Shown: piece after piece, positions 1 to 59,633 of the stretch
How positions within the stretch are numbered: the first letter of the stretch is position 1
How the letters are laid out: each line of letters begins with the position of its first letter
Assembly (NCBI GenBank): GCA_944325085.1
Contig: CALUYT010000037.1
Coordinates: 1 to 59,633, forward strand
From: Candidatus Gastranaerophilales bacterium
Lineage (GTDB): Bacteria > Cyanobacteriota > Vampirovibrionia > Gastranaerophilales > Gastranaerophilaceae
Direction: 5' to 3'
DNA: 59,633 bases
Notes under the pieces: model-generated
The model's database searches: none
Told to the model about the DNA's origin: nothing
What the model saw: only the letters and a program-made list of their open reading frames with translations
Translations under genes and position numbers: made by a program

Positions 1-521
1 CTATCTTAAATGGTACTTTAACTGGTCAAACTTTCCAAGGTACAGTTGCTGATTTAAGACGTAACGTTAACGGTACAGCTCAAGCATATACAATGGTTAG
101 ACCTGCAAACTTCCAAAACGTAATTCCTCCTACTTATACTCAATGGAGAGCATATACTTTAGCTGATGGTTCTATTGTTGCATTTAACAACAATGCATTT
201 GGTTGTGAACTTCCAGTTGGTGCTCAATTAAATAATACAATTCTTGCTAGAGCAACTTCAACTACTGCCGCTAACGGTACTATCACTCCAGGTTTAGGAA
301 ACTGCATGGGCTTTATCGATGTTAACGGTGTTACATTACCAAACAGAGAAGTTAACTGTGGTAATGGTACTAGAGGTACAGCTACATTGAACGTACAAAC
401 TCCTTGTACAGTTAAAAATGACTCTAACCACATGACAGATATTTTCCCAATCGTATTCCACGATTCAACTGTTGAACCAGCATCTGATGCTGCTAAATAC
501 GTATTAACATCTGCAAAATAA
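1..521 (+). CDS. Pilin-like protein, 3' end only
   Basis: Partial gene: the left edge of the window cuts it. The open frame runs from base 3 without a stop, so the visible 172 residues are a C-terminal part. It contains many small polar residues (Thr, Asn, Gly, Ala), four cysteines, and a 'GFIDVNG' segment followed by 'LPN'. That Asp-x-Asn-Gly / Pro-Asn pattern resembles the C-terminal half of type IV pilin or type II pseudopilin proteins. The N-terminal methylated helix that would prove this is outside the window. PilT and ComEC later in the window show that a type IV pilus system is present. The gene ends just before a strong terminator. Pilin identity is inference from composition and motif; another exported surface protein is possible. 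Confidence 0.5.
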   Translation, partial: ILNGTLTGQTFQGTVADLRRNVNGTAQAYTMVRPANFQNVIPPTYTQWRAYTLADGSIVAFNNNAFGCELPVGAQLNNTILARATSTTAANGTITPGLGNCMGFIDVNGVTLPNREVNCGNGTRGTATLNVQTPCTVKNDSNHMTDIFPIVFHDSTVEPASDAAKYVLTSAK

Positions 522-577
522 GACTTTCTTTTAAATGTCAAGTGATACCGAATCGCTTGATACGCTTTACATTATTT

Positions 578-614
578 GAGGCTCTGAAAGTATTTTCAGA
601 GCCTCTTTTTTTTT
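578..614 (+). terminator. Rho-independent terminator after the pilin-like gene
   Basis: Perfect 12-bp stem (578-589 with 594-605), loop GTAT, followed by nine T. The T-run is only on the right side, so it serves the plus-strand gene ending at 521, not lpxA. Confidence 0.95.
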
Positions 615-626
615 CTAATTAAAATT

Positions 627-1433
627 TTATTCATCAGCAAGACATTCATGTCCTGATTTGTGTGATTTTAGTAGAACCCCTCTTTTTGAAGTGTGAATGA
701 AATCTATCATTTTTTCTATGTATTCATTCATTGGAATTTCTGCTTTTATTTTTTCAATAGCTTGAGAAGTATTATAGTCTTCTGAAATTAAAAGTTTAAA
801 TGCTTCATTTGTAGCGGTTCTAACTTCTAAAGGTACTCCTCTTCTTTTCATTGCAATAACATTGATTCCACGTGGAACAGGTGGTCTGCCTTCACCTTTT
901 GAATATGGAAGAATATCTTGGCGAGAAGCAGAAAATCCGCTTATGATTGCCATATCACCAATTCTTATATTTTGGTGGAATACACTCATTCCTCCAACGA
1001 AGGCTCCAAAACCAACATGAACGTGACCGCCTAATGTTACTAAATTAGCTAAAATTACTTGATCTTCAAGTACACAGTTGTGGGCAACATGTGAGCCAAC
1101 CATTAACAAACATTTATTGCCGATTCTTGTAGTAAAGTCACCGCAAGCAGCACCTCTATGTATTGTTACGTTTTCTTTAATGATTGTTTCATCACCGATT
1201 ACAACTTTTGTATCTTCGCCTTTGTATCCTAAATCCTGAGGTTCTGAACCTATTGTTGCAAATGGTGAAATTGTACAATTTTTTCCAATTTCAGCATGTT
1301 CAATGTGAGCGTTTGAAATTACTCTTGTTCCGCTACCTATTGTTACTCCTTCGCCTATAACAACGTAAGGTCCTATTATCGCATCTTCTGCTATTTTTGC
1401 TGAAGGATGGATTATTGCTGTTTTATCAATCAT
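627..1433 (-). CDS. lpxA: Acyl-ACP--UDP-N-acetylglucosamine O-acyltransferase LpxA
   Basis: First enzyme of lipid A synthesis: transfers a hydroxyacyl chain from ACP to UDP-GlcNAc in the cytoplasm. The 268 residues match the family length (about 260). The N-terminal two thirds are left-handed beta-helix hexapeptide repeats. Recognisable family signatures are 'EPQDLGYKGE' near residue 64, 'HRG' near 92, and 'HVAHNC' at 115-120, where His118 corresponds to the catalytic His125 of E. coli. 'MKRRGV' near 205 opens the C-terminal helical domain. A good ribosome site (GAGGG) precedes the ATG. No lpxC, lpxD or fabZ is adjacent, so the gene is separated from the usual lipid A cluster. It shows that the organism makes lipid A and has an outer membrane. 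Confidence 0.95.
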   Translation of the reverse strand: MIDKTAIIHPSAKIAEDAIIGPYVVIGEGVTIGSGTRVISNAHIEHAEIGKNCTISPFATIGSEPQDLGYKGEDTKVVIGDETIIKENVTIHRGAACGDFTTRIGNKCLLMVGSHVAHNCVLEDQVILANLVTLGGHVHVGFGAFVGGMSVFHQNIRIGDMAIISGFSASRQDILPYSKGEGRPPVPRGINVIAMKRRGVPLEVRTATNEAFKLLISEDYNTSQAIEKIKAEIPMNEYIEKMIDFIHTSKRGVLLKSHKSGHECLADE

Positions 1434-1534
1434 TTTTTACCCTCTTTCTTACTGTCCGTTATGTCAATTATAGTACAAAGTAGGGTTTTTTAGTATTCCT
1501 TTATATTATTTTAATATAGAATATTTATTTGCTA

Positions 1535-3217
1535 TTAGAAATTATAACAGTCTGGTGCAAGTAATAATGGTTGATTTGGTTTCCAATGTTTATCAAGATG
1601 TTCAAAGGAACTGTTTAACAAATTATTAAGTTGCTTGATAAGTTTGTTTTCGTGATTATCCATTAGTTGTTTTAGCACTGCTACATAAATTTGTTGAATT
1701 TCTTGTGCATCAAAAGTTCTGATTGTCGGATGGTTTCCAATAGATTTTGAAAAATCAAAAAGTGTATATTTCAAATAATCTCTTATGTCTGATGTCAAGT
1801 ATTTAGTATCTTCAGAAATATCTGTTTTTTCAAGTTTTTTCAAATATTGCCCAAATTTTATTAAGCTATCCATATATGTGTTTGCAAGTTTTTGGCTTTC
1901 ATCACCCGGACAAGAATCTATAAATTGAGGAGTATATCTGCTTGCTGTAGATTCTTGAGCAATATTTAGTTCCGGTCTATGAGGATAATATTTTAAATCT
2001 TCAAATGTGATATCTGAAGTATCTATTCCTTGATTTTGTGCCCATAAGAAGAATCTTCTTTTGAATAATTCTGGTGTTAATTCAACAGTATAGAACATAT
2101 CTTGTTCTTCTTTTACTTTTTTCCAAGCAAATTCCATATTTTTTGAAAATGCTTTTCTTGCCCATTCGTTTGTTGCCCAAAACTTTTTCATTGCTATGGA
2201 TTTTTCTTTGTTTAATGCTGTTGGATTTTCAAAATCATCTGTTGTTAGATTTTTAAAACCTTGCCCTTTCATAAATTTTGATAAGGCTTGTTTTATTCTA
2301 TCTGCTCCAAATATATTCCAAGCTTTTTTCATTACTCTACGTAAAATTTGTGCTTGTTCAGGATTATCTTGATAGAATTTTTTTTGTCGTTCTGACATTG
2401 CAAAAATTCTTTCAGGATTTTCTTGATAATATTTTATTAAACCTTCTGAGATATGTTGCCTATGTTCTAAAGATAATGGACCTCTTTTTATATAAACAGG
2501 TTCGCCATCAGCTTTTTGGGCTTTTATATCCATTGTTTCCATACGTTTTTTTTGCATTTGTTTTACTAGACGTTCGTTGTATTCTGGATCTGAAAATTTT
2601 AAGATATGCCCATAATGACGATTAACTTTTGGGATATTTAATTTTTCCATTATATAGTTAATATCTTTACCATTAGTGTATGTTTTTAAGTCATTTAGAG
2701 AAAAACCTTCGCCCCAGTATAGTTTTATTAACTGCAAAGATAAATCTTCTTCAGGGTTAAAATATTCTATTTTTCCTTGTTTTATATCATCAACTATTGA
2801 ACCTTCTCTGTATTCAAGTTCGTTTGCTGATTTAACATCTTTGAATTCAGGGAATTTTTCTTTTAGTTCTTTTAAGCTAAAACAATCTTTTATGCTTTCA
2901 TATAATTTTTTATGGACTGTAATTAATGTATCATTTTCTTTGTTTCCGCTTTCTAATATCATCATAGCCCATTCACGAACATTCTTTGGATAAATGTCCG
3001 GATATTTTTGTGCTAATTTATCAAGATTTTTGATTGTTTCAGCAAGATTTATACTGTAACCTCCTGTAAAACTTAAGTATTGCTGTGCTGTTGGCATTGG
3101 AAGTTTTTGTGTGTCTGTTAATTGTGATGGGGTAGTTTCTTGTTGTTGAGTTGTATTATTATTATTTGTATTTTGGATTTTTGTTTGAAAGTTTTGGGTA
3201 ATGTAGTTAATTTTCAT
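1535..3217 (-). CDS. Unknown protein with Asn/Gln-rich N-terminus and NUMOD3-like repeats
   Basis: Function not recognised. Residues 1-45 are low-complexity Asn/Gln/Thr, ending in 'LSFTGG' at 48-53, one of three F-x-G/A N-termini in this window. Residues 245-370 are basic and aromatic and contain repeated units: 'LSLEHRQHISEGL' resembles the NUMOD3 DNA-binding motif of homing endonucleases, followed by two 'FYQ/YYQ-x-NPE' units and 'IAMKKFW'. No GIY-YIG or HNH nuclease core is visible. The C-terminus is helical and soluble. There are no membrane segments and no classical signal peptide. A good ribosome site (AAGGA) precedes the ATG at 3217. It lies 101 bp upstream of lpxA on the same strand, without a clear terminator between them. 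Confidence 0.8.
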   Translation of the reverse strand: MKINYITQNFQTKIQNTNNNNTTQQQETTPSQLTDTQKLPMPTAQQYLSFTGGYSINLAETIKNLDKLAQKYPDIYPKNVREWAMMILESGNKENDTLITVHKKLYESIKDCFSLKELKEKFPEFKDVKSANELEYREGSIVDDIKQGKIEYFNPEEDLSLQLIKLYWGEGFSLNDLKTYTNGKDINYIMEKLNIPKVNRHYGHILKFSDPEYNERLVKQMQKKRMETMDIKAQKADGEPVYIKRGPLSLEHRQHISEGLIKYYQENPERIFAMSERQKKFYQDNPEQAQILRRVMKKAWNIFGADRIKQALSKFMKGQGFKNLTTDDFENPTALNKEKSIAMKKFWATNEWARKAFSKNMEFAWKKVKEEQDMFYTVELTPELFKRRFFLWAQNQGIDTSDITFEDLKYYPHRPELNIAQESTASRYTPQFIDSCPGDESQKLANTYMDSLIKFGQYLKKLEKTDISEDTKYLTSDIRDYLKYTLFDFSKSIGNHPTIRTFDAQEIQQIYVAVLKQLMDNHENKLIKQLNNLLNSSFEHLDKHWKPNQPLLLAPDCYNF

Positions 3218-3326
3218 ATTTTTTCCTTATATTTTCCTATTATATGTTTTTGCTAAAACTCATAAAAGTTTATTTTTGCTTATTTCGTATCTTTTTTATA
3301 AAAATTTTTATTAATCTTAATATAAA

Positions 3327-3362
3327 AAGACCTGTTACAGATTAATCTATAACAGGTCTTTT
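3327..3362 (-). terminator. Terminator of the Fe-ADH gene
   Basis: 12-bp perfect stem (3327-3338 with 3351-3362) and 12-base loop, with A/T runs on both sides. It lies 20 bp past the stop codon of the alcohol dehydrogenase and upstream of the 560-residue gene. Confidence 0.9.
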
Positions 3363-3381
3363 AGTTTATTTTGTTTTATTC

Positions 3382-4587
3382 TTACGCTTTTAATGATTTT
3401 TCATATATAGCGCGAACTGTTTCTTTTGAATTTCCGCTTGGACCAATATTAATCAATCCGTCAAGTGAAGGTGTAGTAAATGCTAGGTTAGTTAATTTAT
3501 CAACATCTTCAGCTTTGAATCCCATATCTTCAAGTTTTTCAGGAACGTCAACTGATTTTAACCAAGCATAAACGCCGTCAGCAGCTTTTTTAGCTTCTGA
3601 AGGATCACCTGTTAAACCTGGAACGATAGGTGCTAGGATATCAGCTAAAGTTGCAGCTCTATCTTTGTATATAGTTTCAACTACTGCAGGAAGTAATATT
3701 GCTAAACCTAAACCGTGTGATAAATCAGGTTTTACTGCACTTAGAGGGTGTTCTAGTGCGTGTGTATAGTGTAATAAGCCATTATCAAAACTTACACCAC
3801 CCATCATTGCTGCGTATGCTAAGAAGTATCTTGCTTCTAAATCTTCTGGGTTTGCAAGAGCTTTTGGTAAGTATTTTGCAACAAGTTCAATAACTTGTTT
3901 TGCCAAAGTAATTGAATATGGTGATGCAACAAGTGATGTTGCTGCTTCTACTACGTGGTTAACTGCATCAATTGAAACATATCTTGTTTGTTTTGGTGAT
4001 AGTTTTGTCATCAATTGTGGGTCATCAATTGCATAAGTTGGATAAATACAATCATATGCAATTGCAGGTTTGAAGTCTTTTTCTAAATTTGTAACTACTG
4101 CAAATCTGTTTGTTTCAGTTCCTGTACCGTGTGTTAAGTTAATTGAAATAATTGGTGCAGCTTTTTGTGGTGCAAAGGTGAAATCATAAATATCTTCAGC
4201 AGTTTTGTCAGGATATTCAAGTAATATAGCAACTGATTTACCTGCATCTGTTGGAGAACCTCCACCAATAGCTATAACAGCTTTTGCTCCAAAATCTTTT
4301 GCCATTTTGAATGCGTCATTTACATGGTGTGTTGTTGGGTTTGGTGTTACTTGGTCAAAGTTAACGTATCCGATACCATTATCTTTTAATGCTTTTTCTA
4401 CAACGTCCCAAGCTCCTGTTGCTTTATAGGCATTTCTTCCTGACATAACTATTACTTTATCAATACCTTTTGATTTGATGTCTTTTGCTATATCAAATAT
4501 TTTTTGGATTGCACCAACTCCAAAATAAACATTAGTTCTAGTTCTAATTTCTTTTACTTCGTGGATATTAATGTCTTTTTCCCACAT
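3382..4587 (-). CDS. Iron-containing (group III) alcohol dehydrogenase
   Basis: NAD(P)-dependent interconversion of an aldehyde or ketone with an alcohol; cytoplasmic, typical of fermentative metabolism. The 401 residues match the family length. The nucleotide-binding 'GGGSPTDAGK' lies near residue 108 and 'HGTGTET' near 154. Metal ligands of the type D...H...H...H are visible in 'DAVNHVVEA', 'HYTHALEHPLSA' and 'SHGLGLAILLP'. The start is supported by AAAGGAGAG a few bases upstream. It is monocistronic, with its own terminator. Substrate (butanol, ethanol, 1,3-propanediol, lactaldehyde) cannot be fixed from sequence alone. Confidence 0.93.
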   Translation of the reverse strand: MWEKDINIHEVKEIRTRTNVYFGVGAIQKIFDIAKDIKSKGIDKVIVMSGRNAYKATGAWDVVEKALKDNGIGYVNFDQVTPNPTTHHVNDAFKMAKDFGAKAVIAIGGGSPTDAGKSVAILLEYPDKTAEDIYDFTFAPQKAAPIISINLTHGTGTETNRFAVVTNLEKDFKPAIAYDCIYPTYAIDDPQLMTKLSPKQTRYVSIDAVNHVVEAATSLVASPYSITLAKQVIELVAKYLPKALANPEDLEARYFLAYAAMMGGVSFDNGLLHYTHALEHPLSAVKPDLSHGLGLAILLPAVVETIYKDRAATLADILAPIVPGLTGDPSEAKKAADGVYAWLKSVDVPEKLEDMGFKAEDVDKLTNLAFTTPSLDGLINIGPSGNSKETVRAIYEKSLKA

Positions 4588-4702
4588 AATAAACTCTCCT
4601 TTCTTCTACCATTTAGATTTTACACGTAGATTATAGTTTATAATTTTTCTTTTTTCAAGATAAATATAGCAAAATTATTTTTGTTCATTTTTTAAATAGC
4701 AT

Positions 4703-5563
4703 ATGAAAATTCAGTCTATATCAAACAATATTTTTTTAAGAAAAAATAATTATAATACATTCAATCAAAATAATTTGACCTTTAGAGGTGTAGATTCATC
4801 TGGCAATATCAACCCTAACGATTTGGATAGGTTTGATAGTACCGGTGATAATGCAGGTAATGATAATAATAATCAACAACTTCCTGAGTGGGCGAGAAAG
4901 GCTATGCTTTTTTCATTAGTCTTTTTTACTCTAAAAAATGAGCCGTTTGTTCAAAATCTTTTTGATTCAGGAATGATGAGTGAAGAAGAATTAGATAGAG
5001 AAGAATATTTTGAAAATGTTCAAAGTATTAGAAAAGAAGAAGGAAAAAGTTCTGCATTTTATCATTTGAACAAGTTTTATGATATAGAAAAACCTAAAAT
5101 AGAAGCTCTTGGATATAATAAATTCTCATTGGAATTTAATCTTGATAATCAAAAAGTTCAAATGGAAATAAATTTTGATGAAGAAAATAAAGATGAACTC
5201 AAGGGGAAATTTAAACTTGGAAATAATGGTGAAGAAATAAAATATAAGGCTGTTTTTTCTCCTGATGATATTCAAGAGTTTAAATTATTTTTAAATGACG
5301 GTGAAGAAAAATATATTCTGGGTCGAGATTATAATGGCGAATTGTACAAGCTTGAAAATGGTAAAAAAGTAATTTTGAATAGTGAAAATGTTGAAAAATA
5401 CGAACAGTATTTGGATAACTTAGAAACTCTTGATGATTTGAGCTTTTTTACTGATAGAAATCCTTTATGGAGAAATCTTAATTACTTATTATTAATTTTT
5501 CTTTTATACAATGAATATAAACACGATAAAAATAGAAAAAATGACGAAACCAATAAAGAATAA
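4703..5563 (+). CDS. Unknown protein with N-terminal LTFRG motif
   Basis: Function not recognised; 286 residues. The N-terminus is Asn-rich and ends in 'NLTFRG' at 24-29, the same F-x-G/A pattern found in the proteins at 1535-3217 and 31150-31557. An Asp/Asn-rich linker follows. One moderately hydrophobic segment lies at about 66-80. A long acidic, charged middle (about 95-245) is followed by a second hydrophobic stretch near 258-272 ('YLLLIFLLY') and a charged tail. No classical signal peptide. No convincing ribosome site stands before the ATG, so the start is less sure than the frame. It is followed by the symporter-ileS pair. Confidence 0.75.
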   Translation: MKIQSISNNIFLRKNNYNTFNQNNLTFRGVDSSGNINPNDLDRFDSTGDNAGNDNNNQQLPEWARKAMLFSLVFFTLKNEPFVQNLFDSGMMSEEELDREEYFENVQSIRKEEGKSSAFYHLNKFYDIEKPKIEALGYNKFSLEFNLDNQKVQMEINFDEENKDELKGKFKLGNNGEEIKYKAVFSPDDIQEFKLFLNDGEEKYILGRDYNGELYKLENGKKVILNSENVEKYEQYLDNLETLDDLSFFTDRNPLWRNLNYLLLIFLLYNEYKHDKNRKNDETNKE

Positions 5564-5642
5564 GTTTAACAAATTTTACAAAAATTTTTACTATTATATA
5601 TAAGATGTCATGTTTGTTTTATAATTTAGCCAAGAGGTTAGA

Positions 5643-6965
5643 TTGAAACATTCAAAACTTACATTATTGATATTTATAGCCTTAGTTTTAGGTGTATTAT
5701 TTGGTCATTTTGCCCCTCATTTAGCGGTAAAGATGCGTGCTTTTGCCTTGATATTTTTACGTATGGTAAAAATGATTATTGCACCTTTGTTGTTCGCAAC
5801 TTTAGTTACCGGGATTGCCGGGCATGGTGATACTAAAAAATTAGGTAAAATTGGTATCAAAACTATTATATATTTTGAAATAGTCACAACTCTTGCATTG
5901 ATTATTGGTTTGACTATGGGAAATATTTTTAATCCTGGAAAGGGTTTTGCAACAGGAACTGTAGCTAATCCTGAATTGTTAAAAGAAGCCGGTTTGATGG
6001 CTGTTACAACTCCTCATACCTCTATTTCTGAGATGATAGTTAATGTGTTCCCTACAAGTATTGTTCAGGCAATGTCTGAAGGTAATTTGTTACAGATTGT
6101 TGTCTTTTCAATATTTATGGCTGTTGCAATTTGTGCGGTTGGGAAAAAAGCTCAGCCTGTTATGGATTTGTTAAATTCAGTTTCTCAAATAATGTTTAAA
6201 TTTACTGAGTATGTTATGTATTTTGCTCCGTTAGGTATTTTTGGAGCTATAGCATCAACAGTCGGAATGAATGGCTTATCTATATTGAAAAATTACGCTA
6301 AAATTATTTTCTCATTATATACAGCTCTTGCAGTTTTTGTATTAATCGTATTATTTATTGCGTGTAAATATGCAAGAATTTCATTTAGAAGTCTATTAAA
6401 AGCTATTCAAGAACCTGCTATTTTAGCTTTTTCAACAGCAAGTTCAGAAGCAGCATTTCCAAAAGCTATTGAAATAATGGAAAGATTTGGAGTTCCACAA
6501 AATATTGTTAGCTTTGTTATGCCAACAGGTTACACATTCAACCTTGATGGCAGTACTTTGTATTTAGCAATGGCTGTAATTTTTTCATCTCAAATATGTG
6601 GGATAAATTTAGATTTGAATCAACAAATATTAATGATGCTTGCTTTAATGTTAACAAGTAAAGGTATTGCTGGAGTTCCAAGAGTTTCTTTGGTTGTGTT
6701 AGCAGGTACATTATCAAGTTTTAATATCCCTATTATTGGTGTTGCAATATTACTAGGTATAGATCAAATATTAGATATGGGCAGAACTACTGTTAACTTA
6801 GTTGGTAACTGTGTTGCGACAGTTGTTATTGCTCGTTGGGAAAATGAATTTGATTATAATAAAATGAAATTGTTTATAAAACAGACTGATGAAGAAAATG
6901 CTGAAAATTTATCAGGTATAAAGAAGATTTGTAATAAAGTAATAAATAAAGCAGAGGAATCGTAA
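5643..6965 (+). CDS. Dicarboxylate/amino acid:cation symporter (DAACS family)
   Basis: Inner-membrane secondary transporter that couples uptake of glutamate, aspartate or C4-dicarboxylates to Na+ or H+. The 440 residues have about eight membrane segments. Family landmarks: the serine-rich hairpin 'STASSEAAFPKA' near 264, 'MPTGYTFNLDGSTLY' (NMDGT-type motif) near 293, 'TSKGIAGVPR' near 338, and 'RTTVNLVGNC' near 379. The start is TTG, chosen because AGAGG lies just upstream and the first membrane segment begins at once. Later ATGs would cut that helix. It ends 1 base before ileS, so the two are probably co-transcribed. The substrate is unassigned. Confidence 0.92.
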   Translation: MKHSKLTLLIFIALVLGVLFGHFAPHLAVKMRAFALIFLRMVKMIIAPLLFATLVTGIAGHGDTKKLGKIGIKTIIYFEIVTTLALIIGLTMGNIFNPGKGFATGTVANPELLKEAGLMAVTTPHTSISEMIVNVFPTSIVQAMSEGNLLQIVVFSIFMAVAICAVGKKAQPVMDLLNSVSQIMFKFTEYVMYFAPLGIFGAIASTVGMNGLSILKNYAKIIFSLYTALAVFVLIVLFIACKYARISFRSLLKAIQEPAILAFSTASSEAAFPKAIEIMERFGVPQNIVSFVMPTGYTFNLDGSTLYLAMAVIFSSQICGINLDLNQQILMMLALMLTSKGIAGVPRVSLVVLAGTLSSFNIPIIGVAILLGIDQILDMGRTTVNLVGNCVATVVIARWENEFDYNKMKLFIKQTDEENAENLSGIKKICNKVINKAEES

Positions 6966-6966
6966 T

Positions 6967-9774
6967 ATGGCAGAAAGTACAAAAACTGAGTATAAAAATA
7001 CTTTAAATTTGCCTCAAACAACTTTAGCAATGAGGGCAAATGCTACTGTTAGAGAGTTAGAAATCCAAAAGTTTTGGGAAGAAAATAATATTTATGAAAA
7101 AATGATTTCAGGACGTGATAAAACAAATTCTTTTGTTTTACATGATGGACCACCATATTTGAGTTCTGAAAAAATTCACGTAGGTACTGCTTTAAATAAA
7201 ATTTTAAAAGATATTTTGATTAAATATAAATCACAAAAAGGGTTCTATGCTCCATATGTACCAGGTTATGACGGGCATGGTTTACCTATCGAAAACGCTG
7301 TTGTAAAAAATATTAAAGGTGGCAGACACTCAATTACAGAAGCTGAATTAAGAGCTAAATGTAGAGAATTTGCTCATAAAAACTTGAAAGGTCAAGAAAA
7401 AGAATTTAGACGTTTGGGTGTTTTAGGAAATTGGGAACATCCATATTTGACAATTGACCCTGATTATGAAGCTGAACAAGTTAGAGTGTTTGGCGAAATG
7501 TATAAAAAAGGTTATATTGAAAAAGGATTAAAACCTGTATATTGGTGTGCTTCTTGTGAAACAGCTTTGGCTGAAGCAGAAGTTGAATATGCAGATCATA
7601 CATCAACATCTATTTATGTAAGATTTAAATTTGATGATGAATCAACAGGTAAAATTAAAAATATCGTAAATACACAAGACAAAGATGTATATGCAATAAT
7701 TTGGACAACAACTCCTTGGACAATTCCATCAAATATGGCAATTTCAATGCACCCAAGATTTGAATATACATTCTTTGAATATAAAAATGATGTTTATGTA
7801 GTTGCTCAAGAATTGTTAGGTTCATTCTTAAGTGATGTTGAATGGGAAGAATCTGATATTAAAGTTATAGGATCTTGCAGTGGTCAAGATTTGGAATTGT
7901 TAAATACAAAACATCCATTAGTAGATAGAAAATCTCCTATAATTTTAGGTGAACACGTTACTTTAGATGCAGGTACAGGTTCTGTTCATACCGCACCTGG
8001 TCATGGTTTAGAAGATTATGAGGTTGGTTGCAGATATAATATAGATGTATTTTCACCACTTGATGGTCGTGGCGTTTGGACAGATGTTGTAGGTATTCCT
8101 GAACTTGTTGGTGTTCCTTATTATAAAGGTAATGCTATGGTTATTGAAATGTTGAATAATTGTGGTGCATTATTAAAACAACAAGATATTCAACATAGTT
8201 ATCCTCATTGTTGGAGATGTAAAAATCCTGTAATTTATAGGGCAACTCCTCAATGGTTTGTAAAAGTTGATAAATTTAGAGATATGGCACTTGAAAGTAT
8301 CCATGGCGTAAAATGGATTCCTGCAAGTGGGGAAAACCGTATTGGAAACATGGTAGAAGGTAGATCTGATTGGTGTATTTCAAGACAAAGAGCTTGGGGT
8401 GTTCCTATTCCTATATTCTACTGTGAAGAATGCGGAGAAGTTATTTGCACAGAAGAAACTATTGAAAATGTAGCTAAAATGTTTGAAAAAGAAAGTTCTG
8501 ATGCTTGGGTAAAATATTCAGCAGAAGAATTGTTACCGGAAGGTTTTGTATGTCCAAAATGTGGTAAAAAACATTTTAGAAAAGAAAAAGATATTATGGA
8601 TGTATGGTTTGATTCAGGTGTGTCTTGGAGAGCTGTTGTTGAAAAAAGAGCAGATGAATTGGGTCATACTCCGGTAGATATGTATTTAGAAGGTTCAGAT
8701 CAACATAGAGGTTGGTTCCAATCTTCATTATTAACATCAATTGCAACTCAGGGTAAGGCTCCTTATAAAGAAGTTTTAACTCATGGTTTTGTATTTGGTG
8801 AAGATGGTCGTAAAATGTCAAAATCTTTAGGTAATTATATTAGACCTGATGATATTATCAAAAATTATGGTGCTGATATTTTAAGACTTTGGGCAGCTTC
8901 TGTTGATTATAGAAACGATATTAAAATAGGTAATAATATTATTGGTCAATTGACTGAAATCTTTAAGAAAACAAGAAATACTGCAAGATTTTTAATTGGT
9001 AATTTGTTCGATTTTGATCCTGCTGTAGATTATGTTAAATATGAAGATTTGAAAAATATTGATAAATTCGCACTTCATAAATTAAATAAATTAATTGCAG
9101 AAGTAACGGAAGCTTTTGAAAATTATGAATTTTATAAATACTTCCAATGCTTACAAAATTTTGCAGCTGTGGATTTAAGTTCATTCTATTTAGATATTGT
9201 TAAAGATAGATTATATACAGCAGGTAAAAAATCTCAATCAAGAAGAGCTTGTCAGACTGTATTGTTTGAAAATTTAATGGTATTGGTTAGAATTTTGGCT
9301 CCAGTAATGCCTCACCAAGCAGAGGATATATGGCAAAATATTCCTGAAATGCAAAGAGGTGGTTTGATTAGTATATTGCTTTCTGATTGGCCGGTTGTAA
9401 AACCTGAATGGAATAATGATACCCTAGAAGAAGATTTTACAAAAATATTAAAATCTCGTGAAGTTGTATCAAGAGCTATAGAACCATTAAGAGCAGACAA
9501 AAAGGTTGGAAGTTCTTTAGAGGTTGCAGTATATGTAAAAGCAGATGATGATAGCGTATTAAAAAATAATGAATCTGATTTAGCCGATATATATATTGTT
9601 TCACAAGCTTATTTGTCTCAAGAAAAACCATCTGATGTACTAAATGAGTATAGTGAAGAAGGTTATACCGTTTGGGTAACAAAAGCTCAAGGTGAAAAAT
9701 GTGTAAGATGCTGGAAGTATCGTAATTTGAACGAAGAAGGTATCTGTTCAGATTGTTTAGAGGCAATTAGTTAA
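6967..9774 (+). CDS. ileS: Isoleucyl-tRNA synthetase
   Basis: Charges tRNA-Ile. The 935 residues are the usual bacterial length. Visible in order: N-terminal 'HDGPPY' at 59-64, the class I signature region, the editing domain with 'WTTTPWTIPSN' and 'GTGSVHTAPGHG', 'EGSDQHRGWFQ', 'KMSKS' at 616-620, the anticodon-binding region, and a C-terminal zinc knuckle with two CxxC pairs. Odd: the HIGH signature reads HVGT (71-74), with Thr in place of the second His, and the preceding 'YANGxIH' is 'YLSSEKIH'. The rest is canonical, so it should be the working synthetase. It starts one base after the symporter. No T-box leader can exist in that gap. Confidence 0.97.
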   Translation: MAESTKTEYKNTLNLPQTTLAMRANATVRELEIQKFWEENNIYEKMISGRDKTNSFVLHDGPPYLSSEKIHVGTALNKILKDILIKYKSQKGFYAPYVPGYDGHGLPIENAVVKNIKGGRHSITEAELRAKCREFAHKNLKGQEKEFRRLGVLGNWEHPYLTIDPDYEAEQVRVFGEMYKKGYIEKGLKPVYWCASCETALAEAEVEYADHTSTSIYVRFKFDDESTGKIKNIVNTQDKDVYAIIWTTTPWTIPSNMAISMHPRFEYTFFEYKNDVYVVAQELLGSFLSDVEWEESDIKVIGSCSGQDLELLNTKHPLVDRKSPIILGEHVTLDAGTGSVHTAPGHGLEDYEVGCRYNIDVFSPLDGRGVWTDVVGIPELVGVPYYKGNAMVIEMLNNCGALLKQQDIQHSYPHCWRCKNPVIYRATPQWFVKVDKFRDMALESIHGVKWIPASGENRIGNMVEGRSDWCISRQRAWGVPIPIFYCEECGEVICTEETIENVAKMFEKESSDAWVKYSAEELLPEGFVCPKCGKKHFRKEKDIMDVWFDSGVSWRAVVEKRADELGHTPVDMYLEGSDQHRGWFQSSLLTSIATQGKAPYKEVLTHGFVFGEDGRKMSKSLGNYIRPDDIIKNYGADILRLWAASVDYRNDIKIGNNIIGQLTEIFKKTRNTARFLIGNLFDFDPAVDYVKYEDLKNIDKFALHKLNKLIAEVTEAFENYEFYKYFQCLQNFAAVDLSSFYLDIVKDRLYTAGKKSQSRRACQTVLFENLMVLVRILAPVMPHQAEDIWQNIPEMQRGGLISILLSDWPVVKPEWNNDTLEEDFTKILKSREVVSRAIEPLRADKKVGSSLEVAVYVKADDDSVLKNNESDLADIYIVSQAYLSQEKPSDVLNEYSEEGYTVWVTKAQGEKCVRCWKYRNLNEEGICSDCLEAIS

Positions 9775-9800
9775 AATAAATATAATAAATTGTAAAAAAT

Positions 9801-9833
9801 GCTCGGATATATGTAATGTCCGAGTGTTTTTTT
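9801..9833 (+). terminator. Terminator after ileS
   Basis: Stem CTCGGA (9802-9807) with TCCGAG (9819-9824), extended by wobble pairs, followed by seven T from 9827. Confidence 0.85.
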
Positions 9834-9885
9834 AGCAAATTTTCAATAAAAAAATACTTAATTAATGGTAAGGGGAATTTTTGTA

Positions 9886-10587
9886 ATGATTTTTAAACCA
9901 ATGCTAAAAGCCTTACCTTCACCAAGTATTGATACATTGTCCAGATATGTATTAGGCAATGCTAAGAAACTTACTCCGAGTGCTTTTTCAAAGCAGTTTG
10001 GAGAAGTAAAGCGTTCTTATATGGTAAGAGGAAAAGTTGATGAATTTTATTCAGAGGCTTCTAGTTTTGCAAAAGATTTGTCAAAACAGCAAAATAATGA
10101 TTTTGCAGGTATTGTGATTAGTAGTTTGTCAAAAGTTGATAATGTATCACCTAGTGCAGCTGAAAAGTTAGCATTGCAGGGTTATGAGATTGCCAAAGCA
10201 AATGGTGATTATGTTCATATGATGGCAAGATTAAATGATTTGCGAAAGGTTTATACAAAAAGACCTGAAAAATTATATGATTATGTTCAAGTTTTATACA
10301 AGCAGGAAAAATGCTTACGTCAATTAAGTAAAAATTACGATAAAACAGTTCTTTCATATAAAACAATTTCAAGAGAAGCAGCATCTCAAGAAGATTATAC
10401 TCAGATGTTAGCTTATGTTCAAACAGAAATTGCTAAAATAACTAAAAATAAACATCCTAATGATGCAATGCGAAAATTACTTTCTGCAAGACAAATTTTT
10501 GAAAATTTAGGTAATCAAAGAAGTTTAGGTTATATAGATATGTTAATAAATGAAATAAAAAAATCTCCTAAATATTCTGGAAAATAA
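9886..10587 (+). CDS. Unknown all-helical protein, possibly TPR-like
   Basis: Function not recognised; 233 residues, soluble, with no signal peptide or membrane helix. The sequence is predicted helical throughout. Repeating stretches such as 'AAEKLALQGYEIAKANGDY' (about 90-110) and 'TISREAASQEDYTQMLAYV' look like degenerate tetratricopeptide pairs. The start at 9886 is preferred over the in-frame ATG at 9865 because AAGGGGA lies between them, about 10 bases before 9886. It is flanked by the ileS terminator and the dnaB promoter, so it is likely its own transcription unit. Confidence 0.75.
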   Translation: MIFKPMLKALPSPSIDTLSRYVLGNAKKLTPSAFSKQFGEVKRSYMVRGKVDEFYSEASSFAKDLSKQQNNDFAGIVISSLSKVDNVSPSAAEKLALQGYEIAKANGDYVHMMARLNDLRKVYTKRPEKLYDYVQVLYKQEKCLRQLSKNYDKTVLSYKTISREAASQEDYTQMLAYVQTEIAKITKNKHPNDAMRKLLSARQIFENLGNQRSLGYIDMLINEIKKSPKYSGK

Positions 10588-10625
10588 AGCTTTACTAAAT
10601 TTAACTTAAATATTTTTAACATGAG

Positions 10626-10663
10626 CAAGAATTCTTGATATTTATGTAATAGGATAATATTAT
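10626..10663 (+). promoter_or_regulatory. dnaB promoter with overlapping palindrome
   Basis: TTGATA at 10635-10640, 17-base spacer, TATTAT at 10658-10663; the predicted mRNA start leaves a short leader with AAGGGAA before dnaB. A perfect 12-bp palindrome, CAAGAATTCTTG (10626-10637), overlaps the first half of the -35 box and could be an operator. Inference from sequence only. Confidence 0.45.
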
Positions 10664-10680
10664 GTAAAGAAGGGAATTTT

Positions 10681-12072
10681 ATGCCTGCAGAAACAAAAGT
10701 AACAAAGAAAAAAGTTGATGAAAATTTAATACCACAAAATATTGAAGCAGAAGAAGCTGTATTGGGTGCAATATTGGTTAATCCGGAAACTTTAGCTAAG
10801 GTTTCTGATACATTAAATCCAAAAAGCTTTTATAAACCTGCGCATAGAGCTATTTATGAAGCGATGCTTCAATTGTTTAATAATAACGATAATATTGATA
10901 TTGTATCAGTATCAGATGTTTTAAGTTATAGCGGGAAGCTTGAAACTGTTGGTGGTAGGGCATATATTAATGATTTAGTAGAAAATACTATTACAACATC
11001 GAATATTTCGTATTATGCAAAAATCATTCAAGAAAAAGCTGTAAAAAGAGCATTAATTAATGCTGGTTCAGAAATTGTTAGTATAGGTTATGATTTAGAA
11101 CCTAGTGACAGGTCATTAGAGCAGGCAGAAAAATTAATATTTGATATCGGATCAAGTAAGGCAACTTCTGATTTAAAACATGTTAAAGACTTAGTTCTTG
11201 ATACTTGGGATAGCATTGAATACAGATATAATCATAAAGATGAATTATCAGGTTTGCGAACTGATTTTAATGAATTAGATACAATGCTAAGCGGGTTGCA
11301 TAAATCTGATTTGATAATCTTAGCCGCGCGTCCTGCGATGGGAAAAACTGCGTTTGCACTAAACATTGCGCAAAATGTTGCTATAAAAGAAAAAGTTCCT
11401 GTATGTATATTCTCTCTTGAAATGTCAGCTTCTCAGTTAGTACAGAGAATGTTGTGTTCGTATGCCGAAGTTGATGCTCAAAGATTGAAAACCGGTAATA
11501 TGTTGCAACAGGATTTGGAAAAGCTTGCAATGGCTATGAATGATTTTAGTCAAGCTCCAATATATATTGATGATACTTCGGGTTGTACATTAACAGATAT
11601 TCGTACAAAATGTAGAAGATTAAAAACTCAACAAAAAGATTTGGGATTAATTGTAATCGACTATTTACAGTTAATGGAAGGTGGCGGAAAAGATGATCGT
11701 TTGCAACAAATTTCTGCTATTTCAAGAGGTTTGAAAATCTTAGCAAAAGAGTTAGATGTGCCAATTATTACATTATCTCAGTTATCACGTGCTGTAGAAG
11801 GTCGTAATGATAAACGTCCAATGTTATCTGACTTAAGAGAATCAGGTTCTATTGAGCAGGACGCTGATATTGTTATGTTTATTTATCGTGAGGATTATTA
11901 TAACAAAGGTGAAACTGAAGAAGAAGAAAATATTAAGGCAACTTCTAAAGGTTTATCTGAGGTTATTATTGCAAAACACAGAAACGGTCCTGTAGGCACC
12001 ATTAAGTTGTTATTCCAAGGTAATATTACTAAGTTTAAAAATCCTATTGATAAATCATTTGACGCATTTTAG
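10681..12072 (+). CDS. dnaB: Replicative DNA helicase DnaB
   Basis: Hexameric 5'-3' helicase of the replication fork. 463 residues, normal length. The N-terminal domain opens with 'IPQNIEAEEAVLGAIL', the primase-interacting part. The RecA-like domain has Walker A 'ARPAMGKTA' near residue 218, Walker B 'LIVIDYLQLM', 'SQLSRAVEGR' and 'DLRESGSIEQDADIV', and C-terminal 'KHRNGPVGT'. No intein. The ribosome site is AAGGGAA 5 bases before the ATG. It ends one base from a convergent gene. Confidence 0.97.
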   Translation: MPAETKVTKKKVDENLIPQNIEAEEAVLGAILVNPETLAKVSDTLNPKSFYKPAHRAIYEAMLQLFNNNDNIDIVSVSDVLSYSGKLETVGGRAYINDLVENTITTSNISYYAKIIQEKAVKRALINAGSEIVSIGYDLEPSDRSLEQAEKLIFDIGSSKATSDLKHVKDLVLDTWDSIEYRYNHKDELSGLRTDFNELDTMLSGLHKSDLIILAARPAMGKTAFALNIAQNVAIKEKVPVCIFSLEMSASQLVQRMLCSYAEVDAQRLKTGNMLQQDLEKLAMAMNDFSQAPIYIDDTSGCTLTDIRTKCRRLKTQQKDLGLIVIDYLQLMEGGGKDDRLQQISAISRGLKILAKELDVPIITLSQLSRAVEGRNDKRPMLSDLRESGSIEQDADIVMFIYREDYYNKGETEEEENIKATSKGLSEVIIAKHRNGPVGTIKLLFQGNITKFKNPIDKSFDAF

Positions 12073-12073
12073 A

Positions 12074-12508
12074 TTATTGTTGGATTAGATTTTTTGCTTG
12101 GCAAGTATTTGGATCGTTTTGAACATAATTAGTTAATTCATCTTGGAGTGCTTTTTTTATGCTCGGATCGGCTGAAGCTTTTGCCATTTTAGATGTTATG
12201 CTTGCTAATTGTGCTTGTGAAAACTGACAATTAACTTCTATGATGTTTGCTTTCATATCAACGTTATAGACGGTGGATTTTGTTTTACATTTGTCATTTT
12301 GTTTGCCAATTATGGTTTCTTTTGATTGAAGGTGTATTATTGGTGTATTAGGATCATTAGTTGGGATTTCTATATTGTAGGTTTCAGAGTATGGAATACA
12401 AGATTTCAAATTAGAGATGTATTTTGGTGAATAATTTGTGTCGCTTGTGCTGTGTGCTATACATATTGTTCCTATTATAGCAAGTGACAATAATATAACT
12501 TTTTTCAT
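12074..12508 (-). CDS. Small secreted protein, unknown
   Basis: About 144 residues. A classical signal peptide is visible (MKK, then a hydrophobic core of about 15 residues, then 'AHS'), so the protein is probably periplasmic or surface exposed. The mature part has four Cys, enough for two disulphides, and no recognised domain. The start at 12508 is chosen over the ATG at 12523 because AAAGGA is correctly spaced before the second ATG. Its stop codon is one base from the dnaB stop codon on the opposite strand, so the two mRNAs must overlap at their 3' ends. Confidence 0.75.
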   Translation of the reverse strand: MKKVILLSLAIIGTICIAHSTSDTNYSPKYISNLKSCIPYSETYNIEIPTNDPNTPIIHLQSKETIIGKQNDKCKTKSTVYNVDMKANIIEVNCQFSQAQLASITSKMAKASADPSIKKALQDELTNYVQNDPNTCQAKNLIQQ

Positions 12509-12620
12509 AAACAATCCTTTCATTTTTTTTATAGTTGTTTTTATTATACCTTTTTTATTAGTAATTTATATGAGTATAATGATTGATTTTTTATTACTTA
12601 CTGTTATAATGGGTGGTGTT

Positions 12621-13511
12621 ATGGATATGATAGCAAAGAAAAAATCAGTTGCAGCTTTATCAATAATTTCAAATTCTTTCATTATAATTTTGAAATTAGT
12701 TGTTGGTGTTATGAGCGGAAGTATTAGTATAATATCTGAAGCTGTTCACTCATTGGGTGACTTTTTGGCTTCTGTCTTAACATTGTTTTCTGTTATTAAA
12801 TCCGCTGAACCTGCAGATAAAAAACACCCGTTTGGACATGGAAAATATGAAGATATGTCCGGATTTATTGAGGGTGGATTAATTATTTTTGCAGCTGTAT
12901 TTATTATTTATGAGGCTATAAAAAAGATATTTTTCGGAGCTAATTTAGAAATAGATACAACGCTAGGTCTTTTGGTTATGGGAATATCTGTCGTTCTAAA
13001 TATTATTGTAAGTTCTATTTTATTTAAAGTTGCAAAGGATTCTGATTCTGTTTCTTTGTATGCAGATGCTGAACATTTAAGAACAGATGTTTTATCTGCG
13101 TTGGGTGTTTTTGTAGCGTTATTGGTTATAAAATTCACCGGAGTTTATATTCTTGACCCAATTATTGCAATAATCGTTGCTTTGATTATTTTTGAAGCTG
13201 GTTTTTCTATTTCAAAGCGAACTATGGACAATTTACTTGATTGTTCGTTACCTGAAAATGAAATGAATGATATTTGTGAATTTTTAAATAAATTTAAAAA
13301 TAAAGGAATTGTTGATTATACAAATTTACGTGCTCGTAGATTGGGTCCACACCGTAGCATTGAAGTAACTTTGTTGTTTCAAAAAGATATGACGATATAT
13401 GATTGTCATAATGTTTGTGATTTGATTGAACATCAAATGAAAGAAAGTTTCGGTGATGTTTCAACAAGTATCCATTTAGAGCCGGAGTGTGAAAAAGAAA
13501 CAATTAATTAA
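12621..13511 (+). CDS. Cation diffusion facilitator family transporter
   Basis: Inner-membrane exporter of divalent metals (Zn, Fe, Mn or Cd) driven by H+ exchange. 296 residues from the ATG at 12621, the normal family length, with six membrane segments. The metal-site helices read 'SEAVHSLGD' (near 40) and 'ADAEHLRTD' (near 145); Glu in the first position is common in a large CDF subgroup. 'HPFGHGKYE' near 72 is the conserved loop after TM2. A C-terminal cytoplasmic ferredoxin-like domain follows. The frame is open further upstream, but 12621 matches the family N-terminus and avoids the divergent gene. Its end overlaps the convergent ligase gene by 8 bp. Metal specificity is not assignable. 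Confidence 0.88.
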   Translation: MDMIAKKKSVAALSIISNSFIIILKLVVGVMSGSISIISEAVHSLGDFLASVLTLFSVIKSAEPADKKHPFGHGKYEDMSGFIEGGLIIFAAVFIIYEAIKKIFFGANLEIDTTLGLLVMGISVVLNIIVSSILFKVAKDSDSVSLYADAEHLRTDVLSALGVFVALLVIKFTGVYILDPIIAIIVALIIFEAGFSISKRTMDNLLDCSLPENEMNDICEFLNKFKNKGIVDYTNLRARRLGPHRSIEVTLLFQKDMTIYDCHNVCDLIEHQMKESFGDVSTSIHLEPECEKETIN

Positions 13512-14829
13512 ATTCTGATAAATATTTAATTAGTTTTTTCATGTTTTTGTTCCAAGAACCGTTCCAGTTTTTTATTAGAACATCTGCAGGAGATATTCCT
13601 TTGTTTGTATATTCTTTTATTGCGTTTATAAATAATTCTTCTCCTGTTTGCTCTTCTTTTAGTGAGTTTTCTGCAATTGAAATTATTTCTTTTGCATAAT
13701 CAAGAGCTTTATATTTTTTTATTCGGCTTTGAAGAGTGTTTTTTGGAATATTATAACGAAGTTCTGAAAAATCTTTGTATTGCAAGTGTTTGAATAATTC
13801 TTCACATTCGCTCATCGCATTTTTATTATATAAAATACCTTTGTAAATCGCTAAAATTGCATATTTTAAATCTCCGCCTACACAATCATGATTTCTAAGT
13901 TCTATAAAATTTCTCATTCTAACTTCTGGGAAATATAAGTTTGCTTGAAGTTCATAATCTTCTATTGTTGCTTGAGTACCTTCCCAGCCGTTTTTCATAA
14001 ATTCTTCAAATGTAATATTCCCGTTAATAGAAAATGGTAGATTATCCCTTTGAATAAATATCATTGGGGTTTTTAAAACACAATCAATATAATCTTCAAA
14101 AGAGAATTCTTCACTTATTTTTCCACAAAAGCCGCATCTGTCATTATCTGTATTTAACCAACTTAATGCTCTAAATGATTTGTAGCCGGTATCTACACCT
14201 CCTCTTATTGGAGAATTTGCAAACATTGCAGTCATAAAAGGTGATAGTTTATTTGCAAGTTTAAACTTTCTCATGGCATCTTCTTCTGATTGAAAATCAA
14301 TGCAGCATTGAATTCCTGCAGTTTCTCTCATCATTACATCTGAAAGTATTCCCCATAGGTATTTTGCCATGATTTTATATCGTGCTTTTGGAATTATATT
14401 TATTGCTTTATGGGTTGTGTATGGTGAAACTCCATAATTTAAAAGTGTTATATTTCTTTTTTCTATGATTGGTTTTATGGCTTCGTTTATAGAATCTATT
14501 TTATTTTTTAATTGAAATATTGTTCTTTGTGGTTCTGCACTAATTTCAACTTGGCATCCTGGCTCAAGGGTTAATGTATCATGGTTTTTCTTTAAACCTA
14601 TAATATTATTGTTGTCGGTTATATAGTCCCAAGTGTCTTCTTTTGCAAATGTTTCGAGGGTGTTTTTTATACCGTAATCGCTCCAGTAGTCAATAGTTTT
14701 ATATGATGTTGAGTTGATTGGTAGTCTTTCGTATTCTATACCTATTTTAAGATCTTCCGGATGTTTATAACCTTTTGTGTATAATTTTAAAATATCTTCT
14801 TTGCTTAATTTTTGACTAAGTTTAACCAT
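13504..14829 (-). CDS. gshA: Glutamate-cysteine ligase, GCS2/plant-cyanobacterial type
   Basis: ATP-dependent joining of glutamate and cysteine, the first step of glutathione synthesis. 441 residues. It resembles the GCS2 group (plants, alpha-proteobacteria, EgtA-like), not E. coli GshA. Signatures: 'IGIEYERL' near 28, 'LEPGCQVEISAEP' near 90, 'ETAGIQCCIDFQSEEDAMRK' near 168, and 'VRMRNFIELRNHD' near 305, the last two lining the active site. The ribosome site (AAGGGGA) supports the ATG. No gshB is in the window, so the product could be gamma-glutamylcysteine itself or a precursor of another thiol. The 3' end overlaps the cation transporter by 8 bp. Confidence 0.85.
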   Translation of the reverse strand: MVKLSQKLSKEDILKLYTKGYKHPEDLKIGIEYERLPINSTSYKTIDYWSDYGIKNTLETFAKEDTWDYITDNNNIIGLKKNHDTLTLEPGCQVEISAEPQRTIFQLKNKIDSINEAIKPIIEKRNITLLNYGVSPYTTHKAINIIPKARYKIMAKYLWGILSDVMMRETAGIQCCIDFQSEEDAMRKFKLANKLSPFMTAMFANSPIRGGVDTGYKSFRALSWLNTDNDRCGFCGKISEEFSFEDYIDCVLKTPMIFIQRDNLPFSINGNITFEEFMKNGWEGTQATIEDYELQANLYFPEVRMRNFIELRNHDCVGGDLKYAILAIYKGILYNKNAMSECEELFKHLQYKDFSELRYNIPKNTLQSRIKKYKALDYAKEIISIAENSLKEEQTGEELFINAIKEYTNKGISPADVLIKNWNGSWNKNMKKLIKYLSEFN

Positions 14830-14975
14830 GATGTCCCCTTTTGAATAATATTATAACATTATTCAAAATATCAAATAATATTTTGTAAACATTTACCCAG
14901 GGGGGTACATTTAATGTTAATAAGATGTTGAAATTTTATATATATTTTTATGTATGTGTTATTATAAATATTAAG

Positions 14976-15818
14976 ATGAATTATTTTGAACGAGCAAAAT
15001 TTTTTAGAACTAAAAAGCGTCTTGGACAAAACTTTTTAATAGATGGCGAAGTAATCCAAGATATTATTGATTTTGCTGATATATCACCGGATGATGTTGT
15101 TGTTGAAATTGGACCAGGCGTTGGGTTTGTTACCGAGCAACTTGTAAAATATGCTAAAAAAGTTATAGCTATTGAGTTAGATGAGGAAGCTATAAAAGAA
15201 CTTCAAAAGTTAAATGCTCCAAATTTAGAAATTATACATAATGATGTATTGAAAACTGATTTATCATCTTTGTGTGAGGAAAATTTTAAGGTCGTTGCAA
15301 ATATTCCGTATTATATTACAAGTCCTATAATTGCACATTTGTTGGGCGAAATTGATGATTTGTCTAATAAAAACAGAAATAAAATTAAGGATATAATATT
15401 GATGGTGCAAGAAGAAGTTGCAAGACGAATGGTAGCTGATGAAAATTCTCCGTCAAAGCAGTATGGTTTGTTGACAATACTTTCTCAATTTTGGGCTGAT
15501 GTTAAAATTTTGCGTCTGGTTGGTAGAAGATGTTTTTATCCTGCTCCAAAAGTTAATTCAGCACTTGTGAAACTTGATGTAAGAAAAACTCCTAAACTTG
15601 AATTATCAGATTATTCACACTTTAGACGAACTGTAAAAGCTGCATTTGCTCAACGTAGAAAAAATATTAAAAACTGTTTATTAAGTGGCGGTTTTTCAAA
15701 AGATAGTATTTTAAAATCTATGCAAAATCTTGAGTTGGGTGAAAATACTCGAGGTGAAAAGCTTTCAATACAAATGCTTGGTAAATTATCCGAGGAATTA
15801 ATTAAAAATGCAAACTAA
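14976..15818 (+). CDS. rsmA: 16S rRNA dimethyladenosine transferase RsmA (KsgA)
   Basis: Dimethylates two adjacent adenines at the 3' end of 16S rRNA during small-subunit assembly, using S-adenosylmethionine. 280 residues from the ATG at 14976. Motifs: 'LGQNFLID' near 16, SAM-binding 'VVEIGPGVGFVTEQL' near 38, catalytic 'NIPYYITSPI' near 108, 'FYPAPKVNSALVKL' near 188, 'AFAQRRKNIKNCL' near 226. The longer upstream frame gives a hydrophobic N-terminus not seen in the family, so 14976 is preferred. There is no ribosome site; a TATAAA box ends 7 bases before the ATG. It overlaps ispE by 11 bp. Confidence 0.95.
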   Translation: MNYFERAKFFRTKKRLGQNFLIDGEVIQDIIDFADISPDDVVVEIGPGVGFVTEQLVKYAKKVIAIELDEEAIKELQKLNAPNLEIIHNDVLKTDLSSLCEENFKVVANIPYYITSPIIAHLLGEIDDLSNKNRNKIKDIILMVQEEVARRMVADENSPSKQYGLLTILSQFWADVKILRLVGRRCFYPAPKVNSALVKLDVRKTPKLELSDYSHFRRTVKAAFAQRRKNIKNCLLSGGFSKDSILKSMQNLELGENTRGEKLSIQMLGKLSEELIKNAN

Positions 15819-16611
15819 GTCAATAAAAATTCAATGTCCTGCAAAAATAAATTTGAGTTTGAGAGTTTTAAATAAAAGGGAAGATGGATTTCATAATATA
15901 GAAAGTGTTATGCAAACTATAAGTTTGTATGATTATTTGGATATAAAGTTAGATTATTCTTCAGAAAATCAGATTATTTTGGATGGTAATAGTCAAGATA
16001 TTCCGTATAATGATAAAAACCTTGTATATAAGGCTGCAAGATTGTTTTTTGAAAATAATAATATAAATGGAATAAAATTAAATGTTTATATAGATAAATC
16101 AATTCCCGTATCAGCAGGTTTGGCTGGTGGAAGTACCGATGGCGCGGGAGTTTTATTTGGTTTAAATAAATTATTTAATAATATAATGTCAGATGCGGAA
16201 TTAGATAATTTATGTGCTAAATTAGGCTCAGATTTGAATTTTTGTTTAAGGGGCGGTTGTATGTTGGCAACCAGTAGAGGTGAAATTTTATCACCTAGTG
16301 AGTATAAAAAATTAAAAGTAAATTTAATAAAACCATTAGATTTGGGAATTTCAGCTAAAGAAGCTTATACTAAATTTTCTCAAAAATTATCACGTGGAGC
16401 AGATAATAGAGAATGTTATAAAAATGATTTAGAATGGGCCGTTATTGATGATTATGAACAGTTGCAGTATATAAAGAAAAAATATCCACATTCTATGATG
16501 ACAGGATCCGGTTCTACTTATTTTTCATTTACAGAACACTTTGAACAAGAAAATGGATTTTGGGTTAAGAATGATTGTGAAACTATAGATTTTGGAATTA
16601 AAGAAATATAA
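15808..16611 (+). CDS. ispE: 4-diphosphocytidyl-2-C-methyl-D-erythritol kinase IspE
   Basis: ATP-dependent phosphorylation step of the MEP isoprenoid pathway. GHMP kinase family, 267 residues. 'CPAKINLSLRV' at the N-terminus, the glycine-rich ATP loop 'VSAGLAGGSTDGAG' near 98, 'GSDLNFCLRGG' near 140 and C-terminal 'MTGSGSTYF' near 230. The start codon lies inside the last codons of rsmA (11-base overlap), indicating translational coupling; the rsmA-ispE pair is a common bacterial arrangement. Ends at a strong terminator. Confidence 0.94.
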   Translation: MQTKSIKIQCPAKINLSLRVLNKREDGFHNIESVMQTISLYDYLDIKLDYSSENQIILDGNSQDIPYNDKNLVYKAARLFFENNNINGIKLNVYIDKSIPVSAGLAGGSTDGAGVLFGLNKLFNNIMSDAELDNLCAKLGSDLNFCLRGGCMLATSRGEILSPSEYKKLKVNLIKPLDLGISAKEAYTKFSQKLSRGADNRECYKNDLEWAVIDDYEQLQYIKKKYPHSMMTGSGSTYFSFTEHFEQENGFWVKNDCETIDFGIKEI

Positions 16612-16643
16612 AAAAGACCTTGAATTATTATTCAAGGTCTTTT
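16612..16643. terminator. Bidirectional terminator between ispE and the 709-residue gene
   Basis: Perfect 14-bp stem (16612-16625 with 16630-16643), loop TATT, A-run on the left and T-run on the right, between two convergent genes. Confidence 0.95.
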
Positions 16644-16669
16644 GTTAATTTGAAGATTAAATATTATTA

Positions 16670-18799
16670 TTATTTAATATTATTATCTACTCGTTTGTAT
16701 CCCTTGTCTTCAAATTTTTCTTTGATTTCTTTGTCGCCTCTTGCTTCATAACCAGGAGCTCCAAGGTCTTGAGTACCTGTTTTATCAGTTTCTGTTCCGT
16801 ATCTTTCAGATTCTGTTGATGTTCTTACTGTACCACTTCCGGTTTTTTTGTATCTGCTTTTTACGTTACCCATTTTTTGACCTTCAATGGCTTTTTTGAT
16901 ATCTTCAGGATCGTCGCTTATAAGTTCAACTTTCCAGCCGTTACCTAAGTCCATTTCTTTAGGGTATATGTAGTGCATTTTTCCATCAACTCTTTCACGT
17001 TTCATTTGTGAGTGAAGGTTTTTATCAAAGGCTACATATGTAGGATCTTTTCTGTTATATGAAGGGAATACTTCATTGTATGTATGTTCTTTTCCGTTAG
17101 GATCAATGAATACATAAGCTTGTCCTACAGGAATTGTAGATTCACTTTTACCTGGAACTACCGGTACGGATACATCATGTGTAATTGTTGTTTGAACAGT
17201 TGTATCTGTATAGTATTTTTCAGGTGCTGGTGTTGGTGTTGTAGTAGTTGGAGTTGTTGTAGGAGGTGTGCTTTCTGCTTGTTTTAAAGTTACCAAATCA
17301 GGATTTTCTTTCAAGTGTTTTACTACAGCGTAAGCTGCTGATAATTCTCTTGTGTTAACTTTTTTACCAGTTTTATCACTCATTGCGGCTGTAATAATTG
17401 CAGCTTTAATGTCTTTATCTCTACCTGGATTTCCTGTTATCTCGGTATTCATAATTTGGTTCATGATAGCTTTATTTTGTCTGCCTTTTACTAATTCTGG
17501 GTTATTAAGAACTTCATCAGCAGAGGCACCACTAAATGCGTCTTTACCACCGTTATCTTTAACTGCTAGTGCTGCAATAACTGTAGGTAAAATAGCTCCA
17601 GCTAAACCTGTTAATGCTTTTTGACCTGTAGAAAGTGCTTTTGTTGCTGTAGCAGTTGCTGTAGATGTAACTGTTGTTGATGATGTTACAGATGCATTGA
17701 ATTCATCACCTGCCATACCTGTCCAGTTTACATTAGCAGTTGCAGAAGCTGATGCATTTGCCACGGCTGTTGCTACGGCTGTTGCTGTAGCTCCGCCTCC
17801 AAGAATACCGGCTAAAGCACCTGCGCCAAGACCTAATACTGCAGTACCTGTTTTCATAGCCCAAGTGTAGTCTTTTTCTGCATCTAGACCTGCAGCTTCT
17901 AACATATTATCTGTATGACGTTTTTTAACATCAGCATCTTTAGCTAATACTTTTCTTTCATCAAGGTTGCCTTTAAAATCAGCACCGGCATATTGTAACA
18001 TCATATTTTTGTAGGCTTCGGTATCTATATTGCCTTTTTCATCAAACATTTGTGATGCTTTATAGTTTGCGCTAATTTCTCTAGCTGCATCGTACATTCC
18101 CTTTTTGGCTGCGTCTTTATCTTCTTCGGATGCAGGGTTATTGAATGTTGCTTCGTAATCTTTATAACTTTTTAAAGCATCATCAACTTTCTTTTTAGCT
18201 AATTCTTGAATATGTTTAGCTCCTTCTAAAGCTTTACCATCAAGTAATGTATATTTAGGATTATCTTTATCCCAAGTTCCGTCTTCTTTAGCTTTTTTAA
18301 CAGCTGCTTCATATTCTTCTTTATTTGTATAGATTTTTTCTAGTTTAGTGTAGCCTTCCATTGATGCAAGGTTATCTCTTGCAGCTTTTGCAATTTTCTT
18401 CGCAGCTCTTCTGTCTTTAAATTTGTCACTTAAGCCAAATTCTTCTTGAGCTTTTTCTTTTGTATTATATTGTTCTTGTTGTTCTTTTAATATTTCTGTA
18501 TCAAGAGCATATTGATCTGCATCTTCTGCTTGTTTTGAAGTCTTTTTCATTTGTGCGATTTCTTCAAGTTGTTGTTGATTTGCTTGAGCTTTTTGAGCTT
18601 TTTGTTCTTCTGTTAATGGTTGTGATTTGTCATCATGTTCTACTTCAGTTCCAGCTTTTTGGTTTTTTGCATCAAAATCAAGAATCGCTTTACTTAGTCG
18701 ATTAATTTCTGCAAAATCATTTTTTGCCCTGGCAGCATCGAATTGTTCAATTAGTTGTGCCCTTGTTAGGTTTGCACCATTCACACCTTGTGTTCCCAT
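16670..18799 (-). CDS. Large Ala/Lys-rich protein with two hydrophobic segments, unknown
   Basis: Function not recognised; 709 residues. Regions: 1-310, highly charged, Ala/Lys/Glu-rich, probably helical or coiled-coil; 314-350, a hydrophobic Gly/Ala/Val segment; 351-392, a Ser/Thr/Ala-rich spacer; 393-413, a second hydrophobic segment ('LTGLAGAILPTVIAALAV'); 414-505, helical; 510-527, a Thr/Pro linker; 528-709, a mixed C-terminal domain with 'YVFIDPNGKEH' near 562. No N-terminal signal peptide. The plan of a soluble helical head, a hydrophobic hairpin, a TP linker and a tail recalls membrane-inserting translocators or surface proteins, but no homology is claimed. Strong ribosome site (AAAGGA). 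It has a long AT-rich upstream region with inverted repeats. Confidence 0.85.
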   Translation of the reverse strand: MGTQGVNGANLTRAQLIEQFDAARAKNDFAEINRLSKAILDFDAKNQKAGTEVEHDDKSQPLTEEQKAQKAQANQQQLEEIAQMKKTSKQAEDADQYALDTEILKEQQEQYNTKEKAQEEFGLSDKFKDRRAAKKIAKAARDNLASMEGYTKLEKIYTNKEEYEAAVKKAKEDGTWDKDNPKYTLLDGKALEGAKHIQELAKKKVDDALKSYKDYEATFNNPASEEDKDAAKKGMYDAAREISANYKASQMFDEKGNIDTEAYKNMMLQYAGADFKGNLDERKVLAKDADVKKRHTDNMLEAAGLDAEKDYTWAMKTGTAVLGLGAGALAGILGGGATATAVATAVANASASATANVNWTGMAGDEFNASVTSSTTVTSTATATATKALSTGQKALTGLAGAILPTVIAALAVKDNGGKDAFSGASADEVLNNPELVKGRQNKAIMNQIMNTEITGNPGRDKDIKAAIITAAMSDKTGKKVNTRELSAAYAVVKHLKENPDLVTLKQAESTPPTTTPTTTTPTPAPEKYYTDTTVQTTITHDVSVPVVPGKSESTIPVGQAYVFIDPNGKEHTYNEVFPSYNRKDPTYVAFDKNLHSQMKRERVDGKMHYIYPKEMDLGNGWKVELISDDPEDIKKAIEGQKMGNVKSRYKKTGSGTVRTSTESERYGTETDKTGTQDLGAPGYEARGDKEIKEKFEDKGYKRVDNNIK

Positions 18800-18895
18800 T
18801 TTCTTCTGTCCTTTCTTTCTTATAGAAACTTGTATTTATATTCACTATGTTTTAATAAACGTTTTTAAGTAAAAATAATTTACAAAAAATATTTA

Positions 18896-18935
18896 CAAAG
18901 TATATATTGTATATGTAAAACTCACATATACTTTG
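18896..18935. promoter_or_regulatory. Inverted repeat, candidate operator
   Basis: CAAAGTATAT (18896-18905) is repeated in inverse as ATATACTTTG (18926-18935), centres 30 bp apart (about three helical turns). A nested pair, GTATATGT (18909-18916) and ACATATAC (18924-18931), lies inside. About 100 bp before the start of the leftward 709-residue gene; the nearby TrmB regulator is an obvious candidate ligand, by position only. Confidence 0.45.
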
Positions 18936-19165
18936 CATTTCGCCTTGTAAAGAAATGTTAAGAGGGTGCAATCAGCTCAATATTTTTTGTGTATAACATT
19001 TTGTATTACCTTTCTACACGTAGTTACACTTTGCCTTTATATAAGATTTCGGTTGTTTTGTATTTTAACTTTAATAATATAAGACATTTATAACGAGCTA
19101 CATCATTAAAACCCTTTATTTATAAGCTTTTTACGGATGTTACAAAAGTTAATATACGCTTAAGT

Positions 19166-19194
19166 TTGCAAGTATAGTTAAATTTTGATAGAAT
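19166..19194 (+). promoter_or_regulatory. Promoter of the TrmB gene, candidate leaderless
   Basis: TTGCAA (19166-19171), 17-base spacer, TAGAAT (19189-19194), then 7 bases to the ATG at 19202. The expected transcription start coincides with the start codon, and no ribosome site is present. Confidence 0.5.
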
Positions 19195-19201
19195 TAGTTG
19201 C

Positions 19202-20002
19202 ATGGAAGATATCGTTGAAAAGTTAAAGGATTTGGGGTTTAATTCCTATGAAGCCAAGGTTTACATTGCATTACTGAAAAAGTATCCTGCAACAGGATAC
19301 GAGGTATCACAAATTGCAGATATACCTCAGGCTAGAGCTTATGACTCTTTGAAATCTTTAGAGCTTGCTAAGGTTGTTTTTTCTTCGTCTGATAAGCCTC
19401 AGAAATATACGCCGGTTTCCCCGAAGGAGTTAACACAAAGGTTTAAAAGAAAGATAAATTCAACGATTGATTTTTTAGAAAAACGCTTACCTAGTGTTAG
19501 GGAAGATTATAATGAACCTGTACATACTATTTTTGGATATTCAAATTCAATTGAAAAATTAAAAGAAGTTATAAATAATTCAAGCAAATCAATATATATT
19601 GAGTTGTGGGCAAGTGATTTTAAGCATTTGGAAACAGCTTTGAATGAAGCTTATGATAGAGGGGTAGATATAAAATTTGTCGGATATGATAATTTGAAGC
19701 CGATTTTTGGTTTAGCTTATGAGCATGCCGGAGCGAAGGAAATTGAAAGAAATATAGGTGGAAGATTAGTATATCTGTTAGCTGATAATAGCGAAGCTGT
19801 TTTTGGCCGTATTGAACAACAAGTTGTATGGACTAAGAATGCCGATATAGCTTTTTTACTTAAAGAGTTTATAGTGCATGATATGTATTTGTTAGATGTT
19901 AACAAGCATTTCCCTGAACAGTTAAGGTATTTCTATGGCGCAGGGTTTAAAAAGTTAAAAGATAAGATTTTGGATAAGTATTCAAGTTATAATATTCATT
20001 AA
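19202..20002 (+). CDS. TrmB-family transcriptional regulator
   Basis: Probable sugar-responsive DNA-binding regulator. 266 residues: an N-terminal winged helix-turn-helix (about 1-75) with the family pattern 'LGFNSYEAKVYIALLKK' and 'ARAYDSLKSLE', then a coiled-coil (75-100) and a C-terminal TrmB/PLD-like sensor domain (110-235, 'SIYIELWASDF'). TrmB proteins classically sense maltose or trehalose; here the ligand is unknown. It is divergent from the 709-residue gene across a region with inverted repeats and followed 89 bp later by tdk. It has no ribosome site. Confidence 0.88.
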   Translation: MEDIVEKLKDLGFNSYEAKVYIALLKKYPATGYEVSQIADIPQARAYDSLKSLELAKVVFSSSDKPQKYTPVSPKELTQRFKRKINSTIDFLEKRLPSVREDYNEPVHTIFGYSNSIEKLKEVINNSSKSIYIELWASDFKHLETALNEAYDRGVDIKFVGYDNLKPIFGLAYEHAGAKEIERNIGGRLVYLLADNSEAVFGRIEQQVVWTKNADIAFLLKEFIVHDMYLLDVNKHFPEQLRYFYGAGFKKLKDKILDKYSSYNIH

Positions 20003-20091
20003 TTTTTAGAAATATATACTTCCAATATTTTAGTTTAAGATTTATAATTGACTTAAGTTGAACATGTATCTTGGGAGAAGTAATAGGGAAA

Positions 20092-20712
20092 ATGGACGGA
20101 TATAGTTTTGAGTTGATTACGGGTCCAATGAGTTGTGGTAAAACAGAAGAGCTTTTGAGAAGAATAAGACGTTGTATTATTGCAAAAAAGAAGGTTATCG
20201 TAATTTCGCCTGATGTTGACACAAGAGCAAAGGGTGATTATATAGAATCAAGAAACGGTTTGTGGTTGGACGCAGTGAAGGTAAAGCATTCAATACAAAT
20301 ATTGAGTGTAGTAAAAGATGCTCAAGTTGTAGCAATAGATGAATTGCAGTTCTTTGATTCTAATATTGTTAAAGTGGTAAATCAGCTTATGTCTGAGGGC
20401 AAAAAAGTTATTGGAACAGGTTTGGAACTTGATTTTAAGGCCGAGCCTTTTGGTTCAATGCCTGAGTTGATGTGTATTGCAACAAAGATTGATAAGTTAC
20501 ATGCAGTTTGTATGAAATGTGGTTGTGAGCATGCAACTAGAACTCAGCGTTTAATAGATGGATGTCCTGCGGATAAAAGTTCTCCTCTTATTATGATAGG
20601 CGGAGATGAAACATATGAAGCAAGATGTGTTAAATGTTATGAATTACCTGATGTTAAGGCTAAACAGAAAAGTTTAGGTTTAAAACTTTTGCAATTCAAT
20701 AAGAAATCTTAA
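20092..20712 (+). CDS. tdk: Thymidine kinase
   Basis: ATP-dependent phosphorylation of thymidine (salvage). 206 residues from the ATG at 20092. Type II (zinc) TK: P-loop 'GPMSCGKTEELL' near 11, Walker B-like 'AIDELQFFDS' near 82, lasso-domain zinc Cys pair 'CMKCGCEH' near 143 and 'CVKCYE' near 183. An in-frame TTG at 20071 exists, but the ATG with AGGGAA just before it matches the family N-terminus better. Second gene after the TrmB regulator. Confidence 0.93.
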   Translation: MDGYSFELITGPMSCGKTEELLRRIRRCIIAKKKVIVISPDVDTRAKGDYIESRNGLWLDAVKVKHSIQILSVVKDAQVVAIDELQFFDSNIVKVVNQLMSEGKKVIGTGLELDFKAEPFGSMPELMCIATKIDKLHAVCMKCGCEHATRTQRLIDGCPADKSSPLIMIGGDETYEARCVKCYELPDVKAKQKSLGLKLLQFNKKS

Positions 20713-20740
20713 GTTAAACTGGTTTATTCCTATAAGGGAT

Positions 20741-20768
20741 TTGATAATTAAGTAAATACTGGTATAAT
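20741..20768 (+). promoter_or_regulatory. Promoter of the processing protease gene
   Basis: TTGATA (20741-20746), 16-base spacer, TATAAT (20763-20768) with an extended -10 TGG just before it. This leaves a leader of about 120 bases before the S41 protease, with a strong GGAGG ribosome site. Confidence 0.6.
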
Positions 20769-20894
20769 TTATAAAATTTCACATTTTTTTATAGATGTGT
20801 TAATATTATTCCAGATGTAATCCCAGTATGAGAAACTTTTTTGCAAATGTTTCGTCATACAAACAAGAAGGGATTATTGGAGGTGTAGATAAGA

Positions 20895-22118
20895 ATGAGA
20901 AAACTTATGAAGAAAAGTATTATATTTTTAGGTGTATTTATTTTTATGTTCGGTTGGGTTATCCGCTCAAATGTACAGGCTTCAACTCCTGCCGAATTAT
21001 ATGATAATGTATGGCGATTGATTAATACAAAATATGTTGATCAAACCAATAACGAACAAGATTGGGGTAAATGGCGTCATAAATATGATCATGTTTTAAG
21101 AACAGAACAAGATGCTTATGTTGCTATTGATACAATGGTTGCAAGTTTGAATGACCCATATACAAAATTTTTAAATCCTAAAGATTTTGCTGAAGAAACA
21201 GGTTCTATAAAAGGTTCTTTAAAAGGTATCGGAATTCAAATTGCAGTAAAAGATGGTAAATTGACCGTTATTGCTCCGATAGAAGATACTCCGGCTGCTA
21301 AGGCAGGTTTGATGGCAGATGATGAAATTCTTGCTATTGATGGAAAAAGTACGAAAGGTATAACTGTTGATAAAGCTGCAGAACAAATCCGCGGTGAGCA
21401 AGGTACAAAAGTTACTTTGCTTGTAAAAAGAGGTAATATGGAACCTAAAAGTTATACAATTGAGCGTGCTGAAATAGAAATAAAATCAGTTTCTCAAAAA
21501 TTACCTGAAAATATCAACATGCCAAAAGATATTGCTTATATTAGATTAAGTTCATTTATAAGCCGAAATGCATCAAAAGAAGTTTCTGATATTTTATTAA
21601 ATTCTAAAGATAAAAAAGCTTTTATTATTGATTTGCGTTCAAATCCTGGCGGCTTGTTAAGTAATGCTATATATATATCTGACATGTTTTTAAATGGCGG
21701 TGATATAGTAAGTACTGTTGATAGAGATGGTTATAAAGAAACTCAAAAAGCTGCACGTGGTGTACTTACAACAAAACCTCTTGTTGTTATATTGAATAAA
21801 GGTTCAGCTTCTGCAAGTGAAATTTTCTCAGGAGCTATCAAAGATAATAAACGTGGTGTTTTAGTTGGAACTCAGTCTTTTGGAAAAGGTTTAGTTCAAG
21901 AAATTAATAAATTACCTGATAATGCAGGGATAAATATTACTATTCAAAAATATTTAACTCCAAATGGTACGGATATTCACAAAAAAGGCATCACTCCTGA
22001 TGTAATTGTTGAATTAACTGAAGAGGATATTAAGAATAAAAATGATGTTCAATTGAAAAAAGCTATAGAAGTTGCTCAACAGTTAACAAATGGAACTTAT
22101 GTAGTTAATAATAAATAA
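20895..22118 (+). CDS. ctpA: Carboxyl-terminal processing protease (S41)
   Basis: Periplasmic serine protease cleaving C-terminal tails of cell-envelope proteins. 407 residues. An N-terminal signal peptide or anchor (about 8-29, ending 'VQA'), PDZ domain (about 105-180, 'KGIGIQIAVKDG'), then the S41 core with 'IDLRSNPGG' near 245, catalytic Ser306 in 'GSASASE', and Lys331 in 'GTQSFGKGLVQ', the Ser/Lys dyad. The ribosome site GGAGGTG fits the ATG at 20895. Own promoter and terminator. Known relatives include D1-processing CtpA of cyanobacteria and Prc; the substrate here is unknown. Confidence 0.94.
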   Translation: MRKLMKKSIIFLGVFIFMFGWVIRSNVQASTPAELYDNVWRLINTKYVDQTNNEQDWGKWRHKYDHVLRTEQDAYVAIDTMVASLNDPYTKFLNPKDFAEETGSIKGSLKGIGIQIAVKDGKLTVIAPIEDTPAAKAGLMADDEILAIDGKSTKGITVDKAAEQIRGEQGTKVTLLVKRGNMEPKSYTIERAEIEIKSVSQKLPENINMPKDIAYIRLSSFISRNASKEVSDILLNSKDKKAFIIDLRSNPGGLLSNAIYISDMFLNGGDIVSTVDRDGYKETQKAARGVLTTKPLVVILNKGSASASEIFSGAIKDNKRGVLVGTQSFGKGLVQEINKLPDNAGINITIQKYLTPNGTDIHKKGITPDVIVELTEEDIKNKNDVQLKKAIEVAQQLTNGTYVVNNK

Positions 22119-22146
22119 GCAAATTTGTTCAAAACAGTTGATATTT

Positions 22147-22183
22147 AAAAGTCCTTTTAGTAGTTATATTAAAGGGACTTTTT
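22147..22183 (+). terminator. Terminator after the S41 protease
   Basis: 13-bp stem (22147-22159 with 22170-22182, one G-T pair) and T-run. Confidence 0.9.
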
Positions 22184-22308
22184 AGTATTTGTAAATATTC
22201 ATATAATTGTATTAGAAATTTAAGTTGATATTCTTTAAAAGGTTGATTTAATTTTAGTCTTAATTTGAAATAATTAAATTGTTATCATCCTTAGAGGAAT
22301 TTTCAAGA

Positions 22309-22476
22309 ATGAATTTACACGAGCAATGTTTACTTCGTTATTTAACACATCCAGATGAGTTGTCATATGTTACAGAAATTTTAAAATTAAATAATAAAAT
22401 ATTAGAACAAAAGTTTGTTGTAAAAAATATTCTTGTCAACTCTTCTATGTTAAACTATACTAAAAACATAGATTAA
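22309..22476 (+). CDS. 55-residue protein, unknown
   Basis: Small gene, start at 22309 set by AGAGGA 10 bases upstream. The product begins 'MNLHEQCLLRYLTHPDEL' and looks like two or three amphipathic helices; no signal peptide or membrane helix. It lies 13 bp before the CHASE2-GGDEF gene and after the protease terminator, so it probably opens that operon. No family recognised. Confidence 0.6.
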   Translation: MNLHEQCLLRYLTHPDELSYVTEILKLNNKILEQKFVVKNILVNSSMLNYTKNID

Positions 22477-22489
22477 CAAGGGTTGGATT

Positions 22490-24208
22490 ATGTTGAAAAA
22501 ATTTTTATACGTATTATGGGCTTTAATATTTTTTGTTTTGGTTTTATTGGGGTTGAAAAATGGTAGCTTTATTACGTTTATAAACTCTATGGAGGCAAGG
22601 ACTTTTGATATTAGACAAAAGGTTTTGGTTAATTCAGGGGTAAGAAAACATAATAAAGATATTGTTATTGTGGCTATTGATGATGGTAGTTATGAATATA
22701 TTTTAGATCATTATGGTGAATGGCCATTAAGAAGAGATTTGTATGCAAAAATGGTGGATTTTATTGAAGTTCAAAACCCTAAAAGTATTGCTTTTGATTT
22801 GATGTTTGTAAAATCATTAAAAGCTGATAAAAATTCAGATAAGGCTTTGGTAGATGTATTTAAAAAATATAATAATATTTTTACTGCAATGAATCTTGAT
22901 GATCAGCCTCAGGATTTGCGAGTTCCTCCAATTTTGCCGGATAAATTAGCTATAGATGTTAAAGATCCTGAAAATCTCCATGTAATGGAGTATTCTAATT
23001 GCAGGGTAATATTGCAAGAAATATTAGATGTTACATCAAATATTGGAATGATTAATGTTTCACGTTCAGATGATGGGGTATTGAGAAAAATGCCTGTTTA
23101 TTTAAAATATCGTGATAAATTTTATCCTCAATTAGGTTATTTAGTAGGTTCTCATTATTTAGGCGAAAGAAAAGATTTAGTAGTTGATGATGATAAGTCC
23201 GGAGAGGGTGTTATACTTAATTGGTATGGTCCTGCCGGTACATTTGAAAATATTCCTATGTATAAAGTTTTAAAAGCTGCAGAAGGTCAGGAAAATTTAA
23301 ATTATGATTTTAGTGGAAAAGTTGTTTATTTTGGAGCAACAGCTGCAAGTCTTTTTGATATAAAAACGGTTCCTGTTGATAAGGTTTATCCAGGGGTAGA
23401 GGTTCAGGCTACTTATGTTAACAATATTATTGATGGTAGCTATATAATAAAATGTCCTGTATGGGTTAATTTGTTAAGTGCTATTGTATTAATGATAATC
23501 TCAGGAATTTGTGTTTTTGGTTTATCTTCAATAATTACTGCTGTTGGACTTGTGTTAACTATAGATTGTGCGTATGTAATATTAACATATTATTTAATGA
23601 GTGCGTTTAATTTGTGGTTGGATATTGTAATGCCTCTTGTTGCTGGTGTTGGTATTTTTATTATTGCTGTTGTTGTTAAGTATTTAATTAAATCAAGAGA
23701 TTTTGATCATCAGTATAAATTGGCAACAACTGATGGTTTGACAGAATTATATAATCATAGGTATTTTCAAGAGCAGATGCAACAGATTACATCTCATGCA
23801 AAACGTTATGATGTACCGTTATCTTTAATTATTATAGATATTGACTTTTTCAAAAGATTTAACGATACATATGGTCATCAATCTGGTGACGCTGTGTTAA
23901 GACAAGTTGCGTTTGAATTAAAGAAAAATGTTAGAGCGTCCGATATAGTATGTAGATACGGCGGAGAAGAAATGAGTATTATTCTTCCAAATACTAAATA
24001 TGAGGAAGCCGTAGCTATTGCAAACAAACTGTGTACAATAATATCTAACAAAAAATGTAAATTAAGTAACAACAGAGAAAGCAATGTTACGATAAGTCTG
24101 GGAGTTGCTTCTTTTGGTAATGATGGTACTGAACCATCTCAAATTATAGAAGCTGCTGACAAAAGATTGTACAATGCAAAAGAAAATGGCAGGAACAGAG
24201 TTAACTAA
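22490..24208 (+). CDS. CHASE2-domain diguanylate cyclase
   Basis: Makes cyclic di-GMP from GTP in response to a signal outside the membrane. 572 residues: TM1 at 7-24; an extracytoplasmic CHASE2 sensor at about 30-310 ('DIVIVAIDD', 'WPLRR', 'DDGVLRK', 'PGVEVQA'); three membrane helices at about 325-400; GGDEF domain at 410-572. The active site 'GGEEM' is at 491-495 and the inhibitory I-site RxxD (RASD, 482-485) lies five residues before it, so both activity and product feedback should be intact. It is followed 7 bp later by a STAND ATPase-TPR gene. Signal unknown. Confidence 0.94.
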   Translation: MLKKFLYVLWALIFFVLVLLGLKNGSFITFINSMEARTFDIRQKVLVNSGVRKHNKDIVIVAIDDGSYEYILDHYGEWPLRRDLYAKMVDFIEVQNPKSIAFDLMFVKSLKADKNSDKALVDVFKKYNNIFTAMNLDDQPQDLRVPPILPDKLAIDVKDPENLHVMEYSNCRVILQEILDVTSNIGMINVSRSDDGVLRKMPVYLKYRDKFYPQLGYLVGSHYLGERKDLVVDDDKSGEGVILNWYGPAGTFENIPMYKVLKAAEGQENLNYDFSGKVVYFGATAASLFDIKTVPVDKVYPGVEVQATYVNNIIDGSYIIKCPVWVNLLSAIVLMIISGICVFGLSSIITAVGLVLTIDCAYVILTYYLMSAFNLWLDIVMPLVAGVGIFIIAVVVKYLIKSRDFDHQYKLATTDGLTELYNHRYFQEQMQQITSHAKRYDVPLSLIIIDIDFFKRFNDTYGHQSGDAVLRQVAFELKKNVRASDIVCRYGGEEMSIILPNTKYEEAVAIANKLCTIISNKKCKLSNNRESNVTISLGVASFGNDGTEPSQIIEAADKRLYNAKENGRNRVN

Positions 24209-24215
24209 ATAAAAT

Positions 24216-26642
24216 ATGAGGACAGATTTTTTAGAAAAAGCTATTAATTTAAAAGACATTCCAAAAGAATGTCCTGTTGATATTTGCTTATTGGAAAATA
24301 ATGAAAAACAAATTGGGCAAATTTGTGATTTTTTGCAATCTGATAATAATCTGCTTTTAGTTAATGGTTTTAAAGGTAGCGGTAAAACGTTAGTTGTGGA
24401 TTATTCTCTTACTTACATTAATCCAGGAGCTTTAATTTTACATTATACCTGCTTAGAAACAACTATTCTTGATGATATGTTGTTGAGATTTTTTGATATA
24501 TTTAGAAATTATACGCTGTTAGGTAAAATTGTTCCTCCGAAAATAAAAGTGGAAAATTTTACACAAAAAATAAGTTCTTATTTTAATACAATAGATAGAC
24601 CTATTCTTATAGTATTAGATTCATTTGATGACATTGTGAAAAATAATAAGCCTGAAATTTTGAATTTTGTTAAACATTTGATGAAATTTCCAAATATAAA
24701 GGTTATTATTGTTTCTAAAGTTTTTAATTATGAAGATTTTGTTGATGTTGAATATCAAAAGGTTACAATGTTGCCTTTTTCTCAAAAAATATTTGAAAAA
24801 TATTTAAAAGAGCACGATATTAAACAAATTGGTGTTTTGTCAAATGAATTATATAAAATATCGAAAGGTTATTATAATTACCTTACATTGACTATAAATA
24901 TAATGAATTTGAGACAGTTGTCGTTAGTTAATTTTTTGGAATTATTTTCAAAAAGTTATATGGCGTTTCCGGAGTTTATTTTAAGGGAAGCTTTATCTTT
25001 AGTTGATCCTGTTAGCGCTCATTTATTTAGATTGTTGACAGTAATGCGTATTCCTATTCATGTAAATTTGTTAAAATCTTTGCATTTGTATGATGAGGCA
25101 AGAGTTTACTTTTTCGTTTCAAATTCAATATTGTCTGTTGATGGTGAATGTTTATATTTAAAAGATAATTTCAGAAGTTTATTAGAAAATCAAATTCCTG
25201 AAAATGTAATGATAAAATTACATACAGCTTGTATTGATTTATATAATACACAACTTCCTTTAAAACCGTTAGAAAGAGATTTGAAATTATCAAGGCAAAC
25301 TATGAGAAATGAAATAGAATATCATAGTATGTTTATTCCTAAAAAACCTGTAATTAATCCACAGGTTATTCAACCTTACGCGATACAAAATCCAATTGCT
25401 CAAAATCAAGTTAAATCAGCAGATAAAAATAATGTATTACCTGATAGCGAAAAGCAAAAAACTGAAGAAGTTTCAAAAGATGACATTATTAATAATATAA
25501 GTTTCATCATTGAAGATGAGGCTGTTTTAGATGGAATTGCCGATTCAATAAAAGATTTTATCAGTTCAACGACTCAAGATAACAAATTAGAACAAGAAAC
25601 ATCTAATATGACTTTGCAACAGATTTTGAATGCAGCAAGACAAGAAGAACAAAAATACAATTATAAAAGAGTTGTTATGTTGTATCAAAATGCTTTAACT
25701 AAAAAGAATGATGAAGATTTTTATACGTTTTTACCTTCAATATATGTAAGCTTGGCAAGAGCTTATCAAAAACTTTCGGATTGGTACGATGCTTTAGAAT
25801 ATTATACACAAGCTCAAGATTTTTATTATAATGCTTCAAATAATATAAAAGTCTATGAGGTTAAGTTAGATATTGCTAATATTTATTATCTAATGTACAA
25901 ACATGATAATGCGAAATTTATTTTGTCAGAACTTGAAAAAGCACCAGATATTCCAAATGAATTGCTAATAAGAGTTAAGATGGCAAGTGCAAAATTGAGT
26001 GAAGATGTAGATTTAGAATATAAGTATTATAAAGAAGCCATTCCTTTGGTTGAAAGTAATACAGATAAAATTATCTTGGCAGAACTTTATTATAAATATG
26101 CTGCAGTATGTGATGAAAAAGATGAATTAAATGAAGCTGCAAAATATTATAAAAAATGCGTAGATGTTGATTATAACCCAAAACACAATAATTATTTATC
26201 AAGAGCATTATCTAATTTGGCTGAATTATATGATGAAGTCGGCAGTACTAAATTAGCTGTAAAATATTATCTTGAAAGCATAAAAATTGATACTATTGTG
26301 AAAAATTATAATGGGTTATATTGCAGTACAATTCATTTGGCTGAAATTTTTGCATCAAAAGATGATAATAAAGCCATAGAATATATGAAAATGGCTGTTG
26401 AGTATGCTAAATTAACAAAAGAACCATTTTATATTGCAGGCGCAAATTTAGAATTTGGTGATTTTTATTTTGTAAGGCGTGATATGGAAAAAGCTTACAA
26501 GTATTTTATTGAAGCTTATAATGTTGCAAAAATTTCATTTACAAAAGATAATTTGGATAAAATAACAGAACGAATAGATGATGTTAAAAAGCGCGTAGTT
26601 GAACAAGATTTTAAGGCTTTTCAGGAAAAATATGGAAAATAA
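24216..26642 (+). CDS. STAND-type P-loop ATPase with TPR repeats
   Basis: 808 residues. The P-loop 'GFKGSGKT' (51-58) and Walker B 'ILIVLDSFDD' (130-139) are intact, typical of AAA/STAND signalling ATPases. A winged-helix-like region follows (to about 350), then a low-complexity linker (about 375-485), then a run of TPR helices from about 500 to 790 ('SLARAYQKLSDWYDALEYY', 'ALSNLAELYDEVGSTKLAV'). No membrane segment. It lies 7 bp after the diguanylate cyclase without its own ribosome site and overlaps rsmG by 11 bp, so it is inside an operon. Likely a signal-dependent scaffold or regulator; partner unknown. A related plan is seen in the 1195-residue protein at 35166. Confidence 0.82.
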   Translation: MRTDFLEKAINLKDIPKECPVDICLLENNEKQIGQICDFLQSDNNLLLVNGFKGSGKTLVVDYSLTYINPGALILHYTCLETTILDDMLLRFFDIFRNYTLLGKIVPPKIKVENFTQKISSYFNTIDRPILIVLDSFDDIVKNNKPEILNFVKHLMKFPNIKVIIVSKVFNYEDFVDVEYQKVTMLPFSQKIFEKYLKEHDIKQIGVLSNELYKISKGYYNYLTLTINIMNLRQLSLVNFLELFSKSYMAFPEFILREALSLVDPVSAHLFRLLTVMRIPIHVNLLKSLHLYDEARVYFFVSNSILSVDGECLYLKDNFRSLLENQIPENVMIKLHTACIDLYNTQLPLKPLERDLKLSRQTMRNEIEYHSMFIPKKPVINPQVIQPYAIQNPIAQNQVKSADKNNVLPDSEKQKTEEVSKDDIINNISFIIEDEAVLDGIADSIKDFISSTTQDNKLEQETSNMTLQQILNAARQEEQKYNYKRVVMLYQNALTKKNDEDFYTFLPSIYVSLARAYQKLSDWYDALEYYTQAQDFYYNASNNIKVYEVKLDIANIYYLMYKHDNAKFILSELEKAPDIPNELLIRVKMASAKLSEDVDLEYKYYKEAIPLVESNTDKIILAELYYKYAAVCDEKDELNEAAKYYKKCVDVDYNPKHNNYLSRALSNLAELYDEVGSTKLAVKYYLESIKIDTIVKNYNGLYCSTIHLAEIFASKDDNKAIEYMKMAVEYAKLTKEPFYIAGANLEFGDFYFVRRDMEKAYKYFIEAYNVAKISFTKDNLDKITERIDDVKKRVVEQDFKAFQEKYGK

Positions 26643-27222
26643 AGATTTTTACAATGAATATATGGATTTGTTTTTGGAAGAAAATTCTAAGGTTAATTTG
26701 ATTTCAAAAAATGACGAGAAATATTTGTGGGAGAAGCATGTTTTTGATTCTCTTGCTATTGAAAAGTTTTTTGATAAATATGGAGTGTGCGAAACTTTAT
26801 TAGATATTGGTACCGGTGGAGGTTTCCCATCTGTTCCTATAGCTTTAACATATAAAAATATAAAAGTTATAGCTGTTGATAGTATTGCAAAAAAAATTAG
26901 AGCTATTTTAGCAATTAAGGATAAATTAAATATCGAAAATATAGATCCAATATGTTCAAGAGTTGAAAATTTAGAAGGAAAATACGATGTAGTAACTTCC
27001 CGTGCGGTTTCTTCTTTGAATAAAATTTGTGAGTATGCCTTGCCAAAATTGAAGAAAAACGGTTATTTTGTGGCATATAAATCAAGAAAAACTCCTGAAG
27101 AAATTGAAGATGCTAAAAGTGTTTTGAAAAAATACAATGCAAAAATTATTGACATAATTGAATATGATTTGCCTTTAGATGAAAAATTGACAAGAAATCT
27201 TGTTATTATTAAACGTTTTTAA
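26632..27222 (+). CDS. rsmG: 16S rRNA (guanine-N7) methyltransferase RsmG
   Basis: SAM-dependent methylation of G527 of 16S rRNA. 196 residues from the ATG at 26632, which overlaps the previous gene by 11 bp and has AGGA upstream. Motifs: 'KVNLISKNDE' near 20, 'LWEKHVFDSLA', SAM-binding 'LLDIGTGGGFPSVPIAL' near 64, 'SRVENL' and 'VTSRAVSSL' near 120. The usual partner genes gidA/parAB are not adjacent. Confidence 0.94.
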   Translation: MENKDFYNEYMDLFLEENSKVNLISKNDEKYLWEKHVFDSLAIEKFFDKYGVCETLLDIGTGGGFPSVPIALTYKNIKVIAVDSIAKKIRAILAIKDKLNIENIDPICSRVENLEGKYDVVTSRAVSSLNKICEYALPKLKKNGYFVAYKSRKTPEEIEDAKSVLKKYNAKIIDIIEYDLPLDEKLTRNLVIIKRF

Positions 27223-27295
27223 TATTCCTTGATTTATAATTGAAATTTAGTTTTTATCTTATAAAATTAATGAAAAAGGGGTATTTGTAGGGAAA

Positions 27296-27712
27296 ATGAC
27301 TATAATAAATGACGTTTTTACTGTTCATACTAAGGGTAATACAGATATAATAGATATCACTCCGCAGATTCGCAATATTGTGTACAGTCATGAGCTTCAA
27401 AATGCTATAGTTTTTATTTATGCGCAAGGAAGTACAGTTTCGGTTACAAATATTGAATTTGAACCTGGACTATTGGTTGATTTGCCTGAGGCTTTAGAAA
27501 GAATTGCACCTATAGATTCAAGATATCATCATGATGAAATGTGGCATGATGGCAATGGTTATGCTCATATTAGAGCATCTATTGTTGGAAATTCAACTCA
27601 TGTGCCTCTTATAAATGGGGTTTTACAATTAGGACAGTGGCAGCAGGTTATATTAGTAGATTTTGATAATAAAGCTCGTGCAAGACAGGTTAATGTCCAA
27701 ATTATGTATTAG
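27296..27712 (+). CDS. YjbQ / UPF0047 family protein
   Basis: 138 residues, the full family length. The conserved core is visible: 'GSTVSVTNIEFEPGLLVDL' near 50, 'YHHDEMWHDGNGYAHIRAS' near 83, and 'GTWQ'-like 'GQWQQVILVDFD' near 117. Members have been described as secondary thiamine-phosphate synthase enzymes; the physiological role remains uncertain. AGGGAA precedes the ATG. It ends 3 bp from the convergent recG gene. Confidence 0.9.
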   Translation: MTIINDVFTVHTKGNTDIIDITPQIRNIVYSHELQNAIVFIYAQGSTVSVTNIEFEPGLLVDLPEALERIAPIDSRYHHDEMWHDGNGYAHIRASIVGNSTHVPLINGVLQLGQWQQVILVDFDNKARARQVNVQIMY

Positions 27713-27715
27713 TTT

Positions 27716-30109
27716 TTATATATCGAGTCCTGTAAACATTTCAAGTGATGTTACATTTTTTAGTAGTGGAAAATCTTCGATATTATAGTTTTTGACAAAA
27801 TCTATAGCTTCATTTCTTGCAAGTTCTAAGATTTTTGCATCTCTTACTATGTCAGAAATAATTAAATCAGGTAATCCGGATTGTCTTGTGCCTAAAAATT
27901 CTCCAGGTCCTCTAAGTTGTAAATCTTTTTCGGCAATAACAAACCCATCATTTGTTTCGGTCATTATGCTTAATCTTTCTTTTGTTTCTTGGCTTCTTGA
28001 AGATGTTATTAAGATGCAATATGATTGAAGACTGTTTCTTCCAACACGTCCTCTTAATTGGTGCAGTTGAGATAGTCCAAATCTTTCGGCATTTTCTATG
28101 ACCATTACTGTTGCATTTGGAACATCAACTCCAACTTCTACTACTGTTGTTGAAACAAGAATATCATATTCCCCATCTTTAAATTTTTTCATTACTTCAT
28201 CTTTTTCATCGTTTTTGAGTTTGCCGTGAAGCAGACCTATTTTAAATTGAGGGAAAACTTCTTGTTGTAATTTTTCAGCTTCAATTGTTGCAGCTTTAGC
28301 CGAAAGAGTTTCACTTTCATCTATCAATGGATATACAATATATGCTTGTCTTCCTGATTCCACTTCTCGTTTTATAAGTTCCCATACTTGTTTATGAGAA
28401 CCTGTTAATGATGTTTTTATTGGTTTTCTACCTTTTGGTAGTTCATTTATTACTGTTAAATCCAAATCTCCATGTACTGTTAGGGCTAAGGTTCTTGGAA
28501 TTGGGGTTGCTGTCATTGTTAATATTTGCGGGTTTTGTGATTTTTTCTTTAGAACATTTCTTTGTTTAACCCCAAATCTATGCTGCTCATCAACAACTAT
28601 TGCTCCAAGATTATTAAATTCTACATTTTCTTGAATTAGAGCGTGAGTTCCTACTGCAATATGAGTTTGACCGTTTTTGAGATCGGTTTCAAATTTTTGT
28701 CTTACTTTTTTGCCTTGGCTGCCTAAAAATAAACCAACACTTAATCCCATAGGTGTTAACCATTGAACTAAATTATTATAATGCTGTTGAGCAAGAATTT
28801 CTGTTGGTGCCATAAGGGCTCCTTGGTAGTTGTTTTCGATGGCTGCAAGAAGCATTATTGTTGCTACAACTGTTTTCCCGCTACCTACATCTCCTTGAAG
28901 TAGTCGTTGCATTGGTTTATCAGAGTCCATGTCGTGTAAAATTTCATTTACGGCTTGCTTTTGTCCTGATGTAAGTTCAAATGGTAAATTCTTTATAAAT
29001 TGTTGAACTAAGCCGTCTTTATGTACTTTAAGGGCATAAGAAGAGATGTTTTTGGTTGTATTTTCTCTGAGTCGTATTAGCTTTAATTGAATTAAGAATA
29101 ACTCTTCAAAAATTAGTGAAAATCTGGCATGTTCAAGCATTTCCATTGATTGAGGAAAATGTATTTGTTCTACTGCCATATTTTTATCCATTATACCTAA
29201 TCTTTTTCGGATAAAGTCCGGAATAATATTTTTTATATCGTTTTTGTATAGTTCTATAGCGTTAAATATTGCTTTTCTAAGTGTTTTTATACTTAAACCT
29301 TCACATACGGTATATATTGGAACTATTCTTGCGATGTTTAAGTTGGAGTTTTGATTTTCAAGAAATTCTCCACTCATAATTGAGTAGGAAGGTTTGTCCA
29401 TTGTAAGTTGGTTATTGTAATTGTTTCTTTTTACAATTCCAGAAATCATTATTCCTGCATTTTGAGGAAATTGTGCTTTCATTCTTTCTAAAAGATATTT
29501 ATTCCCTTTTGCGTTAAAGAAATTTAATTCAAACCTACCACTTTCGTCTGATATTACAACTTTTGTTATGGCCAAGTTGTTTCTTGTATTAAATGAAGAT
29601 ACTGATTTTATATATCCAAAAACTGTTGTTGTTTGTCCTTCTTTTAGATCTCTGATTAGTGTTCTTGAAGAATAATCTATATGTTTTTTAGGAAAATACA
29701 TCATCAAATCTTGTGCTGTGAAAATTCCCAGTTTATTAAATTTATAGGCAACTTTTGGACCTACACCTTTAATGTACATTACATCAACTTCTGAAGGGTG
29801 TTTTTGTCTTTGTAGTTGTCTTGTTTCTTCTTCCTGAGAAGCTTGTTTTTCTTGTTGAATTTCTGATTTTATAACTTTGATAAAATGTTCTATTGATTTT
29901 CTGCGTTCAGGAACTGAGGCATAAGGATACATTTCAAAAGCTTCAATAATCACTGCCCAGCGAGGATTTTTTTTTGATTTTTTATAGTTTTCTTTTGCTA
30001 TTTTTTTTATGAAACTTGAAAATTTTTGTGTTTTGCCGTGAATATCTATATATCGATATTTTACTTCGATATCAATAGCGGCTTTGATTTTGTCCAAGTT
30101 TTCAATCAT
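27716..30109 (-). CDS. recG: ATP-dependent DNA helicase RecG
   Basis: Branch-migrating helicase that remodels stalled forks and recombination intermediates. 797 residues, about 100 longer than E. coli RecG because of an N-terminal extension (about 1-105) with a charged linker. It continues with 'YIKGVGPKVAYKFNKLGI' (wedge/OB region), Walker A 'GDVGSGKT' near 400, 'VDEQHRFGVKQR' near 495, 'TATPIPRTL' and the C-terminal 'LHQLRGRVGR'. It has no ribosome site, and its promoter lies directly against the ATG. Confidence 0.96.
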   Translation of the reverse strand: MIENLDKIKAAIDIEVKYRYIDIHGKTQKFSSFIKKIAKENYKKSKKNPRWAVIIEAFEMYPYASVPERRKSIEHFIKVIKSEIQQEKQASQEEETRQLQRQKHPSEVDVMYIKGVGPKVAYKFNKLGIFTAQDLMMYFPKKHIDYSSRTLIRDLKEGQTTTVFGYIKSVSSFNTRNNLAITKVVISDESGRFELNFFNAKGNKYLLERMKAQFPQNAGIMISGIVKRNNYNNQLTMDKPSYSIMSGEFLENQNSNLNIARIVPIYTVCEGLSIKTLRKAIFNAIELYKNDIKNIIPDFIRKRLGIMDKNMAVEQIHFPQSMEMLEHARFSLIFEELFLIQLKLIRLRENTTKNISSYALKVHKDGLVQQFIKNLPFELTSGQKQAVNEILHDMDSDKPMQRLLQGDVGSGKTVVATIMLLAAIENNYQGALMAPTEILAQQHYNNLVQWLTPMGLSVGLFLGSQGKKVRQKFETDLKNGQTHIAVGTHALIQENVEFNNLGAIVVDEQHRFGVKQRNVLKKKSQNPQILTMTATPIPRTLALTVHGDLDLTVINELPKGRKPIKTSLTGSHKQVWELIKREVESGRQAYIVYPLIDESETLSAKAATIEAEKLQQEVFPQFKIGLLHGKLKNDEKDEVMKKFKDGEYDILVSTTVVEVGVDVPNATVMVIENAERFGLSQLHQLRGRVGRNSLQSYCILITSSRSQETKERLSIMTETNDGFVIAEKDLQLRGPGEFLGTRQSGLPDLIISDIVRDAKILELARNEAIDFVKNYNIEDFPLLKNVTSLEMFTGLDI

Positions 30110-30116
30110 ATCTGTA

Positions 30117-30145
30117 ATTTTACATTAAGATTACTTTGATGACAA
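30117..30145 (-). promoter_or_regulatory. recG promoter, candidate leaderless
   Basis: On the minus strand: TTGTCA (30145-30140), 17-base spacer, TAAAAT (30122-30117), then 7 bases to the ATG at 30109. The mRNA would start at or next to the start codon. Confidence 0.55.
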
Positions 30146-30153
30146 TTAGTAAA

Positions 30154-30184
30154 ATAAAAGAGAACATTATATGTTCTCTTTTAT
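30154..30184 (-). terminator. Terminator of the LysM gene
   Basis: Perfect 14-bp stem (30154-30167 with 30171-30184) with a TAT loop, placed 6 bp past the stop codon of the LysM gene and just before the recG promoter. Confidence 0.9.
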
Positions 30185-30189
30185 GGTAA

Positions 30190-31038
30190 TTATTTGTTAT
30201 TTATATGTTTATCCAGTTGTTTTTGAAGTTCGTTTATAAAGTTTGAATATTCCTCTTTATCAAGTTTTTTTATTGTTTTATATCTACCTAGAGCATCAGG
30301 TCTTTTTAGGTTTCCGTTTTTATCTAGTTCAAAATCAAAATTTGTACTATATATTGATACTCCTGGAGAATTGTATGATACTTTGGAAACTTTTCCGTTT
30401 GGGTCTGCTTCTACAAGTAAATGTGCTTCGGTATCTCCGTAGCGTTTATCATTTTGTTTTTTTGTAATAATTAGTCCAGTTGGTGAACTTCTGAAAGTGT
30501 ATGATTTTTCAACGATGAGTTTGTTTGAATCTTTATTTAGAGTTTCGCTCCAGTAATTTGCACCATTTTCTCCAAATTCTGCGTATAATTTATTATCAAC
30601 ATCATTTACGTGAGTTGCTTTATAGAGTTGTTTTTCAGAATATGATGCATATGGATTTTGCGGATAGACAATATCTTTTATTTTTTCTGCAGTTTCCATT
30701 ACTGCTTGTTTTGGATTTTTTTGTTTTGATGCGGGTGTTGTTATTTTATCAGGTTGTTTATTTGTGCCTGGTAAATATATAACATCATTAACTTCTAATG
30801 TATTTGCAGATTCAATAGATTTTTTATTGTTTAATTTCGCAATTGCATACATCATATTTGAAATTTCAGAATTTGTTGCATTTTTTTTGTTAAGTTGTTT
30901 TTTTGCAATATTCCAAAGGTTATCTCCCTTTTTTACTGTATAAGATATTTTATTTTGATCTGTTACTTCTGTTTCTGAATATTTTTTTTTGTAGTATGTC
31001 TGTTGTTCCCCTGTTGTATAAATATTAAATGAAACCAA
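30190..31038 (-). CDS. LysM-domain protein without classical signal peptide
   Basis: 282 residues. A single LysM domain at about 31-92 ('YTVKKGDNLWNIAKKQL' to 'LEVNDVIYLPG') predicts peptidoglycan or chitin-type glycan binding. The remaining 190 residues are unrecognised, with Lys/Pro-rich linker at 92-115 and a beta-rich C-terminus. No hydrophobic export signal is seen at the N-terminus. The start is TTG at 31038, supported by TAGGAGGA 5 bases upstream. Own terminator, and isolated from the upstream gene by another terminator. Confidence 0.82.
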   Translation of the reverse strand: MVSFNIYTTGEQQTYYKKKYSETEVTDQNKISYTVKKGDNLWNIAKKQLNKKNATNSEISNMMYAIAKLNNKKSIESANTLEVNDVIYLPGTNKQPDKITTPASKQKNPKQAVMETAEKIKDIVYPQNPYASYSEKQLYKATHVNDVDNKLYAEFGENGANYWSETLNKDSNKLIVEKSYTFRSSPTGLIITKKQNDKRYGDTEAHLLVEADPNGKVSKVSYNSPGVSIYSTNFDFELDKNGNLKRPDALGRYKTIKKLDKEEYSNFINELQKQLDKHINNK

Positions 31039-31095
31039 AATATCCTCCTATAAAATTTTATTTTCCCCGTGTAAATATAAAAACATTTTTAATGA

Positions 31096-31129
31096 AAAAA
31101 TTGCCCGAAATTAATCTCGAGCAATTTTT
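31096..31129 (-). terminator. Terminator downstream of the 31150-31557 gene
   Basis: AAAAATTGC (31096-31104) pairs with GCAATTTTT (31121-31129), with three further pairs after one mismatch; A/T runs on both sides. Confidence 0.8.
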
Positions 31130-31149
31130 GTTTGAAAATTTGTTTTTTA

Positions 31150-31557
31150 TTATTTTGAATTAACAATGTTTTTGTACATATTGTTATGAGGTGCATTATT
31201 ACTAAGTTTTATGATTTTTTCAAATGTAAATTTTAGTGGATTTTCTTTTTTATTATTTACGTAATCTGTTGTTTTGACTAGTTCATATTCATTTAATGAA
31301 TATGGAACAGAGGTGTTCTTTTTTGGTTTAAATGTGGAAAATCTTACGATATTTTTTCCATTTTGGTTTTGTAATATATCTAATTTTAATCGTGTTGTAA
31401 GATGTGCAGAATCAATATTTTTTCTTGCAGTGTTTAGTTTTTCAAATTTACCTTTTTCAACTGCGTAATCTACAACTTTTTTTAAATCTTCGCTATGTAA
31501 AAATTTAGCTTGAAAATTTATATTCGATTGAGGGGTATTTGTATTTAGTGTAATCAT
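31150..31557 (-). CDS. Small unknown protein with N-terminal NINFQA motif
   Basis: 135 residues, function not recognised. Residues 1-12 are Asn/Thr-rich, then 'NINFQA' at 12-17, the F-x-G/A pattern shared with two other unknown proteins here. The rest is basic with a few helices and beta strands; no signal peptide or membrane helix. AAGGATAAAAC precedes the ATG. It starts 19 bp after ruvB and is probably its operon partner, ending at a terminator. Confidence 0.72.
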   Translation of the reverse strand: MITLNTNTPQSNINFQAKFLHSEDLKKVVDYAVEKGKFEKLNTARKNIDSAHLTTRLKLDILQNQNGKNIVRFSTFKPKKNTSVPYSLNEYELVKTTDYVNNKKENPLKFTFEKIIKLSNNAPHNNMYKNIVNSK

Positions 31558-31576
31558 GTTTTATCCTTTTTATTTT

Positions 31577-32653
31577 TTAAAATAAACTTTGTTGTTGGCA
31601 GTTTTTAATTTTAGTATTGTAACCAAGATGCCTGTATGTTGCAGGAGAAACTTTTCTGCCTCGAGGGGTTCTTTGTAGTAATCCTGCTTGTAGTAAGAAT
31701 GGTTCACAAACATCTTCAATTGTTCTAACATCTTCACCTATTGCTGCAGCAATTGTTTCAATACCAACAGGGCCTCCATCATATTTTTCTATGATAAGTT
31801 TTAGAAGGTTTCTATCAGTGGTATCCAGCCCAAATTCATCAATTTTTAGAATATCTAAAGATTGGTTTGCAATGTCTTTTGTAATTTTTCCATTATGTTT
31901 TACTAATGCATAATCGCTAACTCTTTTTACTAATCTGTTTGCGATACGAGGTGTTCCTCTGGATCTTCTTGCTATTGCAAGAGCCCCTTCATCATCTATT
32001 TCTATATTTAAAATTCCTGCGGTACGTTTTATAACTTGTGATAATTCTTCGTCGGTATAAAATTCTAATCTGTGAATTATTCCAAATCTATCTCTTAGTG
32101 GTCCGGATAGTTCTCCGGCTTTGGTTGTAGCTCCGATTAGTGTGAATTTTGGAAGCGGAACTCTAAGAGTTTTTACTGTTTGACTTTTACCTGTTGTCAT
32201 ATCAAGGTAAAAATCTTCCATTGCAGGGTATAGGATTTCTTCTGCGACTTTGTTTAGTCTATGTATTTCATCTATAAATAGAATTTCTCCGCCTTGAAGT
32301 GACATTAGTATTCCGATAATATCACGAGGTCTTTCAAGAGCTGGTGCGGATGTTATTTTTATATCAACTCCCATTTCTTGGGCAATAACACCTGCAAGTG
32401 TTGTTTTTCCAAGACCTGGTGGTCCGTAAAATAATAAGTGATCAAGCGGTAATTCTCGTTTTTTTGCTGCTTGTATTGTTATTTTTAAGGTGTCTTTTAG
32501 AGCAGATTGACCTATATAGGTATCAAAAGATTTTGGACGAATACAGTTTTCAAAGTTTTTGTCTAAATCTATAGCTTCAGGTTTTACAACAGGATTTTTC
32601 TTTTCTGTTGTTTGTTGTGTATTCAAATCGTTGTCATCACTTATAATGCTCAT
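31577..32653 (-). CDS. ruvB: Holliday junction branch migration ATPase RuvB
   Basis: Hexameric motor that with RuvA drives branch migration of Holliday junctions. About 358 residues. '[12 protein letters not shown]' near 38, Walker A '[12 protein letters not shown]' near 76, '[10 protein letters not shown]' near 127, sensor '[19 protein letters not shown]' near 173, and C-terminal winged helix with 'LLQRTPRGR' near 335. The ATG at 32653 is chosen over the GTG at 32662 because TAGGTGA is well placed before it. The N-terminal ~30 residues are a polar extension. ruvA and ruvC are not in the window. Confidence 0.96.
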
Positions 32654-32712
32654 AAATATCACCTATGTAATGTTATGATAGCACAAATTAAGGGTTTTGA
32701 ACATAGCAGGAT

Positions 32713-35016
32713 TTAGTTTAAATCTTGTACAAAAGATAATATTGTTGAGTAAAATTGTTCTTTATTATTTTCAATGTAGTTTAGTCGTTCTTTAACTTCT
32801 TTTAGGGTATGAGATTTATTATTGATTACTGCGTTTATTAATGATTCACGAATTTCAGCAAGCATTATTTTTGCTTGTTCTTTTGCTTCTATATTTGTTA
32901 ATCTGTCGTTGCTTTTGTCTATAATTTTACCAATATCTTTTAGGCAAGTTAAATTAGAAAAATAAGTTATTTCAGCTTTTAATAAGTTTGTATTGTTTTG
33001 GTTTGGTATGATGTTGTGTTCTTGCATTATTTCAAGCCCAACATTATTTACATCTTTGAATAAATTGCCGTTTAAAAAGCTGGAATGGCCGTTATAAATT
33101 CTTGTTTTAAGACCTTCTTCAACTATTTTTTGAGCTTGTTCTTTGTTCATACCATTTGGAAGGCTTGCATCTCTAAGTAAAGCTTTAGCAATACCTTTTG
33201 TATTACCAATAAGGTAGTCTATGTGGTTTAATACATTTTCGATTGCTTCTTTTGGTTCATATCTTAATACGTTCCCTGTATCTATGAATGTAAATGGTTT
33301 TTCGCTATTGCTGATATCAATGAAAAGGTTTCCCGGGTGTGGGTCTGCGTGCATTACTTTTGTACCTTTTTTAGGAACTGATAGTAATTGCTCGAAAAAT
33401 ACTTGAATGTAATTTGTTAGTATTTTGAAGAATTCTTTTTCGGAAAGTTTTTTATTTTGTTTTTCCATAGCATCAATGAATTCATTAAATTGAATTCCAG
33501 GTGCTTTTTCCATTACATAAATGTTATCTTTTACTTCTATTGCTTTAATTGCATTATAATGTTTAGCATTTTTGCCTAGGATTTTTGTTGCTTCCATTTC
33601 TTTATTTAGATCAACTTCCTGCAACCAAGCATCATATAATGAATTTATTTTTCTTTTTAGGTAGTCTAATTTTTTAGAATCATCTTTATTGTTTTCTGTT
33701 AACAAATTGATGAATGTTTGTCTATCTTTTTCTATTTTTTCTTTAGACATACCTTTTTTCAAAAATTTTAGTACAACTTCTTTGCCTGTTGTGTTATCTT
33801 TTGCTAAAAATGTTTCTGCAACTGTTCCAACTCCAAGTGCTTCATCTTTTATTATGGTGTATTTATTGCCATATGTTTTTGAGATGAATTCTTGTGCTTC
33901 TTTTACGGTTCTTGATTGTGGACAATTACTTTTAAATCTTGTGATTATTGTTGATAAATCTTCAAGATTTGTTATTTTTATGCCCATAATTTCCGGTTCA
34001 AAACCTTTTAGCATTCCTAATACATTTTCTGGAATTGTTTGTAAGAATTTAGGAAGAAATATATTAGTTTCTTCGATTAATCTCATTTTTTCTTCTATGG
34101 ATTTTTCATTTCCAAGAATGTCGCTTATTAATTTTGGATTTATTAAATATTGAGCTTGTTGAGATAGTTCAAACAGTTCTGATGCATTTTGAGCTTTCTC
34201 AAATGGTTTTATATCTTTTATGTTTTCAAGAGCCTTGTTAATTGCTTTGTCCCAGCTGTTTAAAGATTTTGTTAGTTTATGAGCTTTGTATGCTAATAGA
34301 CTTCCGCCGGCAAGTTTTAGAATAAGATTATCTTTTTGTTTGTTGATAAAATCTTTAGTTGATTTTTTATCGTCTCTTTTTACAAAAAGATATCGTTGAA
34401 TGGTGTTTTCGCCAAGAACAATAGGTACTCCAATTAGCGCCTTTTTAATTGTAGCAATTGGTGCCATTGCGCCATCTAAGCCGCCTGTTAAGACGTCTTT
34501 CCAAAATGTTTTATTATCTTGTTTTTCTTTATGGTTAAGATGAATTCTATCAATAAATCTAAGTATTGGTTTTAGTATCATGCCTGTAAAGACAGCTGCT
34601 GCAATACCTAGAGGTTTAGAGCCTTTTAAAACAATTCCCTTTATTTTTCCATCAAGAAATGGAGATACTAATGTTGTTATTTTTCTGGAGGCAGAGTATA
34701 TTCCAAAACTTGCAGCTCCTGTTAGGATATCAAGTGTTATTTCAGAAGCATCTCGTTGAGTATATTTATAATCTTTTATATATTTATCAACCGTTGCATA
34801 ATCGGTTTTCCCTTGTTTTAGATCATTTATTTTATTTTGAATTGATTTTTGAGAACGACCTAAGTTTGTAAGAGATTTTATTTTATCGTAACCTTTAGCA
34901 CTAATACCTTGACGTCTATTTATTATTGCATTTTCGTCAAGGAGTTTTTGTGCAAGATAGTCATTTGCAATTATAGATTTTGTATATTGTGGGGTAGTTG
35001 TTTGTATATTATTCAA
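32713..35016 (-). CDS. Atypical ABC1/UbiB-family kinase-like protein
   Basis: 767 residues. The C-terminal half is an ABC1 (AarF/UbiB/COQ8) kinase-like domain: nucleotide loop 'LGVGTVAETFLA' (394-405), beta3 Lys417 in 'VVLKFLK', catalytic 'HADPHPGN' (556-563) and metal-binding 'DTG' (579-581). The family's KxGQ motif and Ala-rich loop are not recognisable in normal form. The N-terminal 390 residues are unrelated and hold hydrophobic Gly/Ala-rich segments at about 95-155 and 178-202. Starts with TTG, supported by AGGA upstream; no nearby ATG. ABC1 proteins support quinone or lipid metabolism in many bacteria, but no quinone genes are near. It ends 59 bp before ruvB. Confidence 0.8.
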   Translation of the reverse strand: MNNIQTTTPQYTKSIIANDYLAQKLLDENAIINRRQGISAKGYDKIKSLTNLGRSQKSIQNKINDLKQGKTDYATVDKYIKDYKYTQRDASEITLDILTGAASFGIYSASRKITTLVSPFLDGKIKGIVLKGSKPLGIAAAVFTGMILKPILRFIDRIHLNHKEKQDNKTFWKDVLTGGLDGAMAPIATIKKALIGVPIVLGENTIQRYLFVKRDDKKSTKDFINKQKDNLILKLAGGSLLAYKAHKLTKSLNSWDKAINKALENIKDIKPFEKAQNASELFELSQQAQYLINPKLISDILGNEKSIEEKMRLIEETNIFLPKFLQTIPENVLGMLKGFEPEIMGIKITNLEDLSTIITRFKSNCPQSRTVKEAQEFISKTYGNKYTIIKDEALGVGTVAETFLAKDNTTGKEVVLKFLKKGMSKEKIEKDRQTFINLLTENNKDDSKKLDYLKRKINSLYDAWLQEVDLNKEMEATKILGKNAKHYNAIKAIEVKDNIYVMEKAPGIQFNEFIDAMEKQNKKLSEKEFFKILTNYIQVFFEQLLSVPKKGTKVMHADPHPGNLFIDISNSEKPFTFIDTGNVLRYEPKEAIENVLNHIDYLIGNTKGIAKALLRDASLPNGMNKEQAQKIVEEGLKTRIYNGHSSFLNGNLFKDVNNVGLEIMQEHNIIPNQNNTNLLKAEITYFSNLTCLKDIGKIIDKSNDRLTNIEAKEQAKIMLAEIRESLINAVINNKSHTLKEVKERLNYIENNKEQFYSTILSFVQDLN

Positions 35017-35150
35017 TTTGTTTTCCTAAAATATTTGTGAGCTGTTTTTTTAAAGTCTGTAAATATAAATTTTTGCTAGTGTTTTTTATTATAAATAGAG
35101 CTTTTTAACAGAATATCATCTTTTTGAATTAGTTTAAAAGCCTTATGCTA

Positions 35151-35159
35151 TGGTATAAT
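35151..35159 (+). promoter_or_regulatory. Extended -10 promoter, candidate leaderless
   Basis: TGGTATAAT with perfect TATAAT at 35154-35159, 6 bases before the ATG at 35166. No clear -35 box, as often for extended -10 promoters, and no ribosome site. Confidence 0.55.
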
Positions 35160-35165
35160 TTAGTT

Positions 35166-38100
35166 ATGGAATGTCCTAAATGTGGAGCAGAAATAAGTAA
35201 AAGTGCAATGGTGTGCCCGAATTGTAAGAAGGTACTCAAAATTGTCTGCCCTGTTTGTAAAACTGTAAATACTAAAAATGTATGTAAAAGATGCGGTGAA
35301 ATCCTTGTTACAAAATGTTCTAAATGTGGCAAGATAAATCTTTTAAAAAATGCTAATTGTATAAAATGTGGATATTCTAACGAAATTAGTGCAGTTTTGG
35401 GTGAATCTAATACTGATAGTTTTGCGATTTTAAGGATAGATTTTCCAAATAGTGATGTTGTTAAAGCTAAATTAGGTTCTAATCAGTTATATCAAAAGTT
35501 TAGAACTAATTTAGATGCAATGATTGTTTCTTATGTGAATACAATTAATGTAAGAAGACAAATTATAAATAATGATATTTATATATTAAGGTTTAACAAA
35601 GATTATACATTTTCTGCCTCAGCAAATTCAGCCATTTTAGCGACAATCGAGCTTGTTAATTTGATAACAAAATTAAATGTTAAACTTCTAAAGAAAAAAG
35701 GAGTTGGGTTAAAGTGTAATTTTACAATAATGAGGCGTGATGCTGATAAAAACCCTTATGATATTGATACAAGATTCCATGCAAATATGGTTTACCAAAG
35801 TTCTAGTAAAGATATGAGAGCTTTGGATTCATTCCAGGTTATAACTGATGAAAATTTTTATGATTTGTATAAAGAAAATTATAAACTTGAATCATTAAAT
35901 TCAACAATGGTTGAAGGGGTTATGAAGCGCTTTTATGAAATTGATTTGAAAGAATTTGTAAATATTGGTGAATTCTTGAAAAATGAAGCGCAAAAAGAAC
36001 AAGAAGATTCTGATGAAATTGAAGTTCCTAATTTTGTACAAGCTGCACTGATTGATCAGGCTAAGATTACTCAAGATGCTTTAATTGAGGAAAATAATCT
36101 GCTTGATGATGATATGTATGATATTAGTATGATAAATTTTGAAGAAATAAATTGTTCTTTTATCAAAACAGAAAGCATTAATGTCTTGGATTGTGTTGTT
36201 CAAATGCTTCAACAGCAGCCTATTGGTATTTTAGCGCTAAAGGCTTCTGCAATGTATCAGCCTTATACGCTGAAATTGTTATCAGCAGTAGATGAATTGG
36301 GTATATATGATAATGTTATACCTATAACTTGTCATGATGATATGAAGTACACTCCTTATGCTTTCTTTAGAGATTTAATTTCTTCAATTTTTGATTATAC
36401 TATTTCTCAAAAAAAGTTTGCAAGTAATGATTTTTCTATGTTTTCTACCGTTGATAAAGAGGGGTTGATTAAGGATTTAATCTGGCTAAATCAGAGAAAA
36501 ATGGCAAATATGGAAGATACAAGAGAAAACTATTGTCAGTTATTTTTCTCTCTATTGCAATCTATTCCAAATTCTTTAATCTATATTGAAAACTTTGATA
36601 AGATGGATGAAAGTTCAAAGTTTGTTTTAGAACAATTGTTTGACCATTTTGATGAGTTAAATATAAGTTATCTTGTTTCTTATGATAAAAAGTATTCGCT
36701 ACATAAAAACTCACACTTTTTATTATCAAGACCTTATTATACCGAAGTCGCGTTGACTCCTACGCCATTTGAAACCATTATTATGGCAGATCAAGATTTT
36801 TATCGCGATATAATGACTGATTTTTATTTCCAAAGAATTGCAAAATATGCTTGTGGCAGTACATTGTTTTTAGATTTTGCTATTCAATATTTGTTAGAGT
36901 CAGGGATTTATGAATATACCGAAACTTCAATAGCAATGGTAAATCCTAAAACTGTTATTATCCCATCAAGTTTGAGTAAGTTGTTAAAACGTAGAGTTAA
37001 TTTGTTAAAAGATGATGAAGAAACTATGCGATTTTTGACAATGCTTGTGTTGTTGGGTACAAGAATTGATGAAAAAACTATTAATTCTTTAGGATTTAAA
37101 AATTGGCAAAAACTTGGCGAGAAATTAGCCGGAATGGGTTATATTTATTCGTATAATAATTGTGTATATTTTTCAAATTACAGTATCTTAAGAGAAGCTT
37201 TGTTAGATGTAATAAGACCAGAAGATTTGCAGATGGTTATACAAGATTTGTTTAATTTAGTTTATGTTGAAGATATGGCAAATTCTGTTAAACCATTTTT
37301 GTATGATGTTTCCTCTCAAGGTGAAAAGGTTATTTTTGAATGGGAAAAATTAGCAAATATAAATCTTTCTATGGGTGATTTTTCTTCTTACTTGAATTGT
37401 TCTTCCGAAATTTTAAAAACCTTGGATAAATATTCTCAAATATGGTCTGCTGATGATTTGATGAAATATAAGTTATCTTTATATGAAAATGTTTCTAACA
37501 ATATGTATGAGTATGACCCTGAAAAAACAAAAGATTTGGCTGAAAATACATTATTAACTTTGAAAAAAGCAAATAACAATGATAATTATGTTGCATTTTG
37601 TACAAAAATGATACAGGGTGCAATGGCTCATGGTGATTATATGTACGCCCTAAATTTAACTCATAGCGTATTATCTTCATTTGACAAAGCATCATTGGAT
37701 CCGGCTTCTGAATCGTTTAATTTATATTTTCTTTTGATGTCAGTTATATATGTGAAATTGTTATTTAATATCGGCGCATATGATGATTGTTTGGATATTG
37801 GATATAATATTTTGAATGTTTTAGATAATGAAAAGCTTAATTCTATAAGATATACTGTCGTTTCAAAAGAAGAATTTAAGTTTTTAGTCAGTGAATGTGT
37901 TGGATATATTGCATTGGTAGATGTTTTATCTTTGAAAGAAGATGTTAGTGAGTTTTTAGATATTTCTAATAAACTTTTGAATTTTATTCCGCCTAGTTAT
38001 TCAATATTTGTTCAGTTGCAAAACCAAATAAAAGGTAAGCCAGTTACATTAAATCCTTCTATGGCAGGAAATGATGCTTTTTCGCCGATATTATATCATT

Positions 38101-38753
38101 TAATGAATGCGTTTATTGCATTTAAGGATAATCCTACATCTTTTGCTCAGGAAGTTTATAAAGCAAAACTTATAGCTAAAGAAACTCAGATGGTCCAATT
38201 TGAAATTTTTGCAGATTTAATGATTGGTTATGCTTATGTGAATTTAAATGCATTCCAAAAAGCGTCTTCAATGATATATAAGATTGTTAAAACTGCAAAA
38301 GATAAAGGTATGCACGCTGTTGAACATTTAGCTTGGTATGTAATGAGTATTCTAAATATCAAAGAAGGAAAATTTGATATAGCATATGGTGTGTTAAATA
38401 ATTCTAATATCCAGATGGAAAAAAGAGGGGGTATTAGTGAGTATTTAACAATGTTAAATAAAATTAATATGTACAAAGTCCTAATGTGTATGAATAAACA
38501 AGATCAAGCTCAGATTTGTATGAATCAAGCATCTTATATTGTACAAAAATATGGCTTGAGTTTTAATTTGAATATTGACATTAAAAAAATTCTGTTAGAA
38601 AATTCTGTTAACAATAAAGCTGGTGCAAATGTTAATCAAAATGTTAGACCAGCACAAGAAGAGAAAGCTCAGGGACAGAATATAAACGCAAATCACGGTT
38701 TTGAAGAATCCGATAGTGATGTTGTTAATCCTTCAGACTTTTTCTCCGATTAA
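35166..38753 (+). CDS. Zinc-ribbon / cyclase-like / ATPase-like / TPR protein
   Basis: 1195 residues, no membrane segments. 1-70: several Cys pairs (CPKCG, CPNC, CPVC, CKRCG, CSKCG, CIKCG), making about three zinc ribbons. About 85-260: a region that follows the class III nucleotide cyclase pattern ('FAILRIDF' ... 'FYEIDL') but lacks most metal-binding Asp. About 335-560: a STAND/AAA-like block with a Walker B-like 'LIYIENFDKMD' but no GxGKT P-loop. About 740-1140: helical TPR-like repeats. Tail: Asn/Gln-rich. This order is the plan of large cyclase-ATPase-TPR sensors with both catalytic sites apparently lost. The start at 35166 is preferred over an in-frame ATG 21 bases upstream, which lies before the -10 box. 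Function unknown; probably a scaffold or sensor. Confidence 0.8.
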   Translation: MECPKCGAEISKSAMVCPNCKKVLKIVCPVCKTVNTKNVCKRCGEILVTKCSKCGKINLLKNANCIKCGYSNEISAVLGESNTDSFAILRIDFPNSDVVKAKLGSNQLYQKFRTNLDAMIVSYVNTINVRRQIINNDIYILRFNKDYTFSASANSAILATIELVNLITKLNVKLLKKKGVGLKCNFTIMRRDADKNPYDIDTRFHANMVYQSSSKDMRALDSFQVITDENFYDLYKENYKLESLNSTMVEGVMKRFYEIDLKEFVNIGEFLKNEAQKEQEDSDEIEVPNFVQAALIDQAKITQDALIEENNLLDDDMYDISMINFEEINCSFIKTESINVLDCVVQMLQQQPIGILALKASAMYQPYTLKLLSAVDELGIYDNVIPITCHDDMKYTPYAFFRDLISSIFDYTISQKKFASNDFSMFSTVDKEGLIKDLIWLNQRKMANMEDTRENYCQLFFSLLQSIPNSLIYIENFDKMDESSKFVLEQLFDHFDELNISYLVSYDKKYSLHKNSHFLLSRPYYTEVALTPTPFETIIMADQDFYRDIMTDFYFQRIAKYACGSTLFLDFAIQYLLESGIYEYTETSIAMVNPKTVIIPSSLSKLLKRRVNLLKDDEETMRFLTMLVLLGTRIDEKTINSLGFKNWQKLGEKLAGMGYIYSYNNCVYFSNYSILREALLDVIRPEDLQMVIQDLFNLVYVEDMANSVKPFLYDVSSQGEKVIFEWEKLANINLSMGDFSSYLNCSSEILKTLDKYSQIWSADDLMKYKLSLYENVSNNMYEYDPEKTKDLAENTLLTLKKANNNDNYVAFCTKMIQGAMAHGDYMYALNLTHSVLSSFDKASLDPASESFNLYFLLMSVIYVKLLFNIGAYDDCLDIGYNILNVLDNEKLNSIRYTVVSKEEFKFLVSECVGYIALVDVLSLKEDVSEFLDISNKLLNFIPPSYSIFVQLQNQIKGKPVTLNPSMAGNDAFSPILYHLMNAFIAFKDNPTSFAQEVYKAKLIAKETQMVQFEIFADLMIGYAYVNLNAFQKASSMIYKIVKTAKDKGMHAVEHLAWYVMSILNIKEGKFDIAYGVLNNSNIQMEKRGGISEYLTMLNKINMYKVLMCMNKQDQAQICMNQASYIVQKYGLSFNLNIDIKKILLENSVNNKAGANVNQNVRPAQEEKAQGQNINANHGFEESDSDVVNPSDFFSD

Positions 38754-38786
38754 ATTTTGAATTGAATGTTCAGAAAGAGAGGGAAA

Positions 38787-40232
38787 ATGAAAATATTATT
38801 TGCATCTGCCGAAGTAGCACCTTTTTCCAAGGCAGGGGGCTTAGCTGATGTTATCGGAAGTTTGCCTAAAGAACTTGAAAAAGATGCTGAAATTGCTATA
38901 TTTACTCCTCTTCATGGGTGTATTGATAAGGATAAGTATAACATTAAAGAATTAGAAAATTCCCAAATGTGGATTACTTTCGGTAATCAACCTCAAAAAT
39001 TTAATCTTTATATGACAAAACTTCCGGGAACAAATATTAATGTATTTTTTGTAAGAAATGATTGGTATTTTTCTTGTTTTAAAGAAGTTTATCCAAAATA
39101 TTTAGATCCAAGATATGAGCACGAAAGATATATTTCATTTTCACTGGCTGTTATGGAATATGCAAAGGCTCTTAATTTTAGAGCTGATGTTATTCATACT
39201 AATGATTGGCATACAGCAATGATTCCTTTGTATTTGCATTCAAATTATAAGTTTGATGAGTTTTGGAAAGATACAAAATGTGTTTTTGAAATCCATAATT
39301 TAGCTTATCAAGGTATTTGGTTTGAAGATGTTTTGGATTTTGCAAATATGCGCAAAGATATTGTTTATAATCAATGGGGTTGTGAACATTATAATAGAGT
39401 AAATTGGATGAAGGGTGCAATAAATTATTCTGATAGGGTTGTTGCAGTTTCTCCAACTTACGCAAGAGAAATTTTGGGTTCTGAGTATGGCGAAAATATG
39501 GATTATACGCTAAGAGGAATACAATATAAACTAAAAGGTATATTAAATGGGATTGATTACACTGTGTTTAATCCTAAAACAGATAACTCTTTAGTTAAAA
39601 ATTATGATGTGAAATCTTTGCAAAATAAAGAAGCTAACAAAAAAGCTGTTTGCGAATATTTTGGTTTGGAATATAATCCTGAAAGACCTTTGATTGCTCT
39701 AATTTCTCGATTAGTAAATCAAAAAGGTATTGATTTAATTCGTGATATGCAGTATGAATTACAAAATCTTAATGCCGATTTTGTGTTTATGGGGAGTGGC
39801 GATAAGGATTATGAAAATCTATTTATCTGGCTTTCAAATAATACGAAAAATATACGTACATATGTAGGTTATAAGGCTGATTTAGCTAATTTAGTTTACG
39901 CAGGTAGTGACTTTTTCTTAATGCCTTCCAAATTTGAACCTTGTGGTTTGAGTCAATTAATTGCAATGCATTATGGTTCATTGCCAATTGTAAGAGCAAC
40001 CGGAGGATTGGAAGATACAGTCAAAGGTTATCCTTTAGACAATTCAACAGGTTTTAAATTCTGGGCATATAATGGTTGGGATATGTTAAATGCTATTAAA
40101 TGCGCATTGTATGTATATACTGATAAGTATGTGTTTAATGCTATGAGAAAATCAGCTATGGAATCAGATTTTTCTTGGAAACAAAGTGCTAAGCAGTATT
40201 TGAATATGTATCATGAAATATGTGGTAAATAA
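38787..40232 (+). CDS. glgA: Glycogen synthase GlgA (ADP-glucose type)
   Basis: Extends alpha-1,4-glucan from nucleotide-glucose; GT5 family. 481 residues from the ATG at 38787, preceded by GAGAGGG (an ATG 21 bases upstream gives an odd N-terminus). Landmarks: 'FSKAGGLADVIGSLP' near 16 (KTGGL variant with Ala), 'HTNDWHTAM' near 138, 'EIHNLAYQG', 'GILNGIDY', and the C-terminal E-x7-E acceptor motif 'SKFEPCGLSQLIAMHYG' near 380. Together with the GH57 branching enzyme at 57.6 kb it points to glycogen storage. glgC is not in the window. Confidence 0.95.
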   Translation: MKILFASAEVAPFSKAGGLADVIGSLPKELEKDAEIAIFTPLHGCIDKDKYNIKELENSQMWITFGNQPQKFNLYMTKLPGTNINVFFVRNDWYFSCFKEVYPKYLDPRYEHERYISFSLAVMEYAKALNFRADVIHTNDWHTAMIPLYLHSNYKFDEFWKDTKCVFEIHNLAYQGIWFEDVLDFANMRKDIVYNQWGCEHYNRVNWMKGAINYSDRVVAVSPTYAREILGSEYGENMDYTLRGIQYKLKGILNGIDYTVFNPKTDNSLVKNYDVKSLQNKEANKKAVCEYFGLEYNPERPLIALISRLVNQKGIDLIRDMQYELQNLNADFVFMGSGDKDYENLFIWLSNNTKNIRTYVGYKADLANLVYAGSDFFLMPSKFEPCGLSQLIAMHYGSLPIVRATGGLEDTVKGYPLDNSTGFKFWAYNGWDMLNAIKCALYVYTDKYVFNAMRKSAMESDFSWKQSAKQYLNMYHEICGK

Positions 40233-40256
40233 TTCTAAATTTATAATTTGATTTTT

Positions 40257-40296
40257 AAATAGTAAGTTTAATTAAAATATTAAACTTACTATTTTT
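40257..40296 (+). terminator. Terminator after glgA
   Basis: Perfect 16-bp stem (40257-40272 with 40279-40294), loop TAAAAT, T-run. Confidence 0.9.
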
Positions 40297-40393
40297 GTAA
40301 GTTATTTAAATTTTTATACAACGATTGTACCCCTTGCGGAATTTTTATTTGTATTATATTATTAATCTATAACAAGAAAAGTGAGGTTTATTA

Positions 40394-40633
40394 ATGGATC
40401 AAATAATTAAAGTAGCCTGGGATTTGAATGAAAATACAGATAACAGATACAAATTGGTTTATGAAATTGCAGAATTAGCAAAAAAAATTGTAGATGAAAA
40501 TCAAGCTAAAAAAGCTCGTGAAGATTTTGGTTTTGAAGAAATGCACGAAACCAGTTATTCAAGAGAAAATCCTGTTGAACACGCTTTGATGGTTAAAGCA
40601 TCAGAAGCTGATGATAACAGATTAGTTGGTTAA
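40394..40633 (+). CDS. rpoZ: RNA polymerase omega subunit-like protein
   Basis: 79 residues. 'NRYKLVYEIAELAKKIVDE' near 17 and 'NPVEHALMVKASE' near 59 match the two conserved helices of RpoZ (NR..LV..A..A and K....A..E), in the right order and spacing for a small omega subunit. GTGAGG is placed before the ATG. Flanked by terminators on both sides, so a single-gene unit. The match is from pattern recognition; an unrelated small helical protein cannot be excluded. Confidence 0.55.
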   Translation: MDQIIKVAWDLNENTDNRYKLVYEIAELAKKIVDENQAKKAREDFGFEEMHETSYSRENPVEHALMVKASEADDNRLVG

Positions 40634-40641
40634 TATAATAT

Positions 40642-40678
40642 AAAACACAAAAACCCCTTATTGTTTTTGTGTTTTTTT
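40642..40678 (+). terminator. Terminator between the rpoZ-like gene and punA
   Basis: 13-bp perfect stem (40642-40654 with 40663-40675) and T-run. The loop side contains CCCCT, complementary to the AGGGG ribosome site of the next gene. Confidence 0.85.
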
Positions 40679-40690
40679 GTGAGGGGTTTT

Positions 40691-41494
40691 ATGATAAAAG
40701 ATACAATAGATTATATTGAAACATATACTGATGGATTTAAACCTGAAATTGGTATTATTTTGGGTTCAGGATTGGGTGATTTAGCAGATGAGTATTGTGA
40801 ATTTGCAATTCCATATTCTAAAATTCCAGGATTTTCAAAATCTACTGTAGAAGGTCATAAAGGTCAATTGGTTTTTGCGACTATAAATAACCGTAAAGTT
40901 GTAATGATGCAAGGAAGAATTCATTATTATGAAGGTCATTCTATGCAAGAAGTTACTTATCCTATAAAGGTTATGAAAGAATTAGGTGTGAAAACTGTTG
41001 TTATTACAAATGCTGCGGGTGCAATAAATAAAAGTTTTAGACCTGGCGATTTGATGGTTATAACTGATCATATAAATATGATGGGTGATAATCCATTAAT
41101 TGGTCCTAATGATTCACATTTTGGTGTTAGATTTCCGGATATGTCTGAAGTCTATAATAAAAATTTGATAAAAATTGCCGATGCTGCAGGTAGAATTTTA
41201 CGTATAGATTTAAAACACGGTGTTTATATAGCTTCATCAGGCCCAAGTTATGAAACTCCTGCCGAAATTAAAATGGCAAGATATATAGGTGCTGATGCTG
41301 CAGGAATGTCAACAGTTCCAGAGGCTATTGTTGCTAACTATTGTGGTTTAAATGTTTTGGGTATTAGTTGTATTTCTAATTATGCAAGCGGCGTTTCTAC
41401 TAAAAAATTAACGCACGAAGAAGTTATTGAAACAACTAATGCTGTAAAATCTAAGTTTAAAGAATTGATTTTATTGTTATTAAAAAATATTTAA
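40691..41494 (+). CDS. punA: Purine nucleoside phosphorylase (trimeric type)
   Basis: Phosphorolysis of inosine/guanosine to base and ribose-1-phosphate. 267 residues, class I trimeric PNP. 'GIILGSGLGDLA' near 19 (phosphate loop), 'GRIHYYEGHS' near 75, 'NAAGAIN' near 106, 'SGPSYETPAEI' near 182 and 'GMSTVPEAIVA' near 205, with 'SNYASGVS' near 229. The ATG at 40691 follows GAGGGG by four bases. A TTG further upstream is rejected because it lies inside the terminator. Convergent with the LapA-domain gene, gap of 4 bp. Confidence 0.94.
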   Translation: MIKDTIDYIETYTDGFKPEIGIILGSGLGDLADEYCEFAIPYSKIPGFSKSTVEGHKGQLVFATINNRKVVMMQGRIHYYEGHSMQEVTYPIKVMKELGVKTVVITNAAGAINKSFRPGDLMVITDHINMMGDNPLIGPNDSHFGVRFPDMSEVYNKNLIKIADAAGRILRIDLKHGVYIASSGPSYETPAEIKMARYIGADAAGMSTVPEAIVANYCGLNVLGISCISNYASGVSTKKLTHEEVIETTNAVKSKFKELILLLLKNI

Positions 41495-41498
41495 ATCA

Positions 41499-41921
41499 TT
41501 AGTTATTTTTATTTAGATTATCAAGTTCATCGTTAAGTGTTTTTATTTGAAGTTCAAGCTTTGTACGCTCATCAATAACTGTTTCAAATGCTTTTTCCAG
41601 TGTTTTGATTTTAGCTTCAAGAACTTCAACTTTTGAAGCGCTTGCAGTTCCTGAGATGGCTGTTTTTTCAAGTTCTCTTTGATAAACTTTTGCTTTTTCT
41701 TTTGCAACGTCAAGAAACATATAAACTGTTCCCGCACCTACAAACAATCCTGATAAGAGTACTAAAATTGTAAACGTAGATAATCTTACTGCTTTATGGA
41801 TTATTGCAGTACTTGAGTTATATATAAAATTAATATCTGCATAGTTGTTAAAGTTTATTATAACTAGATATATAAGTAATAATAGTATTACAATGCTTAT
41901 TGCTAAAAAAACTCTTTTCAT
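41499..41921 (-). CDS. LapA-domain (DUF1049) membrane protein
   Basis: 140 residues: two membrane helices (about 4-23 and 48-72) joined by a short loop, then a coiled-coil tail (75-138). This is the plan of LapA/YciS-type proteins, which with LapB control lipopolysaccharide synthesis in enteric bacteria. No LapB-like TPR protein is adjacent. The ribosome site AGGAGAG lies inside the end of rluD, one base separating the genes, so translation is likely coupled. Last gene of the leftward operon. Confidence 0.75.
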   Translation of the reverse strand: MKRVFLAISIVILLLLIYLVIINFNNYADINFIYNSSTAIIHKAVRLSTFTILVLLSGLFVGAGTVYMFLDVAKEKAKVYQRELEKTAISGTASASKVEVLEAKIKTLEKAFETVIDERTKLELQIKTLNDELDNLNKNN

Positions 41922-41922
41922 T

Positions 41923-42837
41923 TTATACTCTCCTGTTTTGATAGTAATTTAAAACTTTTTTAAGTTTTTCGTCAGGTTGTATTTCAAGTTCAATTATCTC
42001 TGCTGAAAATGGTTTTGCAAATTTTAAATAATATGATTGTAAGACTTGTTCTTCAGTTTTTACTTTTCCTTGTCCTGCACCATATAAGGTATCATTATAA
42101 ACCGGATGCTTTTTAAAACTTGTGTGTACACGAATTTGGTGAGTTCTGCCTGTTATCAATGTAAGTTCAACATATGTTGCGTCTGTATATCTTTCCAGTA
42201 CTTTTAGTATTGTTGTACTTTCTTTTCCGTCCGGGGTTACACACATTTTGTGTGGTTGCGTTTTATGGCGACCTATAGGTTCAGTTATAATCTCCTCATC
42301 TAGCGGGTAATTCCCTTTTAATATTGCATGATATTTTTTTGTAAGATTATGATTTTTTATCATATTTGCTAAATATTCGTGTGTTTGATTATTTTTTGCA
42401 ATCATCAATAATCCGGATGTGTTTCTATCAAGGCGGTGAACAATTCCTCTTCTAAATTCTCCGTTTATATCTGAAAGATTATCTTTATATTTGTATAGTA
42501 ATGCGTTAACTAAAGTTCCTGATGTTTCAAGCGGGGTTGGGTGGGTAAGCATTCCTGACGGTTTATTTATTACTGCCATATTCTCATCTTCCCAAATTAT
42601 TTCAATTGGTATATTTTCAGGTTCTATGTTTAAAAGTTTTTCTTCGGATAGATTTTCAAATTCTATATGATCATTATCTTTCAATATATAAGATGGCTTT
42701 TTGGTTTCACCATTTACTATAACTTTACCTGATTTAATTGCAGATTGGATTTTTGAACGTGATATGTTTTCATAAATTTGTGACAAATAAACGTCTAATC
42801 TTATATTGTCTGTATTTTCGTCAATTATAAGAAGCAT
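41923..42837 (-). CDS. rluD: RluA-family 23S rRNA pseudouridine synthase
   Basis: Isomerises uridines in 23S rRNA. 304 residues: an S4 RNA-binding domain (about 13-75, 'RLDVYLSQIYENISRSKIQ'), then the catalytic domain with 'GIVHRLDRNTSGLLMIAK' near 132 (catalytic Asp in RLD), and 'GRTHQIRVH' near 227. The S4 domain and length fit RluD rather than RluA or RluC, though the target uridines are inferred. Starts 2 bases after lspA with no ribosome site of its own, so coupled. Confidence 0.92.
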   Translation of the reverse strand: MLLIIDENTDNIRLDVYLSQIYENISRSKIQSAIKSGKVIVNGETKKPSYILKDNDHIEFENLSEEKLLNIEPENIPIEIIWEDENMAVINKPSGMLTHPTPLETSGTLVNALLYKYKDNLSDINGEFRRGIVHRLDRNTSGLLMIAKNNQTHEYLANMIKNHNLTKKYHAILKGNYPLDEEIITEPIGRHKTQPHKMCVTPDGKESTTILKVLERYTDATYVELTLITGRTHQIRVHTSFKKHPVYNDTLYGAGQGKVKTEEQVLQSYYLKFAKPFSAEIIELEIQPDEKLKKVLNYYQNRRV

Positions 42838-42839
42838 AA

Positions 42840-43304
42840 TTATCTGCCTTTATAAAAAAGTAAAATTACGACAAGTGCAATTACACCTATTGTGATAAAT
42901 ATATCTGCAACATTGAATATTGGGAATGTAATAAAGTTTAGTTGAACATAATCTCTAACGTAGCCTAATACAATTCTTTCGTGGCAATTTGAAGAAATTC
43001 CTGCGCAAAGCAATGCGATAAATGATAATGAAATTAAGTGTATATTTCTTATATTGTTATGAACATATATACATAGTAATGTTACAGCAACTATTGATAC
43101 GATAATTAAAAATTCTCTGGCATTTTGTAATAAACTAAAAGCTGCACCTGAATTTTTTAGATAATGAAGATTAAAAACTGCATTTGAATAGTGATGACCA
43201 GAGGTCAAATTATCAACAATAAGTTTTGATGAAAATAATGCTAAAAATAGCCAAAAACCAAAGCAGGCTATAAAAAATAAATATTTACCAATTGATGTTT
43301 TCAT
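42840..43304 (-). CDS. lspA: Lipoprotein signal peptidase (LspA-like), variant motif
   Basis: Inner-membrane aspartyl peptidase removing signal peptides of lipoproteins. 154 residues, four membrane helices. Conserved: Lys27, 'NSGAAFSLL' (51-59), Asp118 in 'GYVRDYV' and 'FNVAD' with Asp134, the catalytic pair. Changed: the Asp four residues before Lys27 is Leu23, and the 'GNxxDR' motif is 'SNCHER' (105-110), Asp to Glu. The catalytic pair is intact, so activity is plausible. Its start overlaps the stop of the upstream gene (TAATG), and rluD follows 2 bases later; lspA-rluD is a classic pair. Confidence 0.82.
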   Translation of the reverse strand: MKTSIGKYLFFIACFGFWLFLALFSSKLIVDNLTSGHHYSNAVFNLHYLKNSGAAFSLLQNAREFLIIVSIVAVTLLCIYVHNNIRNIHLISLSFIALLCAGISSNCHERIVLGYVRDYVQLNFITFPIFNVADIFITIGVIALVVILLFYKGR

Positions 43305-44218
43305 TATTTATGACTTTCTTCTTTATTATCTTCCAATTTTATATAATTGTTTTGAGGAACAACATTTACTCTTTTCATAATACAAGCAAGTCCTGCCATA
43401 TAAACTTTAAAATTGTCATCTCCAATCGGTTTAACTTTTGATATTGCTAAAGATGCAATTGTGTATTCATTAAGGTTGTTTGTATTTGCTTGAATTAGTC
43501 TTTCTAAAGTTTGAGATTGTGTTATTGCTCTCAATTCAGTTTTAGGTGTAGATGCAGGATAGGTCATCATATCATGATCTATAGATCCTAATATAAACAT
43601 TCCAGGCTCTGTATCTACTTTTAGAGTTGTTGTATAAGTTTCTCCTGAGCTAACTTGGGCAGGAGCTTGAATTTCGATGTTCATAAATCTGGCATCACCG
43701 TATAACAAAGATGATTCGTCAGAAATCGCGGTTTCTCCTGCTATATACCACTTAGAGTTGATGCGTTTGAGGTGGTATATACCTCTTGATTTAGAGTGAA
43801 TTTCTCCTGAAACAGGCATAAATTCTAAGCTCTCAAGAATTGTTCCGTTTGCTGTTTCTTCAACATTTACACTTGCATAATCTCCATTTACTTCAATAGA
43901 AATTATTTTTGTTGTGTATGTCAAATCGTTACAGGCTTCCCAAGTGGATTCAATGCTTTTAAAATAGACTTCTTTATTATAACCGTCGTTATTTATATAA
44001 CTATCTGCATATAATGGTTTTAGATTTTTTATATCATGCAGGTTTGCATATTTGTTATGAACTTTAAATAAATCTTTTATTTGTTTTATATTTTCTTTAT
44101 TTTCTCTTCTTTGTTCTAATCTGTAACTTCTATCAGAAATTAACGAAGCTTGTGATTGTTGTGAAGTCACAAGAATTAAAGAAGAAATTAATATTAATGT
44201 TATTATAAATTTTCTCAT
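43304..44218 (-). CDS. Exported NTF2-like domain protein, unknown
   Basis: 304 residues. Signal peptide (1-24, ending 'SQA'). About 45-165: an NTF2/SnoaL-like pattern ('HNKYANLHDIKNLKPLYADSY', 'VNVEETANG', 'GIYHLKRINSKWYIAG'), a fold used in many periplasmic binding or stress proteins. About 175-290: a beta-rich domain of unknown type. It leads the operon with lspA, rluD and the LapA-domain gene. No ribosome site; a promoter lies directly against the ATG. Confidence 0.75.
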   Translation of the reverse strand: MRKFIITLILISSLILVTSQQSQASLISDRSYRLEQRRENKENIKQIKDLFKVHNKYANLHDIKNLKPLYADSYINNDGYNKEVYFKSIESTWEACNDLTYTTKIISIEVNGDYASVNVEETANGTILESLEFMPVSGEIHSKSRGIYHLKRINSKWYIAGETAISDESSLLYGDARFMNIEIQAPAQVSSGETYTTTLKVDTEPGMFILGSIDHDMMTYPASTPKTELRAITQSQTLERLIQANTNNLNEYTIASLAISKVKPIGDDNFKVYMAGLACIMKRVNVVPQNNYIKLEDNKEESHK

Positions 44219-44224
44219 AGCAAT

Positions 44225-44253
44225 AGTATAGTGGAAAGTAGTGAAATTTTTAA
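44225..44253 (-). promoter_or_regulatory. Promoter of the NTF2-lspA-rluD operon, candidate leaderless
   Basis: Minus strand: TTAAAA (44253-44248), 17-base spacer, TATACT (44230-44225), then 6 bases to the ATG at 44218, without a ribosome site. Confidence 0.45.
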
Positions 44254-44364
44254 TAGTATAAACAATGTAGATTTCAATTTTAATTAATATAACTTAAAAA
44301 TCTGTAAATTTTTATAAAAAATGGGTTTATTAAAATAAAGAATTGTTTTTGGAGGATATTATAT

Positions 44365-44544
44365 ATGGAATTGGCAGCAACTCAAGGAATGAGTTTAGAT
44401 ATAATGGATAGAGTAAAAAATATAGCTGAAATGTGTAAAGTATCAAGAATAGAGCATATGTTATCTGATTGTTTAGAAAATATGCCAAATGATGGGGCTA
44501 TAAATTTCGTTGGTGAACTTAACAAAAATGATATAATGCACTAA
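44365..44544 (+). CDS. 59-residue protein, unknown
   Basis: Small gene with a near-consensus ribosome site (GGAGGA, 8 bases before the ATG). The product is methionine-rich and acidic: 'MELAATQGMSLDIMDRVKN', then 'AEMCKVSRIEHMLSDCLE'; two Cys; helical; no membrane segment or signal peptide. 82 bp before the activase gene. No family recognised. The strong ribosome site is the main support. Confidence 0.65.
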   Translation: MELAATQGMSLDIMDRVKNIAEMCKVSRIEHMLSDCLENMPNDGAINFVGELNKNDIMH

Positions 44545-44626
44545 AATAGTGTAAATTATTGTTTAAAAACTATAGAATATAAATTTTTCATGCTATCATT
44601 ATACTGTTATAGTAGAGGAAAAAAAC

Positions 44627-45631
44627 ATGAGTTTAACAGTATATTTAGGGATAGACGTAGGATCTGTAACAACTAAATTAGCTTTAGTTGATGAAACAGG
44701 CAAATATGTAGATAGCGTGATGTTAAAAACTGCCGGTAAACCGGTTATGGCAGTTCAGACAGGTTTGAATAAATTATATGCACAGCGATTAACTGATTAT
44801 GAAGTTATGGGTGTAGGTACTACTGGTTCTGGTAGAGCATTGGCAGGATCTTTAGTTGGTGCTGATATTGTAAAAAATGAAATTACAGCGCATGCTGTTG
44901 CTGCAAGTACTAATGTTCCGGGTGTTCAAACTATTTTAGAAATTGGTGGACAAGATAGTAAAATTATTATTTTACGTGATGGTATTGTAACTGATTTTGC
45001 TATGAACACTGTTTGTGCAGCTGGCACAGGTAGCTTTTTGGACCACCAGGCTCAAAGATTAAATGTTCCTATTGAAGAATTTGGTGAAACTGCACTTCGT
45101 TCTACAAATCCTGCCAGAATTGCAGGTCGTTGTGGCGTTTTTGCAGAAAGTGATTTGATTCACAAACAACAGTTAGGTTATCCGGTTGAAGATTTGTTAT
45201 ATGGTTTGTGCCAAGCTTTGGTTAGAAATTATTTGAGTAATTTGGCTTTGGGTAAAGAGTTATTACCAACTGTTTCTTTCCAAGGTGGTGTTGCTACAAA
45301 TACCGGTATGGTTAAAGCGTTTGAAGAAGCTTTGAATACAAAAATTGTTGTTCCTGAAAATCACCAAACAATGGGTGCTATTGGTGCTGCATTATTAGCT
45401 ATGGAAAATCATCAATATACTGAAGTTCCAACAAAATTTAAGGGTTGGAATGTTGCTGATATGCATTTTTCATCTATTACTTGCACTTGTACAGGTTGCT
45501 CAAATAACTGCGAGGTTATTACTATTGTTGAAGGTGTTGATGAAGTTCAACATGTTGAAAAGATTAAAGATGTTAAAGGTAATATTATTGCACGTTGGGG
45601 CGGCACTTGCGGTCGTTGGGACATAAGTTAG
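44627..45631 (+). CDS. BadF/HgdC-type acyl-CoA dehydratase activase
   Basis: Fe-S ATPase of the ASKHA fold that injects an electron into radical dehydratases or reductases at the cost of ATP; oxygen-sensitive in known cases. 334 residues. 'LGIDVGSVTTKLALVD' (N-terminal ATPase loop), 'EIGGQDSKII' near 105, 'NTVCAAGTGSFLDHQ' near 125 and 'AGRCGVFAESD' near 165, whose two Cys bind the subunit-bridging [4Fe-4S]. A C-terminal extension adds a Cys cluster, 'CTCTGCSNNCEV' near 285, and 'GGTCGRW' near the end, as in long fused activase proteins. No dehydratase (HgdA/B) partner is in the window. Ribosome site GAGGAA. Followed 9 bp later by an unknown gene. Confidence 0.88.
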   Translation: MSLTVYLGIDVGSVTTKLALVDETGKYVDSVMLKTAGKPVMAVQTGLNKLYAQRLTDYEVMGVGTTGSGRALAGSLVGADIVKNEITAHAVAASTNVPGVQTILEIGGQDSKIIILRDGIVTDFAMNTVCAAGTGSFLDHQAQRLNVPIEEFGETALRSTNPARIAGRCGVFAESDLIHKQQLGYPVEDLLYGLCQALVRNYLSNLALGKELLPTVSFQGGVATNTGMVKAFEEALNTKIVVPENHQTMGAIGAALLAMENHQYTEVPTKFKGWNVADMHFSSITCTCTGCSNNCEVITIVEGVDEVQHVEKIKDVKGNIIARWGGTCGRWDIS

Positions 45632-45640
45632 GATTTAATT

Positions 45641-46309
45641 ATGGATTTTGGGCAAAATTCTCAAAGAACTTCTATATTAAAGGAGTTGTCCAACGGAAAC
45701 GTTGAACTCGGAGAGGCTTTTGCCCTTATTATAAATGATATGGTAATGCAAAGTGGTATTACTAACCCTCAAGCAGAAGTTTTTGATGTTGTGCCGGATT
45801 CTTGGAGAAAACTTGCAGCAAAACCTGATAAGTCTTCTGAAGAAAATAAAGAATTGGATGAGGCTTTTAGGGAAGAAATAAATTTTCTTGCTGAATCTTA
45901 TCTTTTGTATATGGCAAAAGAAACAAAAAATTTAACAGGAATGTTGGATTATCAACAGTATGAAACTTTTATGTTGAAATACCGTTTTGGTCGTTATGAT
46001 GTTATGAATAAGCCGGAATATTTGAATAAAATTAAGGTTCAAATACGAAATGCCTTTAATAAATTATCTGCACATGGTGAAGCTTCTGGTGATAATTTGA
46101 TTGATAAAAAGGATATGGCTGCTTTTATTTATGCTTTATCTACAAAATCAAAAAGAGATCAGAATAATAAGTTTTTAGGTTTTGAAATTAATGGTTTAAT
46201 TCAACCGGAAGATTATGCTGTGAATGAAAGTGAGTTGTTTCAAGCAGAGGATAATCTTATGGCTTTAAAATTGAGAATATCATACAAAATTTTAAATAAT
46301 ATATTATAG
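45641..46309 (+). CDS. Unknown soluble protein following the activase
   Basis: 222 residues, not recognised. Acidic, helical, no signal peptide or membrane helix. Near 148-164, 'SGDNLIDKKDMAAFIYAL' has the spacing of a calcium-binding EF-hand loop in part, but key positions are missing. Ribosome site TAGGA before the ATG. It sits 9 bp after the activase gene and 11 bp before the secreted-protein gene, so the three probably form one operon. Confidence 0.7.
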   Translation: MDFGQNSQRTSILKELSNGNVELGEAFALIINDMVMQSGITNPQAEVFDVVPDSWRKLAAKPDKSSEENKELDEAFREEINFLAESYLLYMAKETKNLTGMLDYQQYETFMLKYRFGRYDVMNKPEYLNKIKVQIRNAFNKLSAHGEASGDNLIDKKDMAAFIYALSTKSKRDQNNKFLGFEINGLIQPEDYAVNESELFQAEDNLMALKLRISYKILNNIL

Positions 46310-46320
46310 GAGTTTTTATT

Positions 46321-47016
46321 ATGAAAAAGATTTTTGCGTGTGTGTTTCTATTATCTTTTTTGGTATTAGGGCAATGTTCTTACGCTTTTGAAGATATATA
46401 TAGTTTAGATGATGTCAAGTCAGATGTAGAAAGTGCTGAAAAAACTGACAATTCTTCTAACTCAGATAAAAGTACTTTATTACAAGCGTCTGTTGTTTTT
46501 GATTGGGTTGATATTTCTCAGGCTAAAAGAGATGAAAATATAGAATATTATAAAAATTTATTATTTGAAAATAATTCAAGTAAAGTTTATTATACAAAAT
46601 CAGAATTTAAAAATGAATTTGCAAAATATTATAAAGATAAAGAATTTAAATATCATTATATGTTAACAAATAATGGTGTGACAGAAGATGAAGATGCAAA
46701 ATATTGTGCATTTTATTATAAAAAAAATACATTAGTAATGTATGCTATTCAGTATAAAAACAATCCAAATAGAGCTTTTTATTATACGGCATTTGGAGGT
46801 TTAAGATATACAGATGTAATGTCTGATGAGTACCCAAATTTCCCATATACTTCTATGCAATATGATAGAAAAGGTCAATTAAAAAGTGCTATATATTTTA
46901 TTTCAAAAGATTTACAGTATATGTACGGGCCTGATAAGGAATTTCAAGGTGTTTGGTACAAAGATAAAATGTATGATAAAAACGGCAAACAAACTCTAAC
47001 AAGGACAAATTGGTAA
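46321..47016 (+). CDS. Exported protein, unknown
   Basis: 231 residues. Classical signal peptide (1-22, 'CSYA' before the cut). A Ser/Asn/Asp-rich stretch (30-50) is followed by a Tyr- and Lys-rich domain with antiparallel-strand character ('YCAFYYKKNTLVMYAIQY', 'AFYYTAFGGLRY'). No known domain recognised. AGGAG is well placed before the ATG. Third gene after the activase, and ends at a bidirectional terminator. Confidence 0.75.
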   Translation: MKKIFACVFLLSFLVLGQCSYAFEDIYSLDDVKSDVESAEKTDNSSNSDKSTLLQASVVFDWVDISQAKRDENIEYYKNLLFENNSSKVYYTKSEFKNEFAKYYKDKEFKYHYMLTNNGVTEDEDAKYCAFYYKKNTLVMYAIQYKNNPNRAFYYTAFGGLRYTDVMSDEYPNFPYTSMQYDRKGQLKSAIYFISKDLQYMYGPDKEFQGVWYKDKMYDKNGKQTLTRTNW

Positions 47017-47040
47017 GAATTTTGAATATAAGTAATAATT

Positions 47041-47071
47041 AAAAAGGCTAAGATTTAATCTTAGCCTTTTT
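47041..47071. terminator. Bidirectional terminator
   Basis: Perfect 14-bp stem (47041-47054 with 47058-47071), loop TTA, A and T runs on either side, between the convergent exported-protein and M16 peptidase genes. Confidence 0.95.
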
Positions 47072-47090
47072 ATGTTGTATTTATTTAATA

Positions 47091-49676
47091 TTATTTCGTA
47101 ACGATTGACATTATATAGTTGTTGGTGAAATATTTGTTTGCTGTTTCTATAATGTCAGAATCAGTTATACTATTAATTAGTTTTTCGTATTTGTCTTTGT
47201 ATTCATAACCTCTTGTGGATGCTTCATACCAACCTATATTTGATGCTTTATCTAAATTTGTTTCAAGACCTATTACGTAATTACCAAGTAATTTTTCTTT
47301 TGCATCTTTTAGTTCTTGATCACCTACGTATTCAGTTTTCAAGCGTTGAATTTCATTAAATAAACCTGTTTTTGCTTTTTCTAAATTTGCAGGATTTGTT
47401 CCTATGTAAAGCATAAAACTACCTTTTAAAACATTTGGAGAAAAGCTTGTTCCTAATTGATATGCAAGACCTTGTTGTTCTCTCAAATCTTTAAATAGTC
47501 TGGAGCTCATGCCTGTTCCTAATATTGCATCGATAATTTGTAATGTCGCACAATCTTTTTCGTTTAATACTCCATCTGTTTGCCAACCAAGTAAAATCCA
47601 TGCGGTTTCTGTTGTTGGCATATTTTTTACGTTGGATCTTGGAGATGTAATTTGTGTTATTTTATTTTTGTATTGTGCGTAATTAAAGTCTTTTTGATTT
47701 TCTTTTTCTGTGAATATTTTATTTAATTCTTGTATTGTCTTGTCTTTATCAATATTCCCGTTTACTGATATAACAAGGTTTTTAGGATTAAATATATTAT
47801 TATAATATTCTACAATATCTGAACGTTTTATATTTTGGATATTTTTTTCCAAAACTTTTGATGATATTGAATACGGAGTATTTTTGTATATTAAATCTCG
47901 ATATTCTTCTATTGCTTGTTGAAGTGGTATGTCTTTGTTACTTTTTATTGCACTTAATTTGTCTGATTTTACTTTATCAATTTCAAAATCATCAAATGTT
48001 GCGTTATTAACTATTTCATTTAACAATTCAAGTGTTTTATTATATTTATCTTTTGTTGTTAGTACTGATATTGCAAATGAATCTGCGCTTATACCAGGTG
48101 CAATTTTTATTCCATTGTCCTCAAGAGTTTGTGAAAGTTCTAGGGGGGTATAATATTTAGTTCCTTTTAGCATTGTTGCGGCAGTTAAATTTGCTGTCCC
48201 GGGAATTTTGTCTAATAATTGTCCGCCTTTTGCATATATACTTATTGCAATGATATCATTTGAGGTATTTGGTGTATATAACATTGTTGCACCATTTGAT
48301 AGTTTATATTTTTGTGTATCATTGTTTTGGCTTATTAATTCGGCGCTACCTGGTGCTTGTGTTATGTTAGCAACTGGTATATCTTTTGCATTTTCCGGTA
48401 ATATTATTGATACGGCACTTTTGTTTATACCTAAGTATTTGTTAGCAACTCTTTTTACGGATTCTTTTGTTACTTTTTTAATATTATCTAAATATGCGTC
48501 ATAGAATTTTATATCGTTTGTTAGTGCCATTGTATAGCCAATTTCGGTTGCAATGTTTGATATTGATTCTCTTGAGTAATATGTATTTTGTTCAATAATA
48601 TTTTTTGCAAGGTTAAGTTGTTCTTCAGTTACACCTTTTTTCTGTATCTTTTTTATTTCTTCAAAAATTGTATCTTGAACTTGTTTACATTTTTCAGGTT
48701 CAAAATTTGCAGAGATATAAAATATTCCATCATCTTTCATTGTATAATTCCCTGCATCTGTAGAAAATGCAAGTCTTTTTTGTTCTTTTAATACTTGATT
48801 TAATATTGAAGATCTCCCATCACCTAATATTGTTGCCAGAACATCTAAGGCATAAGAATCTTTTTCATCTATTGGGGTGCCTCTAAAGCCTATGACCATA
48901 TAACCGGATTCTGTTTTTATGTAGGCAACTTTTTTTTCTTGTTTTGTTAATTGTGCTTCTTTAGGGTATTTGTTTGGTATTTGTTTTTTATATTCTGCAT
49001 TAAATACTTCTTTTACTTTTTCTAGCGCATGGTTTGTATCAATATCACCAATTATAACTGTTACCATATTTGATGGAGAATAGTGTGCATTATAGAAGTT
49101 TAAAATTTGATCTCTTGTAATTGTTTCTATAACATCGCTTCTACCTATTACTTTTCTTTTGTAGGGGTGATTTGTGTATAGCATAGAATTTAAGTTTTCT
49201 TGCATTATTCGGCTTGGATCGTTTAAATCTTTATTAATTTCTTCTAATACAACTTTTCTTTCTTTTTCCATTTCTTTTCGTGGGATTAGAGGATTCATCA
49301 TCATATCACCATGTAAAGATAGTGCTAAATCAAAATCTTTAGAAGGAATTGTTACGTAATAATGAGTAAAATCTTTACTTGTTGCAGCATTTGTTATTGC
49401 ACCTTTAGTTTCTAATATTTTATCAAATTCACCAGGTTCGTGGTTTGTTGTTCCTTTAAAAAATAGGTGTTCTAAAAAGTGCGCAACTCCATTATTGGAA
49501 TCATCTTCATCTATTGAACCGGTTTTTATCCAAGTATCTATTGTTACTATTGGATTGTTATGGACTTCTTGTATAACAACAGTTTGACCATTCTCTAGTT
49601 TAAACATTTGAGCGCTTGCAGCCCAAACTGTATTTCCGCAAATAATTATTGCTGCAATTAGTATAAATTTTTTCAT
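47091..49676 (-). CDS. Two-domain M16 (insulinase-type) zinc peptidase, exported
   Basis: 861 residues. Signal peptide (1-20, ending 'VWA'). First M16 half holds the inverted zinc motif HxxEH in 'AHFLEHLFFKG' (near 65-75) and a downstream Glu in a 'NAAT'-containing segment. The second half (about 430-861) repeats the fold without the motif, with 'GTGMSSRLFKDLREQQGLAY' near 735 lining the cavity. This active-plus-inactive pair in one chain is the plan of bacterial M16B peptidases such as pitrilysin-like and processing-type enzymes. Ribosome site AAAGGACGG. It lies 70 bp after recO on the same strand. Confidence 0.92.
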   Translation of the reverse strand: MKKFILIAAIIICGNTVWAASAQMFKLENGQTVVIQEVHNNPIVTIDTWIKTGSIDEDDSNNGVAHFLEHLFFKGTTNHEPGEFDKILETKGAITNAATSKDFTHYYVTIPSKDFDLALSLHGDMMMNPLIPRKEMEKERKVVLEEINKDLNDPSRIMQENLNSMLYTNHPYKRKVIGRSDVIETITRDQILNFYNAHYSPSNMVTVIIGDIDTNHALEKVKEVFNAEYKKQIPNKYPKEAQLTKQEKKVAYIKTESGYMVIGFRGTPIDEKDSYALDVLATILGDGRSSILNQVLKEQKRLAFSTDAGNYTMKDDGIFYISANFEPEKCKQVQDTIFEEIKKIQKKGVTEEQLNLAKNIIEQNTYYSRESISNIATEIGYTMALTNDIKFYDAYLDNIKKVTKESVKRVANKYLGINKSAVSIILPENAKDIPVANITQAPGSAELISQNNDTQKYKLSNGATMLYTPNTSNDIIAISIYAKGGQLLDKIPGTANLTAATMLKGTKYYTPLELSQTLEDNGIKIAPGISADSFAISVLTTKDKYNKTLELLNEIVNNATFDDFEIDKVKSDKLSAIKSNKDIPLQQAIEEYRDLIYKNTPYSISSKVLEKNIQNIKRSDIVEYYNNIFNPKNLVISVNGNIDKDKTIQELNKIFTEKENQKDFNYAQYKNKITQITSPRSNVKNMPTTETAWILLGWQTDGVLNEKDCATLQIIDAILGTGMSSRLFKDLREQQGLAYQLGTSFSPNVLKGSFMLYIGTNPANLEKAKTGLFNEIQRLKTEYVGDQELKDAKEKLLGNYVIGLETNLDKASNIGWYEASTRGYEYKDKYEKLINSITDSDIIETANKYFTNNYIMSIVTK

Positions 49677-49746
49677 TTTTACCGTCCTTTTTTAATGATT
49701 ATATAAATTATACATTATAAATAATATAACCTTGCTGGAGGAAATA

Positions 49747-50520
49747 TTATACAGTAGGAATTTCTTGTAAAATATTTGTTGTTTTGAATTTTTTTGGAGA
49801 TTTCATTGTAATATATTCTTTTAGGGTTTCAAATGTAACCATGCAAACTTTTTCTGTTGCTTTTGTTTCGTATTCTCCTTTTTCATCAAAATCATTAATA
49901 GTCATTTGTTTGAAGAAATTTCTAAGTTTATAAGGTAATTGTTTTTTGTTATATGATATATGAGATGCGCATTTGCTGCATATCAAGCCTCCAAGGTAAG
50001 GCACAAAGTATAAAGTTTCATCTTTTATTGCTTCGTGGCAGCATAAACATGTATCAAGTTCAATTGAAAAACCCGATTCAACCATCATTTTTAGTTGGAA
50101 TTTTATTACCGCTAATAGAATTTCAACTTTTGATTCAGCTTTTGATATTGCATTTAGTGTTTTATATAGCAAATCGTAAATAATAGAAGAACATGGATCA
50201 TCTTCTATCCCAAAGTTATGAACAACTTCTGTTACGTACATGGAGTAACAAATTTTATCGATATCTTGTCTTGTTTTGTAAAATGAATTTACTACTTCAG
50301 CTTGGCATATAGTATCAAGATTTTTACCCTTATGAAGCATAAGAGTATTTGCAACAAGCAAATCCATGCGAGCACCTAATTTACTTTTAGGTTTTTTAAC
50401 CCCTTTAGCTACTCCCCTTATTAGTCCTTTTTCTTTTGAATACATTACGATAATTTTATCTGATTCACTCAAGTTATAGGACTTTAAATTAATCGCATCT
50501 GTTATAAAACTGTTTTGCAT
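49747..50520 (-). CDS. recO: DNA repair protein RecO
   Basis: Loads RecA with RecF/RecR on SSB-coated gaps. 257 residues: N-terminal OB fold ('AINLKSYNLSESDKIIVMYSKEKGLIRGVAKG'-like region, residues 9-41), helical middle, and C-terminal zinc finger 'CLCCHE' near 155 with 'CSKCA' near 181. The ATG overlaps the stop codon of pilT by one base (TAATG), so it is translationally coupled to a twitching ATPase gene. Confidence 0.92.
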   Translation of the reverse strand: MQNSFITDAINLKSYNLSESDKIIVMYSKEKGLIRGVAKGVKKPKSKLGARMDLLVANTLMLHKGKNLDTICQAEVVNSFYKTRQDIDKICYSMYVTEVVHNFGIEDDPCSSIIYDLLYKTLNAISKAESKVEILLAVIKFQLKMMVESGFSIELDTCLCCHEAIKDETLYFVPYLGGLICSKCASHISYNKKQLPYKLRNFFKQMTINDFDEKGEYETKATEKVCMVTFETLKEYITMKSPKKFKTTNILQEIPTV

Positions 50521-51617
50521 TATTTATTAGCACTTGTACCGTGGTAAATACCTCTCATCAATTGTTCAAGTTCTGATTTGTTATCAGAGTATGTTAGAGC
50601 AACTTCTTGAGATATCTTGCCTTCGTTATAAAGTTTGTACAATGACATATTCATTGTGGTCATGTTATTAAATGAACCTTTTTTAACAAGTTCATAAATT
50701 TGTTCTAATTCATCTTTTTGAATAAAGTCTTTTACTGTTGGTGTAACTACCAAAATTTCAGTTGCAGGAACTCGAGATCCGCCATCAATAGTTGGTATAA
50801 GTTTTTGAGAAATTGTACCACGAAGAGTATTTGCAATTTGGCTTCTTACAAATGGTCTTTCATTCGGATCGAACAAGTTGATAATTCTGGCAACAGTTTG
50901 AACTGAATCGTTTGTGTGAATTGTTGATACAACAAGGTGACCTGTTTCTGCAGCTTTCAGTGCAGATTCTACGGTTTCTCTATCACGAATTTCACCGATG
51001 AATATAACATCAGGGTCTTGTCTTAATGCGTATTTAACACCATCGGAAAAAGAAGGTGTATCAATTAACAATTGACGTTGCGAAACAATTGATTTCTTAT
51101 TTGAGAAGATAAACTCAACCGGATCTTCAATAGTTACAATGTGTTTTGAAGTAGTCGCGTTTATATAATCAATTAAAGACGCAATTGTTGTAGATTTACC
51201 AGAACCTGTTGGCCCAGTTACTAGGACTAACCCGTTATTAAAACTTGCGAATTCTTCTAAAGTTGTTGGTAAAAATAATTCTTTAAAAGTTTTGATATAA
51301 TAAGGGATTGCACGAATAACCATGGCAGTCTTACCTAATTGTCTGCTCATGTTAATACGGAAACGTGAACATCCCGGAATTTCATATGAAAAGTCAATAT
51401 CAAAGAATCTTGTAATTCTATCTTTCAAATGAGGTGGAGCAACAGTACGGATAACAAATTCTATATCCTCACTTGTTAATGGAGGTAAATTAATTCTCAT
51501 GATCTGTCCGGAAACTCTAATAGCAGGTCTTTCACCTTCGCAAATATGAGCGTCAGATGCTCCCACAGATACTGCTTGTCTTAAAAAATCCTCAATATAG
51601 AAATCGTTACTGCTCAT
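50520..51617 (-). CDS. pilT: Type IV pilus retraction ATPase (PilT family)
   Basis: Hexameric ATPase that pulls back type IV pili for twitching or DNA uptake. 365 residues. 'GASDAHICEGERPAIRVSG' near 19, Walker A 'GPTGSGKS' at 135-142, Asp box 'TIEDPVEF' near 162, Walker B 'VIFIGEIRDRET' near 204, His box 'LVVSTIHTND' near 228. The C-terminal AIRNLIRE motif of classical PilT is replaced by 'VKDFIQKDELEQIYELV', so it could be a PilT paralogue. Ribosome site GAGGA. Divergent from comEC, which also belongs to DNA uptake. Confidence 0.92.
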   Translation of the reverse strand: MSSNDFYIEDFLRQAVSVGASDAHICEGERPAIRVSGQIMRINLPPLTSEDIEFVIRTVAPPHLKDRITRFFDIDFSYEIPGCSRFRINMSRQLGKTAMVIRAIPYYIKTFKELFLPTTLEEFASFNNGLVLVTGPTGSGKSTTIASLIDYINATTSKHIVTIEDPVEFIFSNKKSIVSQRQLLIDTPSFSDGVKYALRQDPDVIFIGEIRDRETVESALKAAETGHLVVSTIHTNDSVQTVARIINLFDPNERPFVRSQIANTLRGTISQKLIPTIDGGSRVPATEILVVTPTVKDFIQKDELEQIYELVKKGSFNNMTTMNMSLYKLYNEGKISQEVALTYSDNKSELEQLMRGIYHGTSANK

Positions 51618-51702
51618 TAATCTTATTCCTCAATAGATAGTATATCATTTTTTTTAGTTTTGCACAACTATATTGATATGTTATCATTCATGTGTTGGAA
51701 TT

Positions 51703-54099
51703 ATGATTAATCAAAGTTGTGTTAGGGATATTTTTCAGAACAAGAATGTTGTGATGTTTGTTGCATCAATTGTCTTTATGTTGGGAATATTAGCCTGCTT
51801 TTACAATCAGGGCATAGTTTTAGCGGCTATTATCACGGTTTTGTTAATATTCCTTTTGTTTTTCAGAGTTTTATCAATTAGAAAAATTTTTGTTTTTATT
51901 TTAATTTTTTATTCAGGCTTTTTCTTAACATTTTGTAAAATAAAAAGTTCAGATAGTCTTTTGAGCATGGCTCCTATGAGTGAAAATTTATCCGGAAGGA
52001 TAGTCAGTATCCCAAGTAAAATTGAAAAAGATAAGGTTAAATTCTTTTTTGAGGTTGATAAGTTTGCTAGTAAAAATGTTAAGGGTAAAACTTATGTCAC
52101 TGTTTTAGATGATGAAAATTCATTAAATAAGTATAATATTGGGCAATCGCTTATTATAAAAGGTAATTTAAGAAAGCCGTTTACATCGACTAATCCTTCA
52201 CAATTTGATTATAGTTCGTATTTGAAAAATTTTGGTGTTTTTACAGTTTTGTATGCAAATAGTTCTGATATTAAGATTGTTGATAGTGAACTTCCTTTTA
52301 AATGGAAATTTTTACAAGGGTTAAATAATACAAGAGAGCGTATATTAAATGTTCATGGAAAATATTTAAAAAGCCCAAATTTGGAAATACTTGGTGGTAT
52401 AGTTTTTGGTGATGATGCAGTACCTCCTCCTGATTATGTGAAAAATTCATTTATCAATTCAGGCTTACTTCATATTCTTGCAGCTTCAGGTATGAATGTG
52501 GCATTTATTTTTACATTCTGGTTTTATATTTTAAGGTTTTTGAAAGTCCCATATAAACCTCGTGTCATTTCCGGAATATTAGTAATTATTTTATATACGC
52601 TAATGACCGGTTTAGGTCCATCTGTTATACGTGCAGCTTTGATGTTGATTTTTGTTTTGCTGGGCAAGTTGATAGATAGAGATGCGCATAGTGTATCTTT
52701 GTTATCTTTCGTGGCTGTGCTTATGTTGATATATAATCCGGCTTATATAAATAATGTAAGTTTTCAATTGTCTTTTCTTGTAACTTTTGGATTATTAACA
52801 ACAGCAAATATTATTGCGCAAAAATTGGAGGCTATTCCTAATTGGTTGAAAGTTCCAATATTGATACCTATTGTTGCTCAAGTGTGGGTTGTACCTGTGC
52901 AAATGTTTTATTTTAATTCATTTAGTTTGTATTCTGTTTTGGCAAATATATCAACAGTTTGTTTATTAAGTTTGATTAGTTTTATTGGTTTTGTCAGTTC
53001 TGTAATTTCAGTTATTCAGCCTTTTGCAGACTTTGTTTGTAGGGTTGCAGATTTTATTTTGAATTATTTGCTAAATATCTTGCTATTTATTTCAAATTTC
53101 TTTTCCGGGCTTAAGTATTGTATTATTCAAACTTCTCATCCAAGTATAATTCAACTTGTATTATATTATTTTATGCTTATTGGGTTTACATATCTTATAA
53201 AATTTGAAAAGTATAAAAAATCTTTGATTTTAGTTTGTTGTTTATCTTTTATAATTTTTATTTTGGGAGTTAAACCGGTTTCTCATAATCTTGAAATTAT
53301 TGCTTTTGATGTTCAAAATGCGGATTCTTTTCTTATAAAAACTCCGGAGAATAAGTATTTTATGATTGATACAGGCAAGGCTCCGTATAAAAGTGGAAAT
53401 TCTCAAGCAAAAATTATAATGTTGAAATATTTGAAAGATAGAGGTATTAAAAATTTAGAAGGTGTTATTGTTACTCATTTTGATAATGATCATTCCGGTG
53501 GGGTTGTTGATGTTATTTCAAATGTACATGTTGAGAATTTGTATCTTAATTCTAAGCATTCTAAAACAGATACAGCTAAAAATATTTATAAAGCTGTAGT
53601 TAAAAATAATCAAAGTACAAAAATTATATCAGGGTATGAAAATATTTATAATGAACCTGATTTTAGTTTGAAATTATATAAGGCAAGTGGCAATTCTTCT
53701 ATTTCGGATAATGAAGCTTCAATTATTACGCTATTATCATATAAAAATTTTGATATGCTATTTATGGGTGATGCAGGCGTTGTGGCTTTTAATAATATAA
53801 AATCTCAGCTGCCTCGTAATGTGGAAGTTTTGAAAGTTGGTCACCACGGCGGTCCGAATGTTGTAGATTCAAGTATGATTGAGTATTTAGGAAATAAAGT
53901 TTCCCTAATTTCAACAGGACTTAATTATTTTGGGCATCCTAACAAAGGCACTCTTGATGTTCTTAGAAATACAGAAATTTTAAGGACTGATTTCTTACAT
54001 TCTATTAAAATTTCTACCGATGGAAATTTGTATGAAATATTTTCTTATAATCCACATGAAAAAATTTATAAATTTAGAGAAAATTTTTATTCAAAATAA
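51703..54099 (+). CDS. comEC: ComEC DNA-uptake channel protein
   Basis: Inner-membrane channel for transformation DNA. 798 residues from ATG 51703 (the upstream TTG at 51673 has no support). N-terminal two TMs and a DUF4131 OB-like domain (about 30-180), the Competence domain with multiple membrane helices (about 210-490, 'GLLHILAASGMNVAF'), and a C-terminal metallo-beta-lactamase-like domain (about 530-780) with 'THFDNDHSGG', 'LFMGDAG' and 'VGHHGG', so the nuclease-like site is intact. Divergent from pilT across 85 bp. With pilT and pilin-like protein it predicts natural competence. Confidence 0.94.
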   Translation: MINQSCVRDIFQNKNVVMFVASIVFMLGILACFYNQGIVLAAIITVLLIFLLFFRVLSIRKIFVFILIFYSGFFLTFCKIKSSDSLLSMAPMSENLSGRIVSIPSKIEKDKVKFFFEVDKFASKNVKGKTYVTVLDDENSLNKYNIGQSLIIKGNLRKPFTSTNPSQFDYSSYLKNFGVFTVLYANSSDIKIVDSELPFKWKFLQGLNNTRERILNVHGKYLKSPNLEILGGIVFGDDAVPPPDYVKNSFINSGLLHILAASGMNVAFIFTFWFYILRFLKVPYKPRVISGILVIILYTLMTGLGPSVIRAALMLIFVLLGKLIDRDAHSVSLLSFVAVLMLIYNPAYINNVSFQLSFLVTFGLLTTANIIAQKLEAIPNWLKVPILIPIVAQVWVVPVQMFYFNSFSLYSVLANISTVCLLSLISFIGFVSSVISVIQPFADFVCRVADFILNYLLNILLFISNFFSGLKYCIIQTSHPSIIQLVLYYFMLIGFTYLIKFEKYKKSLILVCCLSFIIFILGVKPVSHNLEIIAFDVQNADSFLIKTPENKYFMIDTGKAPYKSGNSQAKIIMLKYLKDRGIKNLEGVIVTHFDNDHSGGVVDVISNVHVENLYLNSKHSKTDTAKNIYKAVVKNNQSTKIISGYENIYNEPDFSLKLYKASGNSSISDNEASIITLLSYKNFDMLFMGDAGVVAFNNIKSQLPRNVEVLKVGHHGGPNVVDSSMIEYLGNKVSLISTGLNYFGHPNKGTLDVLRNTEILRTDFLHSIKISTDGNLYEIFSYNPHEKIYKFRENFYSK

Positions 54100-54119
54100 T
54101 TCTTGAAATTTGCAAAATA

Positions 54120-54147
54120 TTGACAAAATTATCGTAAAATTTACACT
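54120..54147 (+). promoter_or_regulatory. Promoter of the lytic transglycosylase
   Basis: Perfect -35 TTGACA (54120-54125), 16-base spacer, TACACT (54142-54147). Predicts a leader of about 200 bases before the TTG start. Confidence 0.5.
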
Positions 54148-54153
54148 AAATAA

Positions 54154-54351
54154 CAATTTCTAAAACGCTCTCGTGGCTTGAGTTTTAACGGGGTGTAATT
54201 TTGCAAATTTGAAATTGGGGGTTGAAATTTTAAATTTTTGTAATATTATAGTGTCATAAACATATTCAAGAAAGACGAAAATCTTATCAAAAAGTAAGAA
54301 CCAAAAAGTAGTTTTTCAAGAATTTTCAATTTACAACTAGAGGATTACATT
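54154..54351 (+). other. Long 5' leader of the transglycosylase mRNA
   Basis: About 198 bases, no open frame. It is much less AT-rich at 54170-54235, with CTC/GAG pairing potential, two GGGG-containing segments (54190-54194 and 54218-54222) and near-repeats around them. It may fold and regulate, but it matches no riboswitch family that I can verify. Confidence 0.35.
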
Positions 54352-55011
54352 TTGAAAAAATTATTACTATTCACTATTGCATTAGTGTGTTTGTCGTGCA
54401 CGCCTGTGCAAGCGGCCAATGTCAGTACAGTGAAGGCAGCGATAGTAAAACATTCTATCGAAATGGGTGTAGATCCAGCAATAGCATTAAGTATTGCGAA
54501 AACAGAATCAGGTTATAGACAAGAGGCCAGAAGTTCACATGGAGCAGTTGGTGTGTTCCAGTTGATGCCTTCAACAGCAAGAAGAATGGGTTATAACCCT
54601 TATTCACTAGACGATAATATCAAAGCTGGTATTACTTATTACAAGTCAATGTATAAGATGTTCGGTTCAGTAGAATTAGCATTAGCAGCTTACAATGCTG
54701 GTCCTGGTAATGTAAAAAAATACCGTACAGTACCTCCGTTTAGTGAAACAAAAAGATTTGTTGCTAAAATTATGACAGACTACAGACATTTAAAATCAAA
54801 TCCAGATCCGTCTATGATTGCAGCAAAAAAATCAGTTCCTGTATCTAGTGTAAAAGCTATTTCAGGCGGAGCTCAAGTTATTGCAGCCACTCCAGGCAAA
54901 CCGGCTCCATTGCCAATGGTTAAAATTGAGCAAGCAAGAAATTTAAATGCTGAAATTATAAAAGATCTTCCTATGGAAGTCGAAGTTAAGTCTCAATCAG
55001 TTGCAATATAA
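54352..55011 (+). CDS. Lytic transglycosylase (SLT domain, GH23)
   Basis: Cleaves peptidoglycan between MurNAc and GlcNAc. 219 residues. Signal peptide (1-21, ending 'VQA'), SLT domain (about 25-148) with catalytic Glu in 'IAKTESGY' near 51, 'GAVGVFQLMPSTARRMG' near 64 and 'LALAAYNAGPGNVKKY' near 104, then an unrecognised Pro/Lys tail. The start is TTG, with AGAGGA 7 bases before it. Such enzymes also open the wall for pili or secretion machines. Preceded by a long leader. Confidence 0.92.
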   Translation: MKKLLLFTIALVCLSCTPVQAANVSTVKAAIVKHSIEMGVDPAIALSIAKTESGYRQEARSSHGAVGVFQLMPSTARRMGYNPYSLDDNIKAGITYYKSMYKMFGSVELALAAYNAGPGNVKKYRTVPPFSETKRFVAKIMTDYRHLKSNPDPSMIAAKKSVPVSSVKAISGGAQVIAATPGKPAPLPMVKIEQARNLNAEIIKDLPMEVEVKSQSVAI

Positions 55012-55029
55012 TTTTTGGTTATGAAACTT

Positions 55030-55058
55030 AAAAAAGCGGGATTAATTCCCGCTTTTTT
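55030..55058. terminator. Bidirectional terminator
   Basis: 12-bp stem (55030-55041 with 55047-55058), loop TTAAT. It ends inside the stop codon of the convergent glycosyltransferase gene. Confidence 0.95.
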
Positions 55059-55908
55059 AGTGTGTTTTTCCTATTTTGATAATGTTGAATAAGATATATT
55101 GTTTCTTTTCTCCCTTTGATCGTATTTTAAGTATAGTTGTTCCAAAAAATTTAATTCTCTTTATTTTAGTGGTATGATTTTCGACGTTTATATTATGGGT
55201 TTTCATAAAATTCAGTGCTAAGTTTTTTGAATATTCCATGTCCTTTTTGTATTCTTTTGATTTATTTGCAACTATTGAGTTGGGGGTTCTCCAATAGTAA
55301 TAATAGGTGTTTGGTACTGTGACTAATTTATCTAAGTAATAAATAACTTGGGGTGTATATATTAAATCTTCATATACTATGCCTTCTATAAAATTTAATT
55401 TACAATTTTTAATTTTTTCTAATTTATATATTTTGTTCCAAACATAATTGACGTCCGGAATGTCGCAAATTTTAAATTTTTCATCAGTATTGGTATAGGT
55501 TTTTTCTTCTGAAAATTTTAAATAAAATTTTTGTCTATGTTGATTAAGCCTTATTATACCTGCGGCAGCTATGTCAGCATCATATTTTTTAGCACTGGAG
55601 TATAATCTCTCATAAAAGTTTAAATCAATCCAATCATCAGAATCAATGAAGCTTATGTATTCACCGCTTGCAAGAGCTACCCCTTTATTTCGTACTGCTG
55701 AGAGCCCTGAGTTTTTTTGATGTATGACTTTAATTCGTGTATCTTTTGACGCATATTCTTCTAAAATTTTTGAGGAAGTATCTGTGGAGCCGTCATCTAT
55801 ACATATAATTTCTAAGTCTTTAAATGTTTGATTGATAATGCTATCAAGACATCTGTTTAAATATTTTTCAACATTGTAAACGGGTATTATTATTGATATT
55901 TTGCTCAT
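55057..55908 (-). CDS. Family 2 glycosyltransferase
   Basis: 283 residues. GT-A fold at the N-terminus: 'SIIIPVYNVEKYLNRCLDS' near 4, 'IDDGSTD' near 37, and metal-binding 'SFIDSDDW' near 86. The rest (about 150-283) is basic and aromatic, as in surface-polysaccharide transferases. It overlaps the next transferase by 4 bp (ATGA), so both are made from one mRNA. Donor sugar unknown; the acceptor is probably an exopolysaccharide, capsule or glycoprotein. Confidence 0.9.
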   Translation of the reverse strand: MSKISIIIPVYNVEKYLNRCLDSIINQTFKDLEIICIDDGSTDTSSKILEEYASKDTRIKVIHQKNSGLSAVRNKGVALASGEYISFIDSDDWIDLNFYERLYSSAKKYDADIAAAGIIRLNQHRQKFYLKFSEEKTYTNTDEKFKICDIPDVNYVWNKIYKLEKIKNCKLNFIEGIVYEDLIYTPQVIYYLDKLVTVPNTYYYYWRTPNSIVANKSKEYKKDMEYSKNLALNFMKTHNINVENHTTKIKRIKFFGTTILKIRSKGEKKQYILFNIIKIGKTH

Positions 55909-56936
55909 TCTTCATCTCCTGATATTGTTAAATATAAAAAGAAAAATATAATTGCAGGTATATATAATAAATTTTCTTTTATAAAATATAATATGTAAGC
56001 TTTAAAAATTTCATATTTTTGTAATATGTAGTTGTTATTTTTTCTTAAATTGTAATAATCCCACCAAAATTTTCCGTAGGATTTTTTAGTATGTTGTATT
56101 AGGGTTTCAAGTTCTTTATAGTAAATATTTGCAAAATCTTTGTTTGTTTTTCCATACCAAGAGATTGCTTTTGTGAGATATTTACTTAAAATTTTTAATT
56201 TTAATTCATATTTTATATCTGTAGTTTTTAAAAAATCTTCTATTTTGTAATAGTTTTTTATTGGAGATAAGTCTTTTTTATTTTTGCAACAAGTCAGAGA
56301 ATTTGGTCTTTGTTTTCTGTAATTATATAAATCTTTTTTTATTACTTCAAAATTTTTTCCTAGATTTGAAATCTTTATGAAAAATAATTGTTCCTCTCCT
56401 GTATTTAATTCTGAAAACTTGATATTATTTGCTGTTAAAAAATCTTTTTTATATATTTTATTAACGCATATTGTGTGGTATGTGAACATATTATTTTTGC
56501 TGTATTTTTTTGGAAAATTCTTTGATGAATATTGTCCTTTTCGAAATTTATTTTTGTTTTCGTAGTATGTTTTTACTCCAAATATGATTACATCAGGATT
56601 TTTATTAAAATGTTGTGAACATTCTTGTAATAAATTGTTTTCAATAAAGTCATCAGAGTCAATAAATAATATAAATTCTCCTTTAGTTTTTTGTATTCCA
56701 AAGTTTCTTGAATAAGCCTGTCCTTTGTGGGGCAAATTATATACTGTTATCTTTTGCGGAAATTTATTTTGATAGTTTTTTAATATTTCGATACTATTAT
56801 CAGTCGAACCATCATTTATACAAATAATTTCAAATGAACTATATGTTTGCAACAAAATACTATCAAGACATTTTGAAATGTATTTTTCTGTGTTGTAAAT
56901 CGGTATTACTATTGATATTTTTGGTGTTTGAATCAT
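55905..56936 (-). CDS. Family 2 glycosyltransferase with C-terminal membrane helix
   Basis: 343 residues. N-terminal GT-A fold: 'SIVIPIYNTEKYISKCLDS' near 8, 'INDGSTD' near 40, 'LFIDSDDF' near 90. The middle is Lys/Asn/Tyr-rich, and a membrane helix lies at about 315-336 ('LLYIPAIIFFFLYLTI'), fixing it to the membrane. A weak ribosome site (AAAGG) precedes the ATG at 56936. First of a two-gene unit, divergent from an XRE regulator. Confidence 0.88.
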   Translation of the reverse strand: MIQTPKISIVIPIYNTEKYISKCLDSILLQTYSSFEIICINDGSTDNSIEILKNYQNKFPQKITVYNLPHKGQAYSRNFGIQKTKGEFILFIDSDDFIENNLLQECSQHFNKNPDVIIFGVKTYYENKNKFRKGQYSSKNFPKKYSKNNMFTYHTICVNKIYKKDFLTANNIKFSELNTGEEQLFFIKISNLGKNFEVIKKDLYNYRKQRPNSLTCCKNKKDLSPIKNYYKIEDFLKTTDIKYELKLKILSKYLTKAISWYGKTNKDFANIYYKELETLIQHTKKSYGKFWWDYYNLRKNNNYILQKYEIFKAYILYFIKENLLYIPAIIFFFLYLTISGDEE

Positions 56937-56992
56937 TTTGTAACCTTTTATACTAGTCTTGAGTGTATTTTTTATTAAAAATTAATAGCGTA

Positions 56993-57011
56993 ACATGTAT
57001 ATATTACATGT
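56993..57011. promoter_or_regulatory. Palindrome in the divergent region
   Basis: ACATGTA (56993-56999), 5-base spacer, TACATGT (57005-57011), perfect arms. An 8-bp palindrome, TTGCGCAA, follows at 57043-57050. Both lie between the glycosyltransferase pair and the XRE regulator, a usual place for an operator. Confidence 0.5.
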
Positions 57012-57100
57012 AAAACATTTAATTTCAACAAGAAAATACAAGTTGCGCAATGTTATCTAATCAACGGTAAAAGGATAAAATCTATACTGAAAGGATTGAT

Positions 57101-57421
57101 ATGAATCTTAAAGAGAGCCTTGGAAAAAATATCCAAAAATATAGAAAGTTAAATAACATTACACAAGAAAAACTTGCAGAAATGATTGATATCGAAATTA
57201 ATAGTATAAGTTCAATCGAGCGAGGAAAATATTTTCCGTCTCCGGATAATTTGGTTAAGATATCAAATGCTTTGAAGGTTTCATTATCAGATCTTTTTAT
57301 GTTTAAAGAAAATTTTTCATGTGAAGATTATCAAAGAGAAATATTTGCGTCTTTAAATTTGCTTAAAAATGATAAAATAAAGCTGAGTGCAATAAATTCT
57401 TTCATTAAAAATATCTTGTAG
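57101..57421 (+). CDS. XRE-family helix-turn-helix regulator
   Basis: 106 residues. Cro/CI-type HTH at about 8-63: 'IQKYRKLNNITQEKLAEMI', recognition helix 'INSISSIERGKYFPSPDNL'. The C-terminal 40 residues are helical, perhaps for dimerisation. GAAAGGA precedes the ATG. Divergent from the glycosyltransferase operon, with a palindrome between them, so autoregulation and control of that operon is a natural guess. Confidence 0.85.
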   Translation: MNLKESLGKNIQKYRKLNNITQEKLAEMIDIEINSISSIERGKYFPSPDNLVKISNALKVSLSDLFMFKENFSCEDYQREIFASLNLLKNDKIKLSAINSFIKNIL

Positions 57422-57589
57422 TTTATATAAAATTTATCACATAAATTTGAAAAAATATTCCTGTTAATATTTGTAAAATTATTCACTCGAACTAGTTAAA
57501 TAGTATTATATTTTTTATACATTTGTGGTATATATAAATTGTACATAAATGAATTATATTTAATATAGTTCAGCAGATTGGAGGCAAAA

Positions 57590-59314
57590 ATGACAGTAGG
57601 TCAATTCGTTTTTATGTTACACAGTCACCTTCCATACTACAGAAAAGCCGGTATGTGGCCTTTTGGTGAAGAAAATCTTTACGAATGTATGGCAGAAACT
57701 TATGTCCCTCTTCTTAATGCAATTTCAGAATTGTATGACGAAGGTATTAAAGCTAAATTAACTGTCGGAATTACTCCGATTTTGGCTGAACAATTAAATG
57801 ATGAACACTTAAAACATGGTTTTGTTGAATATTTAGATACAAGAATTGCTAGTGTATCAAAAGATTTGGATAGATATCCAGATCCAAAGGTTCCTCATTC
57901 TCAACATTTAAAATATTTAGCAAAATATTATTTTGATTGGTTTAACAATATTAAAAATTCATTTGTAAATAAATATAATATGGATTTAATCAGTGCATTC
58001 AAAAAATACCAAGATTTAGGATGTATTGAGATTACAACATCAGGTGCTACTCACGGATTTTCTCCATTGTTAGCTACTGATAATAATTTGAATGCTCAAT
58101 TTAAAGTAGGTTCTGACACAACAAAAAGACTATTCGGTAAGAAGGCTATGGGTTGTTGGTTACCTGAATGTGCTTATAGACAAGGTTATGAATATATAGG
58201 TAAAGATGGCCAAAAACATTGGAGACCTGCTATTGAAGTAACTTTACAAAATAATGATATAGAATACTTCTTCACAGAATCTCATGTTATTGAAGGTGGA
58301 AATTCTATAGGTTGCCGTCGTGTAGTTGGTGTTTACGGTAATATCGAATATATTCCATTACCAGAAAGAGAACCAACCGGATATGATACATATTCAGCTT
58401 ATTGGTTACCTGATGCACAAGTTGCAGTTATGGGTAGAAATGATAGAGCTGGTTATCAGGTTTGGTCAGCTGCTGATGGATATCCTGGTGACGGTTGCTT
58501 TAGAGAATTTCATAAAAAAGATGATAAATCTGGTATGCATTATTGGAGAATTACATCTTCTAAAACTGATTTAGGTGACAAGATGTTATATGATCCGGTT
58601 TTAGCATTGAATAAAATTAATGAAAATTCAGATCACTATACAACATTAATATATCATTTATTGAACGATTATAAACTTTCACATAATGGAAAAGAAGGTT
58701 TAGTAATGGTTTCATTTGATACTGAATTATTTGGTCACTGGTGGTTTGAAGGTATTGAATTTATTAAACAGGTTATTAAAAAATTCAGTCAATATGTTCC
58801 GGAAGTAGAAAGAATGACTGCAGGAGAATATTTACATTCTCATCCTCCTGTTGAAGCTATTCAAATTCCTGAATCTTCTTGGGGTCAAGGCGGACACTTC
58901 TACGTATGGAATAACCATTTGACAGAATGGATGTGGCCAATAATTCATGCCTGTGAAAAAAGAATTACAGCGATTGCAGATAAATATTCTACAATTCCTG
59001 AAGATAAATTGTTGCATAGAGCTTTAAATCAATTGGCAAGAGAAAATCTGTTATTACAAAGTTCAGATTGGCCGTTCTTAATTACAACATGGCAAGCAAA
59101 AGATTATGCTACAGATAGATTTAGAGAACATGTTGACAGATTTGAAAAAATTGCTGATATGATTGAAAGTGGAAATATAAACGAGGAAGAATTGAAGCAA
59201 ATAGAAAGTATAGACAATTGTTTTGCAGATATTGATTACCGTGTTTATATGTCAATCGAAGAAGGTGTAATTCCTCAACAATCTAAAAAATTAGCACCTT
59301 TATATGCAGATTAA
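57590..59314 (+). CDS. GH57 alpha-1,4-glucan branching enzyme-like protein
   Basis: Glycoside hydrolase family 57, with the DUF1957-type C-terminus found in glucan branching enzymes. 575 residues from the ATG at 57590 with GGAGG 5 bases before it (an in-frame TTG at 57578 sits inside that site). 'HSHLPYYRKAG' at 11-21, 'TTSGATHGFSPLL' near 149, catalytic Glu193 in 'CWLPECAYR', catalytic Asp377 in 'SFDTELFGHWWFEG', and helical C-terminal domain with 'ESSWGQGGHFYVW'. It would add alpha-1,6 branches to glycogen made by GlgA. Isolated, with its own terminator. Confidence 0.9.
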   Translation: MTVGQFVFMLHSHLPYYRKAGMWPFGEENLYECMAETYVPLLNAISELYDEGIKAKLTVGITPILAEQLNDEHLKHGFVEYLDTRIASVSKDLDRYPDPKVPHSQHLKYLAKYYFDWFNNIKNSFVNKYNMDLISAFKKYQDLGCIEITTSGATHGFSPLLATDNNLNAQFKVGSDTTKRLFGKKAMGCWLPECAYRQGYEYIGKDGQKHWRPAIEVTLQNNDIEYFFTESHVIEGGNSIGCRRVVGVYGNIEYIPLPEREPTGYDTYSAYWLPDAQVAVMGRNDRAGYQVWSAADGYPGDGCFREFHKKDDKSGMHYWRITSSKTDLGDKMLYDPVLALNKINENSDHYTTLIYHLLNDYKLSHNGKEGLVMVSFDTELFGHWWFEGIEFIKQVIKKFSQYVPEVERMTAGEYLHSHPPVEAIQIPESSWGQGGHFYVWNNHLTEWMWPIIHACEKRITAIADKYSTIPEDKLLHRALNQLARENLLLQSSDWPFLITTWQAKDYATDRFREHVDRFEKIADMIESGNINEEELKQIESIDNCFADIDYRVYMSIEEGVIPQQSKKLAPLYAD

Positions 59315-59345
59315 AGTTTAATAATATTTTTACAATTCATTTTAT

Positions 59346-59377
59346 AAGCCTTAGTGAAAGCTAGGGCTTTTTATTTT
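59346..59377 (+). terminator. Terminator after the GH57 gene
   Basis: 9-bp stem AAGCCTTAG (59346-59354) with CTAGGGCTT (59361-59369), one G-T pair, loop TGAAAG, T-rich tail. Confidence 0.85.
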
Positions 59378-59457
59378 AAATTAATTTAAAAAAATATAAA
59401 AAAAGATATTGCAATTTTTTTTTTAGCAAATATAATAAAGAAGTAACCAAAATTGAT

Positions 59458-59535
59458 GGGAGCGTAGCTCAGTTTGGTTAGAGCGCATGCCTGTCACGCA
59501 TGAGGTCGCGAGTTCGAGCCTCGTCGTTCCCGCCA
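59458..59535 (+). tRNA. tRNA-Asp (GTC)
   Basis: Full cloverleaf: acceptor GGGAGCG (59458-59464) with CGTTCCC (59525-59531), D-stem GCTC/GAGC, anticodon stem CATGC/GCATG with loop CTGTCAC (anticodon GTC), T-stem GCGAG/CTCGT with TTCGAGC loop. Discriminator G and an encoded CCA, as expected for Asp. Confidence 0.98.
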
Positions 59536-59543
59536 TTTAAATC

Positions 59544-59569
59544 AAGAGCCTTTTTAGAGGCTCTTTTTT
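59544..59569 (+). terminator. Terminator after tRNA-Asp
   Basis: 8-bp stem AAGAGCCT (59544-59551) with AGGCTCTT (59558-59565), T-run. Confidence 0.9.
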
Positions 59570-59602
59570 AATGAATAATTTAAACTGAAAGTTTTAATAT
59601 TC

Positions 59603-59633
59603 AAAAAGCGCACAAATAAAAAGTGCGCTTTTT
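59603..59633. terminator. Terminator at the right edge
   Basis: 11-bp perfect stem (59603-59613 with 59623-59633), A-run left and T-run right; probably belongs to a leftward gene beyond the window. Confidence 0.8.

Follow-up and report, generated by a model that had tools for sequence, protein, structure and literature searches.

A P-loop-less zinc ribbon–pseudo-cyclase–STAND–TPR protein encoded beside glgA in Gastranaerophilales, with a probable non-catalytic role in glycogen synthesis as regulator or scaffold

The window, i.e., the whole stretch of DNA analysed (59,633 nucleotides; assembly GCA_944325085.1, contig CALUYT010000037.1, Candidatus Gastranaerophilales bacterium), is part of a metagenome-assembled genome of 1.89 Mb. 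An open frame for a protein of 1195 aa was found on the forward strand at 35166–38753. ATG 35166 (MECPKCG), which is kept in orthologues, was taken as the start; a longer ATG at 35145 is not kept, and the N-terminus MECP[KN]CG is common to the 60 near full-length orthologues collected. The protein is composed, in this order, of three zinc ribbons, a class III cyclase fold, a STAND module (NBD, HD and WHD), a TPR superhelix and a disordered tail (Table 1). Alignment A1 contained 58 genus sequences covering the whole chain, the others being 44–81% identical to the window protein.

Table 1. Features of the 1195-residue protein gene and of the adjacent glgA (window positions)
Feature	Position	Strand	Basis
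Extended -10 element TGGTATAAT, hexamer 35154–35159, 6 bases before ATG 35166; predicted leaderless start	35151..35168	+	Orthologue positions
Three zinc ribbons, residues 1–70, 12 Cys	35166..35375	+	Pfam DZR, Cys invariance
Class III cyclase fold without working active site, residues 71–265	35376..35960	+	VIA-align, profile match
Low-confidence acidic linker, residues 266–330	35961..36155	+	pLDDT <60 over much of 271–320
STAND nucleotide-binding domain fold, residues 331–560	36156..36845	+	Apaf-1, MalT, 6mfv matches
Former P-loop region, residues 355–372	36228..36281	+	Alignment with 18 paralogues
Retained Walker B-like segment LIYIENFDKMDESS, residues 468–484	36567..36617	+	Alignment columns
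STAND helical and winged-helix parts, residues 561–705	36846..37280	+	Whole-module structure match
TPR superhelix, residues ~706–1140	37281..38585	+	AF2 helices; Foldseek and VIA matches to TPR proteins
Acidic tail at the C terminus, variable and disordered, with the stop codon	38586..38753	+	pLDDT 23–40; 19% mean pairwise identity
Shine-Dalgarno-like GAGAGGG of glgA	38777..38783	+	Sequence
glgA, ADP-glucose-type glycogen synthase	38787..40232	+	TIGR02095, E 1.9e-151; adjacency

Searches of Pfam, NCBIfam, PADLOC and PDB sequences with the single protein gave nothing significant beyond the zinc ribbons, and the remaining folds were therefore taken from structure prediction and profiles. AlphaFold model: mean pLDDT 83, low in the first 20 residues, at 271–320 and after 1150; with Foldseek the full model matched the STAND-TPR protein 6mfv best (E 2.9e-9). 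Zinc ribbons: Pfam DZR, E 2.5e-10, over the cut-off; paired CxxC knuckles present; all 12 Cys invariant in the 58 genus orthologues; most conserved module of the chain (75% within the genus). No HTH domain was found in the protein by Pfam at E up to 10. An earlier note on this DNA had given the 1195-residue frame, its coordinates and the domain order correctly; its zinc ribbons at residues 1–70 were borne out by the DZR match and the invariant Cys, and the TPR-like repeats that it placed at 740–1140 were recovered as a superhelix starting at ca. 706.

Residues 71–265 of the AlphaFold model were superimposed with VIA-align on CyaB (3r5g; Z 17.1, 2.9 Å over 171 residues) and on CyaC (1wc3; Z 16.1, 2.6 Å over 170 residues). 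In a pairwise hhalign comparison (E 3.7e-6) the cyclase-like region of the family ran collinear with genuine cyclases from the same class; no match of the protein to Pfam Guanylate_cyc was listed at E up to 10. In the genus orthologues the first metal position (D92) is D or E in 57/58, and the second metal Asp is lost, D being present in just 13/58 and a gap in 31/58. The helix for the transition-state Asn/Arg after the IGD motif is missing in the model, where segment 193–222 has no matching helix, and no Arg was observed at the aligned catalytic position in the alignment with true cyclases. The cyclase region of relatives with an intact P-loop is degenerate too; cyclase decay is therefore older than P-loop loss. 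A class-wide search for an active-cyclase ancestor led to the long cyclase-STAND proteins in family f8 (L139–L143); these were rejected as direct ancestors because a protein kinase stands at their beginning and their own cyclase sites seem changed as well.

The STAND module was also predicted alone (residues 322–705; pLDDT 90.8). Structure matches of this model: Apaf-1, Z 17.1 over 302 residues; MalT (8bob), Z 16.2 over 316 residues; 6mfv, Z 14.7 over 292 residues; all three run through the NBD, helical and winged-helix parts, while Orc/Cdc6-type AAA+ proteins gave lower scores (Z 10–13), for the most part over a portion of the module. The Walker A P-loop (G/A-x4-GK[S/T]) was found in none of the 58 genus orthologues and in none of 20 orthologues of other genera. 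The hydrophobic strand of Walker B is kept (LIYIENFD; E475 in 57/58; K479, D481 and S484 in 58/58), and Walker B is conserved in the P-loop-less clade and in the intact group alike. Invariant in the 58 genus members are Y364, P366, Y367, C389, M393, Y395 and P397; within the genus, identity reaches 81% in the segment that follows the P-loop vs a domain mean of 62.8%. In the clade's other genera, the former P-loop is conserved below its own domain (21.7% vs 26.7%), whereas in the intact paralogues the P-loop is conserved above its own domain (40.4% vs 29.4%); the function is therefore gone, and not the motif alone. The module may bind nucleotide in some other way. The structure prediction and profile comparison proposed in the earlier note thus found both the cyclase and the STAND fold and no intact active site, and the loss of both enzyme sites suggested there was confirmed by model and alignment, the modules being folded but dead. 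Of its details, the Walker B without a P-loop was right and the extent of the block (335–560 instead of ca. 331–705) too short; of the metal Asp, most of which it took to be lacking, the second is lost and the first is kept as D/E.

The P-loop is missing in 28/28 sampled members of the clade to which the protein belongs and intact in 18/18 sampled paralogues; the tree is split accordingly into two clades (supports 0.999 and 1.0), the midpoint root leaving the direction of the split unfixed. The P-loop-less clade was found in 26/36 sampled genera of one family. The window genome (G000) also encodes a paralogue with an intact P-loop, missed in the earlier note: G000:C13, L107:2750–5761, motif GPKGIGKS; zinc ribbon-STAND-TPR without a cyclase region; matches of this type were seen in nearly every genome of the genus. 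A gene for a protein with a TonB-like C terminus lies upstream of it. L099 has a near P-loop, GETNTGKL, without S/T, and is a possible intermediate.

Selection on the P-loop-less protein (dN/dS, pairs with computable dS): ca. 0.015–0.06 in the pseudo-cyclase and STAND blocks; for pair L048–L085, the pseudo-cyclase gives 0.019/0.668 and the STAND block 0.009/0.586. The ratio is low in all folded modules of within-genus pairs, and the C-terminal tail is loosely constrained in most of them. A decaying gene is excluded; purifying selection on the dead modules is strong, and the full length is kept, as had been supposed. One orthologue (L022/L086) is split into two ORFs by an in-frame stop, possibly an assembly error or a broken copy.

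The frame of glgA opens at 38766; its likely start, ATG 38787, lies 33 bases past the stop codon of the upstream gene, and no terminator-like site was found between the two. Within the genus glgA was scored as the next gene in 57/60 loci by script; in L090 and L091 it is adjacent with a small overlap of match coordinates, giving 59/60, and in the one exception, L098, a different gene follows. Upstream, RuvB is kept in 45/57 genus loci; PNP follows glgA in 8/44. Across the family the two genes are adjacent on the same strand in 49/68 genomes containing both, corresponding to 18/26 genera, with –36 to +190 bases between match ends; this conserved neighbour had been overlooked in the earlier note. 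Seven linked loci from other genera were compared: there the P-loop-less protein is 24–37% identical and GlgA 57–78%, and almost no other gene of the window is left. In the remaining 8/26 genera the gene is not beside glgA, and no common neighbour was found among the ten neighbours scanned; it is absent from 19/88 family genomes, most of which keep glgA. The pairing therefore survives deep divergence and is not universal, and GlgA is in general independent of the P-loop-less protein. Two other frames of the window were recorded: downstream of glgA, at 40394–40633, a 79-aa ORF without an NCBIfam match that by eye resembles an omega subunit of RNA polymerase, and at 19202–20002 a TrmB-like HTH sugar-sensing regulator (E 4.6e-20, under the equivalog cut-off).

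The start of the 1195-residue frame is preceded by a TGnTATAAT box (up to one hexamer mismatch allowed) at exactly –12 in 52/58 and at –15 in 4/58 genus orthologues, the shuffle background being 13%; a Shine-Dalgarno-like site was observed before the start in 1/58. In the window genome TGnTATAAT followed by exactly 6 bases and ATG occurs 23 times vs 5 for the reversed control; the 22 further sites are denoted L166–L188; 22 of the 23 box-linked ATGs open frames of at least 140 codons, among them smpB, uvrC, MTHFR, NAD kinase and LysR. The sequence pattern suggests that the gene is expressed leaderless and that a class of leaderless genes exists in these bacteria; no paper on leaderless genes in Melainabacteria was found in the open-access literature.

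Since glgA lies directly downstream in many genera and both enzyme sites are dead, the protein probably acts in glycogen synthesis without catalysis of its own, as a regulator or scaffold. The reading preferred is that of a non-catalytic paralogue kept as a scaffold or allosteric regulator of GlgA (probability roughly 0.55); the proposal of the earlier note, a pseudoenzyme scaffold controlling partners, is supported to that extent, a scaffold or regulator role being the best reading. The ancestor would have been a zinc ribbon-cyclase-STAND-TPR signalling protein, cyclase catalysis being already lost in the P-loop-bearing relatives; after duplication one copy would have lost the P-loop together with the ADP/ATP switch for STAND opening and oligomerisation, and selection would have retained the entire folded chain as a constitutive scaffold. 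Partners could be held at either end of the chain, at one by the zinc ribbons together with the cyclase fold, at the other by the TPR superhelix, the dead STAND module serving as a hub. The most likely client would be GlgA, the product of the next gene; the protein would bind GlgA, or glucan or enzymes around GlgA, and so set its activity or location, in a docking comparable to that of MalY on the STAND module of MalT. Gene pairing is no proof of binding; a shared transcript with glgA, physical binding of GlgA and the direction of control are what we infer.

Three other explanations were weighed. The protein could be a pseudo-subunit that pairs with the intact G000:C13 paralogue and tunes the assembly that this paralogue drives with ATP, a role played by dead subunits in other ATPase complexes; the shared zinc ribbon-STAND-TPR layout, the intact P-loop of the paralogue, its matches in nearly every genome of the genus and the predicted fold of an oligomerisation type agree with this, but the paralogue gene is unlinked and devoid of the cyclase region, and the glgA pairing is left unexplained, which makes it rather unlikely. 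It is unlikely, too, that the former nucleotide site was repurposed for another ligand (e.g., sugar phosphate or ADP-glucose), the protein being a sensor of glycogen metabolism: the Y-x-P-Y loop and the C389...MKYSP segment, which would form the pocket, hold the seven invariant residues and the highly conserved stretch described above, but the loop is not kept in the other genera of the clade. Very unlikely is a zinc-ribbon regulator of operon RNA or transcription with the rest of the chain as a sensing platform and the glgA link at the level of expression; the strongest conservation does fall on the ribbons, and a weak likeness to archaeal Zn-ribbon RNA-binding proteins was noted (E 0.04–0.4), but this likeness is below significance, zinc ribbons are often protein-binding, and an HTH domain was not found by Pfam.

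Known STAND proteins are closed when ADP is bound and oligomeric when ATP is bound, and they cycle between the two states (PMC4381067, PMC10427625); as the P-loop is missing, such a cycle is unlikely here. On MalT, the STAND module is the docking site of a metabolic enzyme, MalY (PMC10427625). A switchless multi-domain platform together with this precedent favours the scaffold or allosteric regulator of GlgA over the three rivals. The narrower proposal that bacterial glycogen synthase has a dedicated scaffold or allosteric subunit made up of a switchless STAND module and a dead cyclase, a mode of control undescribed in the literature searched, is tentative and stands somewhat short of an even chance; no paper on such a protein, or on TPR regulators of GlgA, was found in the open-access literature.

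The closest proteins of the same order are P-loop-intact ones (L101–L106, L110 and the paralogue L107), which share zinc ribbons, NBD, WHD and TPR with the P-loop-less protein and differ from its clade in keeping G/A-x4-GK[S/T]; the cyclase-containing ones among them gave a full-length profile match of E 2.8e-61, with a similarly degenerate cyclase region. CyaB and CyaC share the fold of residues 71–265 and D/E at the first metal position, but the second metal Asp and the catalytic Asn/Arg helix are lost in the window protein. MalT, the maltose STAND regulator of Escherichia coli, has the same NBD-HD-WHD fold and a helical-repeat sensor, and metabolic enzymes dock on it (PMC10427625). Its switching depends on ADP/ATP and it carries a DNA-binding domain, while the window protein has neither P-loop nor HTH; the C-terminal LuxR-type DNA-binding domain of the MalT family is absent, and the C-terminal end is disordered (Pfam, model). 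In 6mfv STAND is followed by TPR in the same way, but no zinc ribbon or cyclase module stands in front; its nucleotide site is a working one. Mammalian soluble adenylyl cyclase ADCY10 has the general order cyclase-NTPase-TPR, with two cyclase domains, active, and no zinc ribbons.

An ATP/ADP switch is the defining trait of STAND proteins (Apaf-1, NLRs, MalT), and here a whole clade without it keeps the folded machine. The presence of this clade in 26/36 sampled genera indicates that the scaffold is of value by itself, and the clade provides a switch-free comparison, found in nature, for STAND assembly. Should the link to glgA be physical, it would represent a new kind of regulator for glycogen storage in bacteria, here in gut bacteria whose regulation has received little study.

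The ATPase-TPR protein at 24.2 kb, earlier named as a possible partner or relative, was rejected as both: profile comparison gave a probability of 0.4%, and the protein is present in 87/88 family genomes, including all 19 without the P-loop-less protein, so that its presence is uninformative; it is encoded mostly on other contigs or far from the P-loop-less gene. In the window its gene, of STAND/AAA-TPR type, is located at 24216–26642, directly after that of a CHASE2-GGDEF diguanylate cyclase (22490–24208).
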